From contig JAABSX010000005.1 of NCBI GenBank assembly GCA_011390205.1, positions 1 through 64,000 of the forward strand: 64,000 bases of DNA. Reading direction: 5' to 3'. Numbering within the stretch: position 1 is the stretch's first letter; the number at the start of each line of letters is the position of its first letter. This DNA is from Microscillaceae bacterium. GTDB taxonomy: Bacteria; Bacteroidota; Bacteroidia; Cytophagales; Microscillaceae. Shown here piece after piece: positions 1 to 64,000 of the stretch. The notes beneath the pieces are model-generated. The model saw nothing but the letters and a program-made list of their open reading frames with translations, had not been told where the DNA came from and did no database searches. The position numbers were made by a program, and so were the translations under genes.

Positions 1-183
1 AAACAGCGTTATGGCAGCCCTCGTTTGACCATTGAGTTAGAAAAGCAAGGCATTCAAGTAAGTCGTCCCACAGTAGCGGAATCAATACCCTCTATCATGC
101 TACTATCAGTCTGTCAATATCTGGATTATAGGAGCTGGACTGAAATTGAGAGTTCATTGATTTTTATCATTGGGTTAGGGTGA
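1..183 (+). pseudogene. IS3-family transposase OrfB fragment (HTH_21 part)
   Basis: The first ~28 codons read in frame from base 1 and contain YGSPRLTIEL followed by GIQVSRPTVA, which is the helix-turn-helix (HTH_21) region that precedes the integrase core in IS3-family OrfB. After about base 90 the reading frame stays open to a TGA at 181 but no longer resembles a transposase, and no DDE core follows. The 5' part lies outside the window. It is a decayed piece of an insertion sequence, perhaps of the same family as the IS3 remnant near 20 kb. Confidence 0.65.
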
Positions 184-322
184 AAGAATAAATAGGGAGA
201 GGATATTAAATTAGAAACATGTTTAAAATCTTTTGCTTGTTAATATACAGTTTTTAACAATAAATATTTGCATATATATATATATGCGTTAATTTACATT
301 CATATTTTAAATTAAAAACAAA
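184..322. other. AT-rich gap with perfect AT palindrome
   Basis: This spacer between the transposase scrap and the first small gene contains an 18-base perfect palindrome of alternating TA flanked by GC at 270-287. No gene or clear promoter consensus was recognised. The palindrome could act as an operator or simply extrude as a cruciform; neither is shown. Confidence 0.3.
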
Positions 323-595
323 ATGTTTACGAAAAAGACGACTAAACTTCTCATTTCTGGAATAGTTTTCACTATTCTATTCTTTAACGTTCATCTTTCT
401 TTTGAAAGTAGTTCTAGTCAAAACTCTTTATTTTCTGTCAAACTCCAATCCCAAAAAATACAAGCTCAAGAAGAAGAAGAAGATGTTTTGGGTGGTGGTA
501 AAGATTACTACAGATGCCATGGGAATTTATGTTTGCCAGGACATCGTATTTCTCTGAGAGATAGATGCTATGGTGGAGTTACAGACTGTATGTAG
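323..595 (+). CDS. small secreted Cys-containing peptide, NVEALA-like
   Basis: The 90-residue product has a lysine-rich start (MFTKKTTK), a hydrophobic stretch at about 9-25 and then a polar segment, so it is probably exported. Its C-terminal third carries four cysteines (C64, C69, C82, C89, approximate) after a glycine-rich GGGK linker. This overall plan, and the propeller-type lipoprotein gene that follows 90 bp later, are what is seen for NVEALA-domain peptides of Bacteroidota, although the NVEALA motif itself is not present. The function of that family is unknown. ATG start with no Shine-Dalgarno. It could equally be an unrelated short secreted peptide. Confidence 0.6.
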   Translation: MFTKKTTKLLISGIVFTILFFNVHLSFESSSSQNSLFSVKLQSQKIQAQEEEEDVLGGGKDYYRCHGNLCLPGHRISLRDRCYGGVTDCM

Positions 596-684
596 AAAAG
601 TATATAACTAGAAATTTTAGAGCTATGCTGATTAGAATCATCATTTCATAGAAAGATTTATCAGTTATTTAAAGACAAAATTTT

Positions 685-1884
685 ATGAAAAATTTGTTTA
701 TAATAAACATCTTATCACTTATGATAGGATGTTTATTCTTTTCTTGTAGCATATCTGATAAAGACCAACAACAAGATTTTAAAATAGAAAATAGTAAAGA
801 GAATATTTTAATCAAAAATATATCCATAGACTCTATTTCTCTCAAAATCTCTAATACATCTTATGTAGGGTTTCTTCACTTTCAAGATAATCAGATTTAT
901 TTTTTTGATGAGATACTTGCTACTCTTTTTTTATTTGATAAATCTGGAAAATCTCAAGACACTTACCTAGGCAAAGGAGAAAGTCCCAAAGAAGTAAAAA
1001 ATCTACAAAATTATCTGAAGATAAATCAAAAGAATTATATTTTTTACGGTTGGGATATCTATGTCTATAATCAAGATTGGGTGAGACAACAATCTATGAG
1101 AATTGATTGGCAAGTTGAGCAATCGTTAAAAGAATTAGAAAGTAATCCAAAACCAAGTTATAAGGGTATTTACGAAATAAAGTATTTTAATAATCGATTT
1201 TTAAAGTTAAATAACGATTATCTCTTAACTAATATTGAGTCTTCTCATCCTTTATTCAATGGTTATTTCCAAAATACGGCTTCCTCTTACTTCAAATCAG
1301 CCTTTTTATTTGCAAAGATTAATCTTCATTCTGGCAAGGTAGAAAGATTAGTAGGTAAATATCCACCTATCTATGTTGAAAACCCTAATATTCCTATTTT
1401 CGCTAATTGGTATGCTGATACAGATATGGAAAATCTCTTTGTTAGTTTTGAGGCAGATAGCCTCATTTATGTATTTGATAAGCAATTAAGGCTTCAAAGA
1501 GCTTTTGGAAGAAAGGGGTTGGATATGAACCAAAATTATCGTAAAACTGAAAATTATGATGAATATCAACAGTTTTTTCGATCTGAAAGAAATACAAAAG
1601 GATATTATTCCAATATAAAATATTTTAAAGAAAATGATATATTATTAAGAGTGTATAGTCAGGGAACATCTACTGCTAATGGAAAACTTGACCAAGATGT
1701 AGCCATTTTTCAAAGAATGCAGATTTATAAAGGTACTACCTTGATAGGTGATGTAGCCGTGCCTCCTCGTTTCAGAGTACTTGCTTATGAAAATGGATAC
1801 TATTATGCTGATGGTGTAGTAGATGAACTTAATGAACGATTATATCTGTATAAATTCAAAATATCAAAACCCTCATCCAAATGA
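685..1884 (+). CDS. 6-bladed propeller lipoprotein (DUF4221/BF3164-like)
   Basis: The 399-residue protein begins with a lipoprotein signal (hydrophobic core followed by FFSC, lipidated Cys near residue 21). The body has repeated beta-rich segments such as IYFFDEI, LFLFDKSGK and YVFDKQLRLQ, together with the GKGESPKE turn, typical of Bacteroidota six-bladed propeller lipoproteins of the DUF4221/BF3164 type. No catalytic residues are recognised. Its stop codon overlaps the next start (ATGA at 1881-1884), so the two are translationally coupled. The pairing with an NVEALA-like peptide upstream is a known Bacteroidota arrangement of unknown role, probably at the cell surface. Confidence 0.65.
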   Translation: MKNLFIINILSLMIGCLFFSCSISDKDQQQDFKIENSKENILIKNISIDSISLKISNTSYVGFLHFQDNQIYFFDEILATLFLFDKSGKSQDTYLGKGESPKEVKNLQNYLKINQKNYIFYGWDIYVYNQDWVRQQSMRIDWQVEQSLKELESNPKPSYKGIYEIKYFNNRFLKLNNDYLLTNIESSHPLFNGYFQNTASSYFKSAFLFAKINLHSGKVERLVGKYPPIYVENPNIPIFANWYADTDMENLFVSFEADSLIYVFDKQLRLQRAFGRKGLDMNQNYRKTENYDEYQQFFRSERNTKGYYSNIKYFKENDILLRVYSQGTSTANGKLDQDVAIFQRMQIYKGTTLIGDVAVPPRFRVLAYENGYYYADGVVDELNERLYLYKFKISKPSSK

Positions 1885-3326
1885 GATATTATCTATCTAT
1901 ACTTTTTTTAGTAGGAACAATATTACCTAGTTTTTCTCAAGAAATATATTCTATCTCGGGCAAAGTAGTAGATGCGCAGACTAAAAAAGCACTAGAACTG
2001 GCTAATATAGGTATCTTAAACACTGGCTTAGGCACTACTACAAATGTTGATGGGGAATTCACATTAAATATCCCAAAGGAGTATTTATCGAGTAATCTTT
2101 ATTTTTCTTATGTGGGTTATAATAAGCAGCGTATTCCTATTCAAGAATTAAAAAAAAATAGAGACGAAAATATTATTCATCTTTATGCTTCTACTATCAA
2201 TATAGATGAGCTAACGGTCTATGCTAACCTTACTGCTGAAAATATATTACAAAAAGCTATCAAAAATCTTGAGAATAACTATAGCATAGCACCTTACGAA
2301 CAAGAAGGATTTTATCGAAATACTATACAGCAAAATACAAAGTATGTTGGCTTTACAGAGAGGATCTTTGATATTTATAATGGTGGATATGATGAAGATT
2401 TTGGGGATGGGAAATATGAAGCTTTGCCGAGTGATTTAGTACGTGTAAGACAAAGTAGAAACAGTAGTTATCAAGTCAAGCACGATGATAATGGTGATTT
2501 GTTGTTTTTTGAGCCCTATAATCTACTAATACTGAAAAAAAAAGTGCTACATGAAGGATATTTAGATAAAAAAAGTATAAAAGAATGTAACCTTACTTGG
2601 GAGGGAACGATTCCTTATGGTGATAGAAAAGTATTTTGGATACATTTTAGTCCTAAAAAAATACCTGAAAAATACTTTAACCAGCATATTTATAATACAT
2701 TGAAAGCAAAAATATATGAGGGTGATTTATATATAGATGCTGAAGATTATGCCATTGTAAAAATCAAAATTAATAATCAGAACTATCTATCCTCTTTTCA
2801 AAAACTAAAAAATCCTCATACAAATTATACCTCTAAAGAAGGATTCAAAGAGTTTATTATTCAGTATAGTCGCTATAAAGAAAAATATTATCTGAGCTAC
2901 ATTAGCCTTATAAATGAATATGACGATGATTCTTGGGCTACTAAAGTAGTTCCTGATAAAATTAGATGGTTTGAAGAATTAATCATTACTAATTTTGTGA
3001 TAGAAACTGGTGATGAACAGTACTTGAGATATAAGTTCGGAGCTTTCAGTCAATTTGGAGCCGTAAAAGTTCCTCAGAGCAAATATCAAGAACTTATCCC
3101 ATATCAGCCCGAGTTTTGGCAAAGTTATGCAATACCTCCTTTTTCTGATTGGGACAGACTTAAATTAGACCTTGAGAAATTATCAGGAGATTCTCTCACA
3201 GAACAATTTGAAAAAAGTGCAAAAGTAAGATTGCTTTCTAAACAAGAAATAGATGCTTTGACTCAAAGATATTCACCTGAATATAAACAATACATCAAAA
3301 ACTGGTGTGAGAAAAATTATTATTAA
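1881..3326 (+). CDS. secreted protein with carboxypeptidase-like regulatory domain
   Basis: The 481-residue product has a signal peptide (residues 1-19, ending SFS-QE) followed by a CarboxypepD_reg-like beta-sandwich (about 23-110: SGKVVDAQTKKAL, then NVDGEFTLNIP and YVGY), the domain found at the N-terminus of SusC/TonB receptors and many Bacteroidota envelope proteins. The remaining ~370 residues are beta-rich and have no TonB plug or clear barrel; they resemble the uncharacterised family of regulatory-domain proteins with no assigned enzyme activity. It overlaps the upstream lipoprotein gene by 4 bp and is probably the last gene of that operon. Confidence 0.65.
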   Translation: MRYYLSILFLVGTILPSFSQEIYSISGKVVDAQTKKALELANIGILNTGLGTTTNVDGEFTLNIPKEYLSSNLYFSYVGYNKQRIPIQELKKNRDENIIHLYASTINIDELTVYANLTAENILQKAIKNLENNYSIAPYEQEGFYRNTIQQNTKYVGFTERIFDIYNGGYDEDFGDGKYEALPSDLVRVRQSRNSSYQVKHDDNGDLLFFEPYNLLILKKKVLHEGYLDKKSIKECNLTWEGTIPYGDRKVFWIHFSPKKIPEKYFNQHIYNTLKAKIYEGDLYIDAEDYAIVKIKINNQNYLSSFQKLKNPHTNYTSKEGFKEFIIQYSRYKEKYYLSYISLINEYDDDSWATKVVPDKIRWFEELIITNFVIETGDEQYLRYKFGAFSQFGAVKVPQSKYQELIPYQPEFWQSYAIPPFSDWDRLKLDLEKLSGDSLTEQFEKSAKVRLLSKQEIDALTQRYSPEYKQYIKNWCEKNYY

Positions 3327-3760
3327 GTTAATTTTGGGTCATTGCCTATACACGTTGTAAGGTTACAATCTTAATCGTTCATATACAGAAAAATAAGTAT
3401 TTTAAAGATTACCTACAAAGACCTACCTCATTTCCAGAAATTCAAAATATTCAATGCCCTCAGAGTCTGGGAGGAGGTAGAAGAAATAAGCATTGAAAAT
3501 ATTTTTTAGCCTTTTAGACCCCTTCAGCTTGCAAAGCCCGATGTCTTTTGCACAGAATCTAACTCATTTGTCGATTTTCTACTTAATTTTGCATCTCTAA
3601 ATACTGTAGCACAGTCTTCAGACTGTGAGGAATAATTGTAACACAGTCTTCAGACTGTGCGGACACAACTATAGCACAGTCTGAAGACTGTAAACACACA
3701 ATCTAAAGATTGTGCTACAAGCCAAAATAGAAAAAGTAAATACATTAATACTCCATAAAA
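3327..3760. other. 434-bp intergenic region before aspS
   Basis: No ORF with coding character was seen. The first half is unremarkable AT-rich DNA. The second half (3604-3720) holds four copies of a short palindromic repeat, listed separately. No TAnnTTTG box was found close to the aspS start. Confidence 0.5.
3610..3714. repeat. cluster of four 18-bp palindromic repeats (REP-like)
   Basis: Four hairpin units lie at 3610-3627, 3642-3659, 3675-3692 and 3697-3714. The first two are identical (CACAGTCT-tc-AGACTGTG), the third is the same unit in reverse orientation with its last base changed, and the fourth is a variant (CACAATCT-aa-AGATTGTG). Spacing is 14, 15 and 4 bp. Flanking TAG/CTA extends some copies. 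Each could form an 8-bp stem with a 2-base loop. They look like small interspersed palindromic elements rather than CRISPR repeats, since the spacers are too short and the units change orientation. Confidence 0.75.
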
Positions 3761-5512
3761 ATGCTCAAAACACATAATTGCGGCGAATTACGCCTTGCTC
3801 ACATTGACCAATCTGTAACACTCTGCGGCTGGGTGCAGCGTGTGCGTGACAAAGGTGCTTTACTCTTTGTAGATTTGAGAGACCGCTACGGCGTAACACA
3901 GCTCGTGGCTCGTGAGGGTGAAACTGCTCCCGAATTAATAGAAAGGATAAGAAATCTAGGGCGTGAATTTGTGCTGCAGGCACAAGGAAAAGTCGTGGAG
4001 CGTGCCTCTAAAAATCCTGAAATGCCTACTGGTAATATTGAGATAGAACTCATACAATTAGACATCCTTAATGCCTCCAAAACCCCTCCCTTCACCATAG
4101 AAGATGAGACAGATGGTGGCGAAGAGCTTAGGATGAAATACCGCTACCTAGATTTGAGGCGAAACATCGTGCGTAAAAATCTTGAATTACGCCACAGACT
4201 AAACCGTGAAACAAGGCAATATCTTGATAGTCAGGAGTTTATAGAAGTAGAGACCCCCGTATTGATTAAATCTACCCCTGAAGGTGCAAGAGATTTTGTA
4301 GTGCCTTCACGCATGAATGAAGGGCAGTTTTACGCACTTCCACAATCTCCACAGACTTTTAAGCAGCTTCTGATGGTTTCAGGCTTTGACCGCTATTATC
4401 AGATAGTAAAGTGCTTCCGTGATGAAGACCTCCGTGCAGACAGGCAGCCTGAGTTTACGCAAATAGACTGTGAGATGACTTTTGTGAACCAAGAGGACAT
4501 TCTCAATACTTTTGAAGGTATGATTAAGCATCTTTTCAAGACGGTCAAAGACATTGACTTAGAAGACTTCCCGAGAATGACTTTTGCCGATGCGATGAAA
4601 TTTTATGGCTCTGATAAGCCTGATATTCGCTTTGAGATGAAGTTTGTAGAACTCAATGAAATAGCACAAAACAAAGGCTTCAAAGTTTTTGATGATGCCC
4701 AGTTGGTTGCAGGTATTTGTGCCAAAGGCTGTGCCGAATACACTCGCAAGCAATTAGATGAGCTCACTGATTGGGTCAAAAGACCGCAAATAGGTGCAAA
4801 AGGATTGGTTTATGTAAAATGCAATGCAGACGGTACTTTTAAATCCTCAGTAGATAAGTTTTTTGCTGAAGAAGACCTAAAAACGTGGGCTACTGCACTG
4901 CAAGCCGAGCCTGGAGATTTACTTTTGGTACTTTCTGGAGATACAGACAAAGTACGCAAACAGCTTGGAGAATTACGCTTAGAAATGGGTAGTAGATTGG
5001 GTTTGAGAGATAAAAATGTATTCTCTCCGCTTTGGGTCATAGATTTTCCTCTTTTAGAATGGGATGAAGACAGCCAAAGATGGTATGCGATGCACCACCC
5101 TTTTACTTCCCCCAAGACAGAAGATATTCCGCTAGTAGAGGCAGGCAAGCTAGGCGAAGTCCGTGCCAATGCCTATGATATGGTCATGAATGGTGTAGAA
5201 CTGGGGGGTGGCTCTATCAGGATTTACCAACGCCCTATGCAAGAAAAAATGCTTTCTATTCTTGGTTTTTCAGACGAAGAAGCCCGCAATCAGTTCGGAT
5301 TCTTGATGGATGCCTTTGAGTTTGGAGCACCACCACACGGCGGGATTGCCTTTGGTTTTGACCGCCTTTGCAGTATGTTTGGTGGGGCAGATTCTATTCG
5401 TGATTTCATTGCTTTTCCTAAGAATAACTCTGGGCGAGATGTCATGCTAGATTCACCTTCTGCCATCAGTGAAGAGCAACTCAAAGAACTGGCAATTGGG
5501 TTAAGAAAATAA
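3761..5512 (+). CDS. aspS: aspartate--tRNA ligase
   Basis: This class II aminoacyl-tRNA synthetase charges tRNA-Asp in the cytoplasm. At 583 residues it is the usual bacterial length. The N-terminal OB-fold anticodon domain (about 1-105) includes [11 protein letters not shown] and LVDLRDRYG. The catalytic core carries motif 2 [14 protein letters not shown] and motif 3 in the C-terminal GIAFGFDRL. The inserted bacterial GAD domain lies around 290-420. The C-terminus [10 protein letters not shown] is typical. ATG start matches the family N-terminus ([10 protein letters not shown]). It is convergent with the histidine kinase gene, only 12 bp away. Confidence 0.97.
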
Positions 5513-5524
5513 ATATAGAACGGA

Positions 5525-6856
5525 TTAAGAAACAGATAAGGGCAGTGTAAATATAAACTCGCTGCCCTTGCCTTGCTCGCTTCTGATTTCAAAATCTCCG
5601 TCATTCTTTTCTATATAATCTTTAATCAGCAACAGGCCCAAGCCCGTTCCTTTTTCATTTTTAGTGCCGAATGTACTTTTGTGTTTCCCGAGCACAAATA
5701 GACTTTCAAGCTGCTCTTGGGTCATTCCTATGCCTTCATCTTTGATACCAATCTTAACGTGTTTATCTGCCTTGTGCACATGGATATAGATTTTGCTGCC
5801 CTCATAGCTAAATTTAATGGCATTAGAAACAAGGTTACGAAATACAATCTGAATCTGCTCAAAATCTGCCGATACTTCTACATCAGAATGAATGCTGCGC
5901 TCGAGGGTGATTTTTTTATGCTTCATCATGTCTTTGAGCAATCTTGTGCTACTCTCAATGGCTTTTTTAATGGGGAAACTGGTTTTGCTTGCTTGAGAGT
6001 CTTGCCCTATTTGGCTTCTTGACCACTGCAAGAGATTGTCCATAGAGTCAAGCGTAATATCAAGCCTGTGTGTGAGTTCTTTTTGCATAGATTCAAAATC
6101 TTCGGAAGAGAGTAATTTGTCATCAAGAACGGAGAGTACAGATTTGATGCTGACCAAAGGGCTGCGAAAATCGTGTGAAATGGCAGAGAGTATTTGGGTT
6201 TTGAGCTGGTTAAGTTCTCTAAGTTCTTCTGCTTGTTTCAGACTTTCTAAACGTTGCTGCTGAAGCTCTTTGTTTTTTTCGTTTAAAAACAAGTTTGCCC
6301 TATTTCTGGCTCTTTCAAAGATAATGTTAAAAGAATAAATCAGGAGAATCAAACCCATCACAATCAGAGATTGGGAGATGGGATACCAAGTAGGATTGTG
6401 TGTGCGCAGAAATTTTACTCCCTGAATATCAAGAAAAGCAAATAAGAAAACTAAAAATAAAACGACAAGAAGCCAAAAAAAAGATGATTTTTTATTGGTA
6501 ATCAATAAGCTGGCAGTAGGGATGCCAGCAAGCCAAGGGATTACATTAGAATAGAGCCCTCCATCAAATACAATCAAGGCAACCACAGTGAATGAAGCTA
6601 AAATAATCATCATCTGGGTTAAGAAATACAGGTGAATCCGTGATTTTAGCAAAAAAAGAAGAATAATGTATGAGAGGAAGTTGCTAAGTAAAATTTGCTT
6701 GCCTTCTTTAAAACCAATCAATACACTGATAAAATAAAACAAAAGAGAAAATGCCGAAATAATCAGGCATGCATTGATAAAGAGATGCGCTTGCTCATTG
6801 TGTGCGTATTTTTCCCCTAGAAGATATTTTTTTAACTGTTGGTATTGCTTCTTCAT
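5525..6856 (-). CDS. membrane sensor histidine kinase
   Basis: The 443-residue protein has about six hydrophobic segments in its first 180 residues and no large periplasmic sensor loop. A short coiled coil (185-220) follows, then HisKA with the phospho-acceptor H228 in SAISHDFRSP, and a HATPase_c domain with N box (NLVSNAIKFS), G1 box (DEGIGMT) and G2 box (GTGLGLLLIKDY). It therefore autophosphorylates and passes phosphate to an unknown response regulator. No regulator gene is adjacent, so it is an orphan kinase. ATG start, convergent with aspS. Confidence 0.9.
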   Translation of the reverse strand: MKKQYQQLKKYLLGEKYAHNEQAHLFINACLIISAFSLLFYFISVLIGFKEGKQILLSNFLSYIILLFLLKSRIHLYFLTQMMIILASFTVVALIVFDGGLYSNVIPWLAGIPTASLLITNKKSSFFWLLVVLFLVFLFAFLDIQGVKFLRTHNPTWYPISQSLIVMGLILLIYSFNIIFERARNRANLFLNEKNKELQQQRLESLKQAEELRELNQLKTQILSAISHDFRSPLVSIKSVLSVLDDKLLSSEDFESMQKELTHRLDITLDSMDNLLQWSRSQIGQDSQASKTSFPIKKAIESSTRLLKDMMKHKKITLERSIHSDVEVSADFEQIQIVFRNLVSNAIKFSYEGSKIYIHVHKADKHVKIGIKDEGIGMTQEQLESLFVLGKHKSTFGTKNEKGTGLGLLLIKDYIEKNDGDFEIRSEQGKGSEFIFTLPLSVS

Positions 6857-7225
6857 GATTTTTTGGTGTAACTGTCCACGGAATAGTTACAGGTTTTTTT
6901 CTGATTTTGTTCAATATAATCCAGAATGTGCCAAGCCGTATCTCTTAGATAACACTTCTTTTTAGCCAAACAAATAAGGTGCTGTATGGAATGAAAATTT
7001 ATTTTACCTTGCCAAATTGTAGGCTTAAGCTTCTACAGAGTATTTTTATTTCTAGGGTCTTTACAAGATTTGTAAAGTAAAATTACCTAAAAAAAATACC
7101 AAACTCTCAGCATCTGGAGAGATAAAAAAAATATTTTTAGCTACTTTTCGAAAACTAAATATAGGCTTTGCTACTTAATGAATATGCAAACAATAAATGT
7201 CTAAACAATTATTATTTCTTATACT
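6857..7225. other. 369-bp divergent intergenic region
   Basis: This region separates the divergently read histidine kinase and dienelactone hydrolase genes and should hold both promoters. No exact TAnnTTTG box was found; the nearest candidate is TAGGCTTTG around 7164, which has one base too many between TA and TTTG. No small ORF with convincing character was seen. Confidence 0.4.
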
Positions 7226-8086
7226 ATGAAAAAAATTATTTTGTTAGGAACACTCTTGGCAGCCACAGTGCTGGTGTACATAAATTACACCCTACAAGAG
7301 TCAAAAGCAGCCCTCTGCTGTGATGTAAGTGCAAGTGCATCATTCAATGCACTTGCCGATGACGCTGCTTTTTTGGCAAAGCACGAAAGCCCGATTCCTT
7401 TTAAATTTGAAAGTACTGCTGGTGAAATGATTACTTTCACAGCCACTGACGGAAAATCAGCCAGTGCTTTTTTCTTAAAATCACCTACCAAGTCTAAAAA
7501 ATATCTTTTTGTGTTTCAAGAATGGTGGGGGCTCAATGAGCACATCAGACAGGAAGCCGAAAAGTACTTCAATGACTTGGGAGATGTCAATGTCTTGGCA
7601 ATAGACCTGTATGACGGCAAGGTGGCAAACAGCCCCGAAGATGCTGGCAAATATATGCAAGCCGCTGAGCCTGCACGCCTAGAAGCCATCATCAAAGGTG
7701 CAATGAATTTTGCAGGAAAGGGAGCTAAATTTAGCACCGTAGGCTGGTGTTTTGGGGGAGGCTGGTCCTTAAATGCGGCACTGCTTGCTGGCAAAAAAGC
7801 CAAGGCCTGTGTGATGTATTATGGCATGCCCACTAAAGATATTGAGAAGCTCAAGACACTCAAAACACCTGTTTTGGGCATTTTCGGAAGTGAAGATAAA
7901 TGGATTAATCCAGAAGTAGTGGCTGATTTTGAGAAAAACATGCAAACTGCTGGCAAATCACTCGATGTGCTGATGTATGAAGCAGACCATGCTTTCGCAA
8001 ACCCCAGTAACCCAAGATACAAACAAGAATATGCCAATGAAGCCTATCAAAAAAGTCTGGCTTTTATCAAAAATGGTTTTAATTAA
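7226..8086 (+). CDS. dienelactone hydrolase family protein, exported
   Basis: This 286-residue alpha/beta hydrolase has an N-terminal hydrophobic segment (residues 4-20) that is a signal peptide or membrane anchor, so it acts outside the cytoplasm. The dienelactone hydrolase fold shows a cysteine nucleophile C175 in GWCFGGGW, the acid D224 in GSEDKW and H255 in YEADHAF, plus the FQEWWGLN loop. The real substrate of such anchored bacterial members is usually unknown. Gene end is followed at once by a strong terminator shared with the convergent gene. Confidence 0.88.
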   Translation: MKKIILLGTLLAATVLVYINYTLQESKAALCCDVSASASFNALADDAAFLAKHESPIPFKFESTAGEMITFTATDGKSASAFFLKSPTKSKKYLFVFQEWWGLNEHIRQEAEKYFNDLGDVNVLAIDLYDGKVANSPEDAGKYMQAAEPARLEAIIKGAMNFAGKGAKFSTVGWCFGGGWSLNAALLAGKKAKACVMYYGMPTKDIEKLKTLKTPVLGIFGSEDKWINPEVVADFEKNMQTAGKSLDVLMYEADHAFANPSNPRYKQEYANEAYQKSLAFIKNGFN

Positions 8087-8115
8087 GGGGGCATCCTTTA
8101 GGGCAAGGCTAAAAT

Positions 8116-8155
8116 AAAAAATGCACGTAGAAATAAATTTCTACGTGCATTTTTT
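8116..8155. terminator. bidirectional rho-independent terminator
   Basis: A perfect 14-bp stem (8121-8134 with 8137-8150) is flanked by A5 upstream and T5 downstream. It lies between two convergent genes and can serve both. Confidence 0.9.
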
Positions 8156-8172
8156 ATTATAAAATTATGTCG

Positions 8173-8565
8173 TTACTCTCTTTCGGCATCTGTGATTAAA
8201 ACCCTCTTGATTTCTCTTTCTTCCAGACGCTTGATGATGACCATATAAATACCAGGCTGCAAATCATCGGTTTGCATAGACACATTGTCTGTTACATCTT
8301 TAAAGTGCTTGATAAGTCTGCCAAGTGAAGAGTGAATACGCACTTGAATGAGCTCATCTGATTCACCCAAATCTATTTTGAGAACATCACCCTTGCGTAC
8401 CAAGATGGTTTCGGCTTCATTGGTAAGTTTTACATTGCTTTCTTGTTGGCGAAAGCTAATGTGCGTGGTATCTTCTGACAGAAGTGGATTTGTGGCAAAA
8501 CTCTTTGGGGAATTTAACAAGATACAAAGCAATAAAAGAGGGGTAGCAAATAAAACTTTATTCAT
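8173..8565 (-). CDS. small secreted protein with T9SS type A sorting-like domain
   Basis: The 130-residue product has a signal peptide (1-25, ending SFA-TN). Its C-terminal half matches the pattern of the type IX secretion C-terminal sorting domain: VRIHSSLGRLIK, then VSMQTDDLQPGIYMVII and a final strand KRVLI. There is almost no cargo, only about 35 residues between signal and sorting-like domain. It may be a degenerate remnant of a larger secreted protein or a genuinely minimal protein. ATG start, with a TACCTTTG promoter box about 40 bp upstream. Confidence 0.7.
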   Translation of the reverse strand: MNKVLFATPLLLLCILLNSPKSFATNPLLSEDTTHISFRQQESNVKLTNEAETILVRKGDVLKIDLGESDELIQVRIHSSLGRLIKHFKDVTDNVSMQTDDLQPGIYMVIIKRLEEREIKRVLITDAERE

Positions 8566-8604
8566 TATTCAAACACTTAAAATTGTAGTAGTGATTTATT
8601 CATT

Positions 8605-8612
8605 CAAAGGTA
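8605..8612 (-). promoter_or_regulatory. -7 box TACCTTTG for the T9SS-tail protein
   Basis: The minus strand reads TACCTTTG, an exact match to the Bacteroidota -7 consensus TAnnTTTG, 40 bp before the start at 8565. A good -33 TTTG was not found at the usual distance. Confidence 0.45.
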
Positions 8613-8858
8613 CGCAAACTAGTCTAGTTTCGACAATAAGGGATTTGAGAGACTTGTAAATCAGTAGGGACTAATCATACCTTTTTAACACTTTTCTAAA
8701 ACATTACGACAAAACCTTACCTATGTTTTAAGTGCTTGACTACTTTAACAAGTCATTTTCGGAACGCTGAGCACTTGTTTGGATAATATTTGCACTTACA
8801 ATTCCTGTTTAGATTACTTAGTAGATTCAAGTCATCATTGTGTGTATTCTTTCAGGCC

Positions 8859-9581
8859 CTAAGAGGCGTGCCAGTAGGCGTGCTGAGCTTCTTCTCGCTG
8901 TTTTTCCCATTGAGCACATTGGTATAAAAACAAAGCCAAGTAATGTGCCCCTGCTGCCGTGGACAAATGCCAAAGCCAGTGAGAGCCCATATAAAGCCAA
9001 GCAGATGCCTCAAAATCAAAGTATCTAAAAGTAAGTGCCATAGAAAACCATAGCATCGCAGCCAACAAAGCCCCAATATATTTAAAATGCATCTGCCGCA
9101 AAAGCATCACCGCAGGCAAGAAAATCATAATCCCCCTCAGAAAATACGTAATGTTAATCGTCTGACCACCCATAGGCTGCACCCAAAGCCAAGTTTGTGC
9201 GAAGCCATACACAATAAAAAGCAAAGCAACGAGCCAAGCACTTCTGATAATTTGGTACCAAAAATAAACACTGATAGAAGCCGTAAGCACCAGAATAGGC
9301 AAAATATCCATCAGCAAAAGCCAATGAGAAGCCCTAAACCCATGAAACAGGGCGCTGCCTAGCCCCCCCAAAAACAGCAAAGGCATACAAAATAAAAGAA
9401 AAGGGTACGCACTGTATTGCCCCCGAAGCCGATAAGCCCAGTAAAATACAGGAATCCAAAATGACAAAGAAGAGACTGCATTCCAAGGCTCTACAATCAA
9501 ATACGCAGGGTTCGTTTCTGCATAATAATTTCCTCCATCACCAAGGGTCTGTGCGAGCAGGTAGATAAAATAGTCTTGCAT
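8859..9581 (-). CDS. alkaline ceramidase-like integral membrane protein (CREST superfamily)
   Basis: The 240-residue protein has about seven hydrophobic helices. Motifs characteristic of the alkaline ceramidase/CREST hydrolase superfamily appear in order: E..N..S (VEPWNAVSSLSFW), a Ser/His helix GSALFHGF, D in LLLMDILP, and the C-terminal pair MGSHWLWHLS preceded by RYFDFE. These residues would coordinate a zinc ion in the membrane. It may hydrolyse ceramide or another amide lipid, plausible in a group that makes sphingolipids. Which substrate it uses is not shown by the sequence. It lies next to the lipid acyltransferase gene. Confidence 0.75.
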   Translation of the reverse strand: MQDYFIYLLAQTLGDGGNYYAETNPAYLIVEPWNAVSSLSFWIPVFYWAYRLRGQYSAYPFLLFCMPLLFLGGLGSALFHGFRASHWLLLMDILPILVLTASISVYFWYQIIRSAWLVALLFIVYGFAQTWLWVQPMGGQTINITYFLRGIMIFLPAVMLLRQMHFKYIGALLAAMLWFSMALTFRYFDFEASAWLYMGSHWLWHLSTAAGAHYLALFLYQCAQWEKQREEAQHAYWHAS

Positions 9582-9642
9582 ATCAGGTACTAATTTAGCT
9601 GTCTAAACTGTAAGAAGGCCTAAGTGGTTTTTAGTGCATCAA

Positions 9643-9681
9643 AAAAAACCACCAGCAGACAAAGATATATTGGCAGGTTTT
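9643..9681 (-). terminator. probable terminator of the acyltransferase gene
   Basis: On the minus strand an imperfect hairpin (AAAACC-tg-CCA paired with TGG-t-GGTTTT) is followed by a run of eight T. It lies 24 bp beyond the stop at 9705. Confidence 0.5.
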
Positions 9682-9704
9682 CTTAGGATAAATGTTTGGT
9701 TTTT

Positions 9705-11366
9705 CTAGTTTTGATTGTCTAGTATCTTTTTGGGTTCGGAGGTTATTTTTTCGTTTTTCTCAATAGTTTCATTGTTTTCAGGGGCTATTTTTTCTTGATG
9801 AATATCTTCTAAGCCATTTTTTTCGGGTTTTTCTATACTTGCTGCTTGCTCGGGGGCAGGTTTTTCAGGCTTAGATGTTGCCGTTTTTTTCTGTGTTGTT
9901 TTTTTTGTGTTTGGGGTGCTGCGAGTTTTTTTGCTTGTAAGCACTTTATTGGGTTCATTTTCTATGACCAAAGCCTTATAGAGTTCTTGGTAAGATTCCT
10001 GAATACATCCTAAAAAAGCATCTATGTCAGGCATTATCTCGGGTGTGCAAGTAGCTGAGATGCTGATGCGTCCGTTGTAGCTTAGCACTACCAAAAGAAG
10101 CCCCAAACCATCTAGCACGGGAGCTGTCCCGAATTGTGTAATCATAGGTGCACCATTCATATACAGAGGCACAGCAGGGCCTGGCACATTGGTAATCACT
10201 AGGTTATAAAAAGGCGAGTGAATCTCTGAGAATTTCATCCGAGTATAAAGCCTTGAAGCAAGTGCAGCTAGAGTAGAAGGCACAAAGTTCATCAGTTTAT
10301 TGGCTTCTATTGCTTTGGCGTAGGTTTTAGAGCCACGAGTGCTGGCATGGATGAGGTTCAGCCGGTGCACAGGGTCAGGCTCATGTGTTGCCAGAGATAC
10401 AAGCATAGAAGAGACCTCATTGCCCATGTCATTTTTTTTGCTTTCGGAGCGTACAGAGATGGGTGCCATTGCCACGAGTGATTTTTTAGGAAGTTTATCC
10501 TTTGAGATGAGGTATTTTCTGAGCCCACCTGCACAGATGGCAAGCACAGTATCATTGATGGTAACCCCGACTGTAGAGTTCTTAATGGTTTTGATTTTTT
10601 CTAGTTCAAATTCCGTTCCTCCAAAAACCCTTCTTGCACTGACACTGGTATTAAAGATAGTACTTGGTGCAGTGAAGGGCATAGGAGGTGGCTGCACAGC
10701 CTTATCTACTACCTCTCGGGCTACACTTACACTATTTTGGGCAGTTTCATAAACAAACTTTGCAAGTTTGAAGGGAGTACCGAATGCTTTGAAATAATTT
10801 TTGGCCAGCAGCTCTACACTACTCGGGATACGCTCGGGTGTCCAAGGTTTGGGTGTTTTGATAGGTTTTACCTCTTCACTTGGGTTGAGCAGGGCAGCGA
10901 GTATCTCTGCTCCTGAGCCCCCGTCTATGGCGGCATGGTGTACTTTGGTAATCAGTGCAAAAGCACCTTTTGGGGCATACTCTACTCCGTCTAAGCCTTC
11001 TACATACGTAAATTCCCAGAGAGGCTTGCTGCGGTCAAGGGGGCGGCTAAAGATACGGGCGGCTAGAGCTTTGAGTTCTTTGCGTCCTCTTGGCTGAGGC
11101 AGTGCTGTGTGGAAGAGGTGATTATTAAGCTCAAAATTAGGGTCTTCTAGCCAGTAGGGATGCCCTAGATTCAGAGGGGATTCTACGATACGCTGCCGGA
11201 ATGTCCTTGATATGTGTAACCTAGATTCTAAATAATTACGAAAGCGCTCAAAGGTCATCACACCGTCTTTGGGTGGCGCATAGATATATACCCCTCCGAT
11301 GTGCATGGGTGATTTGGGTGTTTCTAAGTATAAGAATTCGGCATCTAATCCTGAAAGTTGTTGCAT
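9705..11366 (-). CDS. wax ester synthase/diacylglycerol O-acyltransferase (WS/DGAT)
   Basis: The protein transfers acyl groups from acyl-CoA to long-chain alcohols or diacylglycerol at the membrane, making storage lipid. The N-terminus (MQQLSGLDAEFLYLE) and the catalytic HHxxxDG motif (H143, H144, D148, G149 in HHAAIDGGSG) are diagnostic. The C-terminal WES_acyltransf domain follows, with VTINDTVLAICAGGLR and NVPGP. Residues 1-470 make up the enzyme; a further ~85 residues form a Lys/Thr/Glu/Pro-rich tail absent from most relatives. ATG start agrees with the family N-terminus. The gene is upstream of the ceramidase-like gene in the same direction. Confidence 0.93.
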   Translation of the reverse strand: MQQLSGLDAEFLYLETPKSPMHIGGVYIYAPPKDGVMTFERFRNYLESRLHISRTFRQRIVESPLNLGHPYWLEDPNFELNNHLFHTALPQPRGRKELKALAARIFSRPLDRSKPLWEFTYVEGLDGVEYAPKGAFALITKVHHAAIDGGSGAEILAALLNPSEEVKPIKTPKPWTPERIPSSVELLAKNYFKAFGTPFKLAKFVYETAQNSVSVAREVVDKAVQPPPMPFTAPSTIFNTSVSARRVFGGTEFELEKIKTIKNSTVGVTINDTVLAICAGGLRKYLISKDKLPKKSLVAMAPISVRSESKKNDMGNEVSSMLVSLATHEPDPVHRLNLIHASTRGSKTYAKAIEANKLMNFVPSTLAALASRLYTRMKFSEIHSPFYNLVITNVPGPAVPLYMNGAPMITQFGTAPVLDGLGLLLVVLSYNGRISISATCTPEIMPDIDAFLGCIQESYQELYKALVIENEPNKVLTSKKTRSTPNTKKTTQKKTATSKPEKPAPEQAASIEKPEKNGLEDIHQEKIAPENNETIEKNEKITSEPKKILDNQN

Positions 11367-11582
11367 AATTTAAGCGCTTATTGTGTAATTTTTTGCTATT
11401 TGATTCATCAGCGATGTAGTAAGAACCAAATCAACGGCAAATTGATTTTGAATCACTGTAACCAAGATTACGATTTTTTGGCAAATTTTCAAAGAAAATC
11501 CAGTATATTTTTAAAAAAATGTTTTTATTAGGGAGCTGGTAGGTTTTTAGTTTTTTGAGTTAAATCTTTTGCAGAGAAGTTT

Positions 11583-12236
11583 ATGGGTTTCATATCTATG
11601 TCTAGTTTAGCACTTCGCTGGGCATTTCGTTTGGTTTGGCTGGGGCTTTTATTTTCTTCGTGCTTTTTGGTGCTGGTTACATTGGCTTATTTTTCATTCA
11701 GGACAGATATTGGTTTTTTGCTTGCCAAGCAAGCTTTTGTGAGAGACAGTATCTGGATGAGTGTATTTTACCTTCATATCAGCAGCAGCATTTTATGCTT
11801 GTTTACGGGCCCTTTTCAGTTTATTTCTTTTTTTAGGAAAAAAACTACACAAGGTTGGCACAGGGTATTGGGCAAAGTATATATATTTTCTATTCTTTTT
11901 TTGGCTGCTCCTACAGGGGCGTATATGGCTGTATTTGCCAATGGAGGCTTTGGCACACAGTTGGGTTTCATTATTTTGTCTGTACTTTGGTTTGTGAGTA
12001 CTTATATTGCTTGGCAAGCCATCCTAGAAAAAGATATTTTGCTTCATAAAAAATGGATGATTCGGAGCTTTGCCCTTACATTTTCGGCTGTAACACTCAG
12101 AATCTGGATGCCTGTTTTATCAGCTTATTGTGGCATGAATCCTGACTTGGTGCTGCTGCTGACGGCTTGGATTAATTGGCTTCCTAACCTATTGGTGGCT
12201 GAGCTCTTGCTGATTTTTTTTCCGAAATATCTATAA
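11583..12236 (+). CDS. DUF2306 family membrane protein
   Basis: The 217-residue protein has about six transmembrane segments. The central part matches DUF2306: HISSSILCLFTGPFQF, then GWHRVLGKVYIFS and HKKWMIRSFALTF. The conserved histidines in these helices (HxxxG and HKKWM) suggest a redox or heme-related role, but no function has been established for the family. ATG start is used; a second ATG five codons later is equally possible. Confidence 0.75.
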   Translation: MGFISMSSLALRWAFRLVWLGLLFSSCFLVLVTLAYFSFRTDIGFLLAKQAFVRDSIWMSVFYLHISSSILCLFTGPFQFISFFRKKTTQGWHRVLGKVYIFSILFLAAPTGAYMAVFANGGFGTQLGFIILSVLWFVSTYIAWQAILEKDILLHKKWMIRSFALTFSAVTLRIWMPVLSAYCGMNPDLVLLLTAWINWLPNLLVAELLLIFFPKYL

Positions 12237-12307
12237 AAAGACAACCTTTTTTTGATATTACGTTAATTAGGTTAAAATGCTATAAATCTTAAAAGGCCTT
12301 AACTATT

Positions 12308-12883
12308 ATGAATTCTAAAAAACTCTTTCTAATCACTGGATTGGCCCTCTTCACAACCCTCTTCTTGACCATTGTAGCCTTCAGACTAGCCGAGCCCAAT
12401 AGCAACCCCAATGCCGCCCCCAATGCACTGGCAAGTTATGCTTCCGAAGATACAGATAAATATTCTCAGAATAAAGAAGAATCCCTTCATGAAGAGTTAT
12501 ATCTCTCCAAAAAAGGGGAAAAACTCATTTACCAAAAGCTTGTAAGACCCATCAGCAATAAGTTCGGCATCAAAATAAGCGTAAATCAATTTAGCCGATG
12601 CCCTAGCGGAGTAGATTACTATCAAATTACTTCACCCTCTGAGCAAACTCCTTACTTTTTTATGCAGCTCTCTTACCAAGATGGATGTGCCGCTACCGAC
12701 TTGTGCCAGTTTAGGGTCTCTCTTGAGCAGACGAGCATAGAGGTCTGGAATGAAGAAAAAGAACTCTTTATGACTCCAGAAGAGTATGTAGCACAGATGG
12801 AACGAGAAGACTTGGAGTATCAAATGGAAGTCGAGCCTACAGAAAACCTTCCAGATGAGTCTCCAGCTCAAAAAACAATCTAA
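12308..12883 (+). CDS. hypothetical exported or membrane-anchored protein
   Basis: This 191-residue protein starts with a Lys-rich N-terminus and a hydrophobic segment at about 5-26, then an Asn/Pro/Ala-rich linker. The rest is soluble and acidic, with three cysteines (CPSG, DGCAATDLC) that could form disulfides outside the cytoplasm, and a charged C-terminus. No family was recognised. ATG start, followed by a terminator shared with the convergent CBS gene. Confidence 0.6.
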   Translation: MNSKKLFLITGLALFTTLFLTIVAFRLAEPNSNPNAAPNALASYASEDTDKYSQNKEESLHEELYLSKKGEKLIYQKLVRPISNKFGIKISVNQFSRCPSGVDYYQITSPSEQTPYFFMQLSYQDGCAATDLCQFRVSLEQTSIEVWNEEKELFMTPEEYVAQMEREDLEYQMEVEPTENLPDESPAQKTI

Positions 12884-12906
12884 GAATTCTGATTATACGC
12901 AACAGC

Positions 12907-12941
12907 AAAAAGCCTCTTGATAGACTTATCAGGAGGTTTTT
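12907..12941. terminator. terminator between convergent genes
   Basis: A stem of about 13 bp (AAAAGCCTCTTGATA with TATCAGGAGGTTTTT, one G-T pair) with a short loop lies between the hypothetical gene and the CBS gene, with A and T runs on either side. Confidence 0.7.
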
Positions 12942-13010
12942 GTGTAATCAAGCGCTTTGTGTCTTCACAGAGCACGGAGAAGAATTGTGTGGTATCCACT
13001 ACAATGAAGC

Positions 13011-13490
13011 TCAGTGCTTCACAGATACATCTTTGTAGTTTTCTTTGATGACAGTATGCGTATTGTTTTGATTCACTTCTTGCCAAGTAGTGCTTTGCAT
13101 GTCTTTGACGGCACGCAATACATCTGCTCGGCTAATCTGTCCTACCAAGCATTTGGCATCATCTACCACTGGAAACCTCTTAAAATTGCTATTTAAAAAT
13201 TTATTGGCTACTTCTACAATGGCACTTTGCTTGGATACAGTGATTACATTGGTGCTCATATAGTCTTTTACATTGCCTGGGGGCATGTTATGATAAATAC
13301 TATCTACCATTACATTGAGGCAGTCTTTCTCAGAGATAATCCCTATGATTTCTCCTGCCTCATTGATGACAGTACCTCCAGAGATTTTATTGCGTAGCAA
13401 AATCTTGATGGCATCATGGATGCTCTGTTCTGGTCGGAAAGTAATGGGTTTTTTGACCATATAATCGGTAACGGAGAGGGTCTTGTGCAT
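13011..13490 (-). CDS. CBS-pair domain protein
   Basis: The 159-residue protein consists of two CBS motifs: VTDYMVKKPITFRPEQSI...GGTVINEAGEIIGIISEKDCL (about 8-55) and VKDYMSTNVITVSKQSAI...RFPVVDDAKCLVGQISRADVL (about 75-125). Such Bateman modules bind adenine nucleotides and sense energy or nucleotide state. There is no fused effector domain and no obvious partner gene, so the target is unknown. ATG start. Confidence 0.88.
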   Translation of the reverse strand: MHKTLSVTDYMVKKPITFRPEQSIHDAIKILLRNKISGGTVINEAGEIIGIISEKDCLNVMVDSIYHNMPPGNVKDYMSTNVITVSKQSAIVEVANKFLNSNFKRFPVVDDAKCLVGQISRADVLRAVKDMQSTTWQEVNQNNTHTVIKENYKDVSVKH

Positions 13491-13517
13491 AATCTAATTT
13501 TTTTTAGGGTGAGTGTA

Positions 13518-13600
13518 ATCACCTAATATAGATATTATTTCCTTAAAAACAAAATATTATATATATATAATATTTAAAGGAAATAAATAAAATAGGTGAT
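13518..13600. repeat. 83-bp imperfect inverted repeat with 24-bp AT palindrome core
   Basis: The ends read ATCACCTA (13518-13525) and TAGGTGAT (13593-13600). The arms continue as imperfect complements (TATTTCCTT with AAGGAAATA), and the centre is a perfect 24-base AT palindrome at 13552-13575. It lies between two minus-strand genes. It could be a small mobile-element derivative or a processing/termination hairpin. Confidence 0.65.
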
Positions 13601-13622
13601 AGTATGTATCCTTAAAATAAGA

Positions 13623-14387
13623 CTAAAGCGTAAAGCCTCCATCTGCCCTGATGATAGAGCCACTAAAAAAAGCACCTGTATCTGCAGCAAGCAGCAGGGC
13701 AAGTCCTGCAATATCTTCGGGTTTTGCTTCGTGTGCTAGGGTCTGTTTTTGCATAATCTTGGCTTTCTCTTCTGGGTCTTGCATAATAGACTCTGTCAGT
13801 TTGGTTTGTATATAGCCTGGGCAAATGGCATTGACTCGGATATGATCTTTGCCCATTTCTTTTGCCATTACTTTGGTCATCATAATGAGGGCAGCTTTGC
13901 CAAGGCTATACACTCCTAGCCCCTCCGAGGGCATGATTCCTTCTATGCTACTGATATGAATAATCACGCCTTTGCCTGATTTTTTGAGATAAGGGTGTGC
14001 ATATTTACTGAGCCATAAAGGACCTTTGAGGTTGATGTCCATCATTTTGTCAAATGCACCCATATCTGCCTCTATCAAATCACCCTGCAGGATATTAGTG
14101 CCTGCATTATTGACGATGATGTCAATGCCTCCATACTTTGCTACAGTCTGAGTTACAAGCTGTTTTACGTCTTCTTCTTTGCCTGTATTGCAGGCAATGG
14201 CAGTCGCTTCCCAGCCTTTTTCAGCATATGCTGCCGCAAGGCTGTCTAAGTCTGATTGTTTGCGGCTGCTGAGTATCACTTTTGCACCTGCCTCAGCATA
14301 GTATCTGGCGATAGCCTCTCCTATGCCTTTGCTTGAACCTGTGATGATGGCAACTTTGTTTTTTAAACTAAATGCAGTATTTTTCAT
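13623..14387 (-). CDS. short-chain dehydrogenase/reductase
   Basis: A classical 254-residue SDR: the NAD(P)-binding motif TGSSKGIG (residues 17-24), NNAG (93-96), catalytic Ser in HISSIEG (146-147) and the YxxxK pair Y160 and K164 (YSLGK). The sequence SRK at the end of beta-2 (41-43) suggests a preference for NADP. The substrate cannot be deduced. ATG start. Confidence 0.92.
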   Translation of the reverse strand: MKNTAFSLKNKVAIITGSSKGIGEAIARYYAEAGAKVILSSRKQSDLDSLAAAYAEKGWEATAIACNTGKEEDVKQLVTQTVAKYGGIDIIVNNAGTNILQGDLIEADMGAFDKMMDINLKGPLWLSKYAHPYLKKSGKGVIIHISSIEGIMPSEGLGVYSLGKAALIMMTKVMAKEMGKDHIRVNAICPGYIQTKLTESIMQDPEEKAKIMQKQTLAHEAKPEDIAGLALLLAADTGAFFSGSIIRADGGFTL

Positions 14388-14471
14388 ATTTATTAGAAAA
14401 TTAAAAGGTACAAGTCGATTTTTTTTGTTATCAATCTAGGATACTTCTAATAAAATATTAATCTACAGAAA

Positions 14472-15089
14472 ATGCAAGCATATCACCATCAAATTAACTA
14501 TCAACTAGAAAGTGGACTAGAGATTACCCTCAGAATGGTGTTATCGGAAGATAAATCTAAGATAAAAGAAGGTTTTGAACTGCTTTCACCCGAATCCCGC
14601 CACACACGGTTTTTTAGTTATATGCATGCACTCAGTGAAAAACAGCTAGAGTATCTCAGCAATGTAGATCAGCTAAACCATGTCGCTTGGGGAGTCTCAG
14701 ATGCCAGTATAGCACCCGAGCAAGGCATAGGTGTAGGGAGATTTATCAGAGATGAGAAAAACCCCGAACGTGCCGAAATAGCTTTTACACTCTTAGATGA
14801 GTACCAAGGCAAGGGCATAGGCACGGTCTTGCTTGGCTTGCTATATGCATTGGCCCAATCTTACGAGGTGGCTTTCTTTACGGGAAGTATCCTCGCACAA
14901 AATCATCACTTCTGGAAAAGGCTGAGAGATTTGGGTGCAAAACCCAGCGATAGCACTGGAGGTGTCATTGATTTTCAATTGCCTATCCACCAAAAAGAAG
15001 AAGACTTTCCGCAGAATGAGTTTACACCTAGATGGTGCCGTATGCTACACGAAATAAAATGCAGCCTGTTTTTATTTGGTAATGCCTAA
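14472..15089 (+). CDS. GNAT-family N-acetyltransferase
   Basis: The 205-residue protein carries a GNAT core, with strand 4 (ERAEIAFTLLDEYQ) leading into the acetyl-CoA binding motif QGKGIGTVLL (about 115-124). The N-terminal extension (VLSEDKSKIKEGFELLSPESR) is like that of acetyltransferases fused to acyl-CoA synthetases in other bacteria, but here the GNAT domain stands alone. Substrate unknown; protein lysine acetylation is possible. ATG start, divergent from the SDR gene. Confidence 0.8.
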   Translation: MQAYHHQINYQLESGLEITLRMVLSEDKSKIKEGFELLSPESRHTRFFSYMHALSEKQLEYLSNVDQLNHVAWGVSDASIAPEQGIGVGRFIRDEKNPERAEIAFTLLDEYQGKGIGTVLLGLLYALAQSYEVAFFTGSILAQNHHFWKRLRDLGAKPSDSTGGVIDFQLPIHQKEEDFPQNEFTPRWCRMLHEIKCSLFLFGNA

Positions 15090-15294
15090 AACTGAGTACC
15101 TCTAGCAGCGCTTTTTTTTCACAAAACCTTCAAATACAAATTTTATTTGCCTTATATACTGACTTTCCTCATATAATTTTATGACAGCAAATATTCCAAA
15201 CTTTTAGTTTGTGAATAACTTGCTAAATTGATATATTTATGCTAAATTAGTATATGTATTGAATAGTTTCTCAAATTTGTATCCTTATAATCCT

Positions 15295-15714
15295 ATGAAA
15301 CATCCTATTTGTCCCCGCTGCCAGACCGAGAAAGTTATCAAAAGTGGTGTAGTCCAAGACAGGCAACGCTACCACTGCAAAAAGTGCAAGTATTACTTTA
15401 CCGTCAATAAACTAGGCAAACAGATAGATAATTACTATGTAATCAAGGCATTACAGCTTTATATAGAAGGTGTGAGCTACAGAGAGATAGAGAGAATATT
15501 AGGTGTAAGCCATGTATCTGTGATGAACTGGGTAAAAAAATACCGAATTACTGCACCTGAAAATACAGAATACCGCCCTACCTACAAGGTATTTAATCAC
15601 AAAGAACTTATCGAGCATCTCCAAGAAAGTACAAACACGAAAGGAGCAGGGATGCTCATCACCGAACTAGGAGATAAGTTTATGCTCATTAAATGGGAGA
15701 GGTTTAAAGAGTAA
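15295..15714 (+). CDS. zinc-ribbon/helix-turn-helix protein related to IS1 InsA; likely regulator
   Basis: The protein has a zinc ribbon CPRC...CKKC (residues 5-30) and a helix-turn-helix SYREIERILGVSHVSVMNWVKKY (about 62-85; the two halves match InsA/IS1-type transposase N-termini). No DDE nuclease follows; instead the last ~50 residues are unique (ITELGDKFMLIKWERF). I use the ATG at 15295 rather than the in-frame TTG at 15259, because the zinc ribbon begins immediately after it. The gene sits directly upstream of a porin-symporter cassette in the same orientation and shows no terminal repeats, so it is probably a domesticated DNA-binding regulator. Confidence 0.65.
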   Translation: MKHPICPRCQTEKVIKSGVVQDRQRYHCKKCKYYFTVNKLGKQIDNYYVIKALQLYIEGVSYREIERILGVSHVSVMNWVKKYRITAPENTEYRPTYKVFNHKELIEHLQESTNTKGAGMLITELGDKFMLIKWERFKE

Positions 15715-15835
15715 TGTTTGTAAATGTTTGTTTATCAATTACTTATGCTATAATTTTATATTAGCTATATTATTTTAGCAAATAAATACATTGAATTTCA
15801 TTTTTCACTTAGAAAATTTCACTTTTACGGTATGA

Positions 15836-15843
15836 TATTTTTG
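15836..15843 (+). promoter_or_regulatory. -7 box TATTTTTG for the porin-symporter operon
   Basis: TATTTTTG matches the Bacteroidota -7 consensus 62 bp before the porin start. The adjacent palindrome-like GAAGCGCGCC at 15844-15853 is a possible operator. Confidence 0.4.
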
Positions 15844-15904
15844 AAGCGCGCCAAAAATATTATGTGGAGTTTTGAATCAATCACAAAAATTAATTAAGTG
15901 AGAT

Positions 15905-17299
15905 ATGAAAAAGACATTATACCTAATCCCCTTTATTGCAGTCATGCTACTTGTTTGGCATCCTAGCAAAGTAAAAGCGCAAGGCTCAGGCATTTATGGC
16001 TCAGGTCTCAAGGTAAACCTTGATACCACAGGTACAAAATACGTCAGACTTATTTTTTGGAATCAATTCTGGACACGCTATGTAAACAACAACCCCAACA
16101 CTGTCGTCAATGGTGAGTCCGTAGCTGACTCTTGGGATATAGGGCTTCGCCGCTCTCGTATGCTGGCTTATGCACAGATTTCCCCTCGGTTTTTGATTAT
16201 GTTTCATTTAGGCATCAATAACCAAACTTTCATCAATGGAGGTGATGCTGGCAGTAATGGAAATGCTTTTGGAGGAAATGGAGCTGGCAAAAAACCCCAG
16301 CTATTCGTGCATGATGCTTGGACAGAGTATGCCATCGTCCAGAAAAAACTACACATCGGTACGGGGTTACATTATTGGAATGGAATCTCTAGGATGAGCA
16401 GTGCGAGTACACTTAATTTTTTGACAATAGATGCTCCTATCTTTAATTGGCCCCTTATTGAGCTTTCAGACCAGTTTGCACGGCAGTTTGGGATTTATGC
16501 CAAAGGAGACCTAGGTAGATTCAATTACCAAGTTGCGATGAACAAGCCTTTCTCAGCACCCAATCCGATTTCTGTCTTAAATGGCGCTAATGCCGCCTCA
16601 GCACCTGCAGGCTTAAACGTAGCCAGAGATGCCGCCAACAATAGTTGGGTAAGCTCGGGCTATTTTACACTTCAGTTTTTAGACAAAGAATCTAGTTTCT
16701 TGCCTTTCAGAGTGGGCACTTATGTAGGCACTAAGAAAGTATTCAATATCGGGGCAGGCTATCACATACACCCCAATGCTACCGCAAGCACTACAGCACG
16801 TGATGTCAATGGAACAGCCACAGCAGTACAACGGCACAATATGAATCTATTTGGAATAGATTTATTCTTAGATCACCCCTTCGGAGGAGATAAAAACATG
16901 GCAATCACTGCCTACAGTGTATTATACAATTATGATTTTGGCACTAATTACCTCCGTAATGTAGGCATCATGAACATCGCCTCGGCAGGTGGCAACGCAC
17001 AGCCTACCATCGGTACGGGTACTATATTCTATACCCAAGCAGGATTTTTATTGCCTAAAAATACATTGGGAAAAGTTGGGCGTTTGCAGCCCTTTGCAGC
17101 CTATACCTACAAAGACTTTGAAGCACTTCAAGAAAGCAGTAGCCAGTTTGATATAGGAGCAAACCTACACTTAGAGGGGCATCACTCCAAGGTTACATTA
17201 CAATACTCTCAACGCCCTGTCTATGGAGCAGATGGAAGACTAAATCCTGATAAAAAATCAGCTGGAGAGTTTATTTTACAAACAATGCTTTACTTTTAA
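15905..17299 (+). CDS. outer-membrane porin (OprO/P-like beta-barrel)
   Basis: The 464-residue protein has a signal peptide (1-25, ending VKA-QG). It continues with alternating beta-strands containing RLIFWNQFWTRY, DIGLRRSRMLAYAQ and a final strand GEFILQTMLYF ending in an aromatic residue, the usual outer-membrane barrel ending. The pattern resembles phosphate-selective porin O/P-type proteins. Position immediately before the DUF4212 and symporter genes implies that it passes the same substrate across the outer membrane. Confidence 0.8.
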   Translation: MKKTLYLIPFIAVMLLVWHPSKVKAQGSGIYGSGLKVNLDTTGTKYVRLIFWNQFWTRYVNNNPNTVVNGESVADSWDIGLRRSRMLAYAQISPRFLIMFHLGINNQTFINGGDAGSNGNAFGGNGAGKKPQLFVHDAWTEYAIVQKKLHIGTGLHYWNGISRMSSASTLNFLTIDAPIFNWPLIELSDQFARQFGIYAKGDLGRFNYQVAMNKPFSAPNPISVLNGANAASAPAGLNVARDAANNSWVSSGYFTLQFLDKESSFLPFRVGTYVGTKKVFNIGAGYHIHPNATASTTARDVNGTATAVQRHNMNLFGIDLFLDHPFGGDKNMAITAYSVLYNYDFGTNYLRNVGIMNIASAGGNAQPTIGTGTIFYTQAGFLLPKNTLGKVGRLQPFAAYTYKDFEALQESSSQFDIGANLHLEGHHSKVTLQYSQRPVYGADGRLNPDKKSAGEFILQTMLYF

Positions 17300-17346
17300 A
17301 TAAAATCTTATAATATTTATATTAAATACCTTTAAAACTCAAAATT

Positions 17347-17607
17347 ATGGAAAACGACAAAACAATGCAGCAGTACTGGAAGAAAAACATCTCCTATGTG
17401 CTGATTCTCATGACCATCTGGTTTGTGGTCTCTTATGGCTTCGGCATATTGCTGGTCAATCAACTCAATGAAATACGCTTAGGAGGCTTTAAGCTAGGCT
17501 TTTGGTTTGCACAGCAAGGCTCTATTTATGTCTTTGTGATTCTCATCTTTGTCTATGTATGGCTGATGAACAAGCTAGACAAGGAATTTGATGTAGATGA
17601 AAAATAA
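17347..17607 (+). CDS. DUF4212 small subunit of sodium:solute symporter
   Basis: This 86-residue protein has two transmembrane helices (about 14-36 and 54-74). It carries the DUF4212 hallmarks YWKKNISYVLILM and GFWFAQQGSIYVFVILIF. In this family it is the partner of VC_2705-type cation/carboxylate symporters, whose gene starts 38 bp downstream. It is likely to be required for assembly or activity of the larger subunit. Confidence 0.9.
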   Translation: MENDKTMQQYWKKNISYVLILMTIWFVVSYGFGILLVNQLNEIRLGGFKLGFWFAQQGSIYVFVILIFVYVWLMNKLDKEFDVDEK

Positions 17608-17645
17608 TTAAAAATAAAAAATAACACTTCTAAACAAAAAAGAAT

Positions 17646-19412
17646 ATGAGTATTGTACTTTGGACATATATCTTGGTAGGGATTTCTTTTACCCTCTATA
17701 TCGGCATAGCCATTTGGTCTCGTGCTGGTTCTACAAAAGAGTTTTATGTAGCGGGGGGGGGTGTATCACCTTTGGCGAATGGCATGGCAACTGCAGCAGA
17801 CTGGATGTCAGCAGCTTCTTTTATCTCTATGGCAGGGATTATCTCCTTCGCAGGCTATGATGGCTCGGTATATCTGATGGGCTGGACGGGTGGCTACGTA
17901 TTGCTTGCCTTGCTTTTGGCACCATACCTTCGTAAGTTTGGTAAATTTACAGTGCCTGATTTTGTAGGTGAGCGATATTATTCGCAGACTGCTCGGGTAG
18001 TGGCTGTAATCTGTGCTTTGTTTGTATCCTTTACTTATGTGGCTGGTCAGATGCGTGGCGTAGGGATTGTGTTTTCTCGCTTTCTCCAAGTAGATATCAA
18101 TACTGGTGTAATCATCGGGATGTGTATCGTATTCTTTTATGCTGTATTAGGCGGTATGAAGGGCATTACTTACACCCAAGTAGCACAGTATTGTGTATTA
18201 ATTTTTGCATATATGGTGCCTGCAGTTTTTATTTCTATCAATCTCACAGGCAATCCTTTCCCACAATTAGGGATGGGTGGAACACTGTCAGACGGTACTT
18301 ATCTTTTGGATAAACTGGATGGTCTGAGCGTAGAGCTTGGCTTGGCAGCTTATACCGAAGGCAAAAAATCAATGATAGATATATTCTGTATTACGGCGGC
18401 GCTGATGGTAGGTACTGCGGGGCTTCCTCACGTAATTGTGCGTTTCTTCACAGTGGCCAAGGTAAAAGATGCCCGTATTTCGGCAGGATACGCCCTTGTC
18501 TTTATTGCTTTTCTTTATACTACAGCACCTGCCTTGGCAGTATTCGGTAAGTATAACCTTATCAATGCAGTAGGTGGCAAAGAAGGCATCTCTTACAAAG
18601 AATCTCCTCAATGGGTAAAATCTTGGGAAAAAGCAGGCTTGATTGCTTGGGTAGATAAAAATAATGACGGTAAGATACAATATGCCTCAGGCAAAGCCAT
18701 AGATGGAAAGCCTGAGTTTACAGACAAAACGGGTGAGCATGGGCAGAGATTGGTAAGCAACACTTCTGATATGACTGCTACGAATGAAATCTATGTGGAC
18801 AATGACATTATGGTACTTGCCAACCCTGAAATAGCCCAACTTCCCAACTGGGTCATTGCCCTAGTGGCAGCAGGTGGTCTGGCAGCAGCGCTTTCTACGG
18901 CTGCAGGTCTTTTACTGGTGATTTCATCTTCGGTCTCTCATGATTTGCTGAAAATGAACCTTATGCCCAATATGAGTGAAACGAGCGAACTACTGGCAGC
19001 ACGTATCTCAGCCGCCGCCGCAATCGTGATGGCAGGGTATTTTGGAATTTACCCTCCAGGTTTTGTGGCATCCGTAGTCGCCTTTGCCTTTGGTTTGGCT
19101 GCAGCTTCTTTCTTCCCTGTGATTATTATGGGTATCTTCTCCAAACGTATGAATATGCAGGGAGCGGTATCTGGGATGATTGTAGGCTTGACCTTCACAT
19201 TGGCTTACATTATTTATTATAAATTTATCAATCCTACTGCTGCTCCTCTCATGGGTATATCTCCCGAAGGAATAGGAACTGTAGGTATGATGCTAAACTT
19301 TATCGTCTCTTACATAGTCTCTTCCATTACTCCGCCGCCGCCACAAGAGGTACAGGATATGGTAGAAAGCATCCGCTTCCCAAGAGGGGCTGGTGAAGCA
19401 ACAGGGCATTAA
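17646..19412 (+). CDS. VC_2705-type sodium:solute symporter (acetate/monocarboxylate permease type)
   Basis: A 588-residue inner-membrane symporter of the SSS family with about 13 helices. The N-terminal region EFYVAGGGVSPLANGMATAADWMSAAS is typical of ActP/VC_2705 acetate-type permeases. A soluble insert (about 310-380) includes DKNNDGKIQY, which resembles an EF-hand loop but lacks the acidic residue at position 12; similar inserts occur in this subfamily. With the DUF4212 subunit and the porin it forms a complete uptake route. Substrate (acetate, propionate or similar) is inferred from family, not shown. It is followed by a terminator. Confidence 0.9.
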   Translation: MSIVLWTYILVGISFTLYIGIAIWSRAGSTKEFYVAGGGVSPLANGMATAADWMSAASFISMAGIISFAGYDGSVYLMGWTGGYVLLALLLAPYLRKFGKFTVPDFVGERYYSQTARVVAVICALFVSFTYVAGQMRGVGIVFSRFLQVDINTGVIIGMCIVFFYAVLGGMKGITYTQVAQYCVLIFAYMVPAVFISINLTGNPFPQLGMGGTLSDGTYLLDKLDGLSVELGLAAYTEGKKSMIDIFCITAALMVGTAGLPHVIVRFFTVAKVKDARISAGYALVFIAFLYTTAPALAVFGKYNLINAVGGKEGISYKESPQWVKSWEKAGLIAWVDKNNDGKIQYASGKAIDGKPEFTDKTGEHGQRLVSNTSDMTATNEIYVDNDIMVLANPEIAQLPNWVIALVAAGGLAAALSTAAGLLLVISSSVSHDLLKMNLMPNMSETSELLAARISAAAAIVMAGYFGIYPPGFVASVVAFAFGLAAASFFPVIIMGIFSKRMNMQGAVSGMIVGLTFTLAYIIYYKFINPTAAPLMGISPEGIGTVGMMLNFIVSYIVSSITPPPPQEVQDMVESIRFPRGAGEATGH

Positions 19413-19434
19413 AATTAATAAGTAACGAACACCC

Positions 19435-19474
19435 AAAAATAGGTGATGCATTTTGTGCATCACCTATTTTTTTT
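19435..19474 (+). terminator. terminator of the porin-symporter operon
   Basis: A 15-16 bp stem (AAAAATAGGTGATGCA with TGCATCACCTATTTTT, 5-base loop) is followed by a T run. It starts 23 bp after the symporter stop. Confidence 0.9.
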
Positions 19475-19737
19475 ATGCCAAAGCCGTTATACTCAATAAC
19501 TTATCCCCTTAACACCGGCAGTAGCCCAGAAGGAACCATAAAACCCACATTCCGCACCCCCTATTCTAATTTGTAATATTTACGAATATTATTAGAGAAA
19601 CACTGAATCCCACTTTCCGCACCCTCGGAATAAAATCTTAGTATTTAGCTTCTGACAACATTTTATTTTATTGAAAATTAGCGAGAAATTTATTAGTATA
19701 TAATATATTTTTAATTTAATTTTTACAAATTAAAGTA

Positions 19738-20200
19738 TGGACAGGTAAATAAAAAGCGGACAAAAAGTTAAGCAATAAGTGAATAGTTGATTTTATGTTC
19801 GTTTTCTAGTTCTAAAATGGTTTTATACCCAATGTATGAGTGCCTTCTCTGGCGATGATACCAAATCTCGTATACTCAAAAATAAGGCTTTTCGTCTCTT
19901 TCCTGCTCTTGATTTGTTGTCTGTAAATCGCTTCGGTCTTTAAAGATTAAAAAAACTTTTAGCTACTGCATTGTCCCAATAGTTGGCTTTTCGGCTCATA
20001 CTCTGTTTCACTTTATCAGCTTTTAAAGCGTTTCGGAAAGATTCTGAGGCGTATTGTACCCCCCTATCCGAATGAAAAATCAAGCCTTCTGCAAGCCTGT
20101 ACTTAGCCAGAGCTTGATACCAAGTGGGCAATATGGTGTCCTCAGTGCGAAGTGTTTCACTGAGTGACCAAGCTACAACCTTTCTTTGATAGAGCCCCAG
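19738..20200 (-). pseudogene. IS3-family transposase OrfB remnant (integrase core), frameshifted
   Basis: Reading the minus strand from 20200, LYQRKVVAWSLSE, then GLIFHSDRGVQYAS and SMSRKANYWDNAVAKSFF match the rve integrase core of IS3 OrfB, including the second catalytic Asp (HSDRG) and the region before the Glu, which is Lys here (AVAKSFF in place of AVAESFF). The frame breaks at about 19942 (KTEAIYRQQ continues in another frame) and again near 19862 (YHRQRRHSYIGY in a third frame). The end at about 19738 (minus strand ...TTTACCTGTCCA) may be the IS terminus. With two frameshifts and no N-terminal half, it is dead. Confidence 0.85.
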
Positions 20201-20536
20201 TTCTTTTAGTTGATCCAGAAAGTGAACTTTATCGAAGATTTACACCGAGAGAAGCAGCACGTATTCAGTCTTTTCCAGATAATTTTACTTTTCTCGTAAG
20301 TGACACTCAAGCATAGGCAAATTGGAAACGCAATACCACCTGGTTTAATGTGGCATGTGATCAAATCTTTAAGCGAAGCAAGAAATAGGTTAGAAAATCC
20401 AACACTAAAAGCCATACACATTTGCAATTCGTACCAGCCTACACACGAGCCAAAACTTGCTAAAGAGTATGTCTTTGCCAATGCTGACAGACGGACGAAA
20501 AAAAAAGTACGATTGCCCAACAATGGCTATACATAA
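20164..20536 (+). pseudogene. C5-cytosine DNA methyltransferase C-terminal remnant, frameshifted
   Basis: From about 20203 the plus strand reads LLVDPESELYRRFTPREAARIQSFPDNF, which is the FTxREAARIQSFPD motif (motif IX) of Dcm-type methyltransferases. At 20315 the frame hits TAG; the following frame (starting about 20300) reads HRQIGNAIPPGLMWHVIKSL, the conserved QIGNAVPP motif X. The two halves are in different frames because two bases are missing (or one is extra) at about 20314. The N-terminal catalytic PCQ/ENV motifs are absent, cut off at the IS3 remnant. It is the remains of a restriction-modification system. Confidence 0.85.
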
Positions 20537-20668
20537 TGCGGGCTAAAGTGCTGATATGAAAGTAATTACATTAAATAAGCTAGCTGCTAAATTGAAAGTG
20601 AGTGCCTTGAAATCCGACTACCTGCCACAAGTATAGGTATAAAAATCAGAGAATATGCTTGATAATCA

Positions 20669-20705
20669 AGCACTTAACAAATAAAGTTGTCAAGTGCTTT
20701 TTTTA
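20669..20705 (+). terminator. rho-independent terminator in the degraded region
   Basis: AAGCACTTAACAA pairs with TTGTCAAGTGCTT (one mismatch), followed by a T run. It is read in the direction of the methyltransferase remnant and small ORF, suggesting that these were once transcribed to this point. Confidence 0.7.
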
Positions 20706-20763
20706 TGTACCTATTATTTTGAGCCAAAAAAGTATTGCTTGTATCAGGTTATTTCTTTGGGTT

Positions 20764-22074
20764 TTACCATCTGTAGAATATAACCGTTCTTAGCCCATAA
20801 GTTTGGCTTTGTCTGCTTTTGCTTTGTGTATCACTGAGGGCATATTTAAAGTAAGGTATGACTTGTATGTGTGTATGCTTGTTGAGAGAGTATTCTAGCC
20901 CTGCACTCAAGTTCCAGCTTAGATTTGTCCCCATATATTTTCTATCACTTGTAAAGCTATTATTACTGCCCAGCCGTTCGCCTGAGTTGGCATCTATGAA
21001 TATATTTTCAGATTCATAGATTTGTTTTTCGGTCAGGTTCACCCCGATAGTAAGCCCTGATGCTGCAAAGATGCGCCATCTTGGCTGCAAATTACTCATA
21101 AACTTAATTTCTATAGGCACTTCTAAGCGTTCTATTTTGGTGCCTCTTTCTTTTTCTATCGTAAGCTGACTGATGCGTGTATCTTCGTCTAGTGAGACGG
21201 TCTGTGTGCTTACATTTTGTCTAAAATTTTTATCTATATTTTGAAATTTTTGGAAGTAATTCATTCCTATCCCCACTCTTAGGTGTGTGTTTATGAGTCT
21301 TTCTGCATGTATGGAGATAGCCCCATACCAGTCATTATTGCGGGTACTGTATTTTGGGGCAAATGTTACCTCAGAGCTCATTCCTAAGCCTACTTGCCAT
21401 TTTGGTCTTTGGGAATATAGTGCGGAGTTAAAGGCTACTTCTTCAGGTTTTGCTGCCTTTGTAATTTCTACAGGAAAACGTACTTCGGGCAAGCTGCTTA
21501 GTGCTTCCGTGGAGTTTTGCTGCTGTGTTGGTGTTTCTTGTGTGGTGCTTATGCTTATTCCTGATATTTTAGCTCTTTCTTGTATTGCAGGCACCAGTAC
21601 TAGAGGAGGGATTTCTTTTGTAAAATTGATTTGCGTATTTTGAGTAATTTGCTCTTTTTGGAAAGTGGCAGATTCACCTTGATTTGAGTTTAGAGGGGAG
21701 TTATTATTGTGTAAATTTTCTTCATGCAGTTCTTTTTTGATGTGTGCTTCTTTTTGATTTGAGCTAGATTTTTCTTGCTTTTTCAGTGTATTCTGTGTGC
21801 TTATTTTTTTGTCAAGTGAAGCTTCTTTACTGCTATGCTTGTTTGTTTGGCTAGGATAAATTTCATTTTGGGTATATTGATAAGTAAGCCCCGCCCCGAG
21901 CAATAAGGCAGCTGCAGCCATGCCTGCCACATTTCTGAGTGTAAAGATGCTTTTTTTGGGTTTGGGTAATCTTTCTTCCAGACTAAGCCATGCCTTTTCA
22001 TCAAATTTTGGTTGAATTTTATGAAGCTTTTGCCTCATAAATTCATCAAATACGTCCTCATCTTCTAAGTTCAT
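20764..22074 (-). CDS. anti-sigma-like protein with outer-membrane beta-barrel domain (dual membrane-spanning type)
   Basis: The 436-residue protein has a charged cytoplasmic N-terminus (1-45, FDEFMRQKLHKIQPKFDEKAW...), one transmembrane helix (about 47-64), a long Gln/Ser/Thr/Lys-rich linker (66-215) and a C-terminal beta-barrel (about 222-436: WQVGLGMSSEVTFAP, GAISIHAERLINTHLRVGIGMNY, ending FYRW). Its start overlaps the stop of the ECF sigma gene by 4 bp. This layout matches the dual membrane-spanning anti-sigma (Dma) proteins described in Bacteroides, where the N-terminus binds the sigma factor and the barrel sits in the outer membrane. No FecR domain is present. Assignment is by architecture, not direct homology. 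Confidence 0.75.
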   Translation of the reverse strand: MNLEDEDVFDEFMRQKLHKIQPKFDEKAWLSLEERLPKPKKSIFTLRNVAGMAAAALLLGAGLTYQYTQNEIYPSQTNKHSSKEASLDKKISTQNTLKKQEKSSSNQKEAHIKKELHEENLHNNNSPLNSNQGESATFQKEQITQNTQINFTKEIPPLVLVPAIQERAKISGISISTTQETPTQQQNSTEALSSLPEVRFPVEITKAAKPEEVAFNSALYSQRPKWQVGLGMSSEVTFAPKYSTRNNDWYGAISIHAERLINTHLRVGIGMNYFQKFQNIDKNFRQNVSTQTVSLDEDTRISQLTIEKERGTKIERLEVPIEIKFMSNLQPRWRIFAASGLTIGVNLTEKQIYESENIFIDANSGERLGSNNSFTSDRKYMGTNLSWNLSAGLEYSLNKHTHIQVIPYFKYALSDTQSKSRQSQTYGLRTVIFYRW

Positions 22075-22628
22075 TGCTTTATTTTTTCTAAAATTTCTAA
22101 TTTTTTTTGTAGATGTTTTCTTGCTTTTGCCAAGTTAGATTTAGAAGTGCCTACATGGATGCCGAGCTTCTGGGCGATTTCTTCGTGCTTAAATCCATCC
22201 ATGACATAGAGGTTAAAGACCGTTCTGTATGAGGGAGGTAGGTCTTGCACAAGCTTCAGCAGGTCCTGCTCATTAATCTCACTGATGGCATCTGCCTCAG
22301 AGGAGGAGATGCTTCTGACTTCTTCTATTTCTATGGAATAGACATCTTTGGGTTTTTTTCGGTAATAATCAATAGAGGTATTAATCATAATTCTTCTGAG
22401 CCAAAAAATAAAAGGTCTTTCTGCTTGGTAGGTATGTATTTTGGTGAATACCTTCATAAACCCGTCATTAAGAATCTCCTGAGCCTCATCAGAATCTGAG
22501 GTATATCGCAGGCAAATGCTCATAGCAAAACCATAGAAATGCTGATAAAGCTTCTTTTGACTGGCTCTCTGCCCTTTTCGGCATCCTTCTACAAGACCTG
22601 CTACATACGCTTCGCTAGACTCTTTCAC
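22071..22628 (-). CDS. ECF RNA polymerase sigma factor
   Basis: The 185-residue sigma-70 factor shows region 2 (LCLRYTSDSDEAQEILNDGF-type sequence leading to FIFWLRRIMINTSIDYYRK) and region 4 (LPPSYRTVFNLYVMDGFKHEEIAQKLG, then STSKSNLAKARKHL-like recognition helix). It uses a GTG start (GTG AAA GAG TCT); no in-frame ATG precedes it. Its stop overlaps the start of the trans-envelope partner gene, implying coupled translation and a sigma/anti-sigma pair that senses envelope state. Confidence 0.93.
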   Translation of the reverse strand: MKESSEAYVAGLVEGCRKGQRASQKKLYQHFYGFAMSICLRYTSDSDEAQEILNDGFMKVFTKIHTYQAERPFIFWLRRIMINTSIDYYRKKPKDVYSIEIEEVRSISSSEADAISEINEQDLLKLVQDLPPSYRTVFNLYVMDGFKHEEIAQKLGIHVGTSKSNLAKARKHLQKKLEILEKIKQ

Positions 22629-22764
22629 AAATTACTTTTTTGCTTTTGTTTGCACGTATTTTTTCTTCAGAGCGTTGCCTGTGCTTTCATATATTTTATC
22701 GAGCATCACAAAGCAACTCTGCTACGAAGCCCTCTTTTGAAAACATAATTTAGGGATATTTTCG

Positions 22765-22772
22765 TAATTTTG
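22765..22772 (+). promoter_or_regulatory. -7 box TAATTTTG before mtaB
   Basis: Exact TAnnTTTG match 56 bp before the first possible ATG (22829), with TTTG at 22736-22739 as a distant -33 candidate (25 bp apart, a little long). Confidence 0.45.
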
Positions 22773-22867
22773 CGTGTTGTATTATTTGTAAAACCTCCGC
22801 AATAAGCAAAACAAGGTTTCCTAAAATAATGTTGAGAAAAGAGAACATACCCATAAGCCATCAAGAC

Positions 22868-24214
22868 ATGAAAAAAGTAGCTTTTTATACCCTCGGCTGT
22901 AAGCTAAATTATTCTGAAACCTCCACCATCGCGCGGCAATTTGAGCAGAGGGGCTTTCAAAAAGTTGATTTTAGTGATACCCCCGATGTATTTATCATCA
23001 ATACTTGCTCTGTAACTGAGAATGCAGACAAAAAATGCCGCAAACTGGTAAAAGAAGCTCAAAAAATATCCCCTGATGCTTTCGTCGCAATCATAGGATG
23101 CTATGCCCAACTCAAACCCCAAGAAATCTCCGAAATACCTGGAGTAGATGCCGTCTTGGGTGCTTCAGAAAAATTTCAACTCTTAGACTTACTCCCCACC
23201 TTTGAAAAAAAGAAAAAAAATAAACCTACACAAACTGCCCAGCCAAGCAAAGCTCAAGTCTATGTGCAGGAAGTTTGTCATGCCCAGACTTTTGAGACTT
23301 CTTACTCTATCGGAGACCGCACTCGTACCTTCTTAAAAGTACAAGATGGCTGTAATTACAACTGCTCTTTTTGTACTATTCCGCTGGCAAGGGGCAAAAG
23401 TAGAAGTGATACCATCACCAATATCGTAGAACGTGCCAAAGAGATAGCCCAAACAGAGGTAAAGGAAATCGTCATTACAGGTGTTAACACAGGTGATTTT
23501 GGAATACAAAACGGACGAAGAGTAGAGAGATTTGTAGATTTGTGCAAAGCCCTTGATGAAGTAGAGGGCATAGAGCGGTTTAGGATTTCTTCCATAGAGC
23601 CTAATCTACTCTCTGATGAAGTCATTGAGTTTGTGGCACAGTCTAAAAGGTTTGTACCTCATTTTCATATCCCGCTACAGTCAGGCAATGACCGCTTGCT
23701 TGAGCTCATGCGCCGCCGCTACCGCAAAGATTTATATACCGAACGTATCCAGAAAATTAAGCAACTGATGCCTCACTGCTGTATCGGGGTGGATGTGATT
23801 GTGGGCTTCCCGAGCGAAACAGAGGCTGATTTTTTGGAAACTTATCAGTTTTTGAATGATTTAGAAATTTCATACCTGCACGTTTTTAGCTATTCGGAGC
23901 GTACAGATACGCCCGCAATAGAGATAAAACCCGTAGTGCCTATCAAGCTACGCAACGAACGCTCTAAAATGCTCAGAATCCTTTCTGATAAAAAACGCCG
24001 ATACTTCTATGAGCAGCAAGTCCAGAAGGAGTTTACTGTTTTGTTTGAAAATGATGTGGAAAATGGAAATATACATGGCTTCACAGAAAACTATGTGCGT
24101 GTACAAGCCAAGTATGACCCCATGCTCATCAATGCCCTCAAGCCTGTACGCTTGCTCCACATCAATGAAAAGATGCTGGCAGAGGTGGAAGAATTAGAAG
24201 TATTTATTTCCTAA
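22868..24214 (+). CDS. mtaB: tRNA t6A37 methylthiotransferase MtaB
   Basis: A radical-SAM methylthiotransferase that converts t6A37 to ms2t6A in tRNAs decoding ANN codons. The UPF0004 N-terminal domain (TLGCKLNYSET, TCSVTENADKKCR, GCYAQ) supplies three cluster-binding cysteines. The radical-SAM motif is CNYNCSFC (CxxxCxxC) and a TRAM-like domain ends the protein. The CKLNYSET form identifies MtaB rather than MiaB or RimO. I start at 22868 (MKKVAFYTLGCKLN), matching relatives; an in-frame ATG at 22829 would add 13 residues. Confidence 0.93.
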   Translation: MKKVAFYTLGCKLNYSETSTIARQFEQRGFQKVDFSDTPDVFIINTCSVTENADKKCRKLVKEAQKISPDAFVAIIGCYAQLKPQEISEIPGVDAVLGASEKFQLLDLLPTFEKKKKNKPTQTAQPSKAQVYVQEVCHAQTFETSYSIGDRTRTFLKVQDGCNYNCSFCTIPLARGKSRSDTITNIVERAKEIAQTEVKEIVITGVNTGDFGIQNGRRVERFVDLCKALDEVEGIERFRISSIEPNLLSDEVIEFVAQSKRFVPHFHIPLQSGNDRLLELMRRRYRKDLYTERIQKIKQLMPHCCIGVDVIVGFPSETEADFLETYQFLNDLEISYLHVFSYSERTDTPAIEIKPVVPIKLRNERSKMLRILSDKKRRYFYEQQVQKEFTVLFENDVENGNIHGFTENYVRVQAKYDPMLINALKPVRLLHINEKMLAEVEELEVFIS

Positions 24215-24248
24215 ACTACTTCATCAATCTATGTCTTTGCAAGCATAG

Positions 24249-25097
24249 CTACACACTTTGTGTGGGGCTCTGTGTTTGTGGTTTTTTGATGAGTAACTCA
24301 GGCTGATGCTCTCTGATAAGCTGCAATGCCCTGTTGCGTTGCACCCAGAAAGTAATCATAAGCACCAACAAAACAGCAATGGCAATGCCAAACCCTGTGG
24401 CAAGTTTTACGGTATTGCTTGCCTGAATGTGAGCTTCCAGGTCGTTGAGTCTTTGGTATTTGGCAAGTAATCTCTCATTGGTAGATGAGGCTATGCCGAG
24501 TTTGGTTTTTATTTTGTGGGCTTCCTGAAAGGCTGCCAGCGCCTCTTTGTCTTGGTGTAGCCTGCCATAGAGTGTGCCCATGGCTTCATAGGCTTCGGCT
24601 TCTTCTTTCTGATTCTTGAGTTCGTTTTGGATAAGCACGATTTGTTTGTAGTAATCCAGTGCTTTATAATAGCTTGATTCGTCCAGTGCCTTAAAATAAA
24701 AATGCGCAATGACCCCCAGCGTCTTCACACGTTGTCTCTGATCACCTATTTCTGTATAAATGGCAAGTGCTTTTTCAAAATCAGCTACAGACTTACTCAG
24801 TTTGCCAAGGTCATCATAATCTAGCAATGCTACTCTTGTGAGTGCATCAGCGATTCCTTTGTCATAGCCTGCATTTTCAGCTATTTTCAGTGCTTGTTTG
24901 GTATAAAAAGTAGCCTGCCCTGTTCTGCCAAAATTTACCAATTCGTCTGCCAGTGCATTCAATGTATTGACTTTATCTACGTCTTTTTTGGCTACTCGCA
25001 AAATACGGTAAAGGCTGTCTAGCTGCCCGCACTGTGCTTGTGCAGCCTGAGGGGTCAAATAAAGTCCTAAAAAGGCAAATATTATTAAATATCTCAT
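24249..25097 (-). CDS. TPR-repeat protein with C-terminal membrane helix
   Basis: The 282-residue protein has a signal peptide (1-21, QAAQA-QC), about four tetratricopeptide repeats between 35 and 205 (for example QATFYTKQALKIAENAGYDKGI, split here as helix pairs, and ALAAFQEAHKIKTKLG), and one transmembrane helix at about 232-252 followed by a basic tail. This resembles the sensor halves of Bacteroidota TPR histidine kinases and adenylate cyclases, but no catalytic domain follows. It likely scaffolds protein interactions in the periplasm. Confidence 0.75.
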   Translation of the reverse strand: MRYLIIFAFLGLYLTPQAAQAQCGQLDSLYRILRVAKKDVDKVNTLNALADELVNFGRTGQATFYTKQALKIAENAGYDKGIADALTRVALLDYDDLGKLSKSVADFEKALAIYTEIGDQRQRVKTLGVIAHFYFKALDESSYYKALDYYKQIVLIQNELKNQKEEAEAYEAMGTLYGRLHQDKEALAAFQEAHKIKTKLGIASSTNERLLAKYQRLNDLEAHIQASNTVKLATGFGIAIAVLLVLMITFWVQRNRALQLIREHQPELLIKKPQTQSPTQSV

Positions 25098-25297
25098 AAT
25101 CGTAAGTACCTCTACTAAAATAGTTTATATTATTATTTAATCATAAGCAGTTGAAGTTCAATATATTGAGTAATTTTTAATTTTCAACTGTCGATTTTCT
25201 TTTCATTTTATGCTTAGACATATTGCAAAATTATTACCAAATATTTTTAATCCATTTTTTAGTCAGCAATATACCACATGTGTTATTACAAAATAGC

Positions 25298-25305
25298 TAA
25301 CTTTG
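25298..25305 (+). promoter_or_regulatory. -7 box TAACTTTG for psd
   Basis: Exact TAnnTTTG match 27 bp before the ATG at 25333. It overlaps the in-frame TTG at 25303, which argues against that upstream start. Confidence 0.6.
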
Positions 25306-25332
25306 TGTTTTGTTTATTTTTATCTAAAAACT

Positions 25333-25989
25333 ATGGCATACATCCATCGTGAGGGATACCCCACCCTGTCTATTTTATTTGTGATATTGGCAGCAGTAAA
25401 TGCTTTGCTGATTTATTTTCTAATGAATCACTGGCTGGTGTACCTGCTTCTGTTGGTGAGTTTAGGTTTTTATGGTTTTGTGCTGCAGTTTTTTCGAAAT
25501 CCTGTAAGGCATACTCCTTTAGATGATTCCTTGGTTTATTCTCCCGCAGATGGCAAGGTGGTGGTGATAGAAGAGGTTTATGAAAAAGAATACTTTAAAA
25601 CGGCTCGCCTACAGGTTTCTGTGTTTATGTCTCCCTTGAATGTCCACGCCAATAGACAGCCAATCAGTGGCAAAGTAACTTACTACCGCTATCATCCAGG
25701 TAAATATTTGGTGGCTTGGCATCCTAAATCTAGTGAACTCAATGAGCGCAATACGATTGTGGTGCTGCACCCTTCGGGCAAGTCTATCCTTATGAGACAA
25801 ATAGCTGGGGCAGTCGCACGCCGCATCTGTTGTTACCTCCAAGAAGGGCAGAAAGTGCAGCAGGGTGCGGAGTTGGGTTTTATCAAATTTGGGTCTAGGG
25901 TAGATATATTTTTACCACTTGATGCACAGCTTAAAGTAAAAATAGGAGACTCTGTAAAGGCGGGTGAGAGTCTCCTTGCTTCTTTTTGA
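25333..25989 (+). CDS. psd: phosphatidylserine decarboxylase proenzyme (archaeal/short type)
   Basis: It makes phosphatidylethanolamine from phosphatidylserine at the inner membrane. The 218-residue protein has two N-terminal hydrophobic helices (11-30, 33-52), then FRNPVR, YSPADGKVV and MSPLNVHANR. Self-cleavage at G187-S188 in IKFGSRVDIF would create the pyruvoyl group; the GS pair replaces the LGST of long-type enzymes and fits the short psd-A subfamily. The start at 25333 (MAYIHREGYPT) is chosen because the promoter box lies across the alternative start. No pssA gene is adjacent. Confidence 0.93.
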   Translation: MAYIHREGYPTLSILFVILAAVNALLIYFLMNHWLVYLLLLVSLGFYGFVLQFFRNPVRHTPLDDSLVYSPADGKVVVIEEVYEKEYFKTARLQVSVFMSPLNVHANRQPISGKVTYYRYHPGKYLVAWHPKSSELNERNTIVVLHPSGKSILMRQIAGAVARRICCYLQEGQKVQQGAELGFIKFGSRVDIFLPLDAQLKVKIGDSVKAGESLLASF

Positions 25990-26009
25990 GTAAAAGACAT
26001 TGCCAAAGG

Positions 26010-27632
26010 CTAAAACAAAAAGTCTCTTGACAAAAACTTAGACTCGTGTCCGTTGATGATTTTTTGTATAATGTCTCGGTTTTGGGTGCTGTCTTTAGTA
26101 GCTACCATTGTGCGGATAGAAAAGACCCTCAAGGCATCTCTGACAGACAAAGTGCCCTCTGCTGAGTCTTTCCGCCCATTAAACGGAAAAGTATCAGGAC
26201 CTCTTTGGCATTGTGCGTTGATATTGATTCGGCTGACCTGATTGACGAGCACATCTATGACCTCAGCTATTTTCTCAGAATCTTCACCAAATACACTGGC
26301 TTGCTGCCCAAAGTTAGAATTCACTACATACTCAAGTACTTCTCTGACATCATCAAAGGCTACTACAGGCACTACGGGCCCAAACTGCTCTTCACGCCAG
26401 AGTTTCATCTGTGCACTGACGGGATAGATTACCGCAGGGTGAAAGTAAGTTTCGTCATAAGTGCCCCCTTGCGGATTAATGACCTTTGCCCCGTATTCTT
26501 GGGCATCTTCTATCAGTTCTGTAAGATAGGCTGTCTTTCCAGGTTCTGGCAATGGTGTAAGGCTCACCCCATCTTCCCATGGCATGCCTGCTTTGAGCTT
26601 GGCGATTCTGTCCGAAAATTTCACCAAGAACTCATCTACTACACTTCTATGCACCCAGATAATCTTCAAGGCAGTACACCTTTGCCCATTAAAAGACAAG
26701 CTCCCTAGTGTGCATTCTTCTACGGCAAGGTCTAGGTCAGCACTTGGCAATACGATGGCAGGGTTTTTTGCATCTAACCCCAGCACCGAGCGCAGCATGT
26801 GGGGCTTAGGATGCATTCTTTTGAGGTCATTTGCGCCTTTGTTGGTTCCTATGAAGGCAAATACACTGAGCTTTCCTGTTTCCATAATCGCCCCTACGGT
26901 ATCTCTTCCTCTGCCATAGATAATGTTAATCACTCCAGGCGGAAAGCACTTCTGAAATGCCTGAATCAGTGGGCGGATAAGCAATACCCCGTATTTGGCA
27001 GGCTTGAAGATGACTGTATTGCCCATAATAAGTGCTGGGATGAGCGTCGTAAAAGTTTCATTCAATGGGTAATTATAAGGCCCCATACACAGTGAAACAC
27101 CAAAGGGTACTCGGCGTATTTGGGCAATGATGCCACTCTCCATAGCAAATCTGGAGGCATCTCGGTCTATGTCTTTGAGCTCTGCAATGGTATCTTTGAT
27201 ATAATCTACGGTTCGGTCAAATTCCTTTTCGGAGTCTTTTAGATTCTTGCCAATCTCCCACATCAGCAGCTTCACTACCTCACTCCTCTGGGCTTGCATC
27301 TCTTTAATAAAATGCTCTACATGGGCGATTCTCTGTCCTATGGGCATCGTAGGCCAGTCACCAAGGCCTAGCTGATAGGCATCTACGGCTGCATCTAGCG
27401 CTACGAGTGCCTCTTGGCCAGTCAGTAGTGGGCTACTGCCAAGGTATTTTTGCTGCAGACTTCCATCTTTTTGTTTGGTGAATATCGGAGAATAAATGTC
27501 GTTCATTTCACCGTTCCAGTGCTTTATCTCACCATTGATGAGGTACTCAGTCTGCCGCATAGGTGCTGAAAATTGGTAGGATTCAGGGATGTTTTCTTCT
27601 GAGGGAAAAATGTCAAATTTAGTTGTTTTCAT
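26010..27632 (-). CDS. gapN: NADP-dependent glyceraldehyde-3-phosphate dehydrogenase (non-phosphorylating, GapN-like)
   Basis: This 540-residue aldehyde dehydrogenase superfamily protein has the cofactor-site stretch GPYNYPLNE (184-192) and the catalytic cysteine C319 in SFNGQRCTALK, the GapN-specific version of the active-site loop. GapN oxidises glyceraldehyde-3-phosphate directly to 3-phosphoglycerate, yielding NADPH. Oddly, the ALDH motif ELGGK appears as GLDAK (residues 285-289), so the usual general-base glutamate is glycine here. The protein is longer than the ~475-residue Streptococcus enzyme, with an N-terminal extension. ATG start. Confidence 0.85.
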   Translation of the reverse strand: MKTTKFDIFPSEENIPESYQFSAPMRQTEYLINGEIKHWNGEMNDIYSPIFTKQKDGSLQQKYLGSSPLLTGQEALVALDAAVDAYQLGLGDWPTMPIGQRIAHVEHFIKEMQAQRSEVVKLLMWEIGKNLKDSEKEFDRTVDYIKDTIAELKDIDRDASRFAMESGIIAQIRRVPFGVSLCMGPYNYPLNETFTTLIPALIMGNTVIFKPAKYGVLLIRPLIQAFQKCFPPGVINIIYGRGRDTVGAIMETGKLSVFAFIGTNKGANDLKRMHPKPHMLRSVLGLDAKNPAIVLPSADLDLAVEECTLGSLSFNGQRCTALKIIWVHRSVVDEFLVKFSDRIAKLKAGMPWEDGVSLTPLPEPGKTAYLTELIEDAQEYGAKVINPQGGTYDETYFHPAVIYPVSAQMKLWREEQFGPVVPVVAFDDVREVLEYVVNSNFGQQASVFGEDSEKIAEVIDVLVNQVSRININAQCQRGPDTFPFNGRKDSAEGTLSVRDALRVFSIRTMVATKDSTQNRDIIQKIINGHESKFLSRDFLF

Positions 27633-27968
27633 TACAATTTTCTAAATTATTAATATTGAACCATAAAGTATTTGAGATTAATAAATGTTTGGTAACTTAG
27701 TGTTTTTTTTACAAAAAATAAGTCATTAGTTCTATTGATTTATAAAAAATTTTGGGCAATGCTTTGAGCTAAAAAAAATGATTGTCTGACAATTTTTGTA
27801 ATACATCCTCGATGACACTGATTTTAGCCTGCCATTTTTGGCTGTTTTTCGGTTTTCCTATCCCACAAAAATTGTCAGAGAACTAAAAAAAATGAACCTG
27901 CATAAAGCATAAAAAAGACTGCCTTTGGGGCAGCCTTTGACAAAGTAGTTTTTGGATAAAGTTACAAA
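27633..27968. other. 336-bp intergenic region
   Basis: AT-rich spacer containing the gapN upstream region and a terminator for the rhodanese gene (27911-27934). A repeated word, ACAATTTTTGT near 27789 and its complement ACAAAAATTGT near 27866, forms an inverted pair about 80 bp apart. No ORF of note. Confidence 0.45.
27911..27934 (-). terminator. terminator of the rhodanese gene
   Basis: On the minus strand GCTGCC-ccaaa-GGCAGT forms a GC-rich stem followed by six T, 35 bp after the stop. Confidence 0.8.
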
Positions 27969-28349
27969 TTATCTAACCGTCTTGAGTCCAGCGTTTGCCC
28001 AAGCACGGATACCTCCTTTGAGGTCATAGACTTCTTTGAAACCCATATCACGCAATATTTTTGCGGCTTGGGCACTCCTTCCACCTACTGCACAATACAG
28101 CAATACAGGCTTGTTTTTATCTAACTGAGCCATTTTGTCTTTGAAGCCTGTAGCAGCGATGTTGATATTCTGAAAACTAGGAATGTGCCCAGAGGCATAC
28201 TCTTCAGGTGAGCGAACATCTATGCGCTGTGTGCTGCCTTTAATTTTTCCCTCAAAATCTTTTGGGCCTATTGCCTCCTGCCCTTGTGCTCCTCCGCAGG
28301 CACTCAAAGCCATGCTCATTACCAAAAATATAAAGAATAAGTGTTTCAT
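27969..28349 (-). CDS. rhodanese-like lipoprotein
   Basis: The 126-residue protein has a lipoprotein signal (ALSAC, lipidated C18) and one rhodanese domain (about 28-125) with DVRSPEEYASGHIP, the active-site loop YCAVGGRS (C86) and YDLKGGIRAW. A single-domain periplasmic or membrane-attached sulfurtransferase of this kind may handle thiosulfate or persulfide, but the physiological substrate is not indicated. ATG start. Confidence 0.92.
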   Translation of the reverse strand: MKHLFFIFLVMSMALSACGGAQGQEAIGPKDFEGKIKGSTQRIDVRSPEEYASGHIPSFQNINIAATGFKDKMAQLDKNKPVLLYCAVGGRSAQAAKILRDMGFKEVYDLKGGIRAWANAGLKTVR

Positions 28350-28711
28350 AAAGGTATGATTGTAAATATAAACAGATTTTAATATTAAAATATATCTTAT
28401 CTAAAAGATACTTCCTCAACGCCCACACGGTTAGTTTCATTGCTTCTAAAACACAAAAAACCAAGGACTTTTACAAGGCTTACTTTGTAGCAACACAAAT
28501 TCCTTGCAATGTCCCAAAAATCTAACACTTATGAAGAAATATACATCTCTAAAATTAGGGCACTTTAATATAAAAGAATATTCCTAAAGAAAGAAAAGAC
28601 AGAGAACAAAAATATAATATAAGCTACTGAAAATCAGTACTTTATATCTTTTGGCATTGTTTTAGTAAATTTATTTTTAACAATCTATCAATATATGAAA
28701 TAACATAAAAA
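28350..28711. other. 362-bp divergent intergenic region
   Basis: AT-rich DNA between the rhodanese gene and a small coiled-coil ORF. No consensus promoter, hairpin or ORF could be recognised. Confidence 0.4.
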
Positions 28712-28876
28712 ATGAAAAAGTTAGCCAAAAACAACGAGAAGACGGAGGAAATCCAAAGCCAATTCTCAAGATTAGAAACACTCTCTCAATCCTTTGCTCA
28801 AAAAATAGAAGAAATCAGAAAAGAACAGGAAACATTTAGGGAGCAAATGAAAAAAAACAACCTTTTCTGTGGCTAA
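28712..28876 (+). CDS. small coiled-coil protein (54 residues)
   Basis: An ATG-started ORF of 54 codons: MKKLAKNNEKTEEIQ at the start and KIEEIRKEQETFREQ in the middle, ending NLFCG. Heptad spacing of L/I/F residues between glutamates and lysines predicts one continuous helix able to dimerise. It has a T-rich stretch just after the stop but no clear hairpin. No family was recognised. It may be transcribed with the reductase gene 85 bp downstream. Confidence 0.45.
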   Translation: MKKLAKNNEKTEEIQSQFSRLETLSQSFAQKIEEIRKEQETFREQMKKNNLFCG

Positions 28877-28925
28877 ATAAGCCTTGCCAAAACCAGATTA
28901 CTTTTTTTTTGTTGTAAGGGTGAGT

Positions 28926-28933
28926 TAAATTTG
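28926..28933 (+). promoter_or_regulatory. -7 box TAAATTTG before the reductase gene
   Basis: Exact TAnnTTTG match 27 bp before the ATG at 28961. Confidence 0.45.
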
Positions 28934-28960
28934 TAGCTTCTCTTAATTTATACATAAAAA

Positions 28961-30049
28961 ATGAGTAATACACATTATCAGTTAAAAGTAAGAAATATCG
29001 TTTCTGAAACCGACCAAGCTATAGTCATAGAGTTTGAAAACCCAGCAAACCAGCCTTTAGCTTACCAATCAGGGCAATTTCTTACTTTACTCCTAAACAT
29101 AGACGGAGAGCCTATCAGAAGGGCTTATTCACTCTGTACCTCTCCTGCCGTTGATGAGTTTCCTGCCGTTACCGTCAAGCGTGTAGCAGGAGGCAAAGCT
29201 TCTAACTACCTCAATGACCATCTCAAAAAAGGCGACACTATAGAGGTAATAGAAGCCCAAGGAATGTTTACTACCGAATATGATGCCTCCCAAAAAAGAC
29301 ACAGAATCTTGCTAGGTGGCGGAAGTGGCATCACTCCACTGATGTCTATCCTCAAATCTACCCTTCAAAAAGAACCACAGTCAATCGTCTCGCTCATCTA
29401 CGCCAACCAAAATAATGCCTCTGTCATCTTCAAAAAACAATTAGAAGATTTGCAAAATCAATATGCCGACAGGCTGAAGGTAGTCCACGTTTTAGAAAAA
29501 ACACCCCTTCTCTGGAGCAAAGGCTACAAAGGCCGCCTAGACAGCAAACTCCTCAAAAAAATATTGCAAACCCTCCCTGCCTTAGAGCCTTCTCAGACGG
29601 AGTATTACCTTTGTGGCCCTAGCGGAATGATGCAGCAAGTAGAAACCTCATTTCAAGAACTAGGGCTGCCCTTAGAATCTCTCAGAAAAGAAAGCTTCGG
29701 GGTAAGCCCACAAGAGGCTGCCGAAAAAAGAGCCGCAGTCGTCGAGAAAAGCAAAGAAGAAGGACTCATCGCCCAGACTTATAACATCAAAGTAATCTAT
29801 GCAGGAGAGGAGTTTGTCTTTGATGTGCCTGCAGACCAGACCATCTTAGAGACAGCCCTGAAGCAAGACATAGACCTGCCTTTCTCTTGCCAAAGTGGCA
29901 TGTGTACTGCATGCATGGGCAGGTGCACCTCTGGCAAAGTAGTGCTAGACGAAGAGGACGCCCTCACACCCAAAGAACTTGAGCAGGGCTATGTGCTGAC
30001 CTGTGTGGGGCACCCGATGTCAGAAGGGGTAGTCATAGAGATTGACTAA
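28961..30049 (+). CDS. ferredoxin--NADP reductase-type oxidoreductase with 2Fe-2S domain (PaaE-like)
   Basis: The 362-residue flavo-iron-sulfur reductase has three modules. An FAD-binding barrel (about 1-105) carries RRAYSLCTSP. An NAD(P)-binding domain (110-235) carries GGGSGITPLMS and YYLCGPSGMM. A plant-type ferredoxin domain (270-362) carries SCQSGMCTACMGRC and LTCVGHP, giving four cluster cysteines. This order is that of PaaE and other class IA oxygenase reductases. It would pass electrons from NAD(P)H to a partner oxygenase or desaturase, none of which is adjacent. ATG start. Confidence 0.92.
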   Translation: MSNTHYQLKVRNIVSETDQAIVIEFENPANQPLAYQSGQFLTLLLNIDGEPIRRAYSLCTSPAVDEFPAVTVKRVAGGKASNYLNDHLKKGDTIEVIEAQGMFTTEYDASQKRHRILLGGGSGITPLMSILKSTLQKEPQSIVSLIYANQNNASVIFKKQLEDLQNQYADRLKVVHVLEKTPLLWSKGYKGRLDSKLLKKILQTLPALEPSQTEYYLCGPSGMMQQVETSFQELGLPLESLRKESFGVSPQEAAEKRAAVVEKSKEEGLIAQTYNIKVIYAGEEFVFDVPADQTILETALKQDIDLPFSCQSGMCTACMGRCTSGKVVLDEEDALTPKELEQGYVLTCVGHPMSEGVVIEID

Positions 30050-30284
30050 CTTTTAAGGGGGGATTTCTGTGTTTTTCAGTCAATTTATGACATCTACCAT
30101 AAAATAGTAGAATTTCATTTAACTTGTTCAGTGCTATTCCGTTTTTTGTTATATCTTGCAGGTATAAAAATATTTAGTTAGAGTTAAACAATTCTTAGAC
30201 AAATAAGAAAAAAATCGAAAACTAATTATTTTGTGGATGTAAAAAATTATGAATTATTAGAATTAAGCATTAAACAGAAAGAAA

Positions 30285-30461
30285 ATGAAAATGAATCCCT
30301 CAAAAAGAAAGCTAAACCTGCTAGATGAGATTGCACAAATAGAATACATCAAAGGCAACAGTACTCAAAAGGCAGGAGGCCAAGCAAAACCTCAGGCAAA
30401 CAAAGCTCAAGAATGGTATGATGCCCTCAACGGAGAGGATAATACGCACATAGCAAGTTAA
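30285..30461 (+). CDS. small hypothetical protein (58 residues)
   Basis: An ORF starting ATG AAA ATG AAT with a basic, helical first third (KRKLNLLDEIAQIEYIKG) and a polar Gln/Ala/Lys-rich remainder, ending NTHIAS. It is followed 25 bp later by a strong terminator, and its codon use resembles the neighbours. No family recognised. The combination of start, coding character and terminator suggests a real short gene. Confidence 0.5.
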   Translation: MKMNPSKRKLNLLDEIAQIEYIKGNSTQKAGGQAKPQANKAQEWYDALNGEDNTHIAS

Positions 30462-30485
30462 ATCCCTTCTAAAAAGATACTCCAT

Positions 30486-30530
30486 AAGCTGCATTTTTTG
30501 GTTTAAAACACTGAAAAATGCAGCTTTTTT
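30486..30530 (+). terminator. rho-independent terminator
   Basis: A perfect 13-bp stem AAGCTGCATTTTT / AAAAATGCAGCTT with a T run, 25 bp after the stop of the 58-residue ORF. Confidence 0.88.
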
Positions 30531-30758
30531 GTTTCGTATTCCTTCCTGATAGACTCTTTCTGAAGGCGGAGAAGAGGCTACGCAGTATAGCAGATGCTTA
30601 CAGCATGACAGGTTCGGTTTTGTGTATGGAAGTAGTGTGAAGCTCCAGCTTCGCAACGTACTGGATTCACCGCAGGCTTTTGTAAAAAGTCAAACAGTAC
30701 CAAATATTATTTTGATATACATAGTTTCAGGTGCTTTGATTCGTCGCCATCACCCCAA

Positions 30759-30827
30759 CCCCTAAGAAGCCCCCCAACCCCCGAAAGGGGAGTTTTCATG
30801 AAGTCCCCCTTCGGGGGATTTAGGGGG
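30759..30827. repeat. C/G-rich interspersed palindromic element
   Basis: CCCCTAAG... at the left and ...TTTAGGGGG at the right are inverted, and the inner part holds TCCCCC-ttc-GGGGGA (30804-30818) and CCCCCGAAAGGGG. Elements of the form CCCCTAAATCCCCCGAAGGGGGA are common between genes in Bacteroidota genomes. Confidence 0.7.
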
Positions 30828-30890
30828 ATATTCAAGGGAAGGAGAGCTTAACTTGTTGAAAATGAACAACTTATCAAACCAAAAGTAAGC

Positions 30891-31144
30891 CCTCTCCCCG
30901 AGGGGCTTATCTTGTAGGGGTTTTGTGATGGCAGAAATAACTCCCTTAGGAGTGTCATATTTGTAGTAAAGTCATTTTTTAGCGTTTTTAAACTCCGCTA
31001 GGAGTGGCATCTATCTGAGAATATGCCACCTCTACGAGGTTGATACAGGGTAAAAGGCATCTAATCTACAAAGATAAAACCCCGTTGGGGTTGCTCAAGC
31101 TCAAACTATCGAAACCCCTACAAGATAAGCCGAGGGGTGGGGTG
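30891..31144. repeat. 254-bp element with terminal inverted repeats (MITE-like)
   Basis: GGCTTATCTTGTAGGGGTTT at 30904-30923 recurs as its exact reverse complement at 31112-31131; the outer flanks (CCTCTCCCCGAG and GAGGGGTGG) continue the pairing imperfectly. The interior contains several short palindromes of the type CTCCxxxxGGAG and AACCCCGTTGGGGTT. It carries no ORF. It looks like a non-autonomous repeated element. Confidence 0.65.
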
Positions 31145-31222
31145 GTATGAAAAAGCAACAAAATACTTTTTACGCAAACCCTAGCAAGCTTATTATTCAA
31201 TCTCCAAAGAAAGCTTTTTCCT

Positions 31223-31266
31223 GCATAGCTTTTTGAGGCTGCGTCCCTTGCCTCTTAAAGCTATGC
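31223..31266. other. stable nested hairpin downstream of the TIR-SUMF1 gene
   Basis: GCATAGCTTT (31223-31232) pairs perfectly with AAAGCTATGC (31257-31266), and inside it GAGGC (31235-31239) pairs with GCCTC (31250-31254), loop 10. It starts 55 bp after the stop of the SUMF1 protein in the direction of transcription. There is no T run, so it is not a standard terminator. Confidence 0.7.
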
Positions 31267-31320
31267 CGAAAAGAGCTGGTTCTTCTTAGCTCAAAAGAAT
31301 AAGCGAATAGCATCAACTGA

Positions 31321-33246
31321 CTAAAAAGAAGCTAAACGGAAACCAATGTAATTGAGCTGAAGCGTAGGCGTATAAGGGTTGCGAATAGCAGAGCGGGAGT
31401 CCTGTGCACGGCCGCCCCAAGAGCCGCCACGCAACATACGAAGGCTACCTCTCTCAGGTCCCTTAGGATTGGTCAGTGCGCCGTTAGGGTAATCGCCATA
31501 CAAATCACTGCACCACTCCCATACATTCCCGTGCATATCATACAAGCCCCAAGCATTGGGCGCAAAACTGCCTACGGGGGTGGTCTTTTGTCTATTTTGT
31601 CCTTTGGAGTTCCCATTATAAGGATAGTCACCATGATAATTCGCCTGATTTGTGGTCAGGTTATCGCCTGTATGAAAAGGTGTGGTCGTCCCTGCTCGGC
31701 AGGCGTATTCCCACTCGGCTTCGGTGGGCAGGCGGTATTGCTTGCCTGTCATAGTATTGAGCTTTTGAAGGAATATCTCAATGTCTTTCCAGCTTACACT
31801 TTCTACTGGGCACTTGTCGCAGCCCTTGAAGTTGCTAGGGTTGCTGCCCATCACAGCTACCCACTGGGCTTGGGTTACTTCGTACTTCCCTATCTTGAAA
31901 TCACTGAGAGTTACTTGATGTTGGGTTTCATCACTGTTTCTATCTGGCTCAGAAGTGGGGCTGCCCATCATGAAGGTACCGCCGCGTATTTGTACCATAT
32001 TGCGTTCTAATGCTACAATGACTGCTGGAAGAACAGAGCTTGGCTTTTGGGGTTTTTCTTCCTCTTTGTCTTTTGCTATTTTTTCCGCAGATTTCTTCTT
32101 TTCATCTTCTTTGTCTTTTGCTATTTTTTCCGTAGATTTCTTCTTTTCATCTTCTTTGTCTTTTGCTATTTCTTCCGTAGGTTTCTTCTTTTTCTCCTCT
32201 TTGTCTTTTGCTATTTCTTCTGGAATTGACTTTTCTTGTGTGCTATTAGTAAGCGTATCAGTGCTATAATACTCCTCACTTGCCTCTGCACTCCCCTTCC
32301 AAGGCTGCCACACAAAAAGCATAAGCAGTATCAAGAGCAAAGCAGCACCACCTAACAGCTGGGTTTGATTAATCGGAGGTGTTTTGTAGGGTGTGGGGCT
32401 TTTCTGTAGCTTTTCTAATCTTCTTTCTGCTTTGCTGGCATATTTGCCTTGAGGGTAGAACTGTAAGTAAGATTGATAGGCAGAGATATTGTCTAGTTTT
32501 TGGCAAAGCTCCCATTTTTTTAGCTCGGCTTGGGCTTCTTCTTGGAGGCGTTCGGCTTGGGCTTCTTTGCGAATCAGTTCTGCTTCCAATGCTTCTCGGG
32601 CTTCTTCGGCTTCTCTCAGGCGTTCTTTCTCTTGTGGAGATACCTTACCAAAAAAGCGAAAAATGCCGCTTAGGTCGGTAGTTTGTATAAATTCAAAATG
32701 AATTTCTCTGAGCAAATCCATACTGAACCCATTGCCTCTGAGGATAAAGATGCGGTTTTTCTTTCCTCCCTCTATGTGTCTTCCGTAGAAGGTATCGCAC
32801 TCATGCTTCACATACTTAGATGCTACGGCTTCGGGCGTGCAGTACAGCACAAAATGCTGGGCATTGCGCAGGGCTGCATTGATTTTGGGAATAAAAGAGA
32901 CACCTGAATGACCTCCTAAGTCTTCCTTGGAGTAAAACACGCTGATATTTGCCTCTCTGAGTGATTTGACCAAGGAACCCACTTCAGCTTCATTCTTGGA
33001 AGAAAAGCTAATAAATAGGTCATAATTGGGTAGCTTCACTTCAAAGTTTGTTTCAGCCAGCGAATTGATATACACTTGCAGACGTTCGTGGTAGTCAAAG
33101 TGATAGCGTCCAGAAATGTACTCTTGTTCAAACCTATGGTAGTCTGTAAGTCCGAAAGCTTTTATCTGCTCAAAAACTTCTACAATCTCATTCTCTTGAA
33201 CAAACTTAATCAGTTGTTTTGCTTGTTGTTGGGTAATTTTAGCCAT
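31321..33246 (-). CDS. TIR - transmembrane - SUMF1 (pseudo-FGE) protein with N-terminal adaptor domain
   Basis: The 641-residue protein is built from several modules. 1-65 is an all-helical stretch (LIKFVQENEIVEVFEQI, YISGRYHFDYHERL) like the effector-associated adaptor domains of bacterial conflict systems. 73-200 is a TIR domain (YDLFISFSSKNEAEVGSL), with E149 in KYVKHECDTF at the place of the NADase glutamate. 203-245 is a coiled coil and 245-280 a TPR-like motif. About 297-312 is a transmembrane helix, and 345-400 holds four 15-residue Lys/Glu repeats. 414-641 is a formylglycine-generating-enzyme/SUMF1 fold (GGTFMMGSP, EVTQAQW, RLPTEAEWEYACRAG, LRGGSW...GFRLAS). The catalytic cysteines of true FGE are absent (SWGGRAQDSR). 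Last gene of the island. Confidence 0.88.
   Translation of the reverse strand: MAKITQQQAKQLIKFVQENEIVEVFEQIKAFGLTDYHRFEQEYISGRYHFDYHERLQVYINSLAETNFEVKLPNYDLFISFSSKNEAEVGSLVKSLREANISVFYSKEDLGGHSGVSFIPKINAALRNAQHFVLYCTPEAVASKYVKHECDTFYGRHIEGGKKNRIFILRGNGFSMDLLREIHFEFIQTTDLSGIFRFFGKVSPQEKERLREAEEAREALEAELIRKEAQAERLQEEAQAELKKWELCQKLDNISAYQSYLQFYPQGKYASKAERRLEKLQKSPTPYKTPPINQTQLLGGAALLLILLMLFVWQPWKGSAEASEEYYSTDTLTNSTQEKSIPEEIAKDKEEKKKKPTEEIAKDKEDEKKKSTEKIAKDKEDEKKKSAEKIAKDKEEEKPQKPSSVLPAVIVALERNMVQIRGGTFMMGSPTSEPDRNSDETQHQVTLSDFKIGKYEVTQAQWVAVMGSNPSNFKGCDKCPVESVSWKDIEIFLQKLNTMTGKQYRLPTEAEWEYACRAGTTTPFHTGDNLTTNQANYHGDYPYNGNSKGQNRQKTTPVGSFAPNAWGLYDMHGNVWEWCSDLYGDYPNGALTNPKGPERGSLRMLRGGSWGGRAQDSRSAIRNPYTPTLQLNYIGFRLASF
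32069..32223. repeat. 45-bp coding tandem repeat (about 3.4 copies)
   Basis: Units begin at 32069, 32114, 32159 and 32204. The first two are almost identical at DNA level, the third has diverged, the fourth is partial. Each encodes 15 residues of the form AKDKEDEKKKSTEKI in the TIR-SUMF1 protein, directly after the membrane helix. Because the period is a multiple of three, copy-number change would alter linker length without breaking the frame. Confidence 0.9.
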
Positions 33247-33305
33247 ATACTCGTGTTATTGTCTAGTTTTTTTAGATTTTTGATTTTGATAATGAATGAG
33301 TAATT

Positions 33306-33764
33306 CTATTTTCTATTCTCAAATGATATTTGTGCTTGGTCATCTCCACATTTCAATAGTTTCTGAATTGTTTCATCTTTACATTTCATTGGAAACACTA
33401 AATTTTTAATCAAATCTATCTTTTCTTCGTAAGAAAAATCGTCCCAATCTTGGTATTTAGCAAAATCTATAATATGCACATCAAGCATTTCCATAATAGA
33501 ATGACTATCTTCGACATATTGCTCTGATAAATAAATTGGTTTATGATTTGTTTCTTTGCAACACTGATTGTAAGCATCAAAGGCTTTTAATATTAAATTT
33601 CCAAGTATAGGGCTGAAAGCCGTTTTCCAAGAGTCGTACTTATACACAAAAAACTTAGCATTCAATAGTGATTTTGCTAAAGTAGCAATCTCAACCTCAT
33701 TCTCAAACTGTACATTTATCATTACTTCAGAATTATTATCAGAAAAACGCCCTTTACAAGCCAA
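33306..33764 (-). CDS. hypothetical protein within the caspase/TIR cluster
   Basis: An unrecognised soluble protein of 152 residues if the TTG at 33764 is the start, or 138 if the ATG at 33722 (MINVQFENEVEI) is used. It has no signal or membrane segment and is acidic, with aromatic-rich patches (FFVYKYDSWKTAF, YQDWDDFSYEEKIDLI) and three closely spaced cysteines in its second half. It starts 11 bp after the caspase stop and ends 59 bp before the TIR-SUMF1 start, so it is almost certainly cotranscribed. Base composition is more AT-rich than that of its neighbours. A regulator, immunity factor or substrate are all possible. Confidence 0.65.
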   Translation of the reverse strand: MACKGRFSDNNSEVMINVQFENEVEIATLAKSLLNAKFFVYKYDSWKTAFSPILGNLILKAFDAYNQCCKETNHKPIYLSEQYVEDSHSIMEMLDVHIIDFAKYQDWDDFSYEEKIDLIKNLVFPMKCKDETIQKLLKCGDDQAQISFENRK

Positions 33765-33775
33765 TACTCTAAAAT

Positions 33776-35113
33776 TTAAGTTAATTCGTTCAATCGCTTT
33801 TTCACCTCATTAGAACCTAAAAAGACCAACAGCCCTTGCATCTGATGAGGAGGTATGCCCATCGGGTTATTCAAGGCAAACTGTAGGTTTTGCCTCATTT
33901 GTGAATAAGAAAAATGAGGTTTTTGCTCAAAAAGGGCATCTAGTTTGTCCAAAAGGCTTTGCAGGTCGCCTTGTTGTGCTAGGTTGCGCAGTTCTTCTAT
34001 CGTTGTTTTTACGGGGCTATCTGCGCCTTTGAGTAGATTTTCCAAGCGTTGTCCTAGGCTTTGCGCTTCTTTTTCTTGTGCATTTTTGAGCATTGCAATC
34101 AGTTCGGCATTTTGTACTTGCTGTGCAGCCAATATCTCAAGCAGTTTTTCATCAGAAGCTCCCTGATTGATGGTAATGTTTTGTCCATTGATGGCAGTTA
34201 CAACATTGTGGTTGCCGTCTATTTTTACTTCATTTTTCATAAGCCATTGGAATTGTTGTCTATATGCTGTATCGGTTTGTGTAGGTTCTTGTAGATTGAT
34301 GATGGATTTGGTTTCGTCCATTAGTTGAAAAGCCTCCTCGAAAGCCCGTTCTGTGGGTTTGCCTTCGGGGTAGTGTACCAGCACAAAGTTTTTGGTACTG
34401 CTTTCTTCTAGCACATTGAGCTGCGGCTGTTGTTTGCGTTTGCTCAGGGGATAAACCCGCTCACGCACATACATAGCGAGGTCAAAAAACTTGATGTCTT
34501 TTTCATCAGTTTGGAGGTAAGTGCCTGCCAAGCCCTCTACCAGGGCAAAAGTAAAGAGGCTCACGGGCGTACTGGTGAGCGAAGTTTGCTGGGCGTGTGA
34601 GGCAGTCAGCACCACACGGTTGGGCTGTATTTTGAGCAAACTTTCAGGCTCAAAGGGAATGGCAGTAGGCTCAAGTGCATCAGCTGTGATGCCACCTGCG
34701 TGGCAGCAATCCAAGAGAATGAGCATTTTATCGGTTTTGATTTGCTGTAGTTTTGCTACAAACTCGCTTCCTAATAAGGCAGAAGTCTGCCAGTCGGCTT
34801 CGGTGGTATCGTGGCAAATCAAGTAATGCTTGGCTTTTTTGCTGCGGTAGCCATGCCCCGAGAAATAGACCCAAACCATGTCTGCGGTTTGGGTGCTGGT
34901 TTGGGCAATGAGATTATCTAAGGCAGTTAAAATTCCTTGCTTGCTTGCCTGTTCTTTGATAAGGCAAGTAATATTATCTTGAGGCACTTTAGCTCTTTTC
35001 TCGAGTTCTATTGCCATTTTTTTGGCATCTGTGGCAGTGATTGCCATTGCTTCGCTGTCGCCTTCGGGGCGTTGCCCTATGCCGATGAGGAGGGCGTGGG
35101 TGTTTTCAGTCAT
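33776..35113 (-). CDS. caspase-like (peptidase C14) protein with C-terminal interaction region
   Basis: The 445-residue protein begins with a caspase fold (1-245): HALLIGIG first strand, catalytic H87 in YFSGHGYR and C136 or C137 in LILLDCCHAGG, and VVLTASHAQQTS, so the catalytic dyad is intact. A linker follows, then a short beta motif GNHNVVTAINGQNITINQG (about 298-316), like the strands that precede assembly domains in bacterial conflict proteins. The protein ends with a helical region (320-445) with coiled-coil and a final bundle (PMGIPPHQMQGLLVFLG). It would cleave target proteins when triggered. It lies between the patatin and TIR-SUMF1 genes on the same strand. Confidence 0.9.
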   Translation of the reverse strand: MTENTHALLIGIGQRPEGDSEAMAITATDAKKMAIELEKRAKVPQDNITCLIKEQASKQGILTALDNLIAQTSTQTADMVWVYFSGHGYRSKKAKHYLICHDTTEADWQTSALLGSEFVAKLQQIKTDKMLILLDCCHAGGITADALEPTAIPFEPESLLKIQPNRVVLTASHAQQTSLTSTPVSLFTFALVEGLAGTYLQTDEKDIKFFDLAMYVRERVYPLSKRKQQPQLNVLEESSTKNFVLVHYPEGKPTERAFEEAFQLMDETKSIINLQEPTQTDTAYRQQFQWLMKNEVKIDGNHNVVTAINGQNITINQGASDEKLLEILAAQQVQNAELIAMLKNAQEKEAQSLGQRLENLLKGADSPVKTTIEELRNLAQQGDLQSLLDKLDALFEQKPHFSYSQMRQNLQFALNNPMGIPPHQMQGLLVFLGSNEVKKRLNELT

Positions 35114-35281
35114 GTTTATGAATTTTAGCTATCATTTTTTACTAACGATATAGACATTCCACTTTTTGTAGTGTAGTCAGTTAATTTCTAATAATGTTTT
35201 GCATCATATAGACGTGCCACTTTTTAAAAAAGTGGCACGTCTTTTACGCCTGAGGTCTAGGATTTAGTACTTAGCAAAAGT
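35114..35281. other. spacer with degenerate direct repeats
   Basis: ATATAGACATTCCACTTTTT (35146-35166 region) and ATATAGACGTGCCACTTTTT (35207-35225) are near-identical direct repeats about 60 bp apart; the second forms half of the perfect hairpin listed next. They could be regulatory half-sites or scraps of a repeat. Confidence 0.45.
35211..35241. terminator. strong hairpin upstream of the caspase gene
   Basis: GACGTGCCACTTTTT (35211-35225) pairs perfectly with AAAAAGTGGCACGTC (35227-35241). T-rich sequence follows on the plus side only (CTTTTA), so it is not an ideal terminator for the minus-strand genes. It lies 98 bp before the caspase start and could attenuate read-through from patatin. 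Confidence 0.5.
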
Positions 35282-35461
35282 TTATTCCCACTCATCGCGT
35301 ATCTGCTTTTGAATAGCTACAAAATCCTTTGATTCAATAATACCAGAGAACTTATTCAAATCAGGATAACCTTTTTTTATTTTTTTGCTTTTTTGCATTA
35401 TTTGCTCAACAGCTACTCTAATTTCTCGCTCTGTTGCATTTTTTTGAATTTGAACTATCAC
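35282..35461 (-). CDS. small protein (59 residues), antitoxin-like C-terminus
   Basis: A minus-strand ORF between the patatin and caspase genes, with GTG as the only plausible start (GTG ATA GTT CAA). The product reads VIVQIQKNATEREIRVAVEQIM, then a lysine-rich stretch, and ends FSGIIESKDFVAIQKQIRDEWE (here quoted in pieces). The first half could pair as an amphipathic strand-helix; the tail resembles those of small type II antitoxins that wrap a toxin, but no toxin gene is adjacent. Function unknown. It may be a small regulator of the cluster. Confidence 0.45.
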   Translation of the reverse strand: MIVQIQKNATEREIRVAVEQIMQKSKKIKKGYPDLNKFSGIIESKDFVAIQKQIRDEWE

Positions 35462-35544
35462 TTTTTTTGTAGTTAAGATGAATTTTTATGTTTTGCCTTT
35501 TACCAAAATTAATAACTTTAAAAGAGAAAAAAAAGCTATCTTCT

Positions 35545-36582
35545 CTAACTTAACAAATCACAAATAGTCAATAATTCTCTTTCGTGCGTTTTGATGTACT
35601 CTTTAGCAAGTTTGATGAGTGCCTCTATATTTTTGGGATTGTCCATCTGACCCAGTTCTTCGGGGATATTCAGCTCAATGCGCTGATAGCGTGGCGTGCC
35701 GTCTGTGTAGGGTGGCAAAAGGTGCTGCATGGTATAGTGTGTGCTTTCCGAGACACTTTGCATAAAAATATCAGTCAGCAGCGGTTGTACCCATTGGAGC
35801 GTTCCCCATTTTTGGGCATCTTTTCCTGAGATGGTTTTTTGGATATGCCCCGTGCCGAGCGAAAGCATATAAAAAGGAAAATCACTGTCGCTAGGTGCTA
35901 CATCAGGTTCAAATAGTTTTTCGCCACTTGTTTTGTGCTTAAAGATTTCCTTTCCTTCACTGTATGCCAGCACAGCAGGATTGTTTGCCAATACGCCTCC
36001 ATCAATCAATGCCAAATCATCATCTTCTTTAAATTTGGTGAAAATCGGCTCAAAATAAGTAGGCGCAGCCGAAGTAGCGCGGGCAACTTCTCTGAGTAAG
36101 TAATCTTCTTCCTTTTTTTTGCGGGCCACTCTAGAGGTAAAGTAAAAAGGGCGGTTGCTTGTGAGGTCGTGGCTCGTGATAAAGACATTCGTTTTACAAT
36201 CTTTGAGGCGTTTGTCGCCAAAGTATTTTGCCAAGACGCTTTCTATGCCTTGTGAGGTATAAGGTTTTTGGATAAGGTCTTTGAGGGCTGTTTTTGAGAG
36301 GAGTTTTGTCCATAAGTTGCTGGGGCGTTTGCCAAAAATAGTTTCCCCATTTGCTTTGTAAAGCTCCAGCATTTCTTCTGCCGAAAAGGGTTCGTAGGTT
36401 TCGGGGTTTTCAGTGGCCAGCCCTAGGCTGATGATGCCTCCCGTAGAAGTGCCTGCTATCAGGTCAAAGGTACTAGAAAGTGAGCCAATTTGCGACTCAA
36501 TGAAGGCCAGGATAGTACAAGGAATCACACCTCGGATTCCTCCACCATCAATAGATAAGATTTTTAATTTGGGCTTTTGCAT
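35545..36582 (-). CDS. patatin-like phospholipase
   Basis: The 345-residue protein is a complete patatin: oxyanion-hole loop DGGGIRG (12-18), nucleophile S46 in GTSTG, and D194 in IDGGVLANNPA, completing the Ser-Asp dyad. It has no signal peptide, so it acts in the cytoplasm on the inner leaflet. The closest class by motif pattern is the CapV/cellular-defence type rather than the T5SS-secreted type. It is the first gene of the five-gene minus-strand cluster, which suggests membrane degradation as one arm of a cell-suicide response. No CD-NTase gene accompanies it. Confidence 0.92.
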   Translation of the reverse strand: MQKPKLKILSIDGGGIRGVIPCTILAFIESQIGSLSSTFDLIAGTSTGGIISLGLATENPETYEPFSAEEMLELYKANGETIFGKRPSNLWTKLLSKTALKDLIQKPYTSQGIESVLAKYFGDKRLKDCKTNVFITSHDLTSNRPFYFTSRVARKKKEEDYLLREVARATSAAPTYFEPIFTKFKEDDDLALIDGGVLANNPAVLAYSEGKEIFKHKTSGEKLFEPDVAPSDSDFPFYMLSLGTGHIQKTISGKDAQKWGTLQWVQPLLTDIFMQSVSESTHYTMQHLLPPYTDGTPRYQRIELNIPEELGQMDNPKNIEALIKLAKEYIKTHERELLTICDLLS

Positions 36583-36898
36583 ACGATAAAGTGGTTAAGC
36601 GTAAGATTGATGTTACTATCTGCCAATATAGCTGTTTTCTATAAAAAAGGTTTCGCTATTCTGCGAATATTGACCTTTTCCCGATAAAACTGTAAACAAG
36701 TAAAAACCTTCTCCGTGATTGGTGAGAATACAAAGCACTTGATTTTGATGGGCAAACACACAGAGCAAAGGTGAGTGATTCATCATCAAGGGGTTCAATG
36801 GTCTTAAATCATTGATTTATTTTGTAAATCAAGTATCATCTCTATAAAATCTATGCACCAAGTGCTAGAGTCTTTTAAAAGCTTGTTATTTTTGTGCT
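36583..36898. other. 316-bp divergent intergenic region (patatin/hemE)
   Basis: This region should hold the promoter of the patatin cluster on the minus strand and that of hemE on the plus strand. A minus-strand 60-codon ORF (36616-36798) contains GEGFYLFTVLSGKGQYSQ, faintly like a secretion-tail motif, but it is too short to call. The hemE -7 box is listed separately; no exact box was found for the cluster. Confidence 0.4.
36887..36894 (+). promoter_or_regulatory. -7 box TATTTTTG immediately before hemE
   Basis: Exact TAnnTTTG match that ends only 4 bp before the hemE ATG, implying a leaderless or very short-leader transcript. Confidence 0.4.
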
Positions 36899-37924
36899 AT
36901 GAAACTAAAAAATGACTTGATACTCCGCACCCTCAGAGGTGAGCAGACAGAGCGAAAGCCCGTCTGGCTGATGCGACAAGCAGGGCGAATCTTGCCCGAA
37001 TACCGTGCCGTCCGTGCCAAGCTAAGCGGATTTATAGAACTTGCCAAAACTCCTGAGCGTGCCGCAGAAGTAACCATACAGCCCGTAGATATTCTAGGGG
37101 TAGATGCTGCCATTATATTTTCAGATATCTTGGTAATTCCAGAAGCCATGGGGCTGCCCTATGAAATGGTGGAAAAACGAGGACCTTTTTTTCCGAATAC
37201 AGTTCGTAAGGCTTCCGATTTAGATAAATTACACATCGCACAGGCAGATGAGCTAGATTATGTACTCGAAGCCATCCAGATTACCAAAAAAAACCTAGAC
37301 GGGCGAGTACCTTTGATAGGCTTTGCAGGTGCGCCTTGGACCATCATGGCGTATATGGTGGAGGGAAGTGGCTCTAAGACTTTCTCTGTAGCCAAAAGAA
37401 TGCTTTACCAAAACCCTGCACTTGCCCATGAGCTGCTAGACAAAATCACCCAAAGCACGATTCACTACCTCAAAGCCCAAGTAAAAGCAGGTGCCGATAT
37501 GCTTCAGTTATTTGATTCCTGGGCTGGTATTCTTTCCCCTGAGGTTTACCGAAAATTTTCATTGCCTTATATCCAAAAAATAGCTGAAGCCATCACCGAG
37601 GTGCCGCTGATAGTCTTCGCAAAAGGAGCTTTCTTTGTGAGGGAAGATTTGGGAAAACTGCCTTGTGCAGGCATCGGGCTTGACTGGACGATGGATATTC
37701 AAGAATCTAGGAAGCTTGTGGGCAGTGATAAGGTGCTACAAGGAAACCTAGACCCTTGCATGCTCTATGCACCTGATAAAGTCTTGCAAGAGGCTACCCT
37801 CAATATGATGAAAGCCTTTGGAGATAAACATATCGTTAATCTTGGGCATGGCGTCTATCCAGATATTGACCCAGAAAAGGTTAAAATCTTTATAGAAACC
37901 GTGAAAAGTGCAGGTTCTGAATAA
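36899..37924 (+). CDS. hemE: uroporphyrinogen decarboxylase
   Basis: It decarboxylates uroporphyrinogen III to coproporphyrinogen III in heme synthesis. The 341-residue protein shows the URO-D signature near the N-terminus ([16 protein letters not shown]), [10 protein letters not shown] in the active site, [14 protein letters not shown] and the C-terminal [15 protein letters not shown]. Length and start agree with family members. No other heme gene is in the window. Confidence 0.97.
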
Positions 37925-37997
37925 TGGTTTATCGAAACTAACAGTATCAATTTTATCTTTTGGGTAAACTTGGTACTGCTACACCCCTAAAATCAAG

Positions 37998-39368
37998 ATG
38001 TGGCTTCCTATTTTTATTTTTTTATACCTAAGTCTAAATATAGGCATCGGTTGGTGGGCTTCTCGCTGGATAAAAACTTCTAGTGATTTTGCAATAGCAG
38101 GTCGGAATTTGCCTTTGTTCTTGGCTTCTTCAGCTATGTTTGCCACTTGGTTTGGTTCAGAGACCATGCTGGGGGCATCCTCAGTATTTGCAGAGAAAGG
38201 TATTATAGGTGTGATAGAAGAGCCTTTTGGGGCGGCCTTATGTTTGTTTTTGGTAGGTGCTTTCTTTGCTCGCCCGCTTTATCGTAAAAAAATTCTGACC
38301 TTCAATGATTATTATCGGGCACGCTATGGTACTCTGGTAGAGTTTATTTCAGCCATTATCATGATTCCTTCTTATTTTGGGTGGATAGCTGCCCAGCTGA
38401 TAGCCATGTCTATTATTTTGAATGTATTGATAGGGCTTCCTCTTTTTTGGGGGATACTCCTTTGTGCCGTAGTGGTTGTGATTTATACTTATATTGGGGG
38501 GATGTGGGCGGTCTCTATTACTGATTCTATTCAGACAGTGATTATTATTGTGGGCTTGTTGTTTTTTGCAGTTCAAATGGTAAATTTAGTGGGGGGCTTT
38601 GACAAAGTAATTGCGAGTACTCCCAAAGGTTTTTTTCGTTTTTATCCCAAAGCAGATGTTCACAGCATTGCAGAGTACATAGTTGCTTGGATTACTATAG
38701 GCTTGGGAGCGATTCCTCAGCAAGATATTTTTCAGAGAGTCGCAGCAGCAAAATCTGAGAATACTGCTGTGAGGGCTTCTTATCTTTCTTCTTTGATGTA
38801 TCTTGTAATTGCTTCTTTGCCCTTATTGATAGGTCTGTGTGGGGGTATTTTATATCCTGAGCTACTCAAAGAGAATGCACAGATGCTTTTGCCACAAATA
38901 GTAATTCAGCACGGAAATTTATTTTTACAAGTATTGTTTTTTGGGGCATTACTTTCAGCAATTATGAGTACAGCAAGTGGGGCTATGCTTGCACCTGCCA
39001 CAGTGGTAGCTGAGAATCTGATTAAGCCACGATACCCCGCTCTGACTGATAAGCAGCTTCTCCGTATAATGCGGTTTTCACTGGTGGGTATTGCTGTAAG
39101 TTCTGCTATTATGGCGAATCTTCAACGCAATATTTATGACTTAGTGGCTCAATCTGCTACTTTCGGTCTGGTGTCTCTGTTTGTGCCTTTAGTGGCGGGT
39201 TTGTATTGGAAGCCAGCCAATCAGGTGGGGGCTCTCTCTGCGATGGTGTTGGGGATGTCTGTTTGGATATTTTTCACATTCTTGCCGATAGGCTTTCCTG
39301 AGCAGCTTTTAGGGCTTTTTGCCAGTATATTGGGGATGCTTTTGGGAAGCCTCCTAACAAAAAAATAA
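37998..39368 (+). CDS. sodium:solute symporter family protein
   Basis: The 456-residue inner-membrane protein has about 13 hydrophobic helices and SSS family features: DFAIAGRNLPLFLASSAMFATWFGSE split as the sodium-site helix 1 and LTFNDYYRARYG. The helix 8 region carries the STASGAMLAPATVVAENL stretch. Substrate cannot be deduced; it belongs to the branch of general cation-substrate symporters and not to the VC_2705 group found earlier in the window. It is convergent with the alanine dehydrogenase gene. Confidence 0.88.
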   Translation: MWLPIFIFLYLSLNIGIGWWASRWIKTSSDFAIAGRNLPLFLASSAMFATWFGSETMLGASSVFAEKGIIGVIEEPFGAALCLFLVGAFFARPLYRKKILTFNDYYRARYGTLVEFISAIIMIPSYFGWIAAQLIAMSIILNVLIGLPLFWGILLCAVVVVIYTYIGGMWAVSITDSIQTVIIIVGLLFFAVQMVNLVGGFDKVIASTPKGFFRFYPKADVHSIAEYIVAWITIGLGAIPQQDIFQRVAAAKSENTAVRASYLSSLMYLVIASLPLLIGLCGGILYPELLKENAQMLLPQIVIQHGNLFLQVLFFGALLSAIMSTASGAMLAPATVVAENLIKPRYPALTDKQLLRIMRFSLVGIAVSSAIMANLQRNIYDLVAQSATFGLVSLFVPLVAGLYWKPANQVGALSAMVLGMSVWIFFTFLPIGFPEQLLGLFASILGMLLGSLLTKK

Positions 39369-39397
39369 CCGCACACCATTCACTCCCCTCCTTGGTA

Positions 39398-40639
39398 TCA
39401 AAGCCGAGCTGCCATCAGCAGGCCTAAATCTTTGTGAGGCATATTAAATTTCTTGGCAAGGTCAGCATTGGTTAGGCTGCCTTTGTAAGCATAGACTCCC
39501 TTCATAAACCATTGGTTAGAAAAAATCATATCATCCACACCTCCTTTTTCGGCAATCTCTAAAAGGTAAGGGGCAAAAATATTGCTCAGGGCAGTAGAAG
39601 ATGTACGAGGCACTCTAGAAGCAATATTAGGCACACAATAGTGAATCACTCCGTATTTTTTGAAGGTAGGGTTTTGTAGTGTGGTGATTTCGGAGGTCTC
39701 TATGCAGCCGCCTTGGTCTATAGATACATCAATGATGACAGAGTTTGGCTTCATTTTACTGACCATTTCTTCGGTAACGATGACAGGTGTTCGCCCTTTT
39801 TCGGAGCGGATGGCAGAGATAAGCACATCTGCACGGCTGATGGCTTCTGTCAGTGTAACTACATCTAGTGTAGAGGTATAAAGGTTGTGCTGCCCAATAG
39901 AATATTTGAGGCGGCGAAGTTTGTAGGTATGCCTGTCAAACACCTTAATCTCTGAGCCTAGCCCTATGGCAGTGCGTGCAGCATACTCACCTACGGTGCC
40001 TGCTCCTAGCACTACTACTTTGGTGGGGGGCACACCCGTTACACCTCCTAAGATGATTCCTTTGCCGTCATTGTGGCTGCTGAGGTATTCGGCAGCAATG
40101 AGCATGACGGTGCTTCCAGCGATTTCACTCATAGCCCTTACAGCGGGCATTCCGCCCACTTTGTCTTGTATCAGCTCAAAAGCTACGGTGGTTAGTTTTT
40201 TCTTTAAGATGGTTTTGAGAAATTCAGGACGCAGTTTTGCCATTTGGATGGCAGAGATAAGTACCTTGCCAGGCTTCATGTAGTTGATTTCTTCTTCACT
40301 AGGGGGCTCTATTTTAAGTACAATGTCAGATTCAAACACCTCTTGGGGTGAGTAAGCGATTCGCCCTCCAGCTTCACTGTAATCTTTGTCTTCAAATTTG
40401 GCGTGCAGCCCTGCGTTGGTTTCTATCACTACCTGATGCCCTCTGCGTGTGAGGATTTCTACGGCTTCGGGTGTGAGTGCGATTCTTTTCTCAAACTCAC
40501 TATTTTCACGGGGGATTCCTATTTGCAGAGATTTAAACTCTTTGTTCACTAGTTGGGTCTGCTCTATGGGGTAGAGCATTAATTGTTCTTTGGCACGTTG
40601 GTCTATTTCTACACCACCTTCTTGATACTGTTTACTCAT
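39398..40639 (-). CDS. ald: alanine dehydrogenase (AlaDH/PNT family)
   Basis: It catalyses NAD-dependent interconversion of alanine and pyruvate. The 413-residue protein carries AlaDH/PNT N-terminal motifs (IGIPRENSEFEKRIALTPEAV), GVPPTKVVVLGAGTVGEYAAR in the NAD fold and the IDQGGCIETS loop. About 35 extra N-terminal residues before the usual start are typical of Bacteroidota forms. A membrane transhydrogenase subunit is ruled out by the lack of a partner beta gene and by the C-terminal length. Its 5' end overlaps tsaE by 8 bp. Confidence 0.88.
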   Translation of the reverse strand: MSKQYQEGGVEIDQRAKEQLMLYPIEQTQLVNKEFKSLQIGIPRENSEFEKRIALTPEAVEILTRRGHQVVIETNAGLHAKFEDKDYSEAGGRIAYSPQEVFESDIVLKIEPPSEEEINYMKPGKVLISAIQMAKLRPEFLKTILKKKLTTVAFELIQDKVGGMPAVRAMSEIAGSTVMLIAAEYLSSHNDGKGIILGGVTGVPPTKVVVLGAGTVGEYAARTAIGLGSEIKVFDRHTYKLRRLKYSIGQHNLYTSTLDVVTLTEAISRADVLISAIRSEKGRTPVIVTEEMVSKMKPNSVIIDVSIDQGGCIETSEITTLQNPTFKKYGVIHYCVPNIASRVPRTSSTALSNIFAPYLLEIAEKGGVDDMIFSNQWFMKGVYAYKGSLTNADLAKKFNMPHKDLGLLMAARL

Positions 40640-41060
40640 ATCTCTGCAAATCTATTGTTCTGTTACCTTTTTTTACATGTATCCGAATAGCTAGGTGCTT
40701 TTCGGGGATAAGATTGGTTGCTTTGGAAGGCCACTCAATCCAGCAATATTTATCATCATAAAAATACTCCTCATAGCCTAGGTCTAAGAGTTCATCATCA
40801 TCATTGATGCGGTAGAGGTCAAAATGGTATATTTTAGTTCCTTCTTTAGTAAGGTACTCATTGACCAGCGAGTAAGTAGGGCTTTTGACAGCATCTATGA
40901 CCCCAAAGTGCTGCCCTAGGGCTTTTATCAAAGTAGTCTTACCAGCACCCAAATCACCCTCAAAAGTCCATATTTTTAAACCTTCAGCGAATTTAGTGAT
41001 TTTTTTGGCTACTTCGTTCAGTTCGTCTAGGTCTTTATAAATGATTTGCCCTGTCATCAT
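40632..41060 (-). CDS. tsaE: tRNA t6A biosynthesis ATPase TsaE
   Basis: An ATPase of the t6A37 threonylcarbamoylation complex with TsaB, TsaD and TsaC. The 142-residue protein contains the Walker A motif GDLGAGKT (35-42), FGVIDAVKSPTYSLVNEY and the YHFDLYRI motif, and ends in a short basic tail. Two adjacent ATG codons begin the ORF. It overlaps the alanine dehydrogenase start and is probably cotranscribed with it. Confidence 0.95.
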   Translation of the reverse strand: MMTGQIIYKDLDELNEVAKKITKFAEGLKIWTFEGDLGAGKTTLIKALGQHFGVIDAVKSPTYSLVNEYLTKEGTKIYHFDLYRINDDDELLDLGYEEYFYDDKYCWIEWPSKATNLIPEKHLAIRIHVKKGNRTIDLQRYE

Positions 41061-41251
41061 CGATGATATATTTAAAAATAAGTATTTTTTTAGAAAACAG
41101 TAAATTTATTTGCCAATTTTTATGCTGTAAGCACTGATGTTTTTATTGTAAATAATTGATTATCAAGGGTTTGCACCCATTCCTTATTCCATTCATCCAG
41201 ACCGAGTATTTGCCCCAAGTGAATGCATGCCCATTTTGGCAGGGGGAGGCA

Positions 41252-43294
41252 CTACAGCAGCCTGATGAGGGCTATTTCTATGAGCAAAAACACCAACGCA
41301 AAGAACAGCATATACTTCCATAAATTAATCTGAATGTTTCTTTCTTTAAAGTTTTGTATGAAGCTTTTACTTTCTTCAAAATTAAAGATTTGTACATTTT
41401 TTTGCCCTGCAAAGGCTTTGCTAATCTCGGCTTGGCTATAAAAATCCATTTCTGATTCTGCCTTGCCATAGTTAAAAGCAAGCAAGCCCACTTTTTTCTT
41501 GTCTAACATCAGCTGATAATAACCCGCCTCGAGGGTTTGGCTTGGCATCTCAAACACCAGCTCATCTCCGATAATACGCTGGTCAGGGATGATTTCTAGT
41601 TTGTCTTTTACGAGCTTATAGACCTGATTGCTAGAAGGATTTTCTAGCTTGATGCGAAGGTTATTTTCTTGAAATGTATAAGCAAGTCTTTCATTCTGGA
41701 GTTTGCTTTGTGCTGCTATCTGATACATAATAGGTACAAACAGGGCATGCTTGGCAAAATTACTGTAGCGGGTCTGTAGAGGAGATGCACAGAGATACAC
41801 CTTGCCGCCTTTTCCTATAAATCTGCTCAAAAAAGGTCTTTGGTTTTTAAACTGTAGCAAATGCTCACCCACATTCCCCCAGCTGAGCAAGGCATTGCCG
41901 TAGGGCATGTTCATATTGCTAGGCACTTTCTCAAACATTCCGTTGAAAAAAGGATTGCTTATATTGAGCAAAGCAAGTTCATTGCTTTTGCCTGAGCCCA
42001 GTGAATCAGGTTTGATAAAGCGGGCAGTACCGACACCCACACTTGCCAAAAAACCAGCAAAACTTGTCTGTGTTTGTGTAGAAGGAAACACCAGCAAGCT
42101 CCCGCCACGCTTCACAAAATCTTGTAGTTGTTGGCTTAATTTGCCCTCTGCACGTGCTACTTCATCTAAGATGATGAGCTCTGCATTTTCTATTCGGTTA
42201 TAGTCTAAGTTATTGATATTGAAGCTATTGACTTCAAAGACGGATTCATTAGAATAGACATTTTCTACATATTTATTTTGGGCCTGCTCATGTAGGTGCA
42301 GAATATTAATTTTGGGGGAGGCATTGATTACAAAGTAGTACTCATTGTCAAAAGTAACAGGAAAATCTTCAAAAGAAATCTTGCAAGGCTTAAGCCCTGC
42401 CCCCTGCACCGTAAAATTAAAATTAGCCACTACGCTCTCTCTCGGTGCTAAGCTGATGGTAGAGGTAGAGACTTGCTGCTCATCTATGAAAAGTTTGAGC
42501 ATCAGGTCAGCGTAGGTTTCTGTACTAAAATTTTTAAGCCTTACATTGATTTGGTTACTTTCCAATGATTTAATAAAAGGATTGGCGAGCCATACCGAAT
42601 CTACCATCAGGTTAGGTGTTTTTTCGGAGTTAATCGGGATGATATAATATTGGTTCAGTGTGTCTAAGGTGATTTTGTTGAGCTCTCCTGTGGTACTTTT
42701 CTGAAAATCTGTAAACCAAAATACTTGGTTCTTTTGGGTATCCGAATATCTATTGAGCAGGCTTATTTGTCTTTTGTAAATGGCATCAAGGCTTCTGTAT
42801 TCGCTAGAAAACTGTGTCTCGGTGAGGCGGTCTTCTATTTTGTTGGCAGCCACGGGGTATTGCTCGGTATTCTCAAATTTATTGGTGATGAGCTGAAATT
42901 GGGCGTTTTTTGGGAATACCTTGATAAGCTCATTGATAGACCTTGTTGCCACATCTAGGTATTGTTCATTGCCTGTTTCACTCTGCATACTGTAAGAGTT
43001 ATCTAGGTAGATGCCCACGAGTCCGCTCAGGTTTTGGATAGATTTTTGGTTTTTGCTTGGCAAAAAAGGCTGTGCAAAAGCAAACACCAAGAGAGCCAAA
43101 AAAGCAAGCCGAGAAAACAAAATCAGTAAATGCTTGAGCTTTCTGAAAGAGTTGGTTTCTGTCTTTACTTCACGCAGCAGCTTTACATTGCTAAAATAAA
43201 CTTTTTTTACTCGCCGAAAATTAAACAAGTGAATGGCTATCGGGATAGTAAGTGCCAGCAATGCCCATAAAAACTCAGGATATACAAAATTCAT
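41252..43294 (-). CDS. BatA-domain/VWA-like membrane protein
   Basis: This 680-residue protein starts with the BatA (aerotolerance regulator N-terminal) domain: two helices (6-25 and 57-78) with the FRRVKKVYFSNVKLLREVKTE stretch between them. A von Willebrand factor-like region follows (about 85-250), which has DNSYSM rather than a perfect DxSxS MIDAS. Next come a beta-sandwich/GATase-like domain and a final helix (about 655-675) at the C-terminus. Such proteins are widespread in Bacteroidota; the role is thought to be envelope-related but is not established. Confidence 0.85.
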   Translation of the reverse strand: MNFVYPEFLWALLALTIPIAIHLFNFRRVKKVYFSNVKLLREVKTETNSFRKLKHLLILFSRLAFLALLVFAFAQPFLPSKNQKSIQNLSGLVGIYLDNSYSMQSETGNEQYLDVATRSINELIKVFPKNAQFQLITNKFENTEQYPVAANKIEDRLTETQFSSEYRSLDAIYKRQISLLNRYSDTQKNQVFWFTDFQKSTTGELNKITLDTLNQYYIIPINSEKTPNLMVDSVWLANPFIKSLESNQINVRLKNFSTETYADLMLKLFIDEQQVSTSTISLAPRESVVANFNFTVQGAGLKPCKISFEDFPVTFDNEYYFVINASPKINILHLHEQAQNKYVENVYSNESVFEVNSFNINNLDYNRIENAELIILDEVARAEGKLSQQLQDFVKRGGSLLVFPSTQTQTSFAGFLASVGVGTARFIKPDSLGSGKSNELALLNISNPFFNGMFEKVPSNMNMPYGNALLSWGNVGEHLLQFKNQRPFLSRFIGKGGKVYLCASPLQTRYSNFAKHALFVPIMYQIAAQSKLQNERLAYTFQENNLRIKLENPSSNQVYKLVKDKLEIIPDQRIIGDELVFEMPSQTLEAGYYQLMLDKKKVGLLAFNYGKAESEMDFYSQAEISKAFAGQKNVQIFNFEESKSFIQNFKERNIQINLWKYMLFFALVFLLIEIALIRLL

Positions 43295-43299
43295 GTAGT

Positions 43300-43307
43300 C
43301 AAAAATA
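43300..43307 (-). promoter_or_regulatory. -7 box TATTTTTG next to the BatA-like gene
   Basis: On the minus strand TATTTTTG ends 5 bp before the ATG at 43294, again suggesting a very short leader. Confidence 0.4.
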
Positions 43308-43795
43308 GGGTTGTGAATATTTAATTAAATCATAAAGTATTGAAAAACAGTGCTTTATGATATTTTGTGTGTATTTTATTTGATTCTACTTACGCACTAG
43401 ATACAGCATCATACTTTGCACAAAAATAAGCAAAAGCTTAGTGAAGTCTTTACCAAAATTAAAGATAAAGAGTTCTTTAACAAAATTCATTGTTTTTTCT
43501 CCTTGCCGAGCTGATGCCTCCTCAGTAAGTTATGCTTAAATTAAGTAATTGATAATCAAACATTTAGAGTAATTTTAACTAATTTGGAGAAAACACTGTA
43601 CTACTGTGTCATTTAAGCTAAATTATCGCATACAAGTTCTCTCTACAGCTCGTATTTTTACGAAGCACTGAGCCTTTCACTTTGCAAAGACACAAAAAAT
43701 AATGCAGACTAAATGTGTCCGAGCACTTAAATTCAAATTAACCAATAAATTTAGTTTGTTTGGCGTTATAAGTCATCATTCTTCTTCAAATTTTT
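43308..43795. other. intergenic region between BatA-like and Ppx/GppA genes
   Basis: Divergent 500-bp region. It holds the 34-residue hydrophobic ORF listed next and little else: no exact promoter box for the plus-strand gene and no hairpin were found. Confidence 0.4.
43386..43490 (-). CDS. possible 34-residue membrane peptide
   Basis: A minus-strand ORF with ATG start preceded by GGAGAAAAAACA, one of the few purine-rich sites here at Shine-Dalgarno distance. The product starts MNFVKELFIFNFGKDF and continues with a hydrophobic helix LLLIFVQSMMLYLV and a basic end. Small single-helix proteins of this kind often accompany respiratory or transport complexes, but nothing nearby supports a partner. 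Confidence 0.3.
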   Translation of the reverse strand: MNFVKELFIFNFGKDFTKLLLIFVQSMMLYLVRK

Positions 43796-44761
43796 ATGCA
43801 AAACCAAAGAATAGCAGTCATTGATTTTGGTACAAATACCTGTAAACTCCTCATTGCTGAGTTGAGTTCGGCAGGCTTTGAACCCATCTACAAAACCCAA
43901 ATCGGGGTAAAAATAGGCGAGCTAAGCCTAGAAAAGGGCTTCTTAGACAAGGCAGCCCAACAAAGAGTAAAAGAGGCACTTTTGGTGTTTAGGGATATAT
44001 GGCAAAAGTATAAGGTAGCCGAAACACAGGTCTGGGGCTTGGCTACGAGTGCTTTTCGGAATGCCAATAATGGCTTGGAGGTCATCACAGAGCTTCAAAG
44101 AGATTTTCAGATTTCGATAGAAATACTCTCAGGAGAGCAAGAAGCAGAGTTGATTTATTATGGTATCAAGACGGCACTTCCTATGAAAGACGAGAATATC
44201 TTGATGATGGATGTAGGCGGCGGGAGTGTAGAGTTTATCATTGCCAATGCACGTAGGGTATTGTGGAAGCAAAGTTTTGAGATAGGAGGGCAGCGGCTAA
44301 TGAATCGTTTTATGCGCTCAGACCCTATCTCTGATTTGGACATACAGCGGCTAGATATTTACTTAGAAACAGAGCTTTTTGTGCTTTCAGAAGCTGTTTT
44401 TAGATTTACGCCCAAGGCTTTGGCTGGGGCGGCAGGTAGTTTTGAGACTTTGGCAAGCATTGCTTTTGCAGGGATAGAAGGCACAGAAAATCTGGCCGAT
44501 TTTATGGATGCAAATTATGAAATGCTTGTCAAAAGCTATGAGATAGACCGAGATAATTTTGATGAATTATTCAGACTCATCGCACGCCAAAATGCCAATG
44601 AACGGCGTACTTTGGTGGGTATGCCTGAGTTTAGGGCAGATATGATTGTATTGGCCATTTGCCTGATTAAATTTGTGGTAGAGCATTATGAGCTTCCTGT
44701 CTTGTATGTATCTTCTTATGGGCTCAAAGAGGGCTACATAGCCAAGAAGCTGGAAGCTTAG
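43796..44761 (+). CDS. Ppx/GppA phosphatase family protein (short form)
   Basis: A 321-residue member of the ASKHA-fold exopolyphosphatase/pppGpp phosphatase family, with AVIDFGTNTCKLLIAE (phosphate 1), MDVGGGSVEFI (phosphate 2) and GAAGSFETLASIA. It lacks the C-terminal HD-like domain of the ~500-residue Ppx and GppA of proteobacteria. Which substrate it hydrolyses (polyphosphate or pppGpp) cannot be told. ATG start. Confidence 0.92.
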   Translation: MQNQRIAVIDFGTNTCKLLIAELSSAGFEPIYKTQIGVKIGELSLEKGFLDKAAQQRVKEALLVFRDIWQKYKVAETQVWGLATSAFRNANNGLEVITELQRDFQISIEILSGEQEAELIYYGIKTALPMKDENILMMDVGGGSVEFIIANARRVLWKQSFEIGGQRLMNRFMRSDPISDLDIQRLDIYLETELFVLSEAVFRFTPKALAGAAGSFETLASIAFAGIEGTENLADFMDANYEMLVKSYEIDRDNFDELFRLIARQNANERRTLVGMPEFRADMIVLAICLIKFVVEHYELPVLYVSSYGLKEGYIAKKLEA

Positions 44762-44777
44762 TGGCTGTGTTGGCAGC

Positions 44778-46295
44778 TTATTTCATCTCCATTTCTCTCA
44801 TTTTAAGGATTTCGTCTAAGTATTCACGGTTATTGGCAAGGCGTGGGACTTTGTGCTGCCCGCCCAATTTTCCTTTTTTCTTCATCCAATTATAGAATGT
44901 GCCTTCGGGTACGGCGTGCACCCGTGGGAGGGCTAATGCCATGCTTTGGTAGCGTTTGGCTTCATAGTCAGAGTTTACTTCTTGGAGTTTTTTATCTAAT
45001 TGGTAGATAAATACATCCAAATCATTGGGTTTTTTTTCAAACTCAATAATCCACTCATGTCCACCTTTATTTTTGCCCTCCATATAGAGTGGACCCGCCG
45101 TAAAATTACTGATAATGGCTTGGGTCTGCTGGCAAGCGTGTGTGATGGCTGTTTCGGCATTTTCTATAATCACCTCTTCCCCAAAGGCATTGATAAAATG
45201 CTTGGTACGCCCTGTAATCTTGATTCGGTAGGGGTCTTTGGAAGTAAACTTGATGGTATCACCGATTTGGTATCGCCATAGACCTGCATTGGTAGAGATG
45301 AGCATTGCATAGTTTTTATCAAGCTCTACCTCTTCTAAGCAAATGGCGTGGGGAGCTTCTGTCCCTACCTCTACAAGTGGCACAAACTCGTAAAAAACCT
45401 CATAATCAAGCATCAGGAGCATATCATCTCCACCAAAAGTATCTTGTAAGCCAAAAAAACCCTCGGAGGCATTGTAGGTTTCCATAAACCTCATGGTGGG
45501 TGCTACAGATTTAAACCAATCACGGTAAGGTGTAAAAGAAACTGCTCCGTGTATAAATACTTCTAAATTAGGCCAAACCTCCTCTATGTGTTGCTTGCCC
45601 GTCTGCTCTAAGATACGCTGTATCAGCACGATGGTCCAAGTGGGCACACCAAGGATAGAGGTAACATTCTGACGTAGGGTATGGGCTACCATGGCGTCTA
45701 TTTTATCTTCCCACTTGTCCATCATGGCTATTTTTCGGGGGGGGGTTCTGAGAAACTGTGCCCAAGTAGGTAACTGCTGCACTACTACTGCCGAGATGTC
45801 GCCATAGTTTACAAGTGGATTCTCAGGGTGTTTATGGAATGTGCCCCCTATAGAAAGCCCTCTGCCCCAGAAGAAGCGGGTTTTTGGATTGTTTTTTATG
45901 TATAGCCCAAGTACATCTTTGCCTCCTCTAAAGTGACAAGTTTCTAGAGATTCTTTAGAAACAGGGATAAACTTGCTGCGGGCATTGGTAGTGCCAGATG
46001 ATTTTGAAAACCAGTCAATCTTAGAAGGCCAAAGGATGTTTTGCTCACCTTGAATCATTCTTTGGATGTAAGGGTACATATCTTCATATGTAGAAATGGG
46101 CACTTTTTCTCTAAACTGCTCATAAGACTGAATCTGGGCATAGCCATATTTTTTTCCCCATTCTGTACTTTTTGCTTTTTCAATCAGTCTGAGCAATGTT
46201 TTTTCTTGTACTTCTTCTGGCTTTTGCATGAAGTACTCAATCTGTGGTAAGCGTTGAGTGAGGGTATGGCGTATTAAATTGTCCAGAATTTTCAT
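44778..46295 (-). CDS. GH3 auxin-responsive promoter-family protein (acyl-adenylate ligase-like)
   Basis: The 505-residue protein belongs to the GH3 branch of adenylating enzymes: FSKSSGTTNARSKFIPVS is the phosphate loop, TYNASEGFFGLQD the motif around the carboxylate site, and GLWRYQIGDTIKFTSKDPYRIKITGRTKHFINAFGEE (quoted in part) the hinge region. In plants GH3 enzymes join amino acids to hormones; the bacterial substrate is unknown. In Bacteroidota this gene often lies near lptB, as here (307 bp apart). Confidence 0.9.
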   Translation of the reverse strand: MKILDNLIRHTLTQRLPQIEYFMQKPEEVQEKTLLRLIEKAKSTEWGKKYGYAQIQSYEQFREKVPISTYEDMYPYIQRMIQGEQNILWPSKIDWFSKSSGTTNARSKFIPVSKESLETCHFRGGKDVLGLYIKNNPKTRFFWGRGLSIGGTFHKHPENPLVNYGDISAVVVQQLPTWAQFLRTPPRKIAMMDKWEDKIDAMVAHTLRQNVTSILGVPTWTIVLIQRILEQTGKQHIEEVWPNLEVFIHGAVSFTPYRDWFKSVAPTMRFMETYNASEGFFGLQDTFGGDDMLLMLDYEVFYEFVPLVEVGTEAPHAICLEEVELDKNYAMLISTNAGLWRYQIGDTIKFTSKDPYRIKITGRTKHFINAFGEEVIIENAETAITHACQQTQAIISNFTAGPLYMEGKNKGGHEWIIEFEKKPNDLDVFIYQLDKKLQEVNSDYEAKRYQSMALALPRVHAVPEGTFYNWMKKKGKLGGQHKVPRLANNREYLDEILKMREMEMK

Positions 46296-46602
46296 GGATA
46301 GAGAGTCGTAAAGAGTGAATAATAAACAGTATTTGTTTCTAAGTTTTTAATGATAATTTTCTTAAAATAATCGTCTGTCAATCTATTGTCATTAGTAAAT
46401 CACAGAAGTTTCTTTTGTTTGCATATTTGTGGGCAATCATAAAATAAATAAAAAGGAAAACTTCTCATCTGCCTGATTGCCTTGGCTCATTTTTACTCAC
46501 CAGCACTTAATCAGGATATGTGCAGAGGTCCTTGGTAAAATTAAAAAAATATCTTTGAAGAATGATACTTTCAGGGTTTAAAAATCGTGTTTGGCTGCTG
46601 TG
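46296..46602. other. 307-bp intergenic region
   Basis: AT-rich spacer between the GH3 and lptB genes, both read on the minus strand. No promoter box, hairpin or ORF recognised. Confidence 0.4.
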
Positions 46603-47364
46603 TTAAGACTTTGCCTTGATATCTTCTTTTCTGAACTTTCGGTTAAGGGTATAATTTTCACCCAAGTATCCTGCCCTTACGTCATGGTTTTTCACCAATT
46701 CTTCTGGCTCACCACTTGCGAAGAGTGTTCCTTCTTTCATCACATAAGCACGGTCAGTGATAGAGAGAATGGCATCGGCGTTGTGGTCTGTGATAAGGAT
46801 TCCTAAGTTTTTGTGTTTAAGGTGATAGATAATGTGCTGAATATCTTCTACGGCAAGGGGGTCCACTCCTGCGAAGGGTTCATCCAATAAAATAAATTTA
46901 GGTTTGGTAGCAAGTGTGCGTGCAATCTCTGTGCGTCTTCGCTCACCTCCAGAGAGTACCTGCCCTAGATTTTTGCGAACGTGTGTAAGCTTAAGCTCCT
47001 CCAAAAGCTCTTCAGTTCTTTCTTTTTGCTCTTTTTTCGGGATTCCTATCATCTGTAATACAGCTTTGATATTGTCTTCTACGGTCAGTTTTCTGAATAC
47101 AGAAGCCTCTTGGGCAAGGTAGCCGAGTCCTTTGCGGGCTCGCTTATACATGGGCAGGTTGGTGATGTCTTCATCTTCTAGGAAGATACTCCCTTCATTA
47201 GGTTTGACCAGCCCCACACATATATAAAAACTGGTAGTTTTGCCTGCACCATTAGGCCCTAGTAGCCCCACGATTTCACCCTGCTCTACCTGAAAAGAAA
47301 CATCTTTTACTACATAGCGCGTTTTGTATTTTTTCTTTAAGTGTTGGGCACGTAATATAGCCAT
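46603..47364 (-). CDS. lptB: LPS export ABC transporter ATP-binding protein LptB
   Basis: The ATPase of the LptB2FG complex, which extracts lipopolysaccharide from the inner membrane. The 253-residue protein has Walker [13 protein letters not shown] (38-49), [14 protein letters not shown] signature, Walker [11 protein letters not shown] and switch histidine [21 protein letters not shown] after Walker B is an LptB hallmark. The C-terminal extension is about 12 residues longer than in E. coli. ATG start; recJ lies 57 bp upstream on the same strand. Confidence 0.95.
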
Positions 47365-47421
47365 TCTATTTTTCTAGTTTATCGTTTTTGTCTTTATCAG
47401 CATCATTTGTCGAATGCTCTC

Positions 47422-49137
47422 TTAGTTGTTGAATTTGAGGTCTTTGACCCTAATCTGCAAGTAATTTTTTCCTTGGTATAAATTCTCTTCGACAGAGTAA
47501 CAAATATTAACAGATTTTGCTTCGGTAAGTGCTTGATAAAAATGCGCCATGCCAAAAGCAATCACTCTAAAAGTAAGCGGCGAGTCATCTTGCTTTACCT
47601 GAAAGCTCAAATGCTTCTCTTTGAGCACCTTAGGATACTCTGCAATAAGATTTTCGGTAACGAATACAGGTCTCATATTTTCTGGCCCAAAAGGTGCAAA
47701 CTGCTTTAAGATTCTAAAAAATTTACTTGTAATCTGGCTCAGTCTGATTTTCAAATCCACTTCTATACTTGGTATCAGCTGTTCTTTCTGAATCATCTCA
47801 GATACCTTTTGCTCAAAACGCATCTTAAAGGCCTCTAGGTTGCCTCTAGCCATGGTCAGCCCTGCTGCCTGCTGATGCCCTCCGTATCTGAGCAATAAAT
47901 CTGCACAGCTTTCCAATGCCTTGTATAAATTAAAGCCCCCTGCCGAGCGTGCTGAGCCTACCAAAAGCCCATCTTCCTCTTGTGTAAGAATAATGGTGGG
48001 GCGGTAGTATGTCTCAATACAGCGTGCTGCGATAATGCCCAGCACCCCTTTGTGCCAATCATGCTTAAAAAGTACTGTGGCATTGAGCATTGTTCCGTTT
48101 TCTTGAGATTTTTGAATCATCTCAATGGCTTCTTGGGTAGAGAGTATATCCACTTCTCTGCGTTGCTCATTGATTTGGTCTATAATTTTGGCAAAATCAT
48201 CTGCCTTGGTTTTTTCGTGAGAGATGAGCAGCTCCACGGCTTCTTTAGCGTGCTGCATCCGCCCTACGGCATTGATTCGGGGGCCTATGCTAAAGACCAA
48301 GTTACGAATCTCTAAGGATAATTCATCTTTCATCCCTGCCGCCTGAATCAATGCCTTAAGCCCTACCCTGGGTGTATGGTTGAGCTTCTGAAGCCCGTGG
48401 TAAGCAAGAATTCTATTCTCACCTACCATCGGCACGATGTCAGCCGCAATACTGACCACCACCAAGTCCATATATTCGTAAAGGCGTTTGGGTTCTATTT
48501 GGTTTTGCTCACAAAATGCCTGTACGAGCTTAAAACCTATGCCACAGCCTGAGAGGTGCTTAAAAGGATAAGTACAGTCTGCCTGCTTGGGGTCTAGCAC
48601 AGCAAAGGCGGGCGGGATGACCTCGCCTGGCAAGTGATGATCACAAATGATAAAATCAATGCCTAGGTCTTGAGCATATTGAACCAATTCTACCGACTTA
48701 ATGCCACAATCAAGGGCAACCACAAGGCTAAAACCCTGCTCTTTTGCCCAGTCAATGGCTATTTTAGAGATTCCATAGCCCTCTTTGTGCCTGTTAGGGA
48801 TGTAGTAGTCAAGGTCTTTGTAATAGCCCTGCAAAAAACCATAGACCAGTGCCACAGCTGTAGTGCCATCTACATCATAATCTCCATAGATAAGAATTTT
48901 TTCCTTCTTGACCATTGCTGTTTCTATCCTGCCTACGGCTTGCTTCATTCCTTTCATTAAAAAAGGGTCATGCAGCTCGGAGAGATTGGGTCTAAAAAAA
49001 GCTTTTGCTTCTTCAAAGGTATGAATCCCTCTTTGAGACAATAGCAAAGCAAGTGTAGGCTCTACACTGATGGCCCTTGCCAAAGCCTCTATACTGGCTA
49101 GAGGCGGAATTGGTTTATAAATCCATTTTTTTTCCAT
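47422..49137 (-). CDS. recJ: single-stranded-DNA-specific exonuclease RecJ
   Basis: A 5'-3' ssDNA exonuclease for recombination and mismatch repair. The 571-residue protein carries the DHH domain: YGDYDVDGTTA (84-94), ALDCGIKS, CDHHLPGE and the later SIGPRINAVGRM. A DHHA1 domain follows with RSAGGFNLYKAL and GGHQQAAGLT, and an OB-fold ends the protein. Length and motifs are those of the full bacterial family. A TACTTTTG box lies just before the start. Confidence 0.96.
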   Translation of the reverse strand: MEKKWIYKPIPPLASIEALARAISVEPTLALLLSQRGIHTFEEAKAFFRPNLSELHDPFLMKGMKQAVGRIETAMVKKEKILIYGDYDVDGTTAVALVYGFLQGYYKDLDYYIPNRHKEGYGISKIAIDWAKEQGFSLVVALDCGIKSVELVQYAQDLGIDFIICDHHLPGEVIPPAFAVLDPKQADCTYPFKHLSGCGIGFKLVQAFCEQNQIEPKRLYEYMDLVVVSIAADIVPMVGENRILAYHGLQKLNHTPRVGLKALIQAAGMKDELSLEIRNLVFSIGPRINAVGRMQHAKEAVELLISHEKTKADDFAKIIDQINEQRREVDILSTQEAIEMIQKSQENGTMLNATVLFKHDWHKGVLGIIAARCIETYYRPTIILTQEEDGLLVGSARSAGGFNLYKALESCADLLLRYGGHQQAAGLTMARGNLEAFKMRFEQKVSEMIQKEQLIPSIEVDLKIRLSQITSKFFRILKQFAPFGPENMRPVFVTENLIAEYPKVLKEKHLSFQVKQDDSPLTFRVIAFGMAHFYQALTEAKSVNICYSVEENLYQGKNYLQIRVKDLKFNN

Positions 49138-49144
49138 ACATTTA

Positions 49145-49152
49145 CAAAAGTA
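49145..49152 (-). promoter_or_regulatory. -7 box TACTTTTG next to recJ
   Basis: Minus-strand TACTTTTG ends 7 bp before the ATG at 49137, so the transcript would have almost no leader. Confidence 0.4.
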
Positions 49153-49201
49153 AGTAATTTAAGGAATTATTCTTTGTAAACCTGCATACTAAGCTTTCGA
49201 T

Positions 49202-49327
49202 ATGAAAAGAATTTGGCAAATATGGCAAACTTTCTACCAAAAATACAAAACATACATGCAAGTAGATTTGATTATGTACCTGTTTTTGATTTTTTTTATT
49301 GCCTTTTTATTTATGTTTTTTTCTTGA
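49202..49327 (+). CDS. small single-helix membrane protein (41 residues)
   Basis: The ORF begins ATG AAA AGA ATT TGG with an amphipathic aromatic start (MKRIWQIWQTFYQKYKTYM) and ends with a hydrophobic helix of about 17 residues (MYLFLIFFIAFLFMFF, shortened). Its positive-inside pattern is clear. It is divergent from recJ. No family could be named, but basic-aromatic N-termini with one C-terminal helix are typical of genuine small membrane proteins. Confidence 0.45.
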   Translation: MKRIWQIWQTFYQKYKTYMQVDLIMYLFLIFFIAFLFMFFS

Positions 49328-49404
49328 TTTTTTGATAGACCAGCAGATGAATAGCAAGTAAGCACAAAATTTCAAACCCCTTCAAACAAGTAATTCCACT
49401 AAAT

Positions 49405-49412
49405 TAAATTTG
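49405..49412 (+). promoter_or_regulatory. -7 box TAAATTTG
   Basis: Exact TAnnTTTG match 56 bp before the ATG of the 81-residue gene at 49469. Confidence 0.4.
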
Positions 49413-49468
49413 GTAAATTAGTATCTCTGAGCTATTTTTAGAAAATAAATAAAACTTACTGAATAAAT

Positions 49469-49714
49469 ATGCCCAATCTTGTAAAAATCAACGCCTACAC
49501 AGTCTATGCTAACCCCCAAAAGAAATACTTTTGGCTAAGACTTCGCCTAGAAGAGTGTACGCCCGAAATCATAGATATGCAGTGCAGCTCTATGCAAGAG
49601 CTCACTGCCTTGGTAGATATCCTGAGAAACGAAGCAAATACATTGTTTGACCCTGAAAACCAAAACATCGTCATAGGCTGGGAGCCTACAGGTGAGCATG
49701 CCCCTGTACATTAG
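49469..49714 (+). CDS. small conserved-looking hypothetical protein
   Basis: The 81-residue soluble protein alternates strands and a helix: NLVKINAYTVYANPQKKYFWLRLRLEE (in two strands), SMQELTALVDILRNEANTLFD (helix) and a final strand IVIGWEPTGE. Composition and codon use are like those of real genes in the window. No family was recognised. It has its own promoter box and about 200 bp to the next gene. Confidence 0.6.
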   Translation: MPNLVKINAYTVYANPQKKYFWLRLRLEECTPEIIDMQCSSMQELTALVDILRNEANTLFDPENQNIVIGWEPTGEHAPVH

Positions 49715-49760
49715 AATACTTATAAAAAACTCTCCCGATAGATTTTAGAAAGCTATATGG

Positions 49761-49768
49761 TATCTTTG
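49761..49768 (+). promoter_or_regulatory. -7 box TATCTTTG upstream of the CoA-binding gene
   Basis: Exact TAnnTTTG match, 148 bp before the ATG at 49917; a long leader would follow. Confidence 0.35.
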
Positions 49769-49916
49769 TAGTTTATAAATATGCTATTCTAAAATCTAAA
49801 CACACCCAAGTAGTTATACATTTTGGGTGAAATGCCCTAAACATTTATAGATTACTGTTTATCAGCACTTTATACCTAAAACAATACAAGCTATTTTAGA
49901 AAAACACTTAATTATC

Positions 49917-50276
49917 ATGAAAAAAACACTCATCTTAGGAGCAAGCAGCAATCCAGACAGATATGCCTACATAGCCGCTAAAGATTTGACCAAATACCAG
50001 CACGAAATCGTGCCTGTGGGCATCAAAAAAGGGGAAGTGTTTGGAAAAGAAATCATCACTGACAAATCTCCCATCGAAGCAGTAGATACCCTTACACTCT
50101 ATATAGGTCCTAAAAATCAACCTGAATGGTATGACTACATCCTTCAGATTGCCCCCAAAAGAATTATCTTTAACCCTGGCACTGAAAATCAAGAACTTGC
50201 CCAACTCGCACAACAAAATAATATAGAAACCTTAGAAGCTTGCACCCTTGTAATGCTTGCTACTGGGCAGTACTGA
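49917..50276 (+). CDS. CoA-binding domain protein (YccU-like)
   Basis: A 119-residue protein with a single Rossmann-type CoA_binding_2 domain: TLILGASSNPDRYAYIAAKDL at the first nucleotide loop, HEIVPVGIKKGEVFGKEII, and NPGTENQELAQLA near the end. It is similar to YccU and the N-terminal part of acyl-CoA synthetases. It probably binds CoA or a nucleotide; the cellular role is unknown. ATG start. Confidence 0.88.
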   Translation: MKKTLILGASSNPDRYAYIAAKDLTKYQHEIVPVGIKKGEVFGKEIITDKSPIEAVDTLTLYIGPKNQPEWYDYILQIAPKRIIFNPGTENQELAQLAQQNNIETLEACTLVMLATGQY

Positions 50277-50442
50277 CAGAGGGATACCCGATAGAAGCCC
50301 CAAAAAATCAAGTGAATCATTGGCAAAAACACAAATGACCTCTAAGATCTTAGAGAATGCTCTGGTGCGTCTGAAGCATCAAAAAACAAGCCTTGTAAGG
50401 GCTGAAGTAAGTCTCTAAATGTTGTAACATTTTTTGCTTTAA

Positions 50443-52491
<2,049 letters not shown>

Positions 52492-52511
52492 ACCCTCGAG
52501 AGGCTGTACAC

Positions 52512-52554
52512 AAAAAAAGACTGGTAAAATTCAATATTTTATCAGTCTTTTTTT
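52512..52554 (+). terminator. terminator of gyrB
   Basis: AAAAAAAGACTGGTAAAAT pairs with ATTTTATCAGTCTTTTTTT (one G-T pair, short loop), 20 bp after the stop; usable in both directions because the phosphatase gene converges on it. Confidence 0.88.
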
Positions 52555-52579
52555 ATACACTCTTGGTTTGGATAGCTTC

Positions 52580-54910
52580 TTAAAAGCGAAGCCCAATGAC
52601 TACAATATCATCTGTCTGTGGGTTGGTGCCACGCCAATCATCTAAGATATTGGCAAGTTTGTCTTTTTGGGTCTGCATGGGCAAGTGGCTAATCTGCAAG
52701 AGGGTTTCTCTGAATCTCTTTTTCATAAATTTTCTACTTTGTATGCCTCCAAACTGGTCTTGAAATCCGTCAGAACTCATATAAAACACATCTCCCTTCT
52801 GAACGGCAATATGCTCTTGTGAAAAATGCTTGTTTTTGTGGTAAGAAGAATAGCCAATCGAGTATTTAGAAGCCTTGATGACCTGCACTTCTCCATTTCT
52901 GACCATATAAAGTGGATTGGTAGCTCCAGCAAAATACAGCATTCGGCTTTGCTCATCATAGGCGACGATGCTCATGTCCATGCCGTCATAGAGTTGTCTT
53001 TTAGCGCCTTGCTTGCGTAGAGTAGCCATTACTTTCTCATCAAGCTGCGCCAAAATGGTAGAGGGCTTGGTGATTCTTTTTTCATGTATGATTTCATTGA
53101 GCAAGGCATTCGCCATGACGGTCATAAAAGCCCCTGGCACACCATGCCCTGTGCAGTCTGCCGCAATCACAATTTTAACTTTGGCATTGTCATTTTGCTC
53201 TTTTACTGGGTTCAGGGTGGCTACATTTGCTGCCTGCTCTTTTCTGTCTGGACCTTGATAAAGCCCTCTTTGTGAGCCAATACCTGACAAGTTTTGGCGG
53301 CTGAGTGGGCTAGGTGCTGCGGATAATTCTGCAAACCAATAAAAATCTCCAGACACGATGTCTTTAGGTCTGTAAAATATGAAGGCCTCCTCAAATTTTT
53401 CCTCAATTTCTTTGTAATCATCCAAAATGGCAGTCTGGATACGGCTGGCGTAGATAATGCTGTCCGTGATGTGCGTATTTTTGTCTTCTAAATCTACTTT
53501 CTGCAGTTCTAATAAATCTCGTTGGGCTGAGATTTCTTCACTTTGCATTAAGATTTCTTCGTTTTGTTTTTCTATTTCTGAGGTTCTTTCTTTTACTTTA
53601 TGCTCCAGGTCTCGGTTGGCTTCATCTTGGATTCTTTGGTTTTCTTGGAGCTGGTGTATGAGTTCTTTTCTGGATTGCTGCACTTCTTTTTCAGAGATTT
53701 TATAGCGCTCACTCAGTCCCAATGAAAATGAAGCAAGCTCCAACACGATTCCTAACTGATACCACCACACATTGTTGATGATTTTATAAACACTAGATGA
53801 GCCTAAGAGTAAAACCATCGTACCTAAGAGCATAAAAATAGTGCCAAGGGCAAAATATCGAGAAAGGGCATTGTTCTGAAATAAGATAAACAAAACGATC
53901 ATCAGCAGCACAGCCATAATGCCCGAATTGATGTATTTCTCTCCTTTCATATAGAGTTGATAATCAAAAGTAGCGATGATGAGCATCAAGCACATCACAG
54001 TGATAAAAAAGCCCATCAAAAAACGTATCCAGATATCCCAGTAAGGCATATCGTGCTTGCTTCGTAAGTAATCTCGCATAAACTGCAAGTAAAACACAAA
54101 TGCCAAATAGCCTGTAAAAGGCATGTATAAGTAATTAAACACAGGGAAATCTCCCATCAGAAACTCACCCCAGTAGCCGTGAAAATTGAGTAAATAAATA
54201 GAAGTAGATAAAATATAAACCAAGTAGAAAAAGTACGCACGGTCTCCTAATCTGATAAAAAGCAAGAAATTATACAAAAACATCATCCCGAGTAGCCCGT
54301 GAAAAAAGCCCTGTATCAAGTTTTCTCGGATGATGCTCTCCTGCCAAGTATTCTTATCAATCATCTGCAGGTTAGGGTCGGGCTCAAATTTTACCTGATT
54401 TTGGAATCTGATGAATATTATTTTTTTGCCTTTGGCGGGCAGAAATACATTAACATAGTTAAAACGGCCTGTTTTGATGTTTTTAGATGAGGTAGGCACA
54501 AACTGCCCTGTTTTTTTCTGAATAAATTTGCCCTCTGCATTCGGGATGTAGACCTCCGCATTGGTAAGCTTGCCCAGCTGTAGTATCCAGTCACTGTCCA
54601 CTTCTAGGCTACTTTCTAGGCTGAGTGCAAGCCAGTAAACATGAAAAGGCTTCAGCCTTGATGAGGGCAACAAAGGATGAAAAAACTGCTGAAAACTCTG
54701 ACGGCTTACTGATTCTATGCTTCGCTTGCCATTGGCATCTTCCCAGAATATTAGAGAAGCGTTTTGAATGCTTGTCTTTTTTTGCCCCTTTTGGAGCAAA
54801 AAAACAGGTATCTCAGCCAGGCTATCTGTCTGTTTTTCTTGCCCCAAAGCGAGAAATGGTACTGTAAATGTAAAATACAGTAATAAAATATAAATAAAGG
54901 AGCGACTCAT
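52580..54910 (-). CDS. 7TMR-DISM sensor with SpoIIE/PP2C serine phosphatase domain
   Basis: The ~776-residue protein has a signal peptide, an extracellular 7TMR-DISMED2 jelly-roll (about 35-175), seven helices (about 190-400) and a long coiled coil (405-505). A SpoIIE-type PP2C phosphatase domain follows (about 515-770) with IVSGDFYWFAE, AADCTGHGVPGAFMTVMANALL and NPQTDDIVVIGL, the metal-binding aspartates. It would dephosphorylate an anti-sigma-antagonist-type protein after sensing a ligand. The ATG at 54910 (MSRSFIYILLL) is chosen over the TTG at 54943, because a -7 box overlaps the latter. Confidence 0.9.
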   Translation of the reverse strand: MSRSFIYILLLYFTFTVPFLALGQEKQTDSLAEIPVFLLQKGQKKTSIQNASLIFWEDANGKRSIESVSRQSFQQFFHPLLPSSRLKPFHVYWLALSLESSLEVDSDWILQLGKLTNAEVYIPNAEGKFIQKKTGQFVPTSSKNIKTGRFNYVNVFLPAKGKKIIFIRFQNQVKFEPDPNLQMIDKNTWQESIIRENLIQGFFHGLLGMMFLYNFLLFIRLGDRAYFFYLVYILSTSIYLLNFHGYWGEFLMGDFPVFNYLYMPFTGYLAFVFYLQFMRDYLRSKHDMPYWDIWIRFLMGFFITVMCLMLIIATFDYQLYMKGEKYINSGIMAVLLMIVLFILFQNNALSRYFALGTIFMLLGTMVLLLGSSSVYKIINNVWWYQLGIVLELASFSLGLSERYKISEKEVQQSRKELIHQLQENQRIQDEANRDLEHKVKERTSEIEKQNEEILMQSEEISAQRDLLELQKVDLEDKNTHITDSIIYASRIQTAILDDYKEIEEKFEEAFIFYRPKDIVSGDFYWFAELSAAPSPLSRQNLSGIGSQRGLYQGPDRKEQAANVATLNPVKEQNDNAKVKIVIAADCTGHGVPGAFMTVMANALLNEIIHEKRITKPSTILAQLDEKVMATLRKQGAKRQLYDGMDMSIVAYDEQSRMLYFAGATNPLYMVRNGEVQVIKASKYSIGYSSYHKNKHFSQEHIAVQKGDVFYMSSDGFQDQFGGIQSRKFMKKRFRETLLQISHLPMQTQKDKLANILDDWRGTNPQTDDIVVIGLRF

Positions 54911-54940
54911 TTTACTTTTGAGTTGGTGTCTGAGAGAATT

Positions 54941-54948
54941 CAAAGATA
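54941..54948 (-). promoter_or_regulatory. -7 box TATCTTTG for the phosphatase gene
   Basis: Exact TAnnTTTG match on the minus strand, 30 bp before the ATG at 54910 and overlapping the in-frame TTG at 54943. This decides the start. Confidence 0.55.
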
Positions 54949-55228
54949 TTCTTCTAATCTACAAAAAAACACAAAACTAATCTTAATTTTCTTTTTTTCT
55001 TTTATTATTTTAATGCTTTTCTCTGATAATAAAGAGACCAAATACATTTTTTGGGCTTTTTATCGGTTTCTTTCAGAGGAGTTTTTGGCAGGTAACTCAA
55101 CTTAATATGTGTGATTTTTGTACTATTTAAAGGGCATTTGGCATCAAAATAAATATTCATTGCTTATATTCGTGGAGTTTTTATGACTGAATCATGTAGG
55201 CACGTCATTTTTAATCAACAAACCCAAC

Positions 55229-57838
55229 TTGAAAGACACACACAGATATATCTTATTTTCTCTCATAGGGCTTCTGCCCTTGCTGCTACAGACAGGCTGT
55301 GTAAGCTCAAAAAAATGGAATGAAGATCAATATCTCTTACACAAACTCAATATAGAGGGCAGCAAAACTATCCCGAGTTATGAGCTAGAAGCCCTGTATC
55401 AGCAGAAGCCTAACCGCACTGTGGGGATATTTTTGCCCTACCTCTGGATTTATAATGTAGGTGAATATTTCTTCAAACCCGAAAAAGTAAGGGCTGAGTT
55501 AGAAAACACACGTAGCCAATATGCCCCCAAAATCAGAACCGCAGAGCTGAAGAATCAAGAGCAAAAAGTCAGAAAATTAGAAAGAAAAGAAAGAAAGAAA
55601 ATCGCCAAACTCAATAAAAAACTCAAAGAAGGCAACTGGCTCATGCGCTCAGTGGGTGAAGCACCTGTTTTTTATGATTCTGTTAAAATCCAGCGTACTG
55701 CCCAAGAAATGAAAAAATACCTCCAAAACAAAGGTCTTTTTCAGGTGGAAATCAGGATAGATACTGAGCGTGTTTATCAAAAAAGAATCAAAGCTACGTA
55801 CAGTATCACCGAAAACGAACCCACTTTTTTTGGAGATTTGTCTTATATCAGCAGTAACACCCGCCTAGATAGCCTCTTGGATATTGAGCTAAAAAACAGC
55901 AATATCCAAAAAGGAATGCCTTACAATACTGATAAAATCAGTGCCGAACAGCAGCGGATAGAGCGTATCTTGCAAAACAATGGTTACTTTTATTTTAGCC
56001 GACAGTACGTAAACTTTGGCATAGATACCCTGCATTTTGGGCTGCCTAGCCTAGACTCTCTGCAAAAAGATTTGCCCGACTCACTCAAGCACCTCACACT
56101 CAATGAAATTACGCAAGACACCACACTCATAGATTTCTTAGCGCAGCACCGCCGATACAGTGATTTTAAAAGAAATGCCCACATCCGAATTGTGATTAAT
56201 AACCCCAAAGAAGGAGAGCATAAGTTTTATAAAATAGAAGACATTTATTTTCATATCAACAGTAGCAATGCCCAAAAATCTCTGGTAAATACCAAGCCCA
56301 ATAAACTCTCTAATGAACAACTAGATACACTGAAATCTCCCATAACAGGCATTCATTATGTCTATGATACCGAAAAGCTACATTACAAATACCGTATTCT
56401 AGACAGGCGTATCAGGCTTCGTAAAGGGCAGATTTACCGTCAGGAAGATGTGCTCAAGACCCAAAACTCGATAGGTATCTTGGATGTATTCAAGTTTGTA
56501 AACTTTAACCCTGACACTACCCAAAACAAACTAAGATTTAATATCTACACCCAGCCCATGGAGCGGTTTCAAATCTCTGATGAGATAGGGCTAGACGGGA
56601 TTCAGGGCTTGCCTGGTCCTTTTGTGAATATTTCTCTCAGAAACAGAAATACATTCAAAGGCTCAGAACTTTTTGAAAACAGCCTCAGACTTGCCATTGA
56701 TGGGCAGACCACTTTTAGCAATGAAGGCTCCTATAATAGCCAAGAACTGGCTTTTAACTCTTCGCTTACTTTTCCGAGGGTGCTTTTTCCTTATAAATTT
56801 TTGCCTAGAAAGCTCCGCAGTGTGGTAGATTTATACAACCCCACCACCAAACTCAACCTGAATTACAATCACGTAAACCGCCCCGAATATAACCGTACCA
56901 ACCTTTCAGGCTCTATTTCTTACAAAGTACAGACCCGAAAATCTACTTATAACCTCACACTTGCAGACCTGAGTGTGGTCAATACCAAAAGCATCAGCCA
57001 AAGCTTTCAGGAGCAGCTTGATTTGCTTGCCAGCCAAGGCAATACCATTATTCAGAGTTTTAACAGAGCCTTGGTAAGTAGCATTAATTTTAGCTATACT
57101 TATAATAATAATTATGGAAATATAAATATGAGGTCTAGCTATTTTAAGATACTTTTAGAGTCAGGGGGTACTTCACTGAATCTTTTAAGACGCTCCTCTC
57201 TGGTGAGAGACAACCGCATTTTTGGGCTGGATGTCTTCCAATATTGGCGCATCAACCCTACATTTTATTATTATCTCCCCTTAAAAAAACCTGCCCATGC
57301 CCTTGCTTTCAGGCTCAATATGGGAGTGGCAAAGGCTTACGGCACTTCCAATACTTTGCCCTACGAAAAATTTTTCTTTGCAGGTGGCAGCAATGGTATG
57401 CGTGCCTGGATTACAAGGCGCTTGGGCCCTGGCGCAAGCAGCCCCGAACTCAACGAAGACGGCACATTTGATTATAGATTTGAAGCACCCGGTGAAGTTA
57501 TTTTGGAGGGAAACGTAGAGTATCGTTTTCCTTTATTTGGTTTTGTGAATGCTGCTTTGTTTTTGGATATGGGCAATGTCTGGAATATACAAGGGCAAGC
57601 CATACAGCCTGAGGGCAAGTTTGAGTTCAATTCTTTTTATGAGCAAATTGCCATTGGCTCGGGCTTTGGTCTGAGGCTCAATCTTTCTTTTCTTTTGCTT
57701 AGGTTTGATTTAGGGATTAAAGTCTATGACCCTGCACGCAACCCTGGCGGCAGGTGGGTCATCACAGATTTTAACCCATTCAGCCCCCTAAAAGGAAATC
57801 TTTTGCGGGGCAATATAGGCATTGGCTATCCTTTTTAG
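55229..57838 (+). CDS. tamL: translocation and assembly module lipoprotein TamL (BamA-family)
   Basis: The 869-residue outer-membrane protein has a signal with a Cys at residue 24 (LLLQTGCVSS; position -3 is Gln, a weak lipobox) and POTRA-like domains between about 35 and 470 (LHKLNIEGSKTIPSYELEALY and repeated FFGDLSYI-type strands). It ends in a BamA-type barrel with YEKFFFAGGSNGMRAWITRRLGPG (shortened) and a last strand ending in YPF. In Bacteroidota TamL replaces TamA and works with TamB. TTG is the only in-frame start after the last upstream stop. Confidence 0.88.
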   Translation: MKDTHRYILFSLIGLLPLLLQTGCVSSKKWNEDQYLLHKLNIEGSKTIPSYELEALYQQKPNRTVGIFLPYLWIYNVGEYFFKPEKVRAELENTRSQYAPKIRTAELKNQEQKVRKLERKERKKIAKLNKKLKEGNWLMRSVGEAPVFYDSVKIQRTAQEMKKYLQNKGLFQVEIRIDTERVYQKRIKATYSITENEPTFFGDLSYISSNTRLDSLLDIELKNSNIQKGMPYNTDKISAEQQRIERILQNNGYFYFSRQYVNFGIDTLHFGLPSLDSLQKDLPDSLKHLTLNEITQDTTLIDFLAQHRRYSDFKRNAHIRIVINNPKEGEHKFYKIEDIYFHINSSNAQKSLVNTKPNKLSNEQLDTLKSPITGIHYVYDTEKLHYKYRILDRRIRLRKGQIYRQEDVLKTQNSIGILDVFKFVNFNPDTTQNKLRFNIYTQPMERFQISDEIGLDGIQGLPGPFVNISLRNRNTFKGSELFENSLRLAIDGQTTFSNEGSYNSQELAFNSSLTFPRVLFPYKFLPRKLRSVVDLYNPTTKLNLNYNHVNRPEYNRTNLSGSISYKVQTRKSTYNLTLADLSVVNTKSISQSFQEQLDLLASQGNTIIQSFNRALVSSINFSYTYNNNYGNINMRSSYFKILLESGGTSLNLLRRSSLVRDNRIFGLDVFQYWRINPTFYYYLPLKKPAHALAFRLNMGVAKAYGTSNTLPYEKFFFAGGSNGMRAWITRRLGPGASSPELNEDGTFDYRFEAPGEVILEGNVEYRFPLFGFVNAALFLDMGNVWNIQGQAIQPEGKFEFNSFYEQIAIGSGFGLRLNLSFLLLRFDLGIKVYDPARNPGGRWVITDFNPFSPLKGNLLRGNIGIGYPF

Positions 57839-57870
57839 GCATTGATGTATTTAAATTCCTAAATTCACCC

Positions 57871-57878
57871 TAACTTTG
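57871..57878 (+). promoter_or_regulatory. -7 box TAACTTTG before the PTPS-like gene
   Basis: Exact TAnnTTTG match 76 bp before the ATG at 57955. Confidence 0.45.
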
Positions 57879-57954
57879 TGCTGTCTTACTCAGTATTTTT
57901 GAAACCATTCCTGAGAGGCACAGAGGTCTATTAATTCACTTAAATTTCAAAAAG

Positions 57955-58377
57955 ATGGTTTATGTTTGTAGAAAAGAGCATTTTAATGCTGCTCACCGCC
58001 TATTTAACCCCCAGTGGTCAGATGAAAAAAACAAAGAGGTCTTCGGGATTTGCTCCAACCCCTATTATCACGGGCATAATTTTGAGCTCATCGTTACGCT
58101 CAAAGGCAGACCCGATGCAGATACGGGCATGGTCGTAGATATGAAAAAACTGGGCGACCTTATCAAAGAGGAAGTCATCAATAAACTAGACCATCGAAAC
58201 ATGAACGAAGAGGTAGATTTTTTGGAGGGCAAAATACCGACTTGCGAAATAGTAGTGATGGAGATTTGGCGTATCTTGGCACCCAAAGTAGCACTGCTAG
58301 GCCCAGGCAAAGGCGTGCTTTATTCATTAAAGCTTTATGAAACCAATAAAAATTTTGTGGAATATTACGGAGAATAA
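57955..58377 (+). CDS. 6-pyruvoyl-tetrahydropterin synthase/QueD family protein
   Basis: A 140-residue T-fold enzyme with the zinc-binding histidines HFNAAH (10-15) and HGHNF (42-46), the catalytic cysteine in FGICSNPYYHGH, and LDHRNMNE plus the glutamate in PTCEIVVMEIW. The longer loop before HGH resembles eukaryotic-type PTPS more than E. coli QueD. It either makes 6-carboxytetrahydropterin for queuosine or 6-pyruvoyl-tetrahydropterin. No other queuosine gene is adjacent, so I leave the symbol open. The next gene starts 4 bp after its stop. Confidence 0.88.
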   Translation: MVYVCRKEHFNAAHRLFNPQWSDEKNKEVFGICSNPYYHGHNFELIVTLKGRPDADTGMVVDMKKLGDLIKEEVINKLDHRNMNEEVDFLEGKIPTCEIVVMEIWRILAPKVALLGPGKGVLYSLKLYETNKNFVEYYGE

Positions 58378-58381
58378 ACCC

Positions 58382-58951
58382 ATGACCGAGATACTGATAC
58401 TTAGTGCTTTTTTTGCCTTCGGCTTATTGTCTGTAGGGGCATCTGTGGGCATGCTCTTTAGCAAAAACGTACTTTATATCGCCTTTTTATTCTTGTTAAT
58501 CTTGATGAGTATCTCGGCACTGTATGTCTTGGCAGGGGCTGATTTTTTGGCGATTGCCCAGATAGTAGTCTATGTAGGGGGCGTATTGGTTTTGCTGCTT
58601 TTCGGGATTATGCTCAGTAATCAGAGTATGACTGTGGGCATCAGAGAGCAGTATGAGGCATTTCAGGCACCACAGAGTGAGTATAAGAATTTATTTTGGG
58701 GTATCTTGGTAGGTTGTGGTACTTTCGGGATGCTGCTATGGGGTATCTTAGAGGCGAATTTTGAGCAACAACCTTGGATAAGGGAGGCTACTCAAAACAG
58801 GGATTTTATCAAAGAAAGTACTGTTTCGGGGCTTGGCATTGGTTTTATGACAGATTACGCCTTGGTATTTGAGTTGATTGCCATTTTATTGCTTTTGGCA
58901 TTGATAGGTTCTGTAACCTTGGCAGCTTACAAGCAAAGAGGTGAATCTTAA
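58382..58951 (+). CDS. nuoJ: NADH-quinone oxidoreductase subunit J
   Basis: A membrane subunit of complex I. The 189-residue protein has five hydrophobic helices, with the NuoJ hallmark region SKNVLYIAFLFLLILMSISALYVLAGADFLAIAQIVVYVGGVLVLLLFG (quoted in part) in helices 2-3. The ATG at 58382 gives the usual N-terminus; an upstream in-frame ATG at 58337 lies inside the preceding gene. Remarkably, no nuoI or nuoK gene is adjacent: a PTPS-like gene is upstream and lpxA converges downstream. Confidence 0.9.
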   Translation: MTEILILSAFFAFGLLSVGASVGMLFSKNVLYIAFLFLLILMSISALYVLAGADFLAIAQIVVYVGGVLVLLLFGIMLSNQSMTVGIREQYEAFQAPQSEYKNLFWGILVGCGTFGMLLWGILEANFEQQPWIREATQNRDFIKESTVSGLGIGFMTDYALVFELIAILLLLALIGSVTLAAYKQRGES

Positions 58952-58996
58952 TCAAAAACGCTTTTTAAGCTATTTTCAGAAAGGTATTGCATAGAA

Positions 58997-59042
58997 AAGA
59001 GCTTTGCTTTCTCAGTATATCTACTCAGAAAACAAAGCTCTT
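58997..59042. terminator. bidirectional terminator between nuoJ and lpxA
   Basis: AAGAGCTTTG (58997-59006) pairs perfectly with CAAAGCTCTT (59033-59042), with further inner pairing TTTCT/AGAAA. It lies between convergent genes. Confidence 0.8.
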
Positions 59043-59053
59043 ATTGGCACACA

Positions 59054-59857
59054 TTAATGCTTAGAAGACCTGTGCCCTCTGATAAGTCCTCTTCCTGAGG
59101 TAACAGAAAGCTTCACAAAGTCAAGGATTTTTACTTTTTCTTCTCCCTCTATCTCCGTATTTTCTATTTCGGCAATGGCTTGGCTATTGTTAAGACCTTT
59201 TTGGAAAATGATTCTGTAGATATTCTGGATTGCGTGGATTTGCTCATTGCTAAAGCTACGGCGACGCAGCCCTCTGCTATTTACGCCATCATAGCCCAGC
59301 GGCTCTCTTCCTGCCATTACGTAAGGGGGCACATCTTTCAGGATTTTGCAAGCTCCCGAAATCATGGCGTGAGCACCAACTCTCACAAATTGATGTGCTA
59401 CACTGGCACCTCCTATGACAGCACTGTGCCCTACTTCTACGTGCCCGCCTAGCTGTACGGCATTTGCAAGAATTACCTTATCTTCCACGATACAGTCATG
59501 GGCTACGTGCACATAAGCCATCAAAAGGCAATCACTGCCCACTACGGTCTTTTGCTTTTCGATAGTTCCTCTATTGACCGTAACACACTCCCTCACTACA
59601 GTATTATCACCGATGATTGCCAGAGATTCTTCTCCTTGAAATTTGAGGTCTTGCGGAATACCAGCAATGACGGCACCTGCATGGATTTGGCAGTTTTTGC
59701 CAATGCGTGCCCCAGGCATAATACTTACATTAGGCCCAATCCAAGTACCTTCACCAATCTCCACATTTTGGTAAATGGCAGCGAAAGGCTCTACGGTTAC
59801 GTTATCGCCGATGATGGCATCTTGGTGTATATATGCTAAGGGTGATTTATTTTGCAT
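59054..59857 (-). CDS. lpxA: UDP-N-acetylglucosamine acyltransferase LpxA
   Basis: First acyltransferase of lipid A synthesis. The 267-residue protein has a left-handed beta-helix of hexapeptide repeats from residue 5 to about 190 (IGDNVTVEPFAAIYQNVEIG and so on), the catalytic histidine in LLMAYVHVAHDC, and the LpxA C-terminal helices starting NSRGLRRRSFSNEQIHAI. Its start overlaps the lpxC/fabZ stop by 11 bp, and the whole follows lpxD on the minus strand. Confidence 0.96.
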   Translation of the reverse strand: MQNKSPLAYIHQDAIIGDNVTVEPFAAIYQNVEIGEGTWIGPNVSIMPGARIGKNCQIHAGAVIAGIPQDLKFQGEESLAIIGDNTVVRECVTVNRGTIEKQKTVVGSDCLLMAYVHVAHDCIVEDKVILANAVQLGGHVEVGHSAVIGGASVAHQFVRVGAHAMISGACKILKDVPPYVMAGREPLGYDGVNSRGLRRRSFSNEQIHAIQNIYRIIFQKGLNNSQAIAEIENTEIEGEEKVKILDFVKLSVTSGRGLIRGHRSSKH

Positions 59858-61244
59858 CTTTTCTTACAATACTTGCCGAAAGCTCGGCTTCACAGACTAA
59901 TGTACCAGCAACAAAGGCCTCTCCTCGCATGCGAGCGATGCCACGGCGAATCGGATAAAGCAATTCACATTTAAAAATGAGTGTGTCTCCTGGCAGTACC
60001 ATTCTGCGGAACCTGCATTTGTCAATAGAGACAAGGTAAGCCCAGTAGTTTTCGGGGTCAGGCACGGTGCTGAGTACCAGTATTCCGCCTGTCTGAGCCA
60101 TTGCTTCTAGCTGAAGCACTCCAGGCATCACGGGGTTTCCGGGGAAGTGCCCACAGAAAAAAGGCTCGTTAATCGTTACATTTTTGACACCCGCTACGCA
60201 GGTTTCATCCAAATAGAATATTTTATCTACCAAGGCGAAAGGGTATCTGTGGGGCAGTATATTGGCAATGTGCTTGATGTCCATGATGGGAGGCATCTTA
60301 GGGTCATAAGCAGGGATTTTATTTTGAGTTGTTTTTTCCATTTGTCTTTTAAGTTTTTTGGCAAAGGCTACATTGGCGGCATGCCCAGGTCTTGCTGCCA
60401 TGATTTGTGCTTTGAGTGGCCTTCCAGCCAATGCAAGGTCTCCGACGAGGTCTAGCAGTTTATGGCGTGCGGGTTCGTTTTTGTAGCGTAGCTCCACATT
60501 GTTTAGGATTCCTTCTTTTTTTACTTCTACTTTAGGTTGGTTAAAAAGCTCCGCCAAGTAGCTGAGTTCATCATCTTTGACGACTCTATCCACAATCACG
60601 ATGGCATTGTTAAGTGCACCGCCTTGTATGAGATTTTGTTTGTGTAAGACTTCTAGCTCATGCAAAAAACAAAAAGTGCGGCAAGAGGCGATTTCAGTAG
60701 AGAATTTAGTGATGTTATCCAGTGTGGCGTGTTGGCTACCTAGCACAGGAGAGTTGTAATCTACCATGACCGTAAGGCGGTAGTCATCCAAGGGCAAAGC
60801 AGCGATTTCTATGTCCTTAGACTTATCACGGTACCAGATGCTTTCTTCTACTTCATAAAAATTACGAAGTGCTTCTTGCTCCTCAAAACCTGCTTCTTCT
60901 AGTATTTTGATAAATTCAATAGAGCTTCCGTCCATGATAGGTGGCTCGGGGCCATCTAATTGGATAAGCACATTGTCAATCTCTAAACCTACAAGGGCAG
61001 CCAGTGTATGCTCTACAGTATTGATGCGTGCACCACCTTGCTCTATGCTTGTGCCTCTTGATAAATCAACGACATTATCTACATCTGCATCTACGATGGG
61101 GCTTCCTTCCAAATCCACTCTCTGAAACTTGATGCCGTGGTTGGCCCTTGCAGGCACGAAGGTCATGTTTACGGGCACGCCTGTGTGTAGACCTACCCCT
61201 GATAGATAGACCGTTTTCTTGATGGTTTGCTGTTTTGTTCTCAT
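59847..61244 (-). CDS. lpxC-fabZ: bifunctional LpxC deacetylase/FabZ dehydratase
   Basis: A fusion of the committed lipid A enzyme LpxC with the fatty-acid dehydratase FabZ, a Bacteroidota trait. Residues 1-300 form LpxC: SGVGLHTG, the zinc histidine in NTVEHTLAAL, the region SCRTFCFLHE, and a second zinc site in EPARHKLLDLVGDLAL. Residues about 315-465 form FabZ: ILPHRYPFALVDKI with the catalytic histidine, GHFPGNPVMPGVLQLEAMAQ (in part) with the catalytic glutamate. The total of 465 residues matches known fusions. lpxD lies 2 bp upstream. Confidence 0.97.
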   Translation of the reverse strand: MRTKQQTIKKTVYLSGVGLHTGVPVNMTFVPARANHGIKFQRVDLEGSPIVDADVDNVVDLSRGTSIEQGGARINTVEHTLAALVGLEIDNVLIQLDGPEPPIMDGSSIEFIKILEEAGFEEQEALRNFYEVEESIWYRDKSKDIEIAALPLDDYRLTVMVDYNSPVLGSQHATLDNITKFSTEIASCRTFCFLHELEVLHKQNLIQGGALNNAIVIVDRVVKDDELSYLAELFNQPKVEVKKEGILNNVELRYKNEPARHKLLDLVGDLALAGRPLKAQIMAARPGHAANVAFAKKLKRQMEKTTQNKIPAYDPKMPPIMDIKHIANILPHRYPFALVDKIFYLDETCVAGVKNVTINEPFFCGHFPGNPVMPGVLQLEAMAQTGGILVLSTVPDPENYWAYLVSIDKCRFRRMVLPGDTLIFKCELLYPIRRGIARMRGEAFVAGTLVCEAELSASIVRKDAK

Positions 61245-61246
61245 AT

Positions 61247-62308
61247 TTATCCTTTACTAGGGGGCAAATTTAATATTTTTTCTTCAAGTTGCTCAATTCG
61301 TTTTTGTAATTCGGGGAGTTTTCGGAAAATTACTGAAGACTTCATAAAGTTTTTGAAATCCATGGCAGGTGCTCCTATGATGGTAGTTTTGGGTTTTTTG
61401 ACATTTCCGTTTACCCCCGCCTTTGCCCCTATTTGGGTATAATCTGCAATCTGAACCGAGTTCACAATCCCTACTTGCCCGCCTATGCTGCACATTTTGC
61501 CTATTTTGGTAGAGCCAGCTACGCCTGCTTGTGCAGCCATGACGGTATGCTCACCTATGATTACGTTGTGTCCTATTTGTATGAGGTTGTCTAATTTTAC
61601 ACCTTCTTGGATGAGTGTAGAGCCTATGGTGGCCCTGTCTATGGTCGTATTTGCACCTATATTGACATAATCTTTGATAATGACATTGCCAAGCTGCGGG
61701 ATACTTTTATAAGTACCGTCTGCCTGTGGTGCAAACCCAAAGCCCTCACTGCCTATGATTGCACCAGAGTGTATGCTACAGTATTGCCCTATTTGTGTGT
61801 TGTCATAGATTTTGGCTCCAGGGTGTATGATTGTTCCCTTTCCGATTTTGACATTGTTGCCTATAAAGCAGTGTGGATATATCTTGACATCGTCTCCCAT
61901 TTCGCAGTCATTGCCCACGTAAGCAAAAGCACCCAAGTAAAATCCTTCTCCTATGTGCAGGTTTTTGCCTGCAAAGCTCGGCTGTTCTATGCCTATTCGT
62001 TGGTGTGCATTGTATTGCTGTGCTAGTTTATTGTATTCTTCTAAGAGTTTGGTAAATGCGATGTAAGGGTCTTTTACCAAGAGAAGGGTAGTAGAGACAT
62101 TTTGCTTGGGTTGAAAGTCATCTTTGACAATGACAGCCGTGGCTTGGGTAGTATAGATGAAATTTTCATATTTAGGATTTGCCAAAAAACAGATACTTCC
62201 TTCTTTGGCGGCTTCATCTATTTTTGCCAGTTGGTTTACTTTGGCGTTTTCATCTCCGATGATGTTTCCTTCTAGCAAGGAAGCGATTTGTTTGATTGTG
62301 AAATCCAT
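61247..62308 (-). CDS. lpxD: UDP-3-O-acylglucosamine N-acyltransferase LpxD
   Basis: It adds the second acyl chain, as N-acyl, in lipid A synthesis. The 353-residue protein has an N-terminal LpxD domain (MDFTIKQIASLLEGNIIGDENAKVNQLAKI in part), hexapeptide beta-helix repeats (about 115-310), the catalytic histidine in LDNLIQIGHNVIIGEHT, and a C-terminal helix that ends LEEKILNLPPSKG. First gene of the lpxD-lpxC/fabZ-lpxA operon. ATG start with a -7 box 54 bp upstream. Confidence 0.96.
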   Translation of the reverse strand: MDFTIKQIASLLEGNIIGDENAKVNQLAKIDEAAKEGSICFLANPKYENFIYTTQATAVIVKDDFQPKQNVSTTLLLVKDPYIAFTKLLEEYNKLAQQYNAHQRIGIEQPSFAGKNLHIGEGFYLGAFAYVGNDCEMGDDVKIYPHCFIGNNVKIGKGTIIHPGAKIYDNTQIGQYCSIHSGAIIGSEGFGFAPQADGTYKSIPQLGNVIIKDYVNIGANTTIDRATIGSTLIQEGVKLDNLIQIGHNVIIGEHTVMAAQAGVAGSTKIGKMCSIGGQVGIVNSVQIADYTQIGAKAGVNGNVKKPKTTIIGAPAMDFKNFMKSSVIFRKLPELQKRIEQLEEKILNLPPSKG

Positions 62309-62361
62309 TTATAATTCTGGATATGATGTTAAATTAAAATTAGATAAGGCTAAATTTACTG

Positions 62362-62369
62362 CAAAATTA
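62362..62369 (-). promoter_or_regulatory. -7 box TAATTTTG for the lpx operon
   Basis: Exact TAnnTTTG match on the minus strand, 53 bp before the lpxD ATG. Confidence 0.5.
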
Positions 62370-62383
62370 ATGATGCTTTCAGA

Positions 62384-62403
62384 ATAAAAGGGTATGCTTA
62401 CCC
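62384..62403 (-). terminator. short terminator of the HD gene
   Basis: On the minus strand GGGTA-agca-TACCC is followed by TTTTATT, 28 bp after the stop at 62432. The stem is short, so confidence is moderate. It lies between the HD gene and the lpx promoter. Confidence 0.5.
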
Positions 62404-62431
62404 AAAAAACTCTGTCAAATCCTGTTTTTGT

Positions 62432-63652
62432 TCAATAATTTGCCCAACATAGGTAATATTTTTTGACAATTCTTCTGAGTGCCTTGATATTGGGCAGGTC
62501 TGATGCCTGCGCAATGTCTTTGACTTCTCCTTTTCTGGTCAGGATATTGATTTTATCTCCTTTGGCAAGGTATGCCTCATTGCTGGTAGTGCCACTGACC
62601 ATAAAGTAATGGATATGCTTGGGTTTGATGCCATAGTGTGCTATGATTTTTTCTTTCTTTTCTTTGATTTCTGCTTTGCTAACAGGCTCTGCACTAAGGA
62701 GTAGTTTAAATAATTTTCTTTCTAAAAGCATCTTGCTCAGGGTAGAAAGTATAAAATCAGGATGGTGCTGCCAGGTTTTGATACAAGCCCAAATATCATA
62801 ATCATCTAGTGAGAGAAAGGCATAAAGATAGTCCGTGTTTTTGGCAAAGTCTTGGGCTGTAGGGTTTTGGTCTATGAGTATTTCTAGCCCTTTCCCCCAA
62901 AAAACATCCTTGCCTTTTTTGTGCAGATGTTTGGCACGTGTGAGCAGTTTGATGAGCATCTGCTCTGCACAGATATTGGTTTTGTGCAGATAGACCTGCC
63001 AGTACATCAGGCGGCGAGCCGTCAGAAAATTCTCAATGCTATAGATGCCTTTTTCCTCCACCAAAAGTGCTCCATCTTGAAGGGTCAGCATTTTGATAAT
63101 GCGGTCTGCACCTATTTTGCCCTCTACTACACCCGTAAAAAAACTATCTCTGAGCAAGTAGTCCATCCTGTCCATGTCTAGCTGGCTAGAAACCAACTGA
63201 TGCAAAAACCTTCGAGGGTAGGTATCTGTGAATACCTCAATGGCAGTCTGTAGTTTGCCCCCAAAGATTCGGTTAAGCTCTTGCATAATCATCAGCGAAA
63301 AATGCTCGTGGTGAATGTCTTTGAGCAGGCTAAACTCTAAGGTATGTGAGAAGGGCCCATGCCCAATGTCGTGCAGCAAAATAGCTATCTGGGCACTCTC
63401 TACCTCCTCATCCGAAATCTCAAAACCCTTCTGCCGAAGTGTGTCCAATGCCAAGCTCATCAAGTGCATTGCCCCTAAAGCATGGTGAAACCTCGTGTGC
63501 AAAGCCCCTGGGTAGGTAAGGTCAGAAAGTCCTAACTGCTTGATGCGCCTAAGCCGCTGAAAAAAAGGATGCTCTATAAGGTCAAAAATTAACTCCGTAG
63601 GGATAGAAATAAACCCATGCACAGGGTCATTGATGATTTTTTTCTTGTTCAA
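62432..63652 (-). CDS. HD-superfamily phosphohydrolase (dNTPase-like)
   Basis: The 406-residue protein begins MNKKKIINDPVHGFI, as in the YdhJ/dGTPase-like HD family, with the metal site formed by TRFHHALGAMHL, LLHDIGHGPFSHTLE (HD pair and following H) and LDMDRMDYLLRD. It probably hydrolyses deoxynucleoside triphosphates, but the family is broad. The start is TTG (TTG AAC AAG AAA): no in-frame ATG lies between the last stop and the conserved N-terminus. Confidence 0.92.
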   Translation of the reverse strand: MNKKKIINDPVHGFISIPTELIFDLIEHPFFQRLRRIKQLGLSDLTYPGALHTRFHHALGAMHLMSLALDTLRQKGFEISDEEVESAQIAILLHDIGHGPFSHTLEFSLLKDIHHEHFSLMIMQELNRIFGGKLQTAIEVFTDTYPRRFLHQLVSSQLDMDRMDYLLRDSFFTGVVEGKIGADRIIKMLTLQDGALLVEEKGIYSIENFLTARRLMYWQVYLHKTNICAEQMLIKLLTRAKHLHKKGKDVFWGKGLEILIDQNPTAQDFAKNTDYLYAFLSLDDYDIWACIKTWQHHPDFILSTLSKMLLERKLFKLLLSAEPVSKAEIKEKKEKIIAHYGIKPKHIHYFMVSGTTSNEAYLAKGDKINILTRKGEVKDIAQASDLPNIKALRRIVKKYYLCWANY

Positions 63653-63778
63653 AATGCTTTTTTCTTAATTTTAACCTAAATTAACAAAATAAGGTTATAA
63701 TCACAGTAACAAACAGGCTTTCTTTCGGGTCTTATTCTAAATGATTTTCTTTAGCAATAATCTTAAACCTTGTTCTCT

Positions 63779-64000
63779 ATGCAAAAATACTCAATTCTCT
63801 GGGCAGATGATGAAATAGAGCTGCTAAAACCACATATCCTGTTTCTAGAAAAAAAAGGCTATGAAATCACACCCGTCAATAGTGGGGCAGATGCCCTAGA
63901 TGAATTTCAAAAAAAACACTACGATATCATCTTCTTGGATGAGAATATGCCAGGCATGACAGGCATAGAAACCCTCACTCAAATGAAAGCCACAAACCCC
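63779..64000 (+). CDS. porX: PorX-type response regulator (5' end only)
   Basis: The first 74 codons of a response regulator cut by the window end. The receiver domain shows the acidic pair in LWADDEIELLKPHI, the phospho-acceptor D near residue 56 in IIFLDENMPGMTG, and the conserved K/T region is beyond the window. WADDEI...LLKPHILFLE...GYEITPVNSG is the hallmark of PorX, the type IX secretion regulator of Bacteroidota that carries a C-terminal PglZ-like phosphatase domain. That domain cannot be verified here. Confidence 0.85.
   Translation, partial: MQKYSILWADDEIELLKPHILFLEKKGYEITPVNSGADALDEFQKKHYDIIFLDENMPGMTGIETLTQMKATNP

Follow-up and report, generated by a model that had tools for sequence, protein, structure and literature searches.

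An ECF sigma factor gene and the gene that overlaps it in a Microscillaceae bacterium probably encode a sigma/anti-sigma pair that regulates itself, with the anti-sigma protein reaching across the entire cell envelope. By its predicted build, the partner of the sigma factor appears to belong to the dual membrane-spanning anti-sigma (Dma) kind already known from Bacteroides. The pair was identified in a window of 64,000 nucleotides (assembly GCA_011390205.1, contig JAABSX010000005.1, positions 1 to 64,000 of the forward strand), and its features, together with those of related loci, are listed in Table 1.

The overlap of the two genes, claimed in the initial annotation, was confirmed; both open reading frames were found on the minus strand and share 4 nt (22071-22074), with the ATG of the partner lying on top of the stop codon of the sigma gene. 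The sigma product matched Sigma70_r2 (51.8 bits) and Sigma70_r4_2 (60.6 bits) in Pfam, and TIGR02937 (sigma70-ECF superfamily, 98.6 bits) was the sole family above its cut-off among the best 25 of 98 NCBIfam rows. No Rfam match at gathering thresholds was obtained for positions 19300-23000. Between a symporter gene and the anti-sigma gene lie two short ORFs (19940-20131 on the minus strand and 20164-20536 on the plus strand), which by eye look like an IS3-type transposase remnant and the remnant of a cytosine DNA methyltransferase C-terminus.

Table 1. Coordinates of the sigma/anti-sigma pair in the window and of related features in other loci
Feature	Location	Strand	Details
ECF sigma factor gene	22071..22628	-	GTG start, 185 aa; Pfam Sigma70_r2, Sigma70_r4_2; TIGR02937
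Anti-sigma-like dual membrane-spanning protein gene (predicted)	20764..22074	-	436 aa
Cytoplasmic two-helix sigma-binding-like domain (predicted)	21940..22074	-	residues 1-45, helices 6-19 and 26-35
Single inner-membrane helix (predicted)	21871..21939	-	residues 46-68
Unstructured periplasmic linker (predicted)	21409..21870	-	residues 69-222; low pLDDT
8-stranded OmpA-type outer-membrane barrel (predicted)	20767..21408	-	residues 223-436
Autoregulatory ECF promoter (predicted)	22653..22679	-	-35 GGCAAC 22679-22674, 17-nt spacer, -10 CGTG 22656-22653
Triplicated-domain gene	L047:4539-6218		locus also covered by L042:1653-3335
Operons of the split class (sigma, short anti-sigma and a third gene for a barrel-like protein)	L185-L204, L030, L041, L033		
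Lipoprotein-like genes behind the fused-class motif	L183 (G483:C14), L171 (G481:C3)		

The partner was modelled with AlphaFold2 on a 76-row alignment (mean pLDDT 71, pTM 0.55). The model places helices at residues 6-19, 26-35 and 46-68 and strands within residues 226-435, and the ten-residue block means of pLDDT are 44-49 over residues 71-180, with low confidence up to about residue 216. Its first two helices agree with the sigma-binding-like cytoplasmic N-terminus that had been proposed, and the disordered linker, put at about 150 residues, was predicted at 154. In Pfam, residues 221-416 matched PF13568 (30.3 bits, cut-off 27) and PF13505 (30.0 bits, cut-off 28.7); nothing further, including any FecR-like domain, was found at E <= 1, and no recognised Pfam domain lies between the helix and the barrel. 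A known anti-sigma domain family was likewise not found at E <= 1 in Pfam or among the NCBIfam matches listed.

For the C-terminal part, residues 219-436 were compared with known folds using VIA-align after a Foldseek list. Z reached 18.7 against an OmpA model (2.5 A, 168 residues), 18.3 against 1bxw, 17.9 against both NspA and OprF and 17.6 against OmpW, compared with only about 10 for soluble barrels such as YceI. The difference in greasiness between strand faces, calculated over eight strand stretches delimited by hand, was 3.24 in the partner (1.55 in shuffles) and 2.94 in the family (1.18 in shuffles), and in both cases none of 5000 shuffles was as high; this alternation of greasy and polar faces favours a membrane barrel over a soluble one. 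A periplasmic barrel-like fold, which would make the protein an ordinary single-pass anti-sigma and which the initial annotation had named as the alternative, is therefore very improbable, given Z values of 17-19 for OmpA, NspA, OprF and OmpW against those of the YceI-like barrels, the alternating faces and the Pfam outer-membrane barrel families above cut-off.

Two of the proposed details stood in part. A single inner-membrane helix is present in the AlphaFold2 model and in the family, whereas the hydrophobic segment of the partner itself is weak (a Kyte-Doolittle value of 1.57 in a 19-residue span; the value of 1.6 is reached by 70 of the 76 members); at the 1.6 threshold one segment was counted in 65 of 76 members, two in 4 and none in 7, the partner being one of the last. 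Because its own hydropathy is weak, the membrane helix of the partner rests on the model and the family. The terminal aromatic residue is present in the partner, which ends in W, but F or W ends just 14 of 76 members and does not define the group. The anatomy as predicted is thus supported by the computational tests.

Relatives of the sigma factor were collected by a sigma-alignment scan of one genome per species, and the best 80 of 350 relatives were kept. Their sources include Microscillaceae, Larkinella, Runella, Pontibacter, Rufibacter, Fulvivirga, Chryseolinea and Spirosoma, and further Saprospiraceae, Balneolaceae, Fodinibius, a Kapaibacterium and others. The same cytoplasmic domain was found directly downstream of sigma in 79 of these best 80, so the pairing of sigma and partner is not due to chance. 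A profile of the N-domain matched 78 of 79 downstream ORFs (worst E 1.4e-6), 52 of the 78 having been absent from the construction of the profile. One locus (L106) has no ORF of 120 aa before its contig ends, yet the N-terminal domain is present in frame; the sole exception among the 80 (L104) has an unrelated ORF downstream and no N-domain in its 8.5 kb of DNA. Alignment A5 comprised 75 loci plus P0001, after five had been dropped (L106; L104 with its unrelated ORF; L074 and L099, which contig ends truncate; and L112, which contains runs of N), and alignment A6 comprised 27 of 31 segments, with L098, L107, L116 and L120 left out.

The N-domain roughly follows the pattern D-x-[LFI]-D-x-[LIF]-F-[RK] ... 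P-x-[FY]-x3-[AD]-W-x2-[ML]-x2-[KR]-L-D in 75 sequences; W29 is present in 74 of the 75, position 32 is M or L in 71 and position 36 is L in 67 (L047 is excluded from these counts). A search by sequence for a solved relative of this domain gave a designed protein as the best hit (E 0.58), which was taken as chance. Covariation between the N-domain and sigma was weak, in a set of 41 effective sequences related by ancestry; several of the top pairs join helix 1 residues 9, 10 and 12 with sigma positions 120, 142 and 158, and others lie elsewhere. As a general rule for anti-sigma factors, helix 1 contacts sigma region 4, according to a published survey (PMC7406223); the helix 1 pairs agree with this rule and the others do not, and we regard the covariation of helix 1 with sigma as a lead rather than evidence.

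Outside the N-domain the family is uneven. The linker, mapped by alignment over 76 members, ranges from 130 to 639 residues (median 200), and the barrel from 191 to 246; a linker that varies so widely beside a barrel of steady size is what a tether would show. Very long low-complexity linkers of 607-639 residues were observed between helix and barrel in four loci (L067, L071, L075 and L076). PF13568 was detected at E <= 0.01 in 55 of 76 members; the remaining families listed among them, PIG-X (2 members) and AI-2E_transport (1 member), were taken as chance matches. In L047, from Microscillaceae SKYG84, three tandem copies of the cytoplasmic motif precede the membrane helix (profile hits at 10-38, 46-80 and 82-149), and a model of modest confidence (mean pLDDT 66) would fit three pairs of helices; should every copy bind sigma, a single chain could hold up to three sigma molecules. 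A second fused sigma/anti-sigma candidate was found in the genome of the window bacterium itself (L031:1793-3932, contig C36), the barrel matches of which are below cut-off.

The spread of the family was assessed with a profile of the cytoplasmic domain plus the membrane helix. Among 193 genomes from the order it matched in 135, and among 296 drawn from the phylum in 83. Within these 83, 12 are from the order (the own genome among them), 58 more from the class outside it and 13 from other classes, the last group all belonging to one family. Among the 150 order matches listed, 108 were in open frames of at least 350 aa and 42 in shorter ones, and the lengths of the frames show a second peak at 250-300 aa.

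Twenty of the 42 short-frame loci among the matches listed were fetched, a hand-picked sample with some near-copies, and they define a split sister class. A sigma gene was present in all 20 (profile E 2e-46 or better), followed in all 20 by a short anti-sigma matching the N-domain profile, through which these loci had been found. The split anti-sigma has a barrel-less tail with a median of 200 residues (range 118-231; 24 proteins, including four earlier ones), and a third gene follows it in 19 of the 19 loci that extend far enough. By eye, the start of the third product looks like a signal peptide. Most third products form one family (L196 and L033 are divergent), and PF13568 was found at E <= 0.01 in 17 of 19, the exceptions being L196 and L185, in the latter of which the C-terminal part fails to align; with three earlier loci added, the count is 18 of 22 (L030 matching, L041 and L033 not). 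The window bacterium has one such operon on contig C31 (L030), whose sigma is 41% identical to that of the window, and a second likely one on contig C41 (L033), where the third gene has no Pfam match. The split operon was not described in the titles and abstracts listed by searches of open-licence PubMed Central. The split class seems to do the job of the fused class with a separate barrel protein, as far as its gene order and domains indicate.

Anti-sigma and barrel are thus linked in two ways, joined in one chain in the fused class and encoded by neighbouring genes in the split operons. Profile comparison found the fused and split barrels weakly alike (probability 41, E 0.0003), and the case for their common descent goes no further than the match of most of both to PF13568. 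The last 55 residues of the split anti-sigma are 17% alike, against 12-13% in the middle of the tail (21 proteins), and a conserved docking end on these tails is a lead. The split operons also bear on whether the fused chain stays whole. Were it cut in maturation, two proteins would result, a long-tailed anti-sigma in the inner membrane and a barrel in the outer membrane that touches it, as in cell-surface signalling, and the separate barrel genes in the own genome and in relatives make such a two-piece build look workable. We nevertheless consider cutting unlikely, because the length of the linker is not conserved, leaving no fixed cutting domain visible, and because Pfam recognises neither a FecR-like nor any other domain between helix and barrel. 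For an anti-sigma that bridges the envelope in one chain, the same operons in the own genome and in relatives are support, being an independent link between anti-sigma and barrel; points against it are that a chain keeping its inner-membrane anchor must also reach the barrel-assembly machinery, the weak hydropathy of the membrane helix, the weak covariation, the fused loci that lack the strict promoter pattern, the unpaired sigma of L104 and the weak likeness of fused and split barrels.

The predicted promoter lies 24 nt ahead of the sigma start codon and has counterparts in many other members of the family. The hexamer GCAACC was found upstream of fused-class sigmas in 51 of 75 non-redundant regions (3.8 in shuffles), and a two-box model, trained on the same 75 regions on which it was scored, gave values above the 99th percentile of the shuffles for 46 of them. 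The pattern GCAAC[CG]-N15-17-CGT occurred in 41 of 80 fused upstream regions (the window plus 79 loci, L106 missing; shuffle mean 0.30) and in 0 of 23 split ones, and GCAAC[CG]-N15-17-CATC in 18 of 23 split and 0 of 80 fused regions; the shuffle means for both were 0.07-0.30, and both patterns were picked after viewing the same regions, with some near-copies in both sets. The strict fused-class pattern is absent from 39 of the 80 fused regions. The conserved site ahead of the sigma gene in the window would be used by the sigma factor itself, and suggests, at the level of sequence, autoregulation.

Sigma factors of the two classes are also separated by phylogeny. In a sigma tree of 51 rows, built from 28 of the 80 loci, the window, L031 and 20 split rows (near-copies L190, L194 and L195 omitted), 29 fused-class sigmas fall on one side of a branch with support of 100/99, and the 20 split-class sigmas, L031 and L032 fall on the other. 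The sigma of L031 is long-branched and placed close to the split-class sigmas, and there may have been more than one event of fusion or splitting. The two classes differ at many sigma positions (L190, L194, L195, L196 and L033 were omitted from this comparison), among them 84, 87 and 89. These three lie where we take region 2.4, the reader of the -10 element, to be, and their tie to the differing -10 elements is a lead, many differing positions being expected of any two clades. It is possible, though we put it forward only tentatively, that the fused and split operons are two interchangeable builds of outer-membrane-to-sigma signalling in Bacteroidota, derived from one ancestral module, sharing a -35 element and using CGT and CATC as -10 elements that insulate the sister circuits, with the split tail docking on the separate secreted barrel and the insertion or integrity of the barrel serving as the signal.

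Further targets of the sigma factor were sought with the relaxed pattern GGCAACN{15,19}CGTR, which gave 29 sites in the own genome and 18 for the reversed control. Eight of the 29 were inspected, and 7 lie inside ORFs of at least 100 aa on either strand, the exception being the site before this sigma gene; similarly, four GGCAAC-N-CGTR sites have a spacer of 17, and only the one upstream of sigma lies outside such ORFs. A second promoter pattern gave 5 sites against 6 in the control. On these results no wider regulon could be named in the own genome. In ten relatives 27 sites were counted, and 12 for the reversed control, 10 of the 27 being sigma promoters present by construction, since the genomes had been chosen for them. 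Among the other 17, 15 fall in ORFs of at least 150 aa on either strand, and 2, in G481 and G483, lie 40-60 nt before genes whose products look lipoprotein-like by eye. The one in G483 is just upstream of its sigma gene, and that site also falls within its own ORF when the ORF is read at its greatest length. Two such targets were too few to define a regulon, and the two genes (L183 and L171) are retained as candidates for a small one.

The likeness to dual membrane-spanning anti-sigma proteins of Bacteroides, put forward in the initial annotation, is apt in build. As in the Dma kind, the gene lies beside its cognate ECF sigma gene (with the 4-nt overlap, and with 79 of the 80 best relatives paired), and both a cytoplasmic N-domain with one inner-membrane helix and a C-terminal outer-membrane barrel are predicted. 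In the Dma kind the cognate sigma is of group ECF21; that of the present pair matched TIGR02937, the model of the whole sigma70-ECF superfamily. Dma1/Dma2 of Bacteroides thetaiotaomicron, with Das1/Das2, are described as having the same sigma/anti-sigma adjacency and one protein reaching from the outer membrane to the cytosol, and loss of Dma2 as raising vesicle output in dependence on its sigma factor (PMC13088901). The present pair comes from another bacterial order, the likeness is judged by build and not by sequence, and the promoter element, the split sister class and the triplicated cytoplasmic domain found here go beyond that account. Phocaeicola vulgatus, of a different order from the window bacterium, is described as having the same arrangement in M0N98_03761/03760, where a sigma gene that rises strongly when activated precedes the gene for a long anti-sigma with a predicted periplasm-spanning part and a C-terminal barrel; that pair is likened there to the EcfO pair of B. 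fragilis (PMC9308784). Here too the likeness is one of described build rather than sequence.

Gene order alone does not distinguish a brake from a helper, and the partner could instead be an activator or chaperone that the sigma factor requires for its activity. Some regulators of iron-uptake sigma factors have been reported as needed for sigma activity. Such a role is nonetheless improbable here, in view of Phocaeicola strains that have the sigma but lack a working anti-sigma of the same build and are reported to have the regulon on (PMC9308784), and of loss of Dma1 in B. thetaiotaomicron, which is said to relieve sigma repression (PMC13088901). In P. vulgatus an insertion in a gene of the same build is reported to alter 15 genes, of which 14 rise; an antibacterial toxin shifts every one of the 15 in the same direction and raises the sigma gene 33-fold (PMC9308784).

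Other known systems resemble the pair in outline. Cell-surface signalling of the FecI/FecR/FecA type passes from an outer-membrane barrel to an inner-membrane anti-sigma and on to an ECF sigma, and the split sister class resembles it by its separate barrel. The present system differs in having an 8-stranded barrel instead of a TonB-dependent receptor, and a FecR-type domain was not found in the partner (Pfam, E <= 1). In size, the helix pair that precedes the membrane helix is similar to the two-helix class II anti-sigma CnrY (PMC7406223), whereas the partner, unlike CnrY and the class I RseA/RskA/ZAS type, has no anti-sigma family match in Pfam or among the NCBIfam matches listed.

From the gene pairing, the Bacteroides and Phocaeicola papers and general knowledge of anti-sigma factors, we infer that the partner is located in both membranes, binds the sigma factor, acts as its anti-sigma and signals to it. 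In the mechanism that we propose, the two-helix N-terminus would bind and hold the ECF sigma in the cytoplasm, one predicted helix would cross the inner membrane, a long unstructured tether the periplasm, and the 8-stranded barrel would be seated in the outer membrane. Disturbance of the outer membrane or barrel, or failure of the barrel to assemble, would lead to the tether or inner part being altered or cut and sigma being freed; the freed sigma would transcribe its own operon from the GCAAC-N-CGT promoter, so that the response would amplify itself until newly made anti-sigma protein re-set it. M50 (site-2-type) proteases gave three matches in the own genome, which say little on the mechanism, because the family is also present in all 14 of 14 control genomes.

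Bacteroidota have many ECF sigma factors. In the survey cited above, class I anti-sigma domains lie beside 6% of the ECF sigma factors of this phylum, compared with 32% on average, and other anti-sigma classes are suggested to dominate there (PMC7406223). A widespread envelope-spanning anti-sigma, together with its split sister class, would fill part of this gap. Parts that may be new to specialists are the split class, which has a -10 element of its own, and the triplicated N-domain. The existence of a fused and a split form makes the mechanism testable, since the barrel of the split class can be exchanged, deleted or fused while the anti-sigma is left as it is, and the two -10 elements would supply one reporter for each class. 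If the anti-sigma does bridge the envelope, the outer surface of the cell could directly control transcription.
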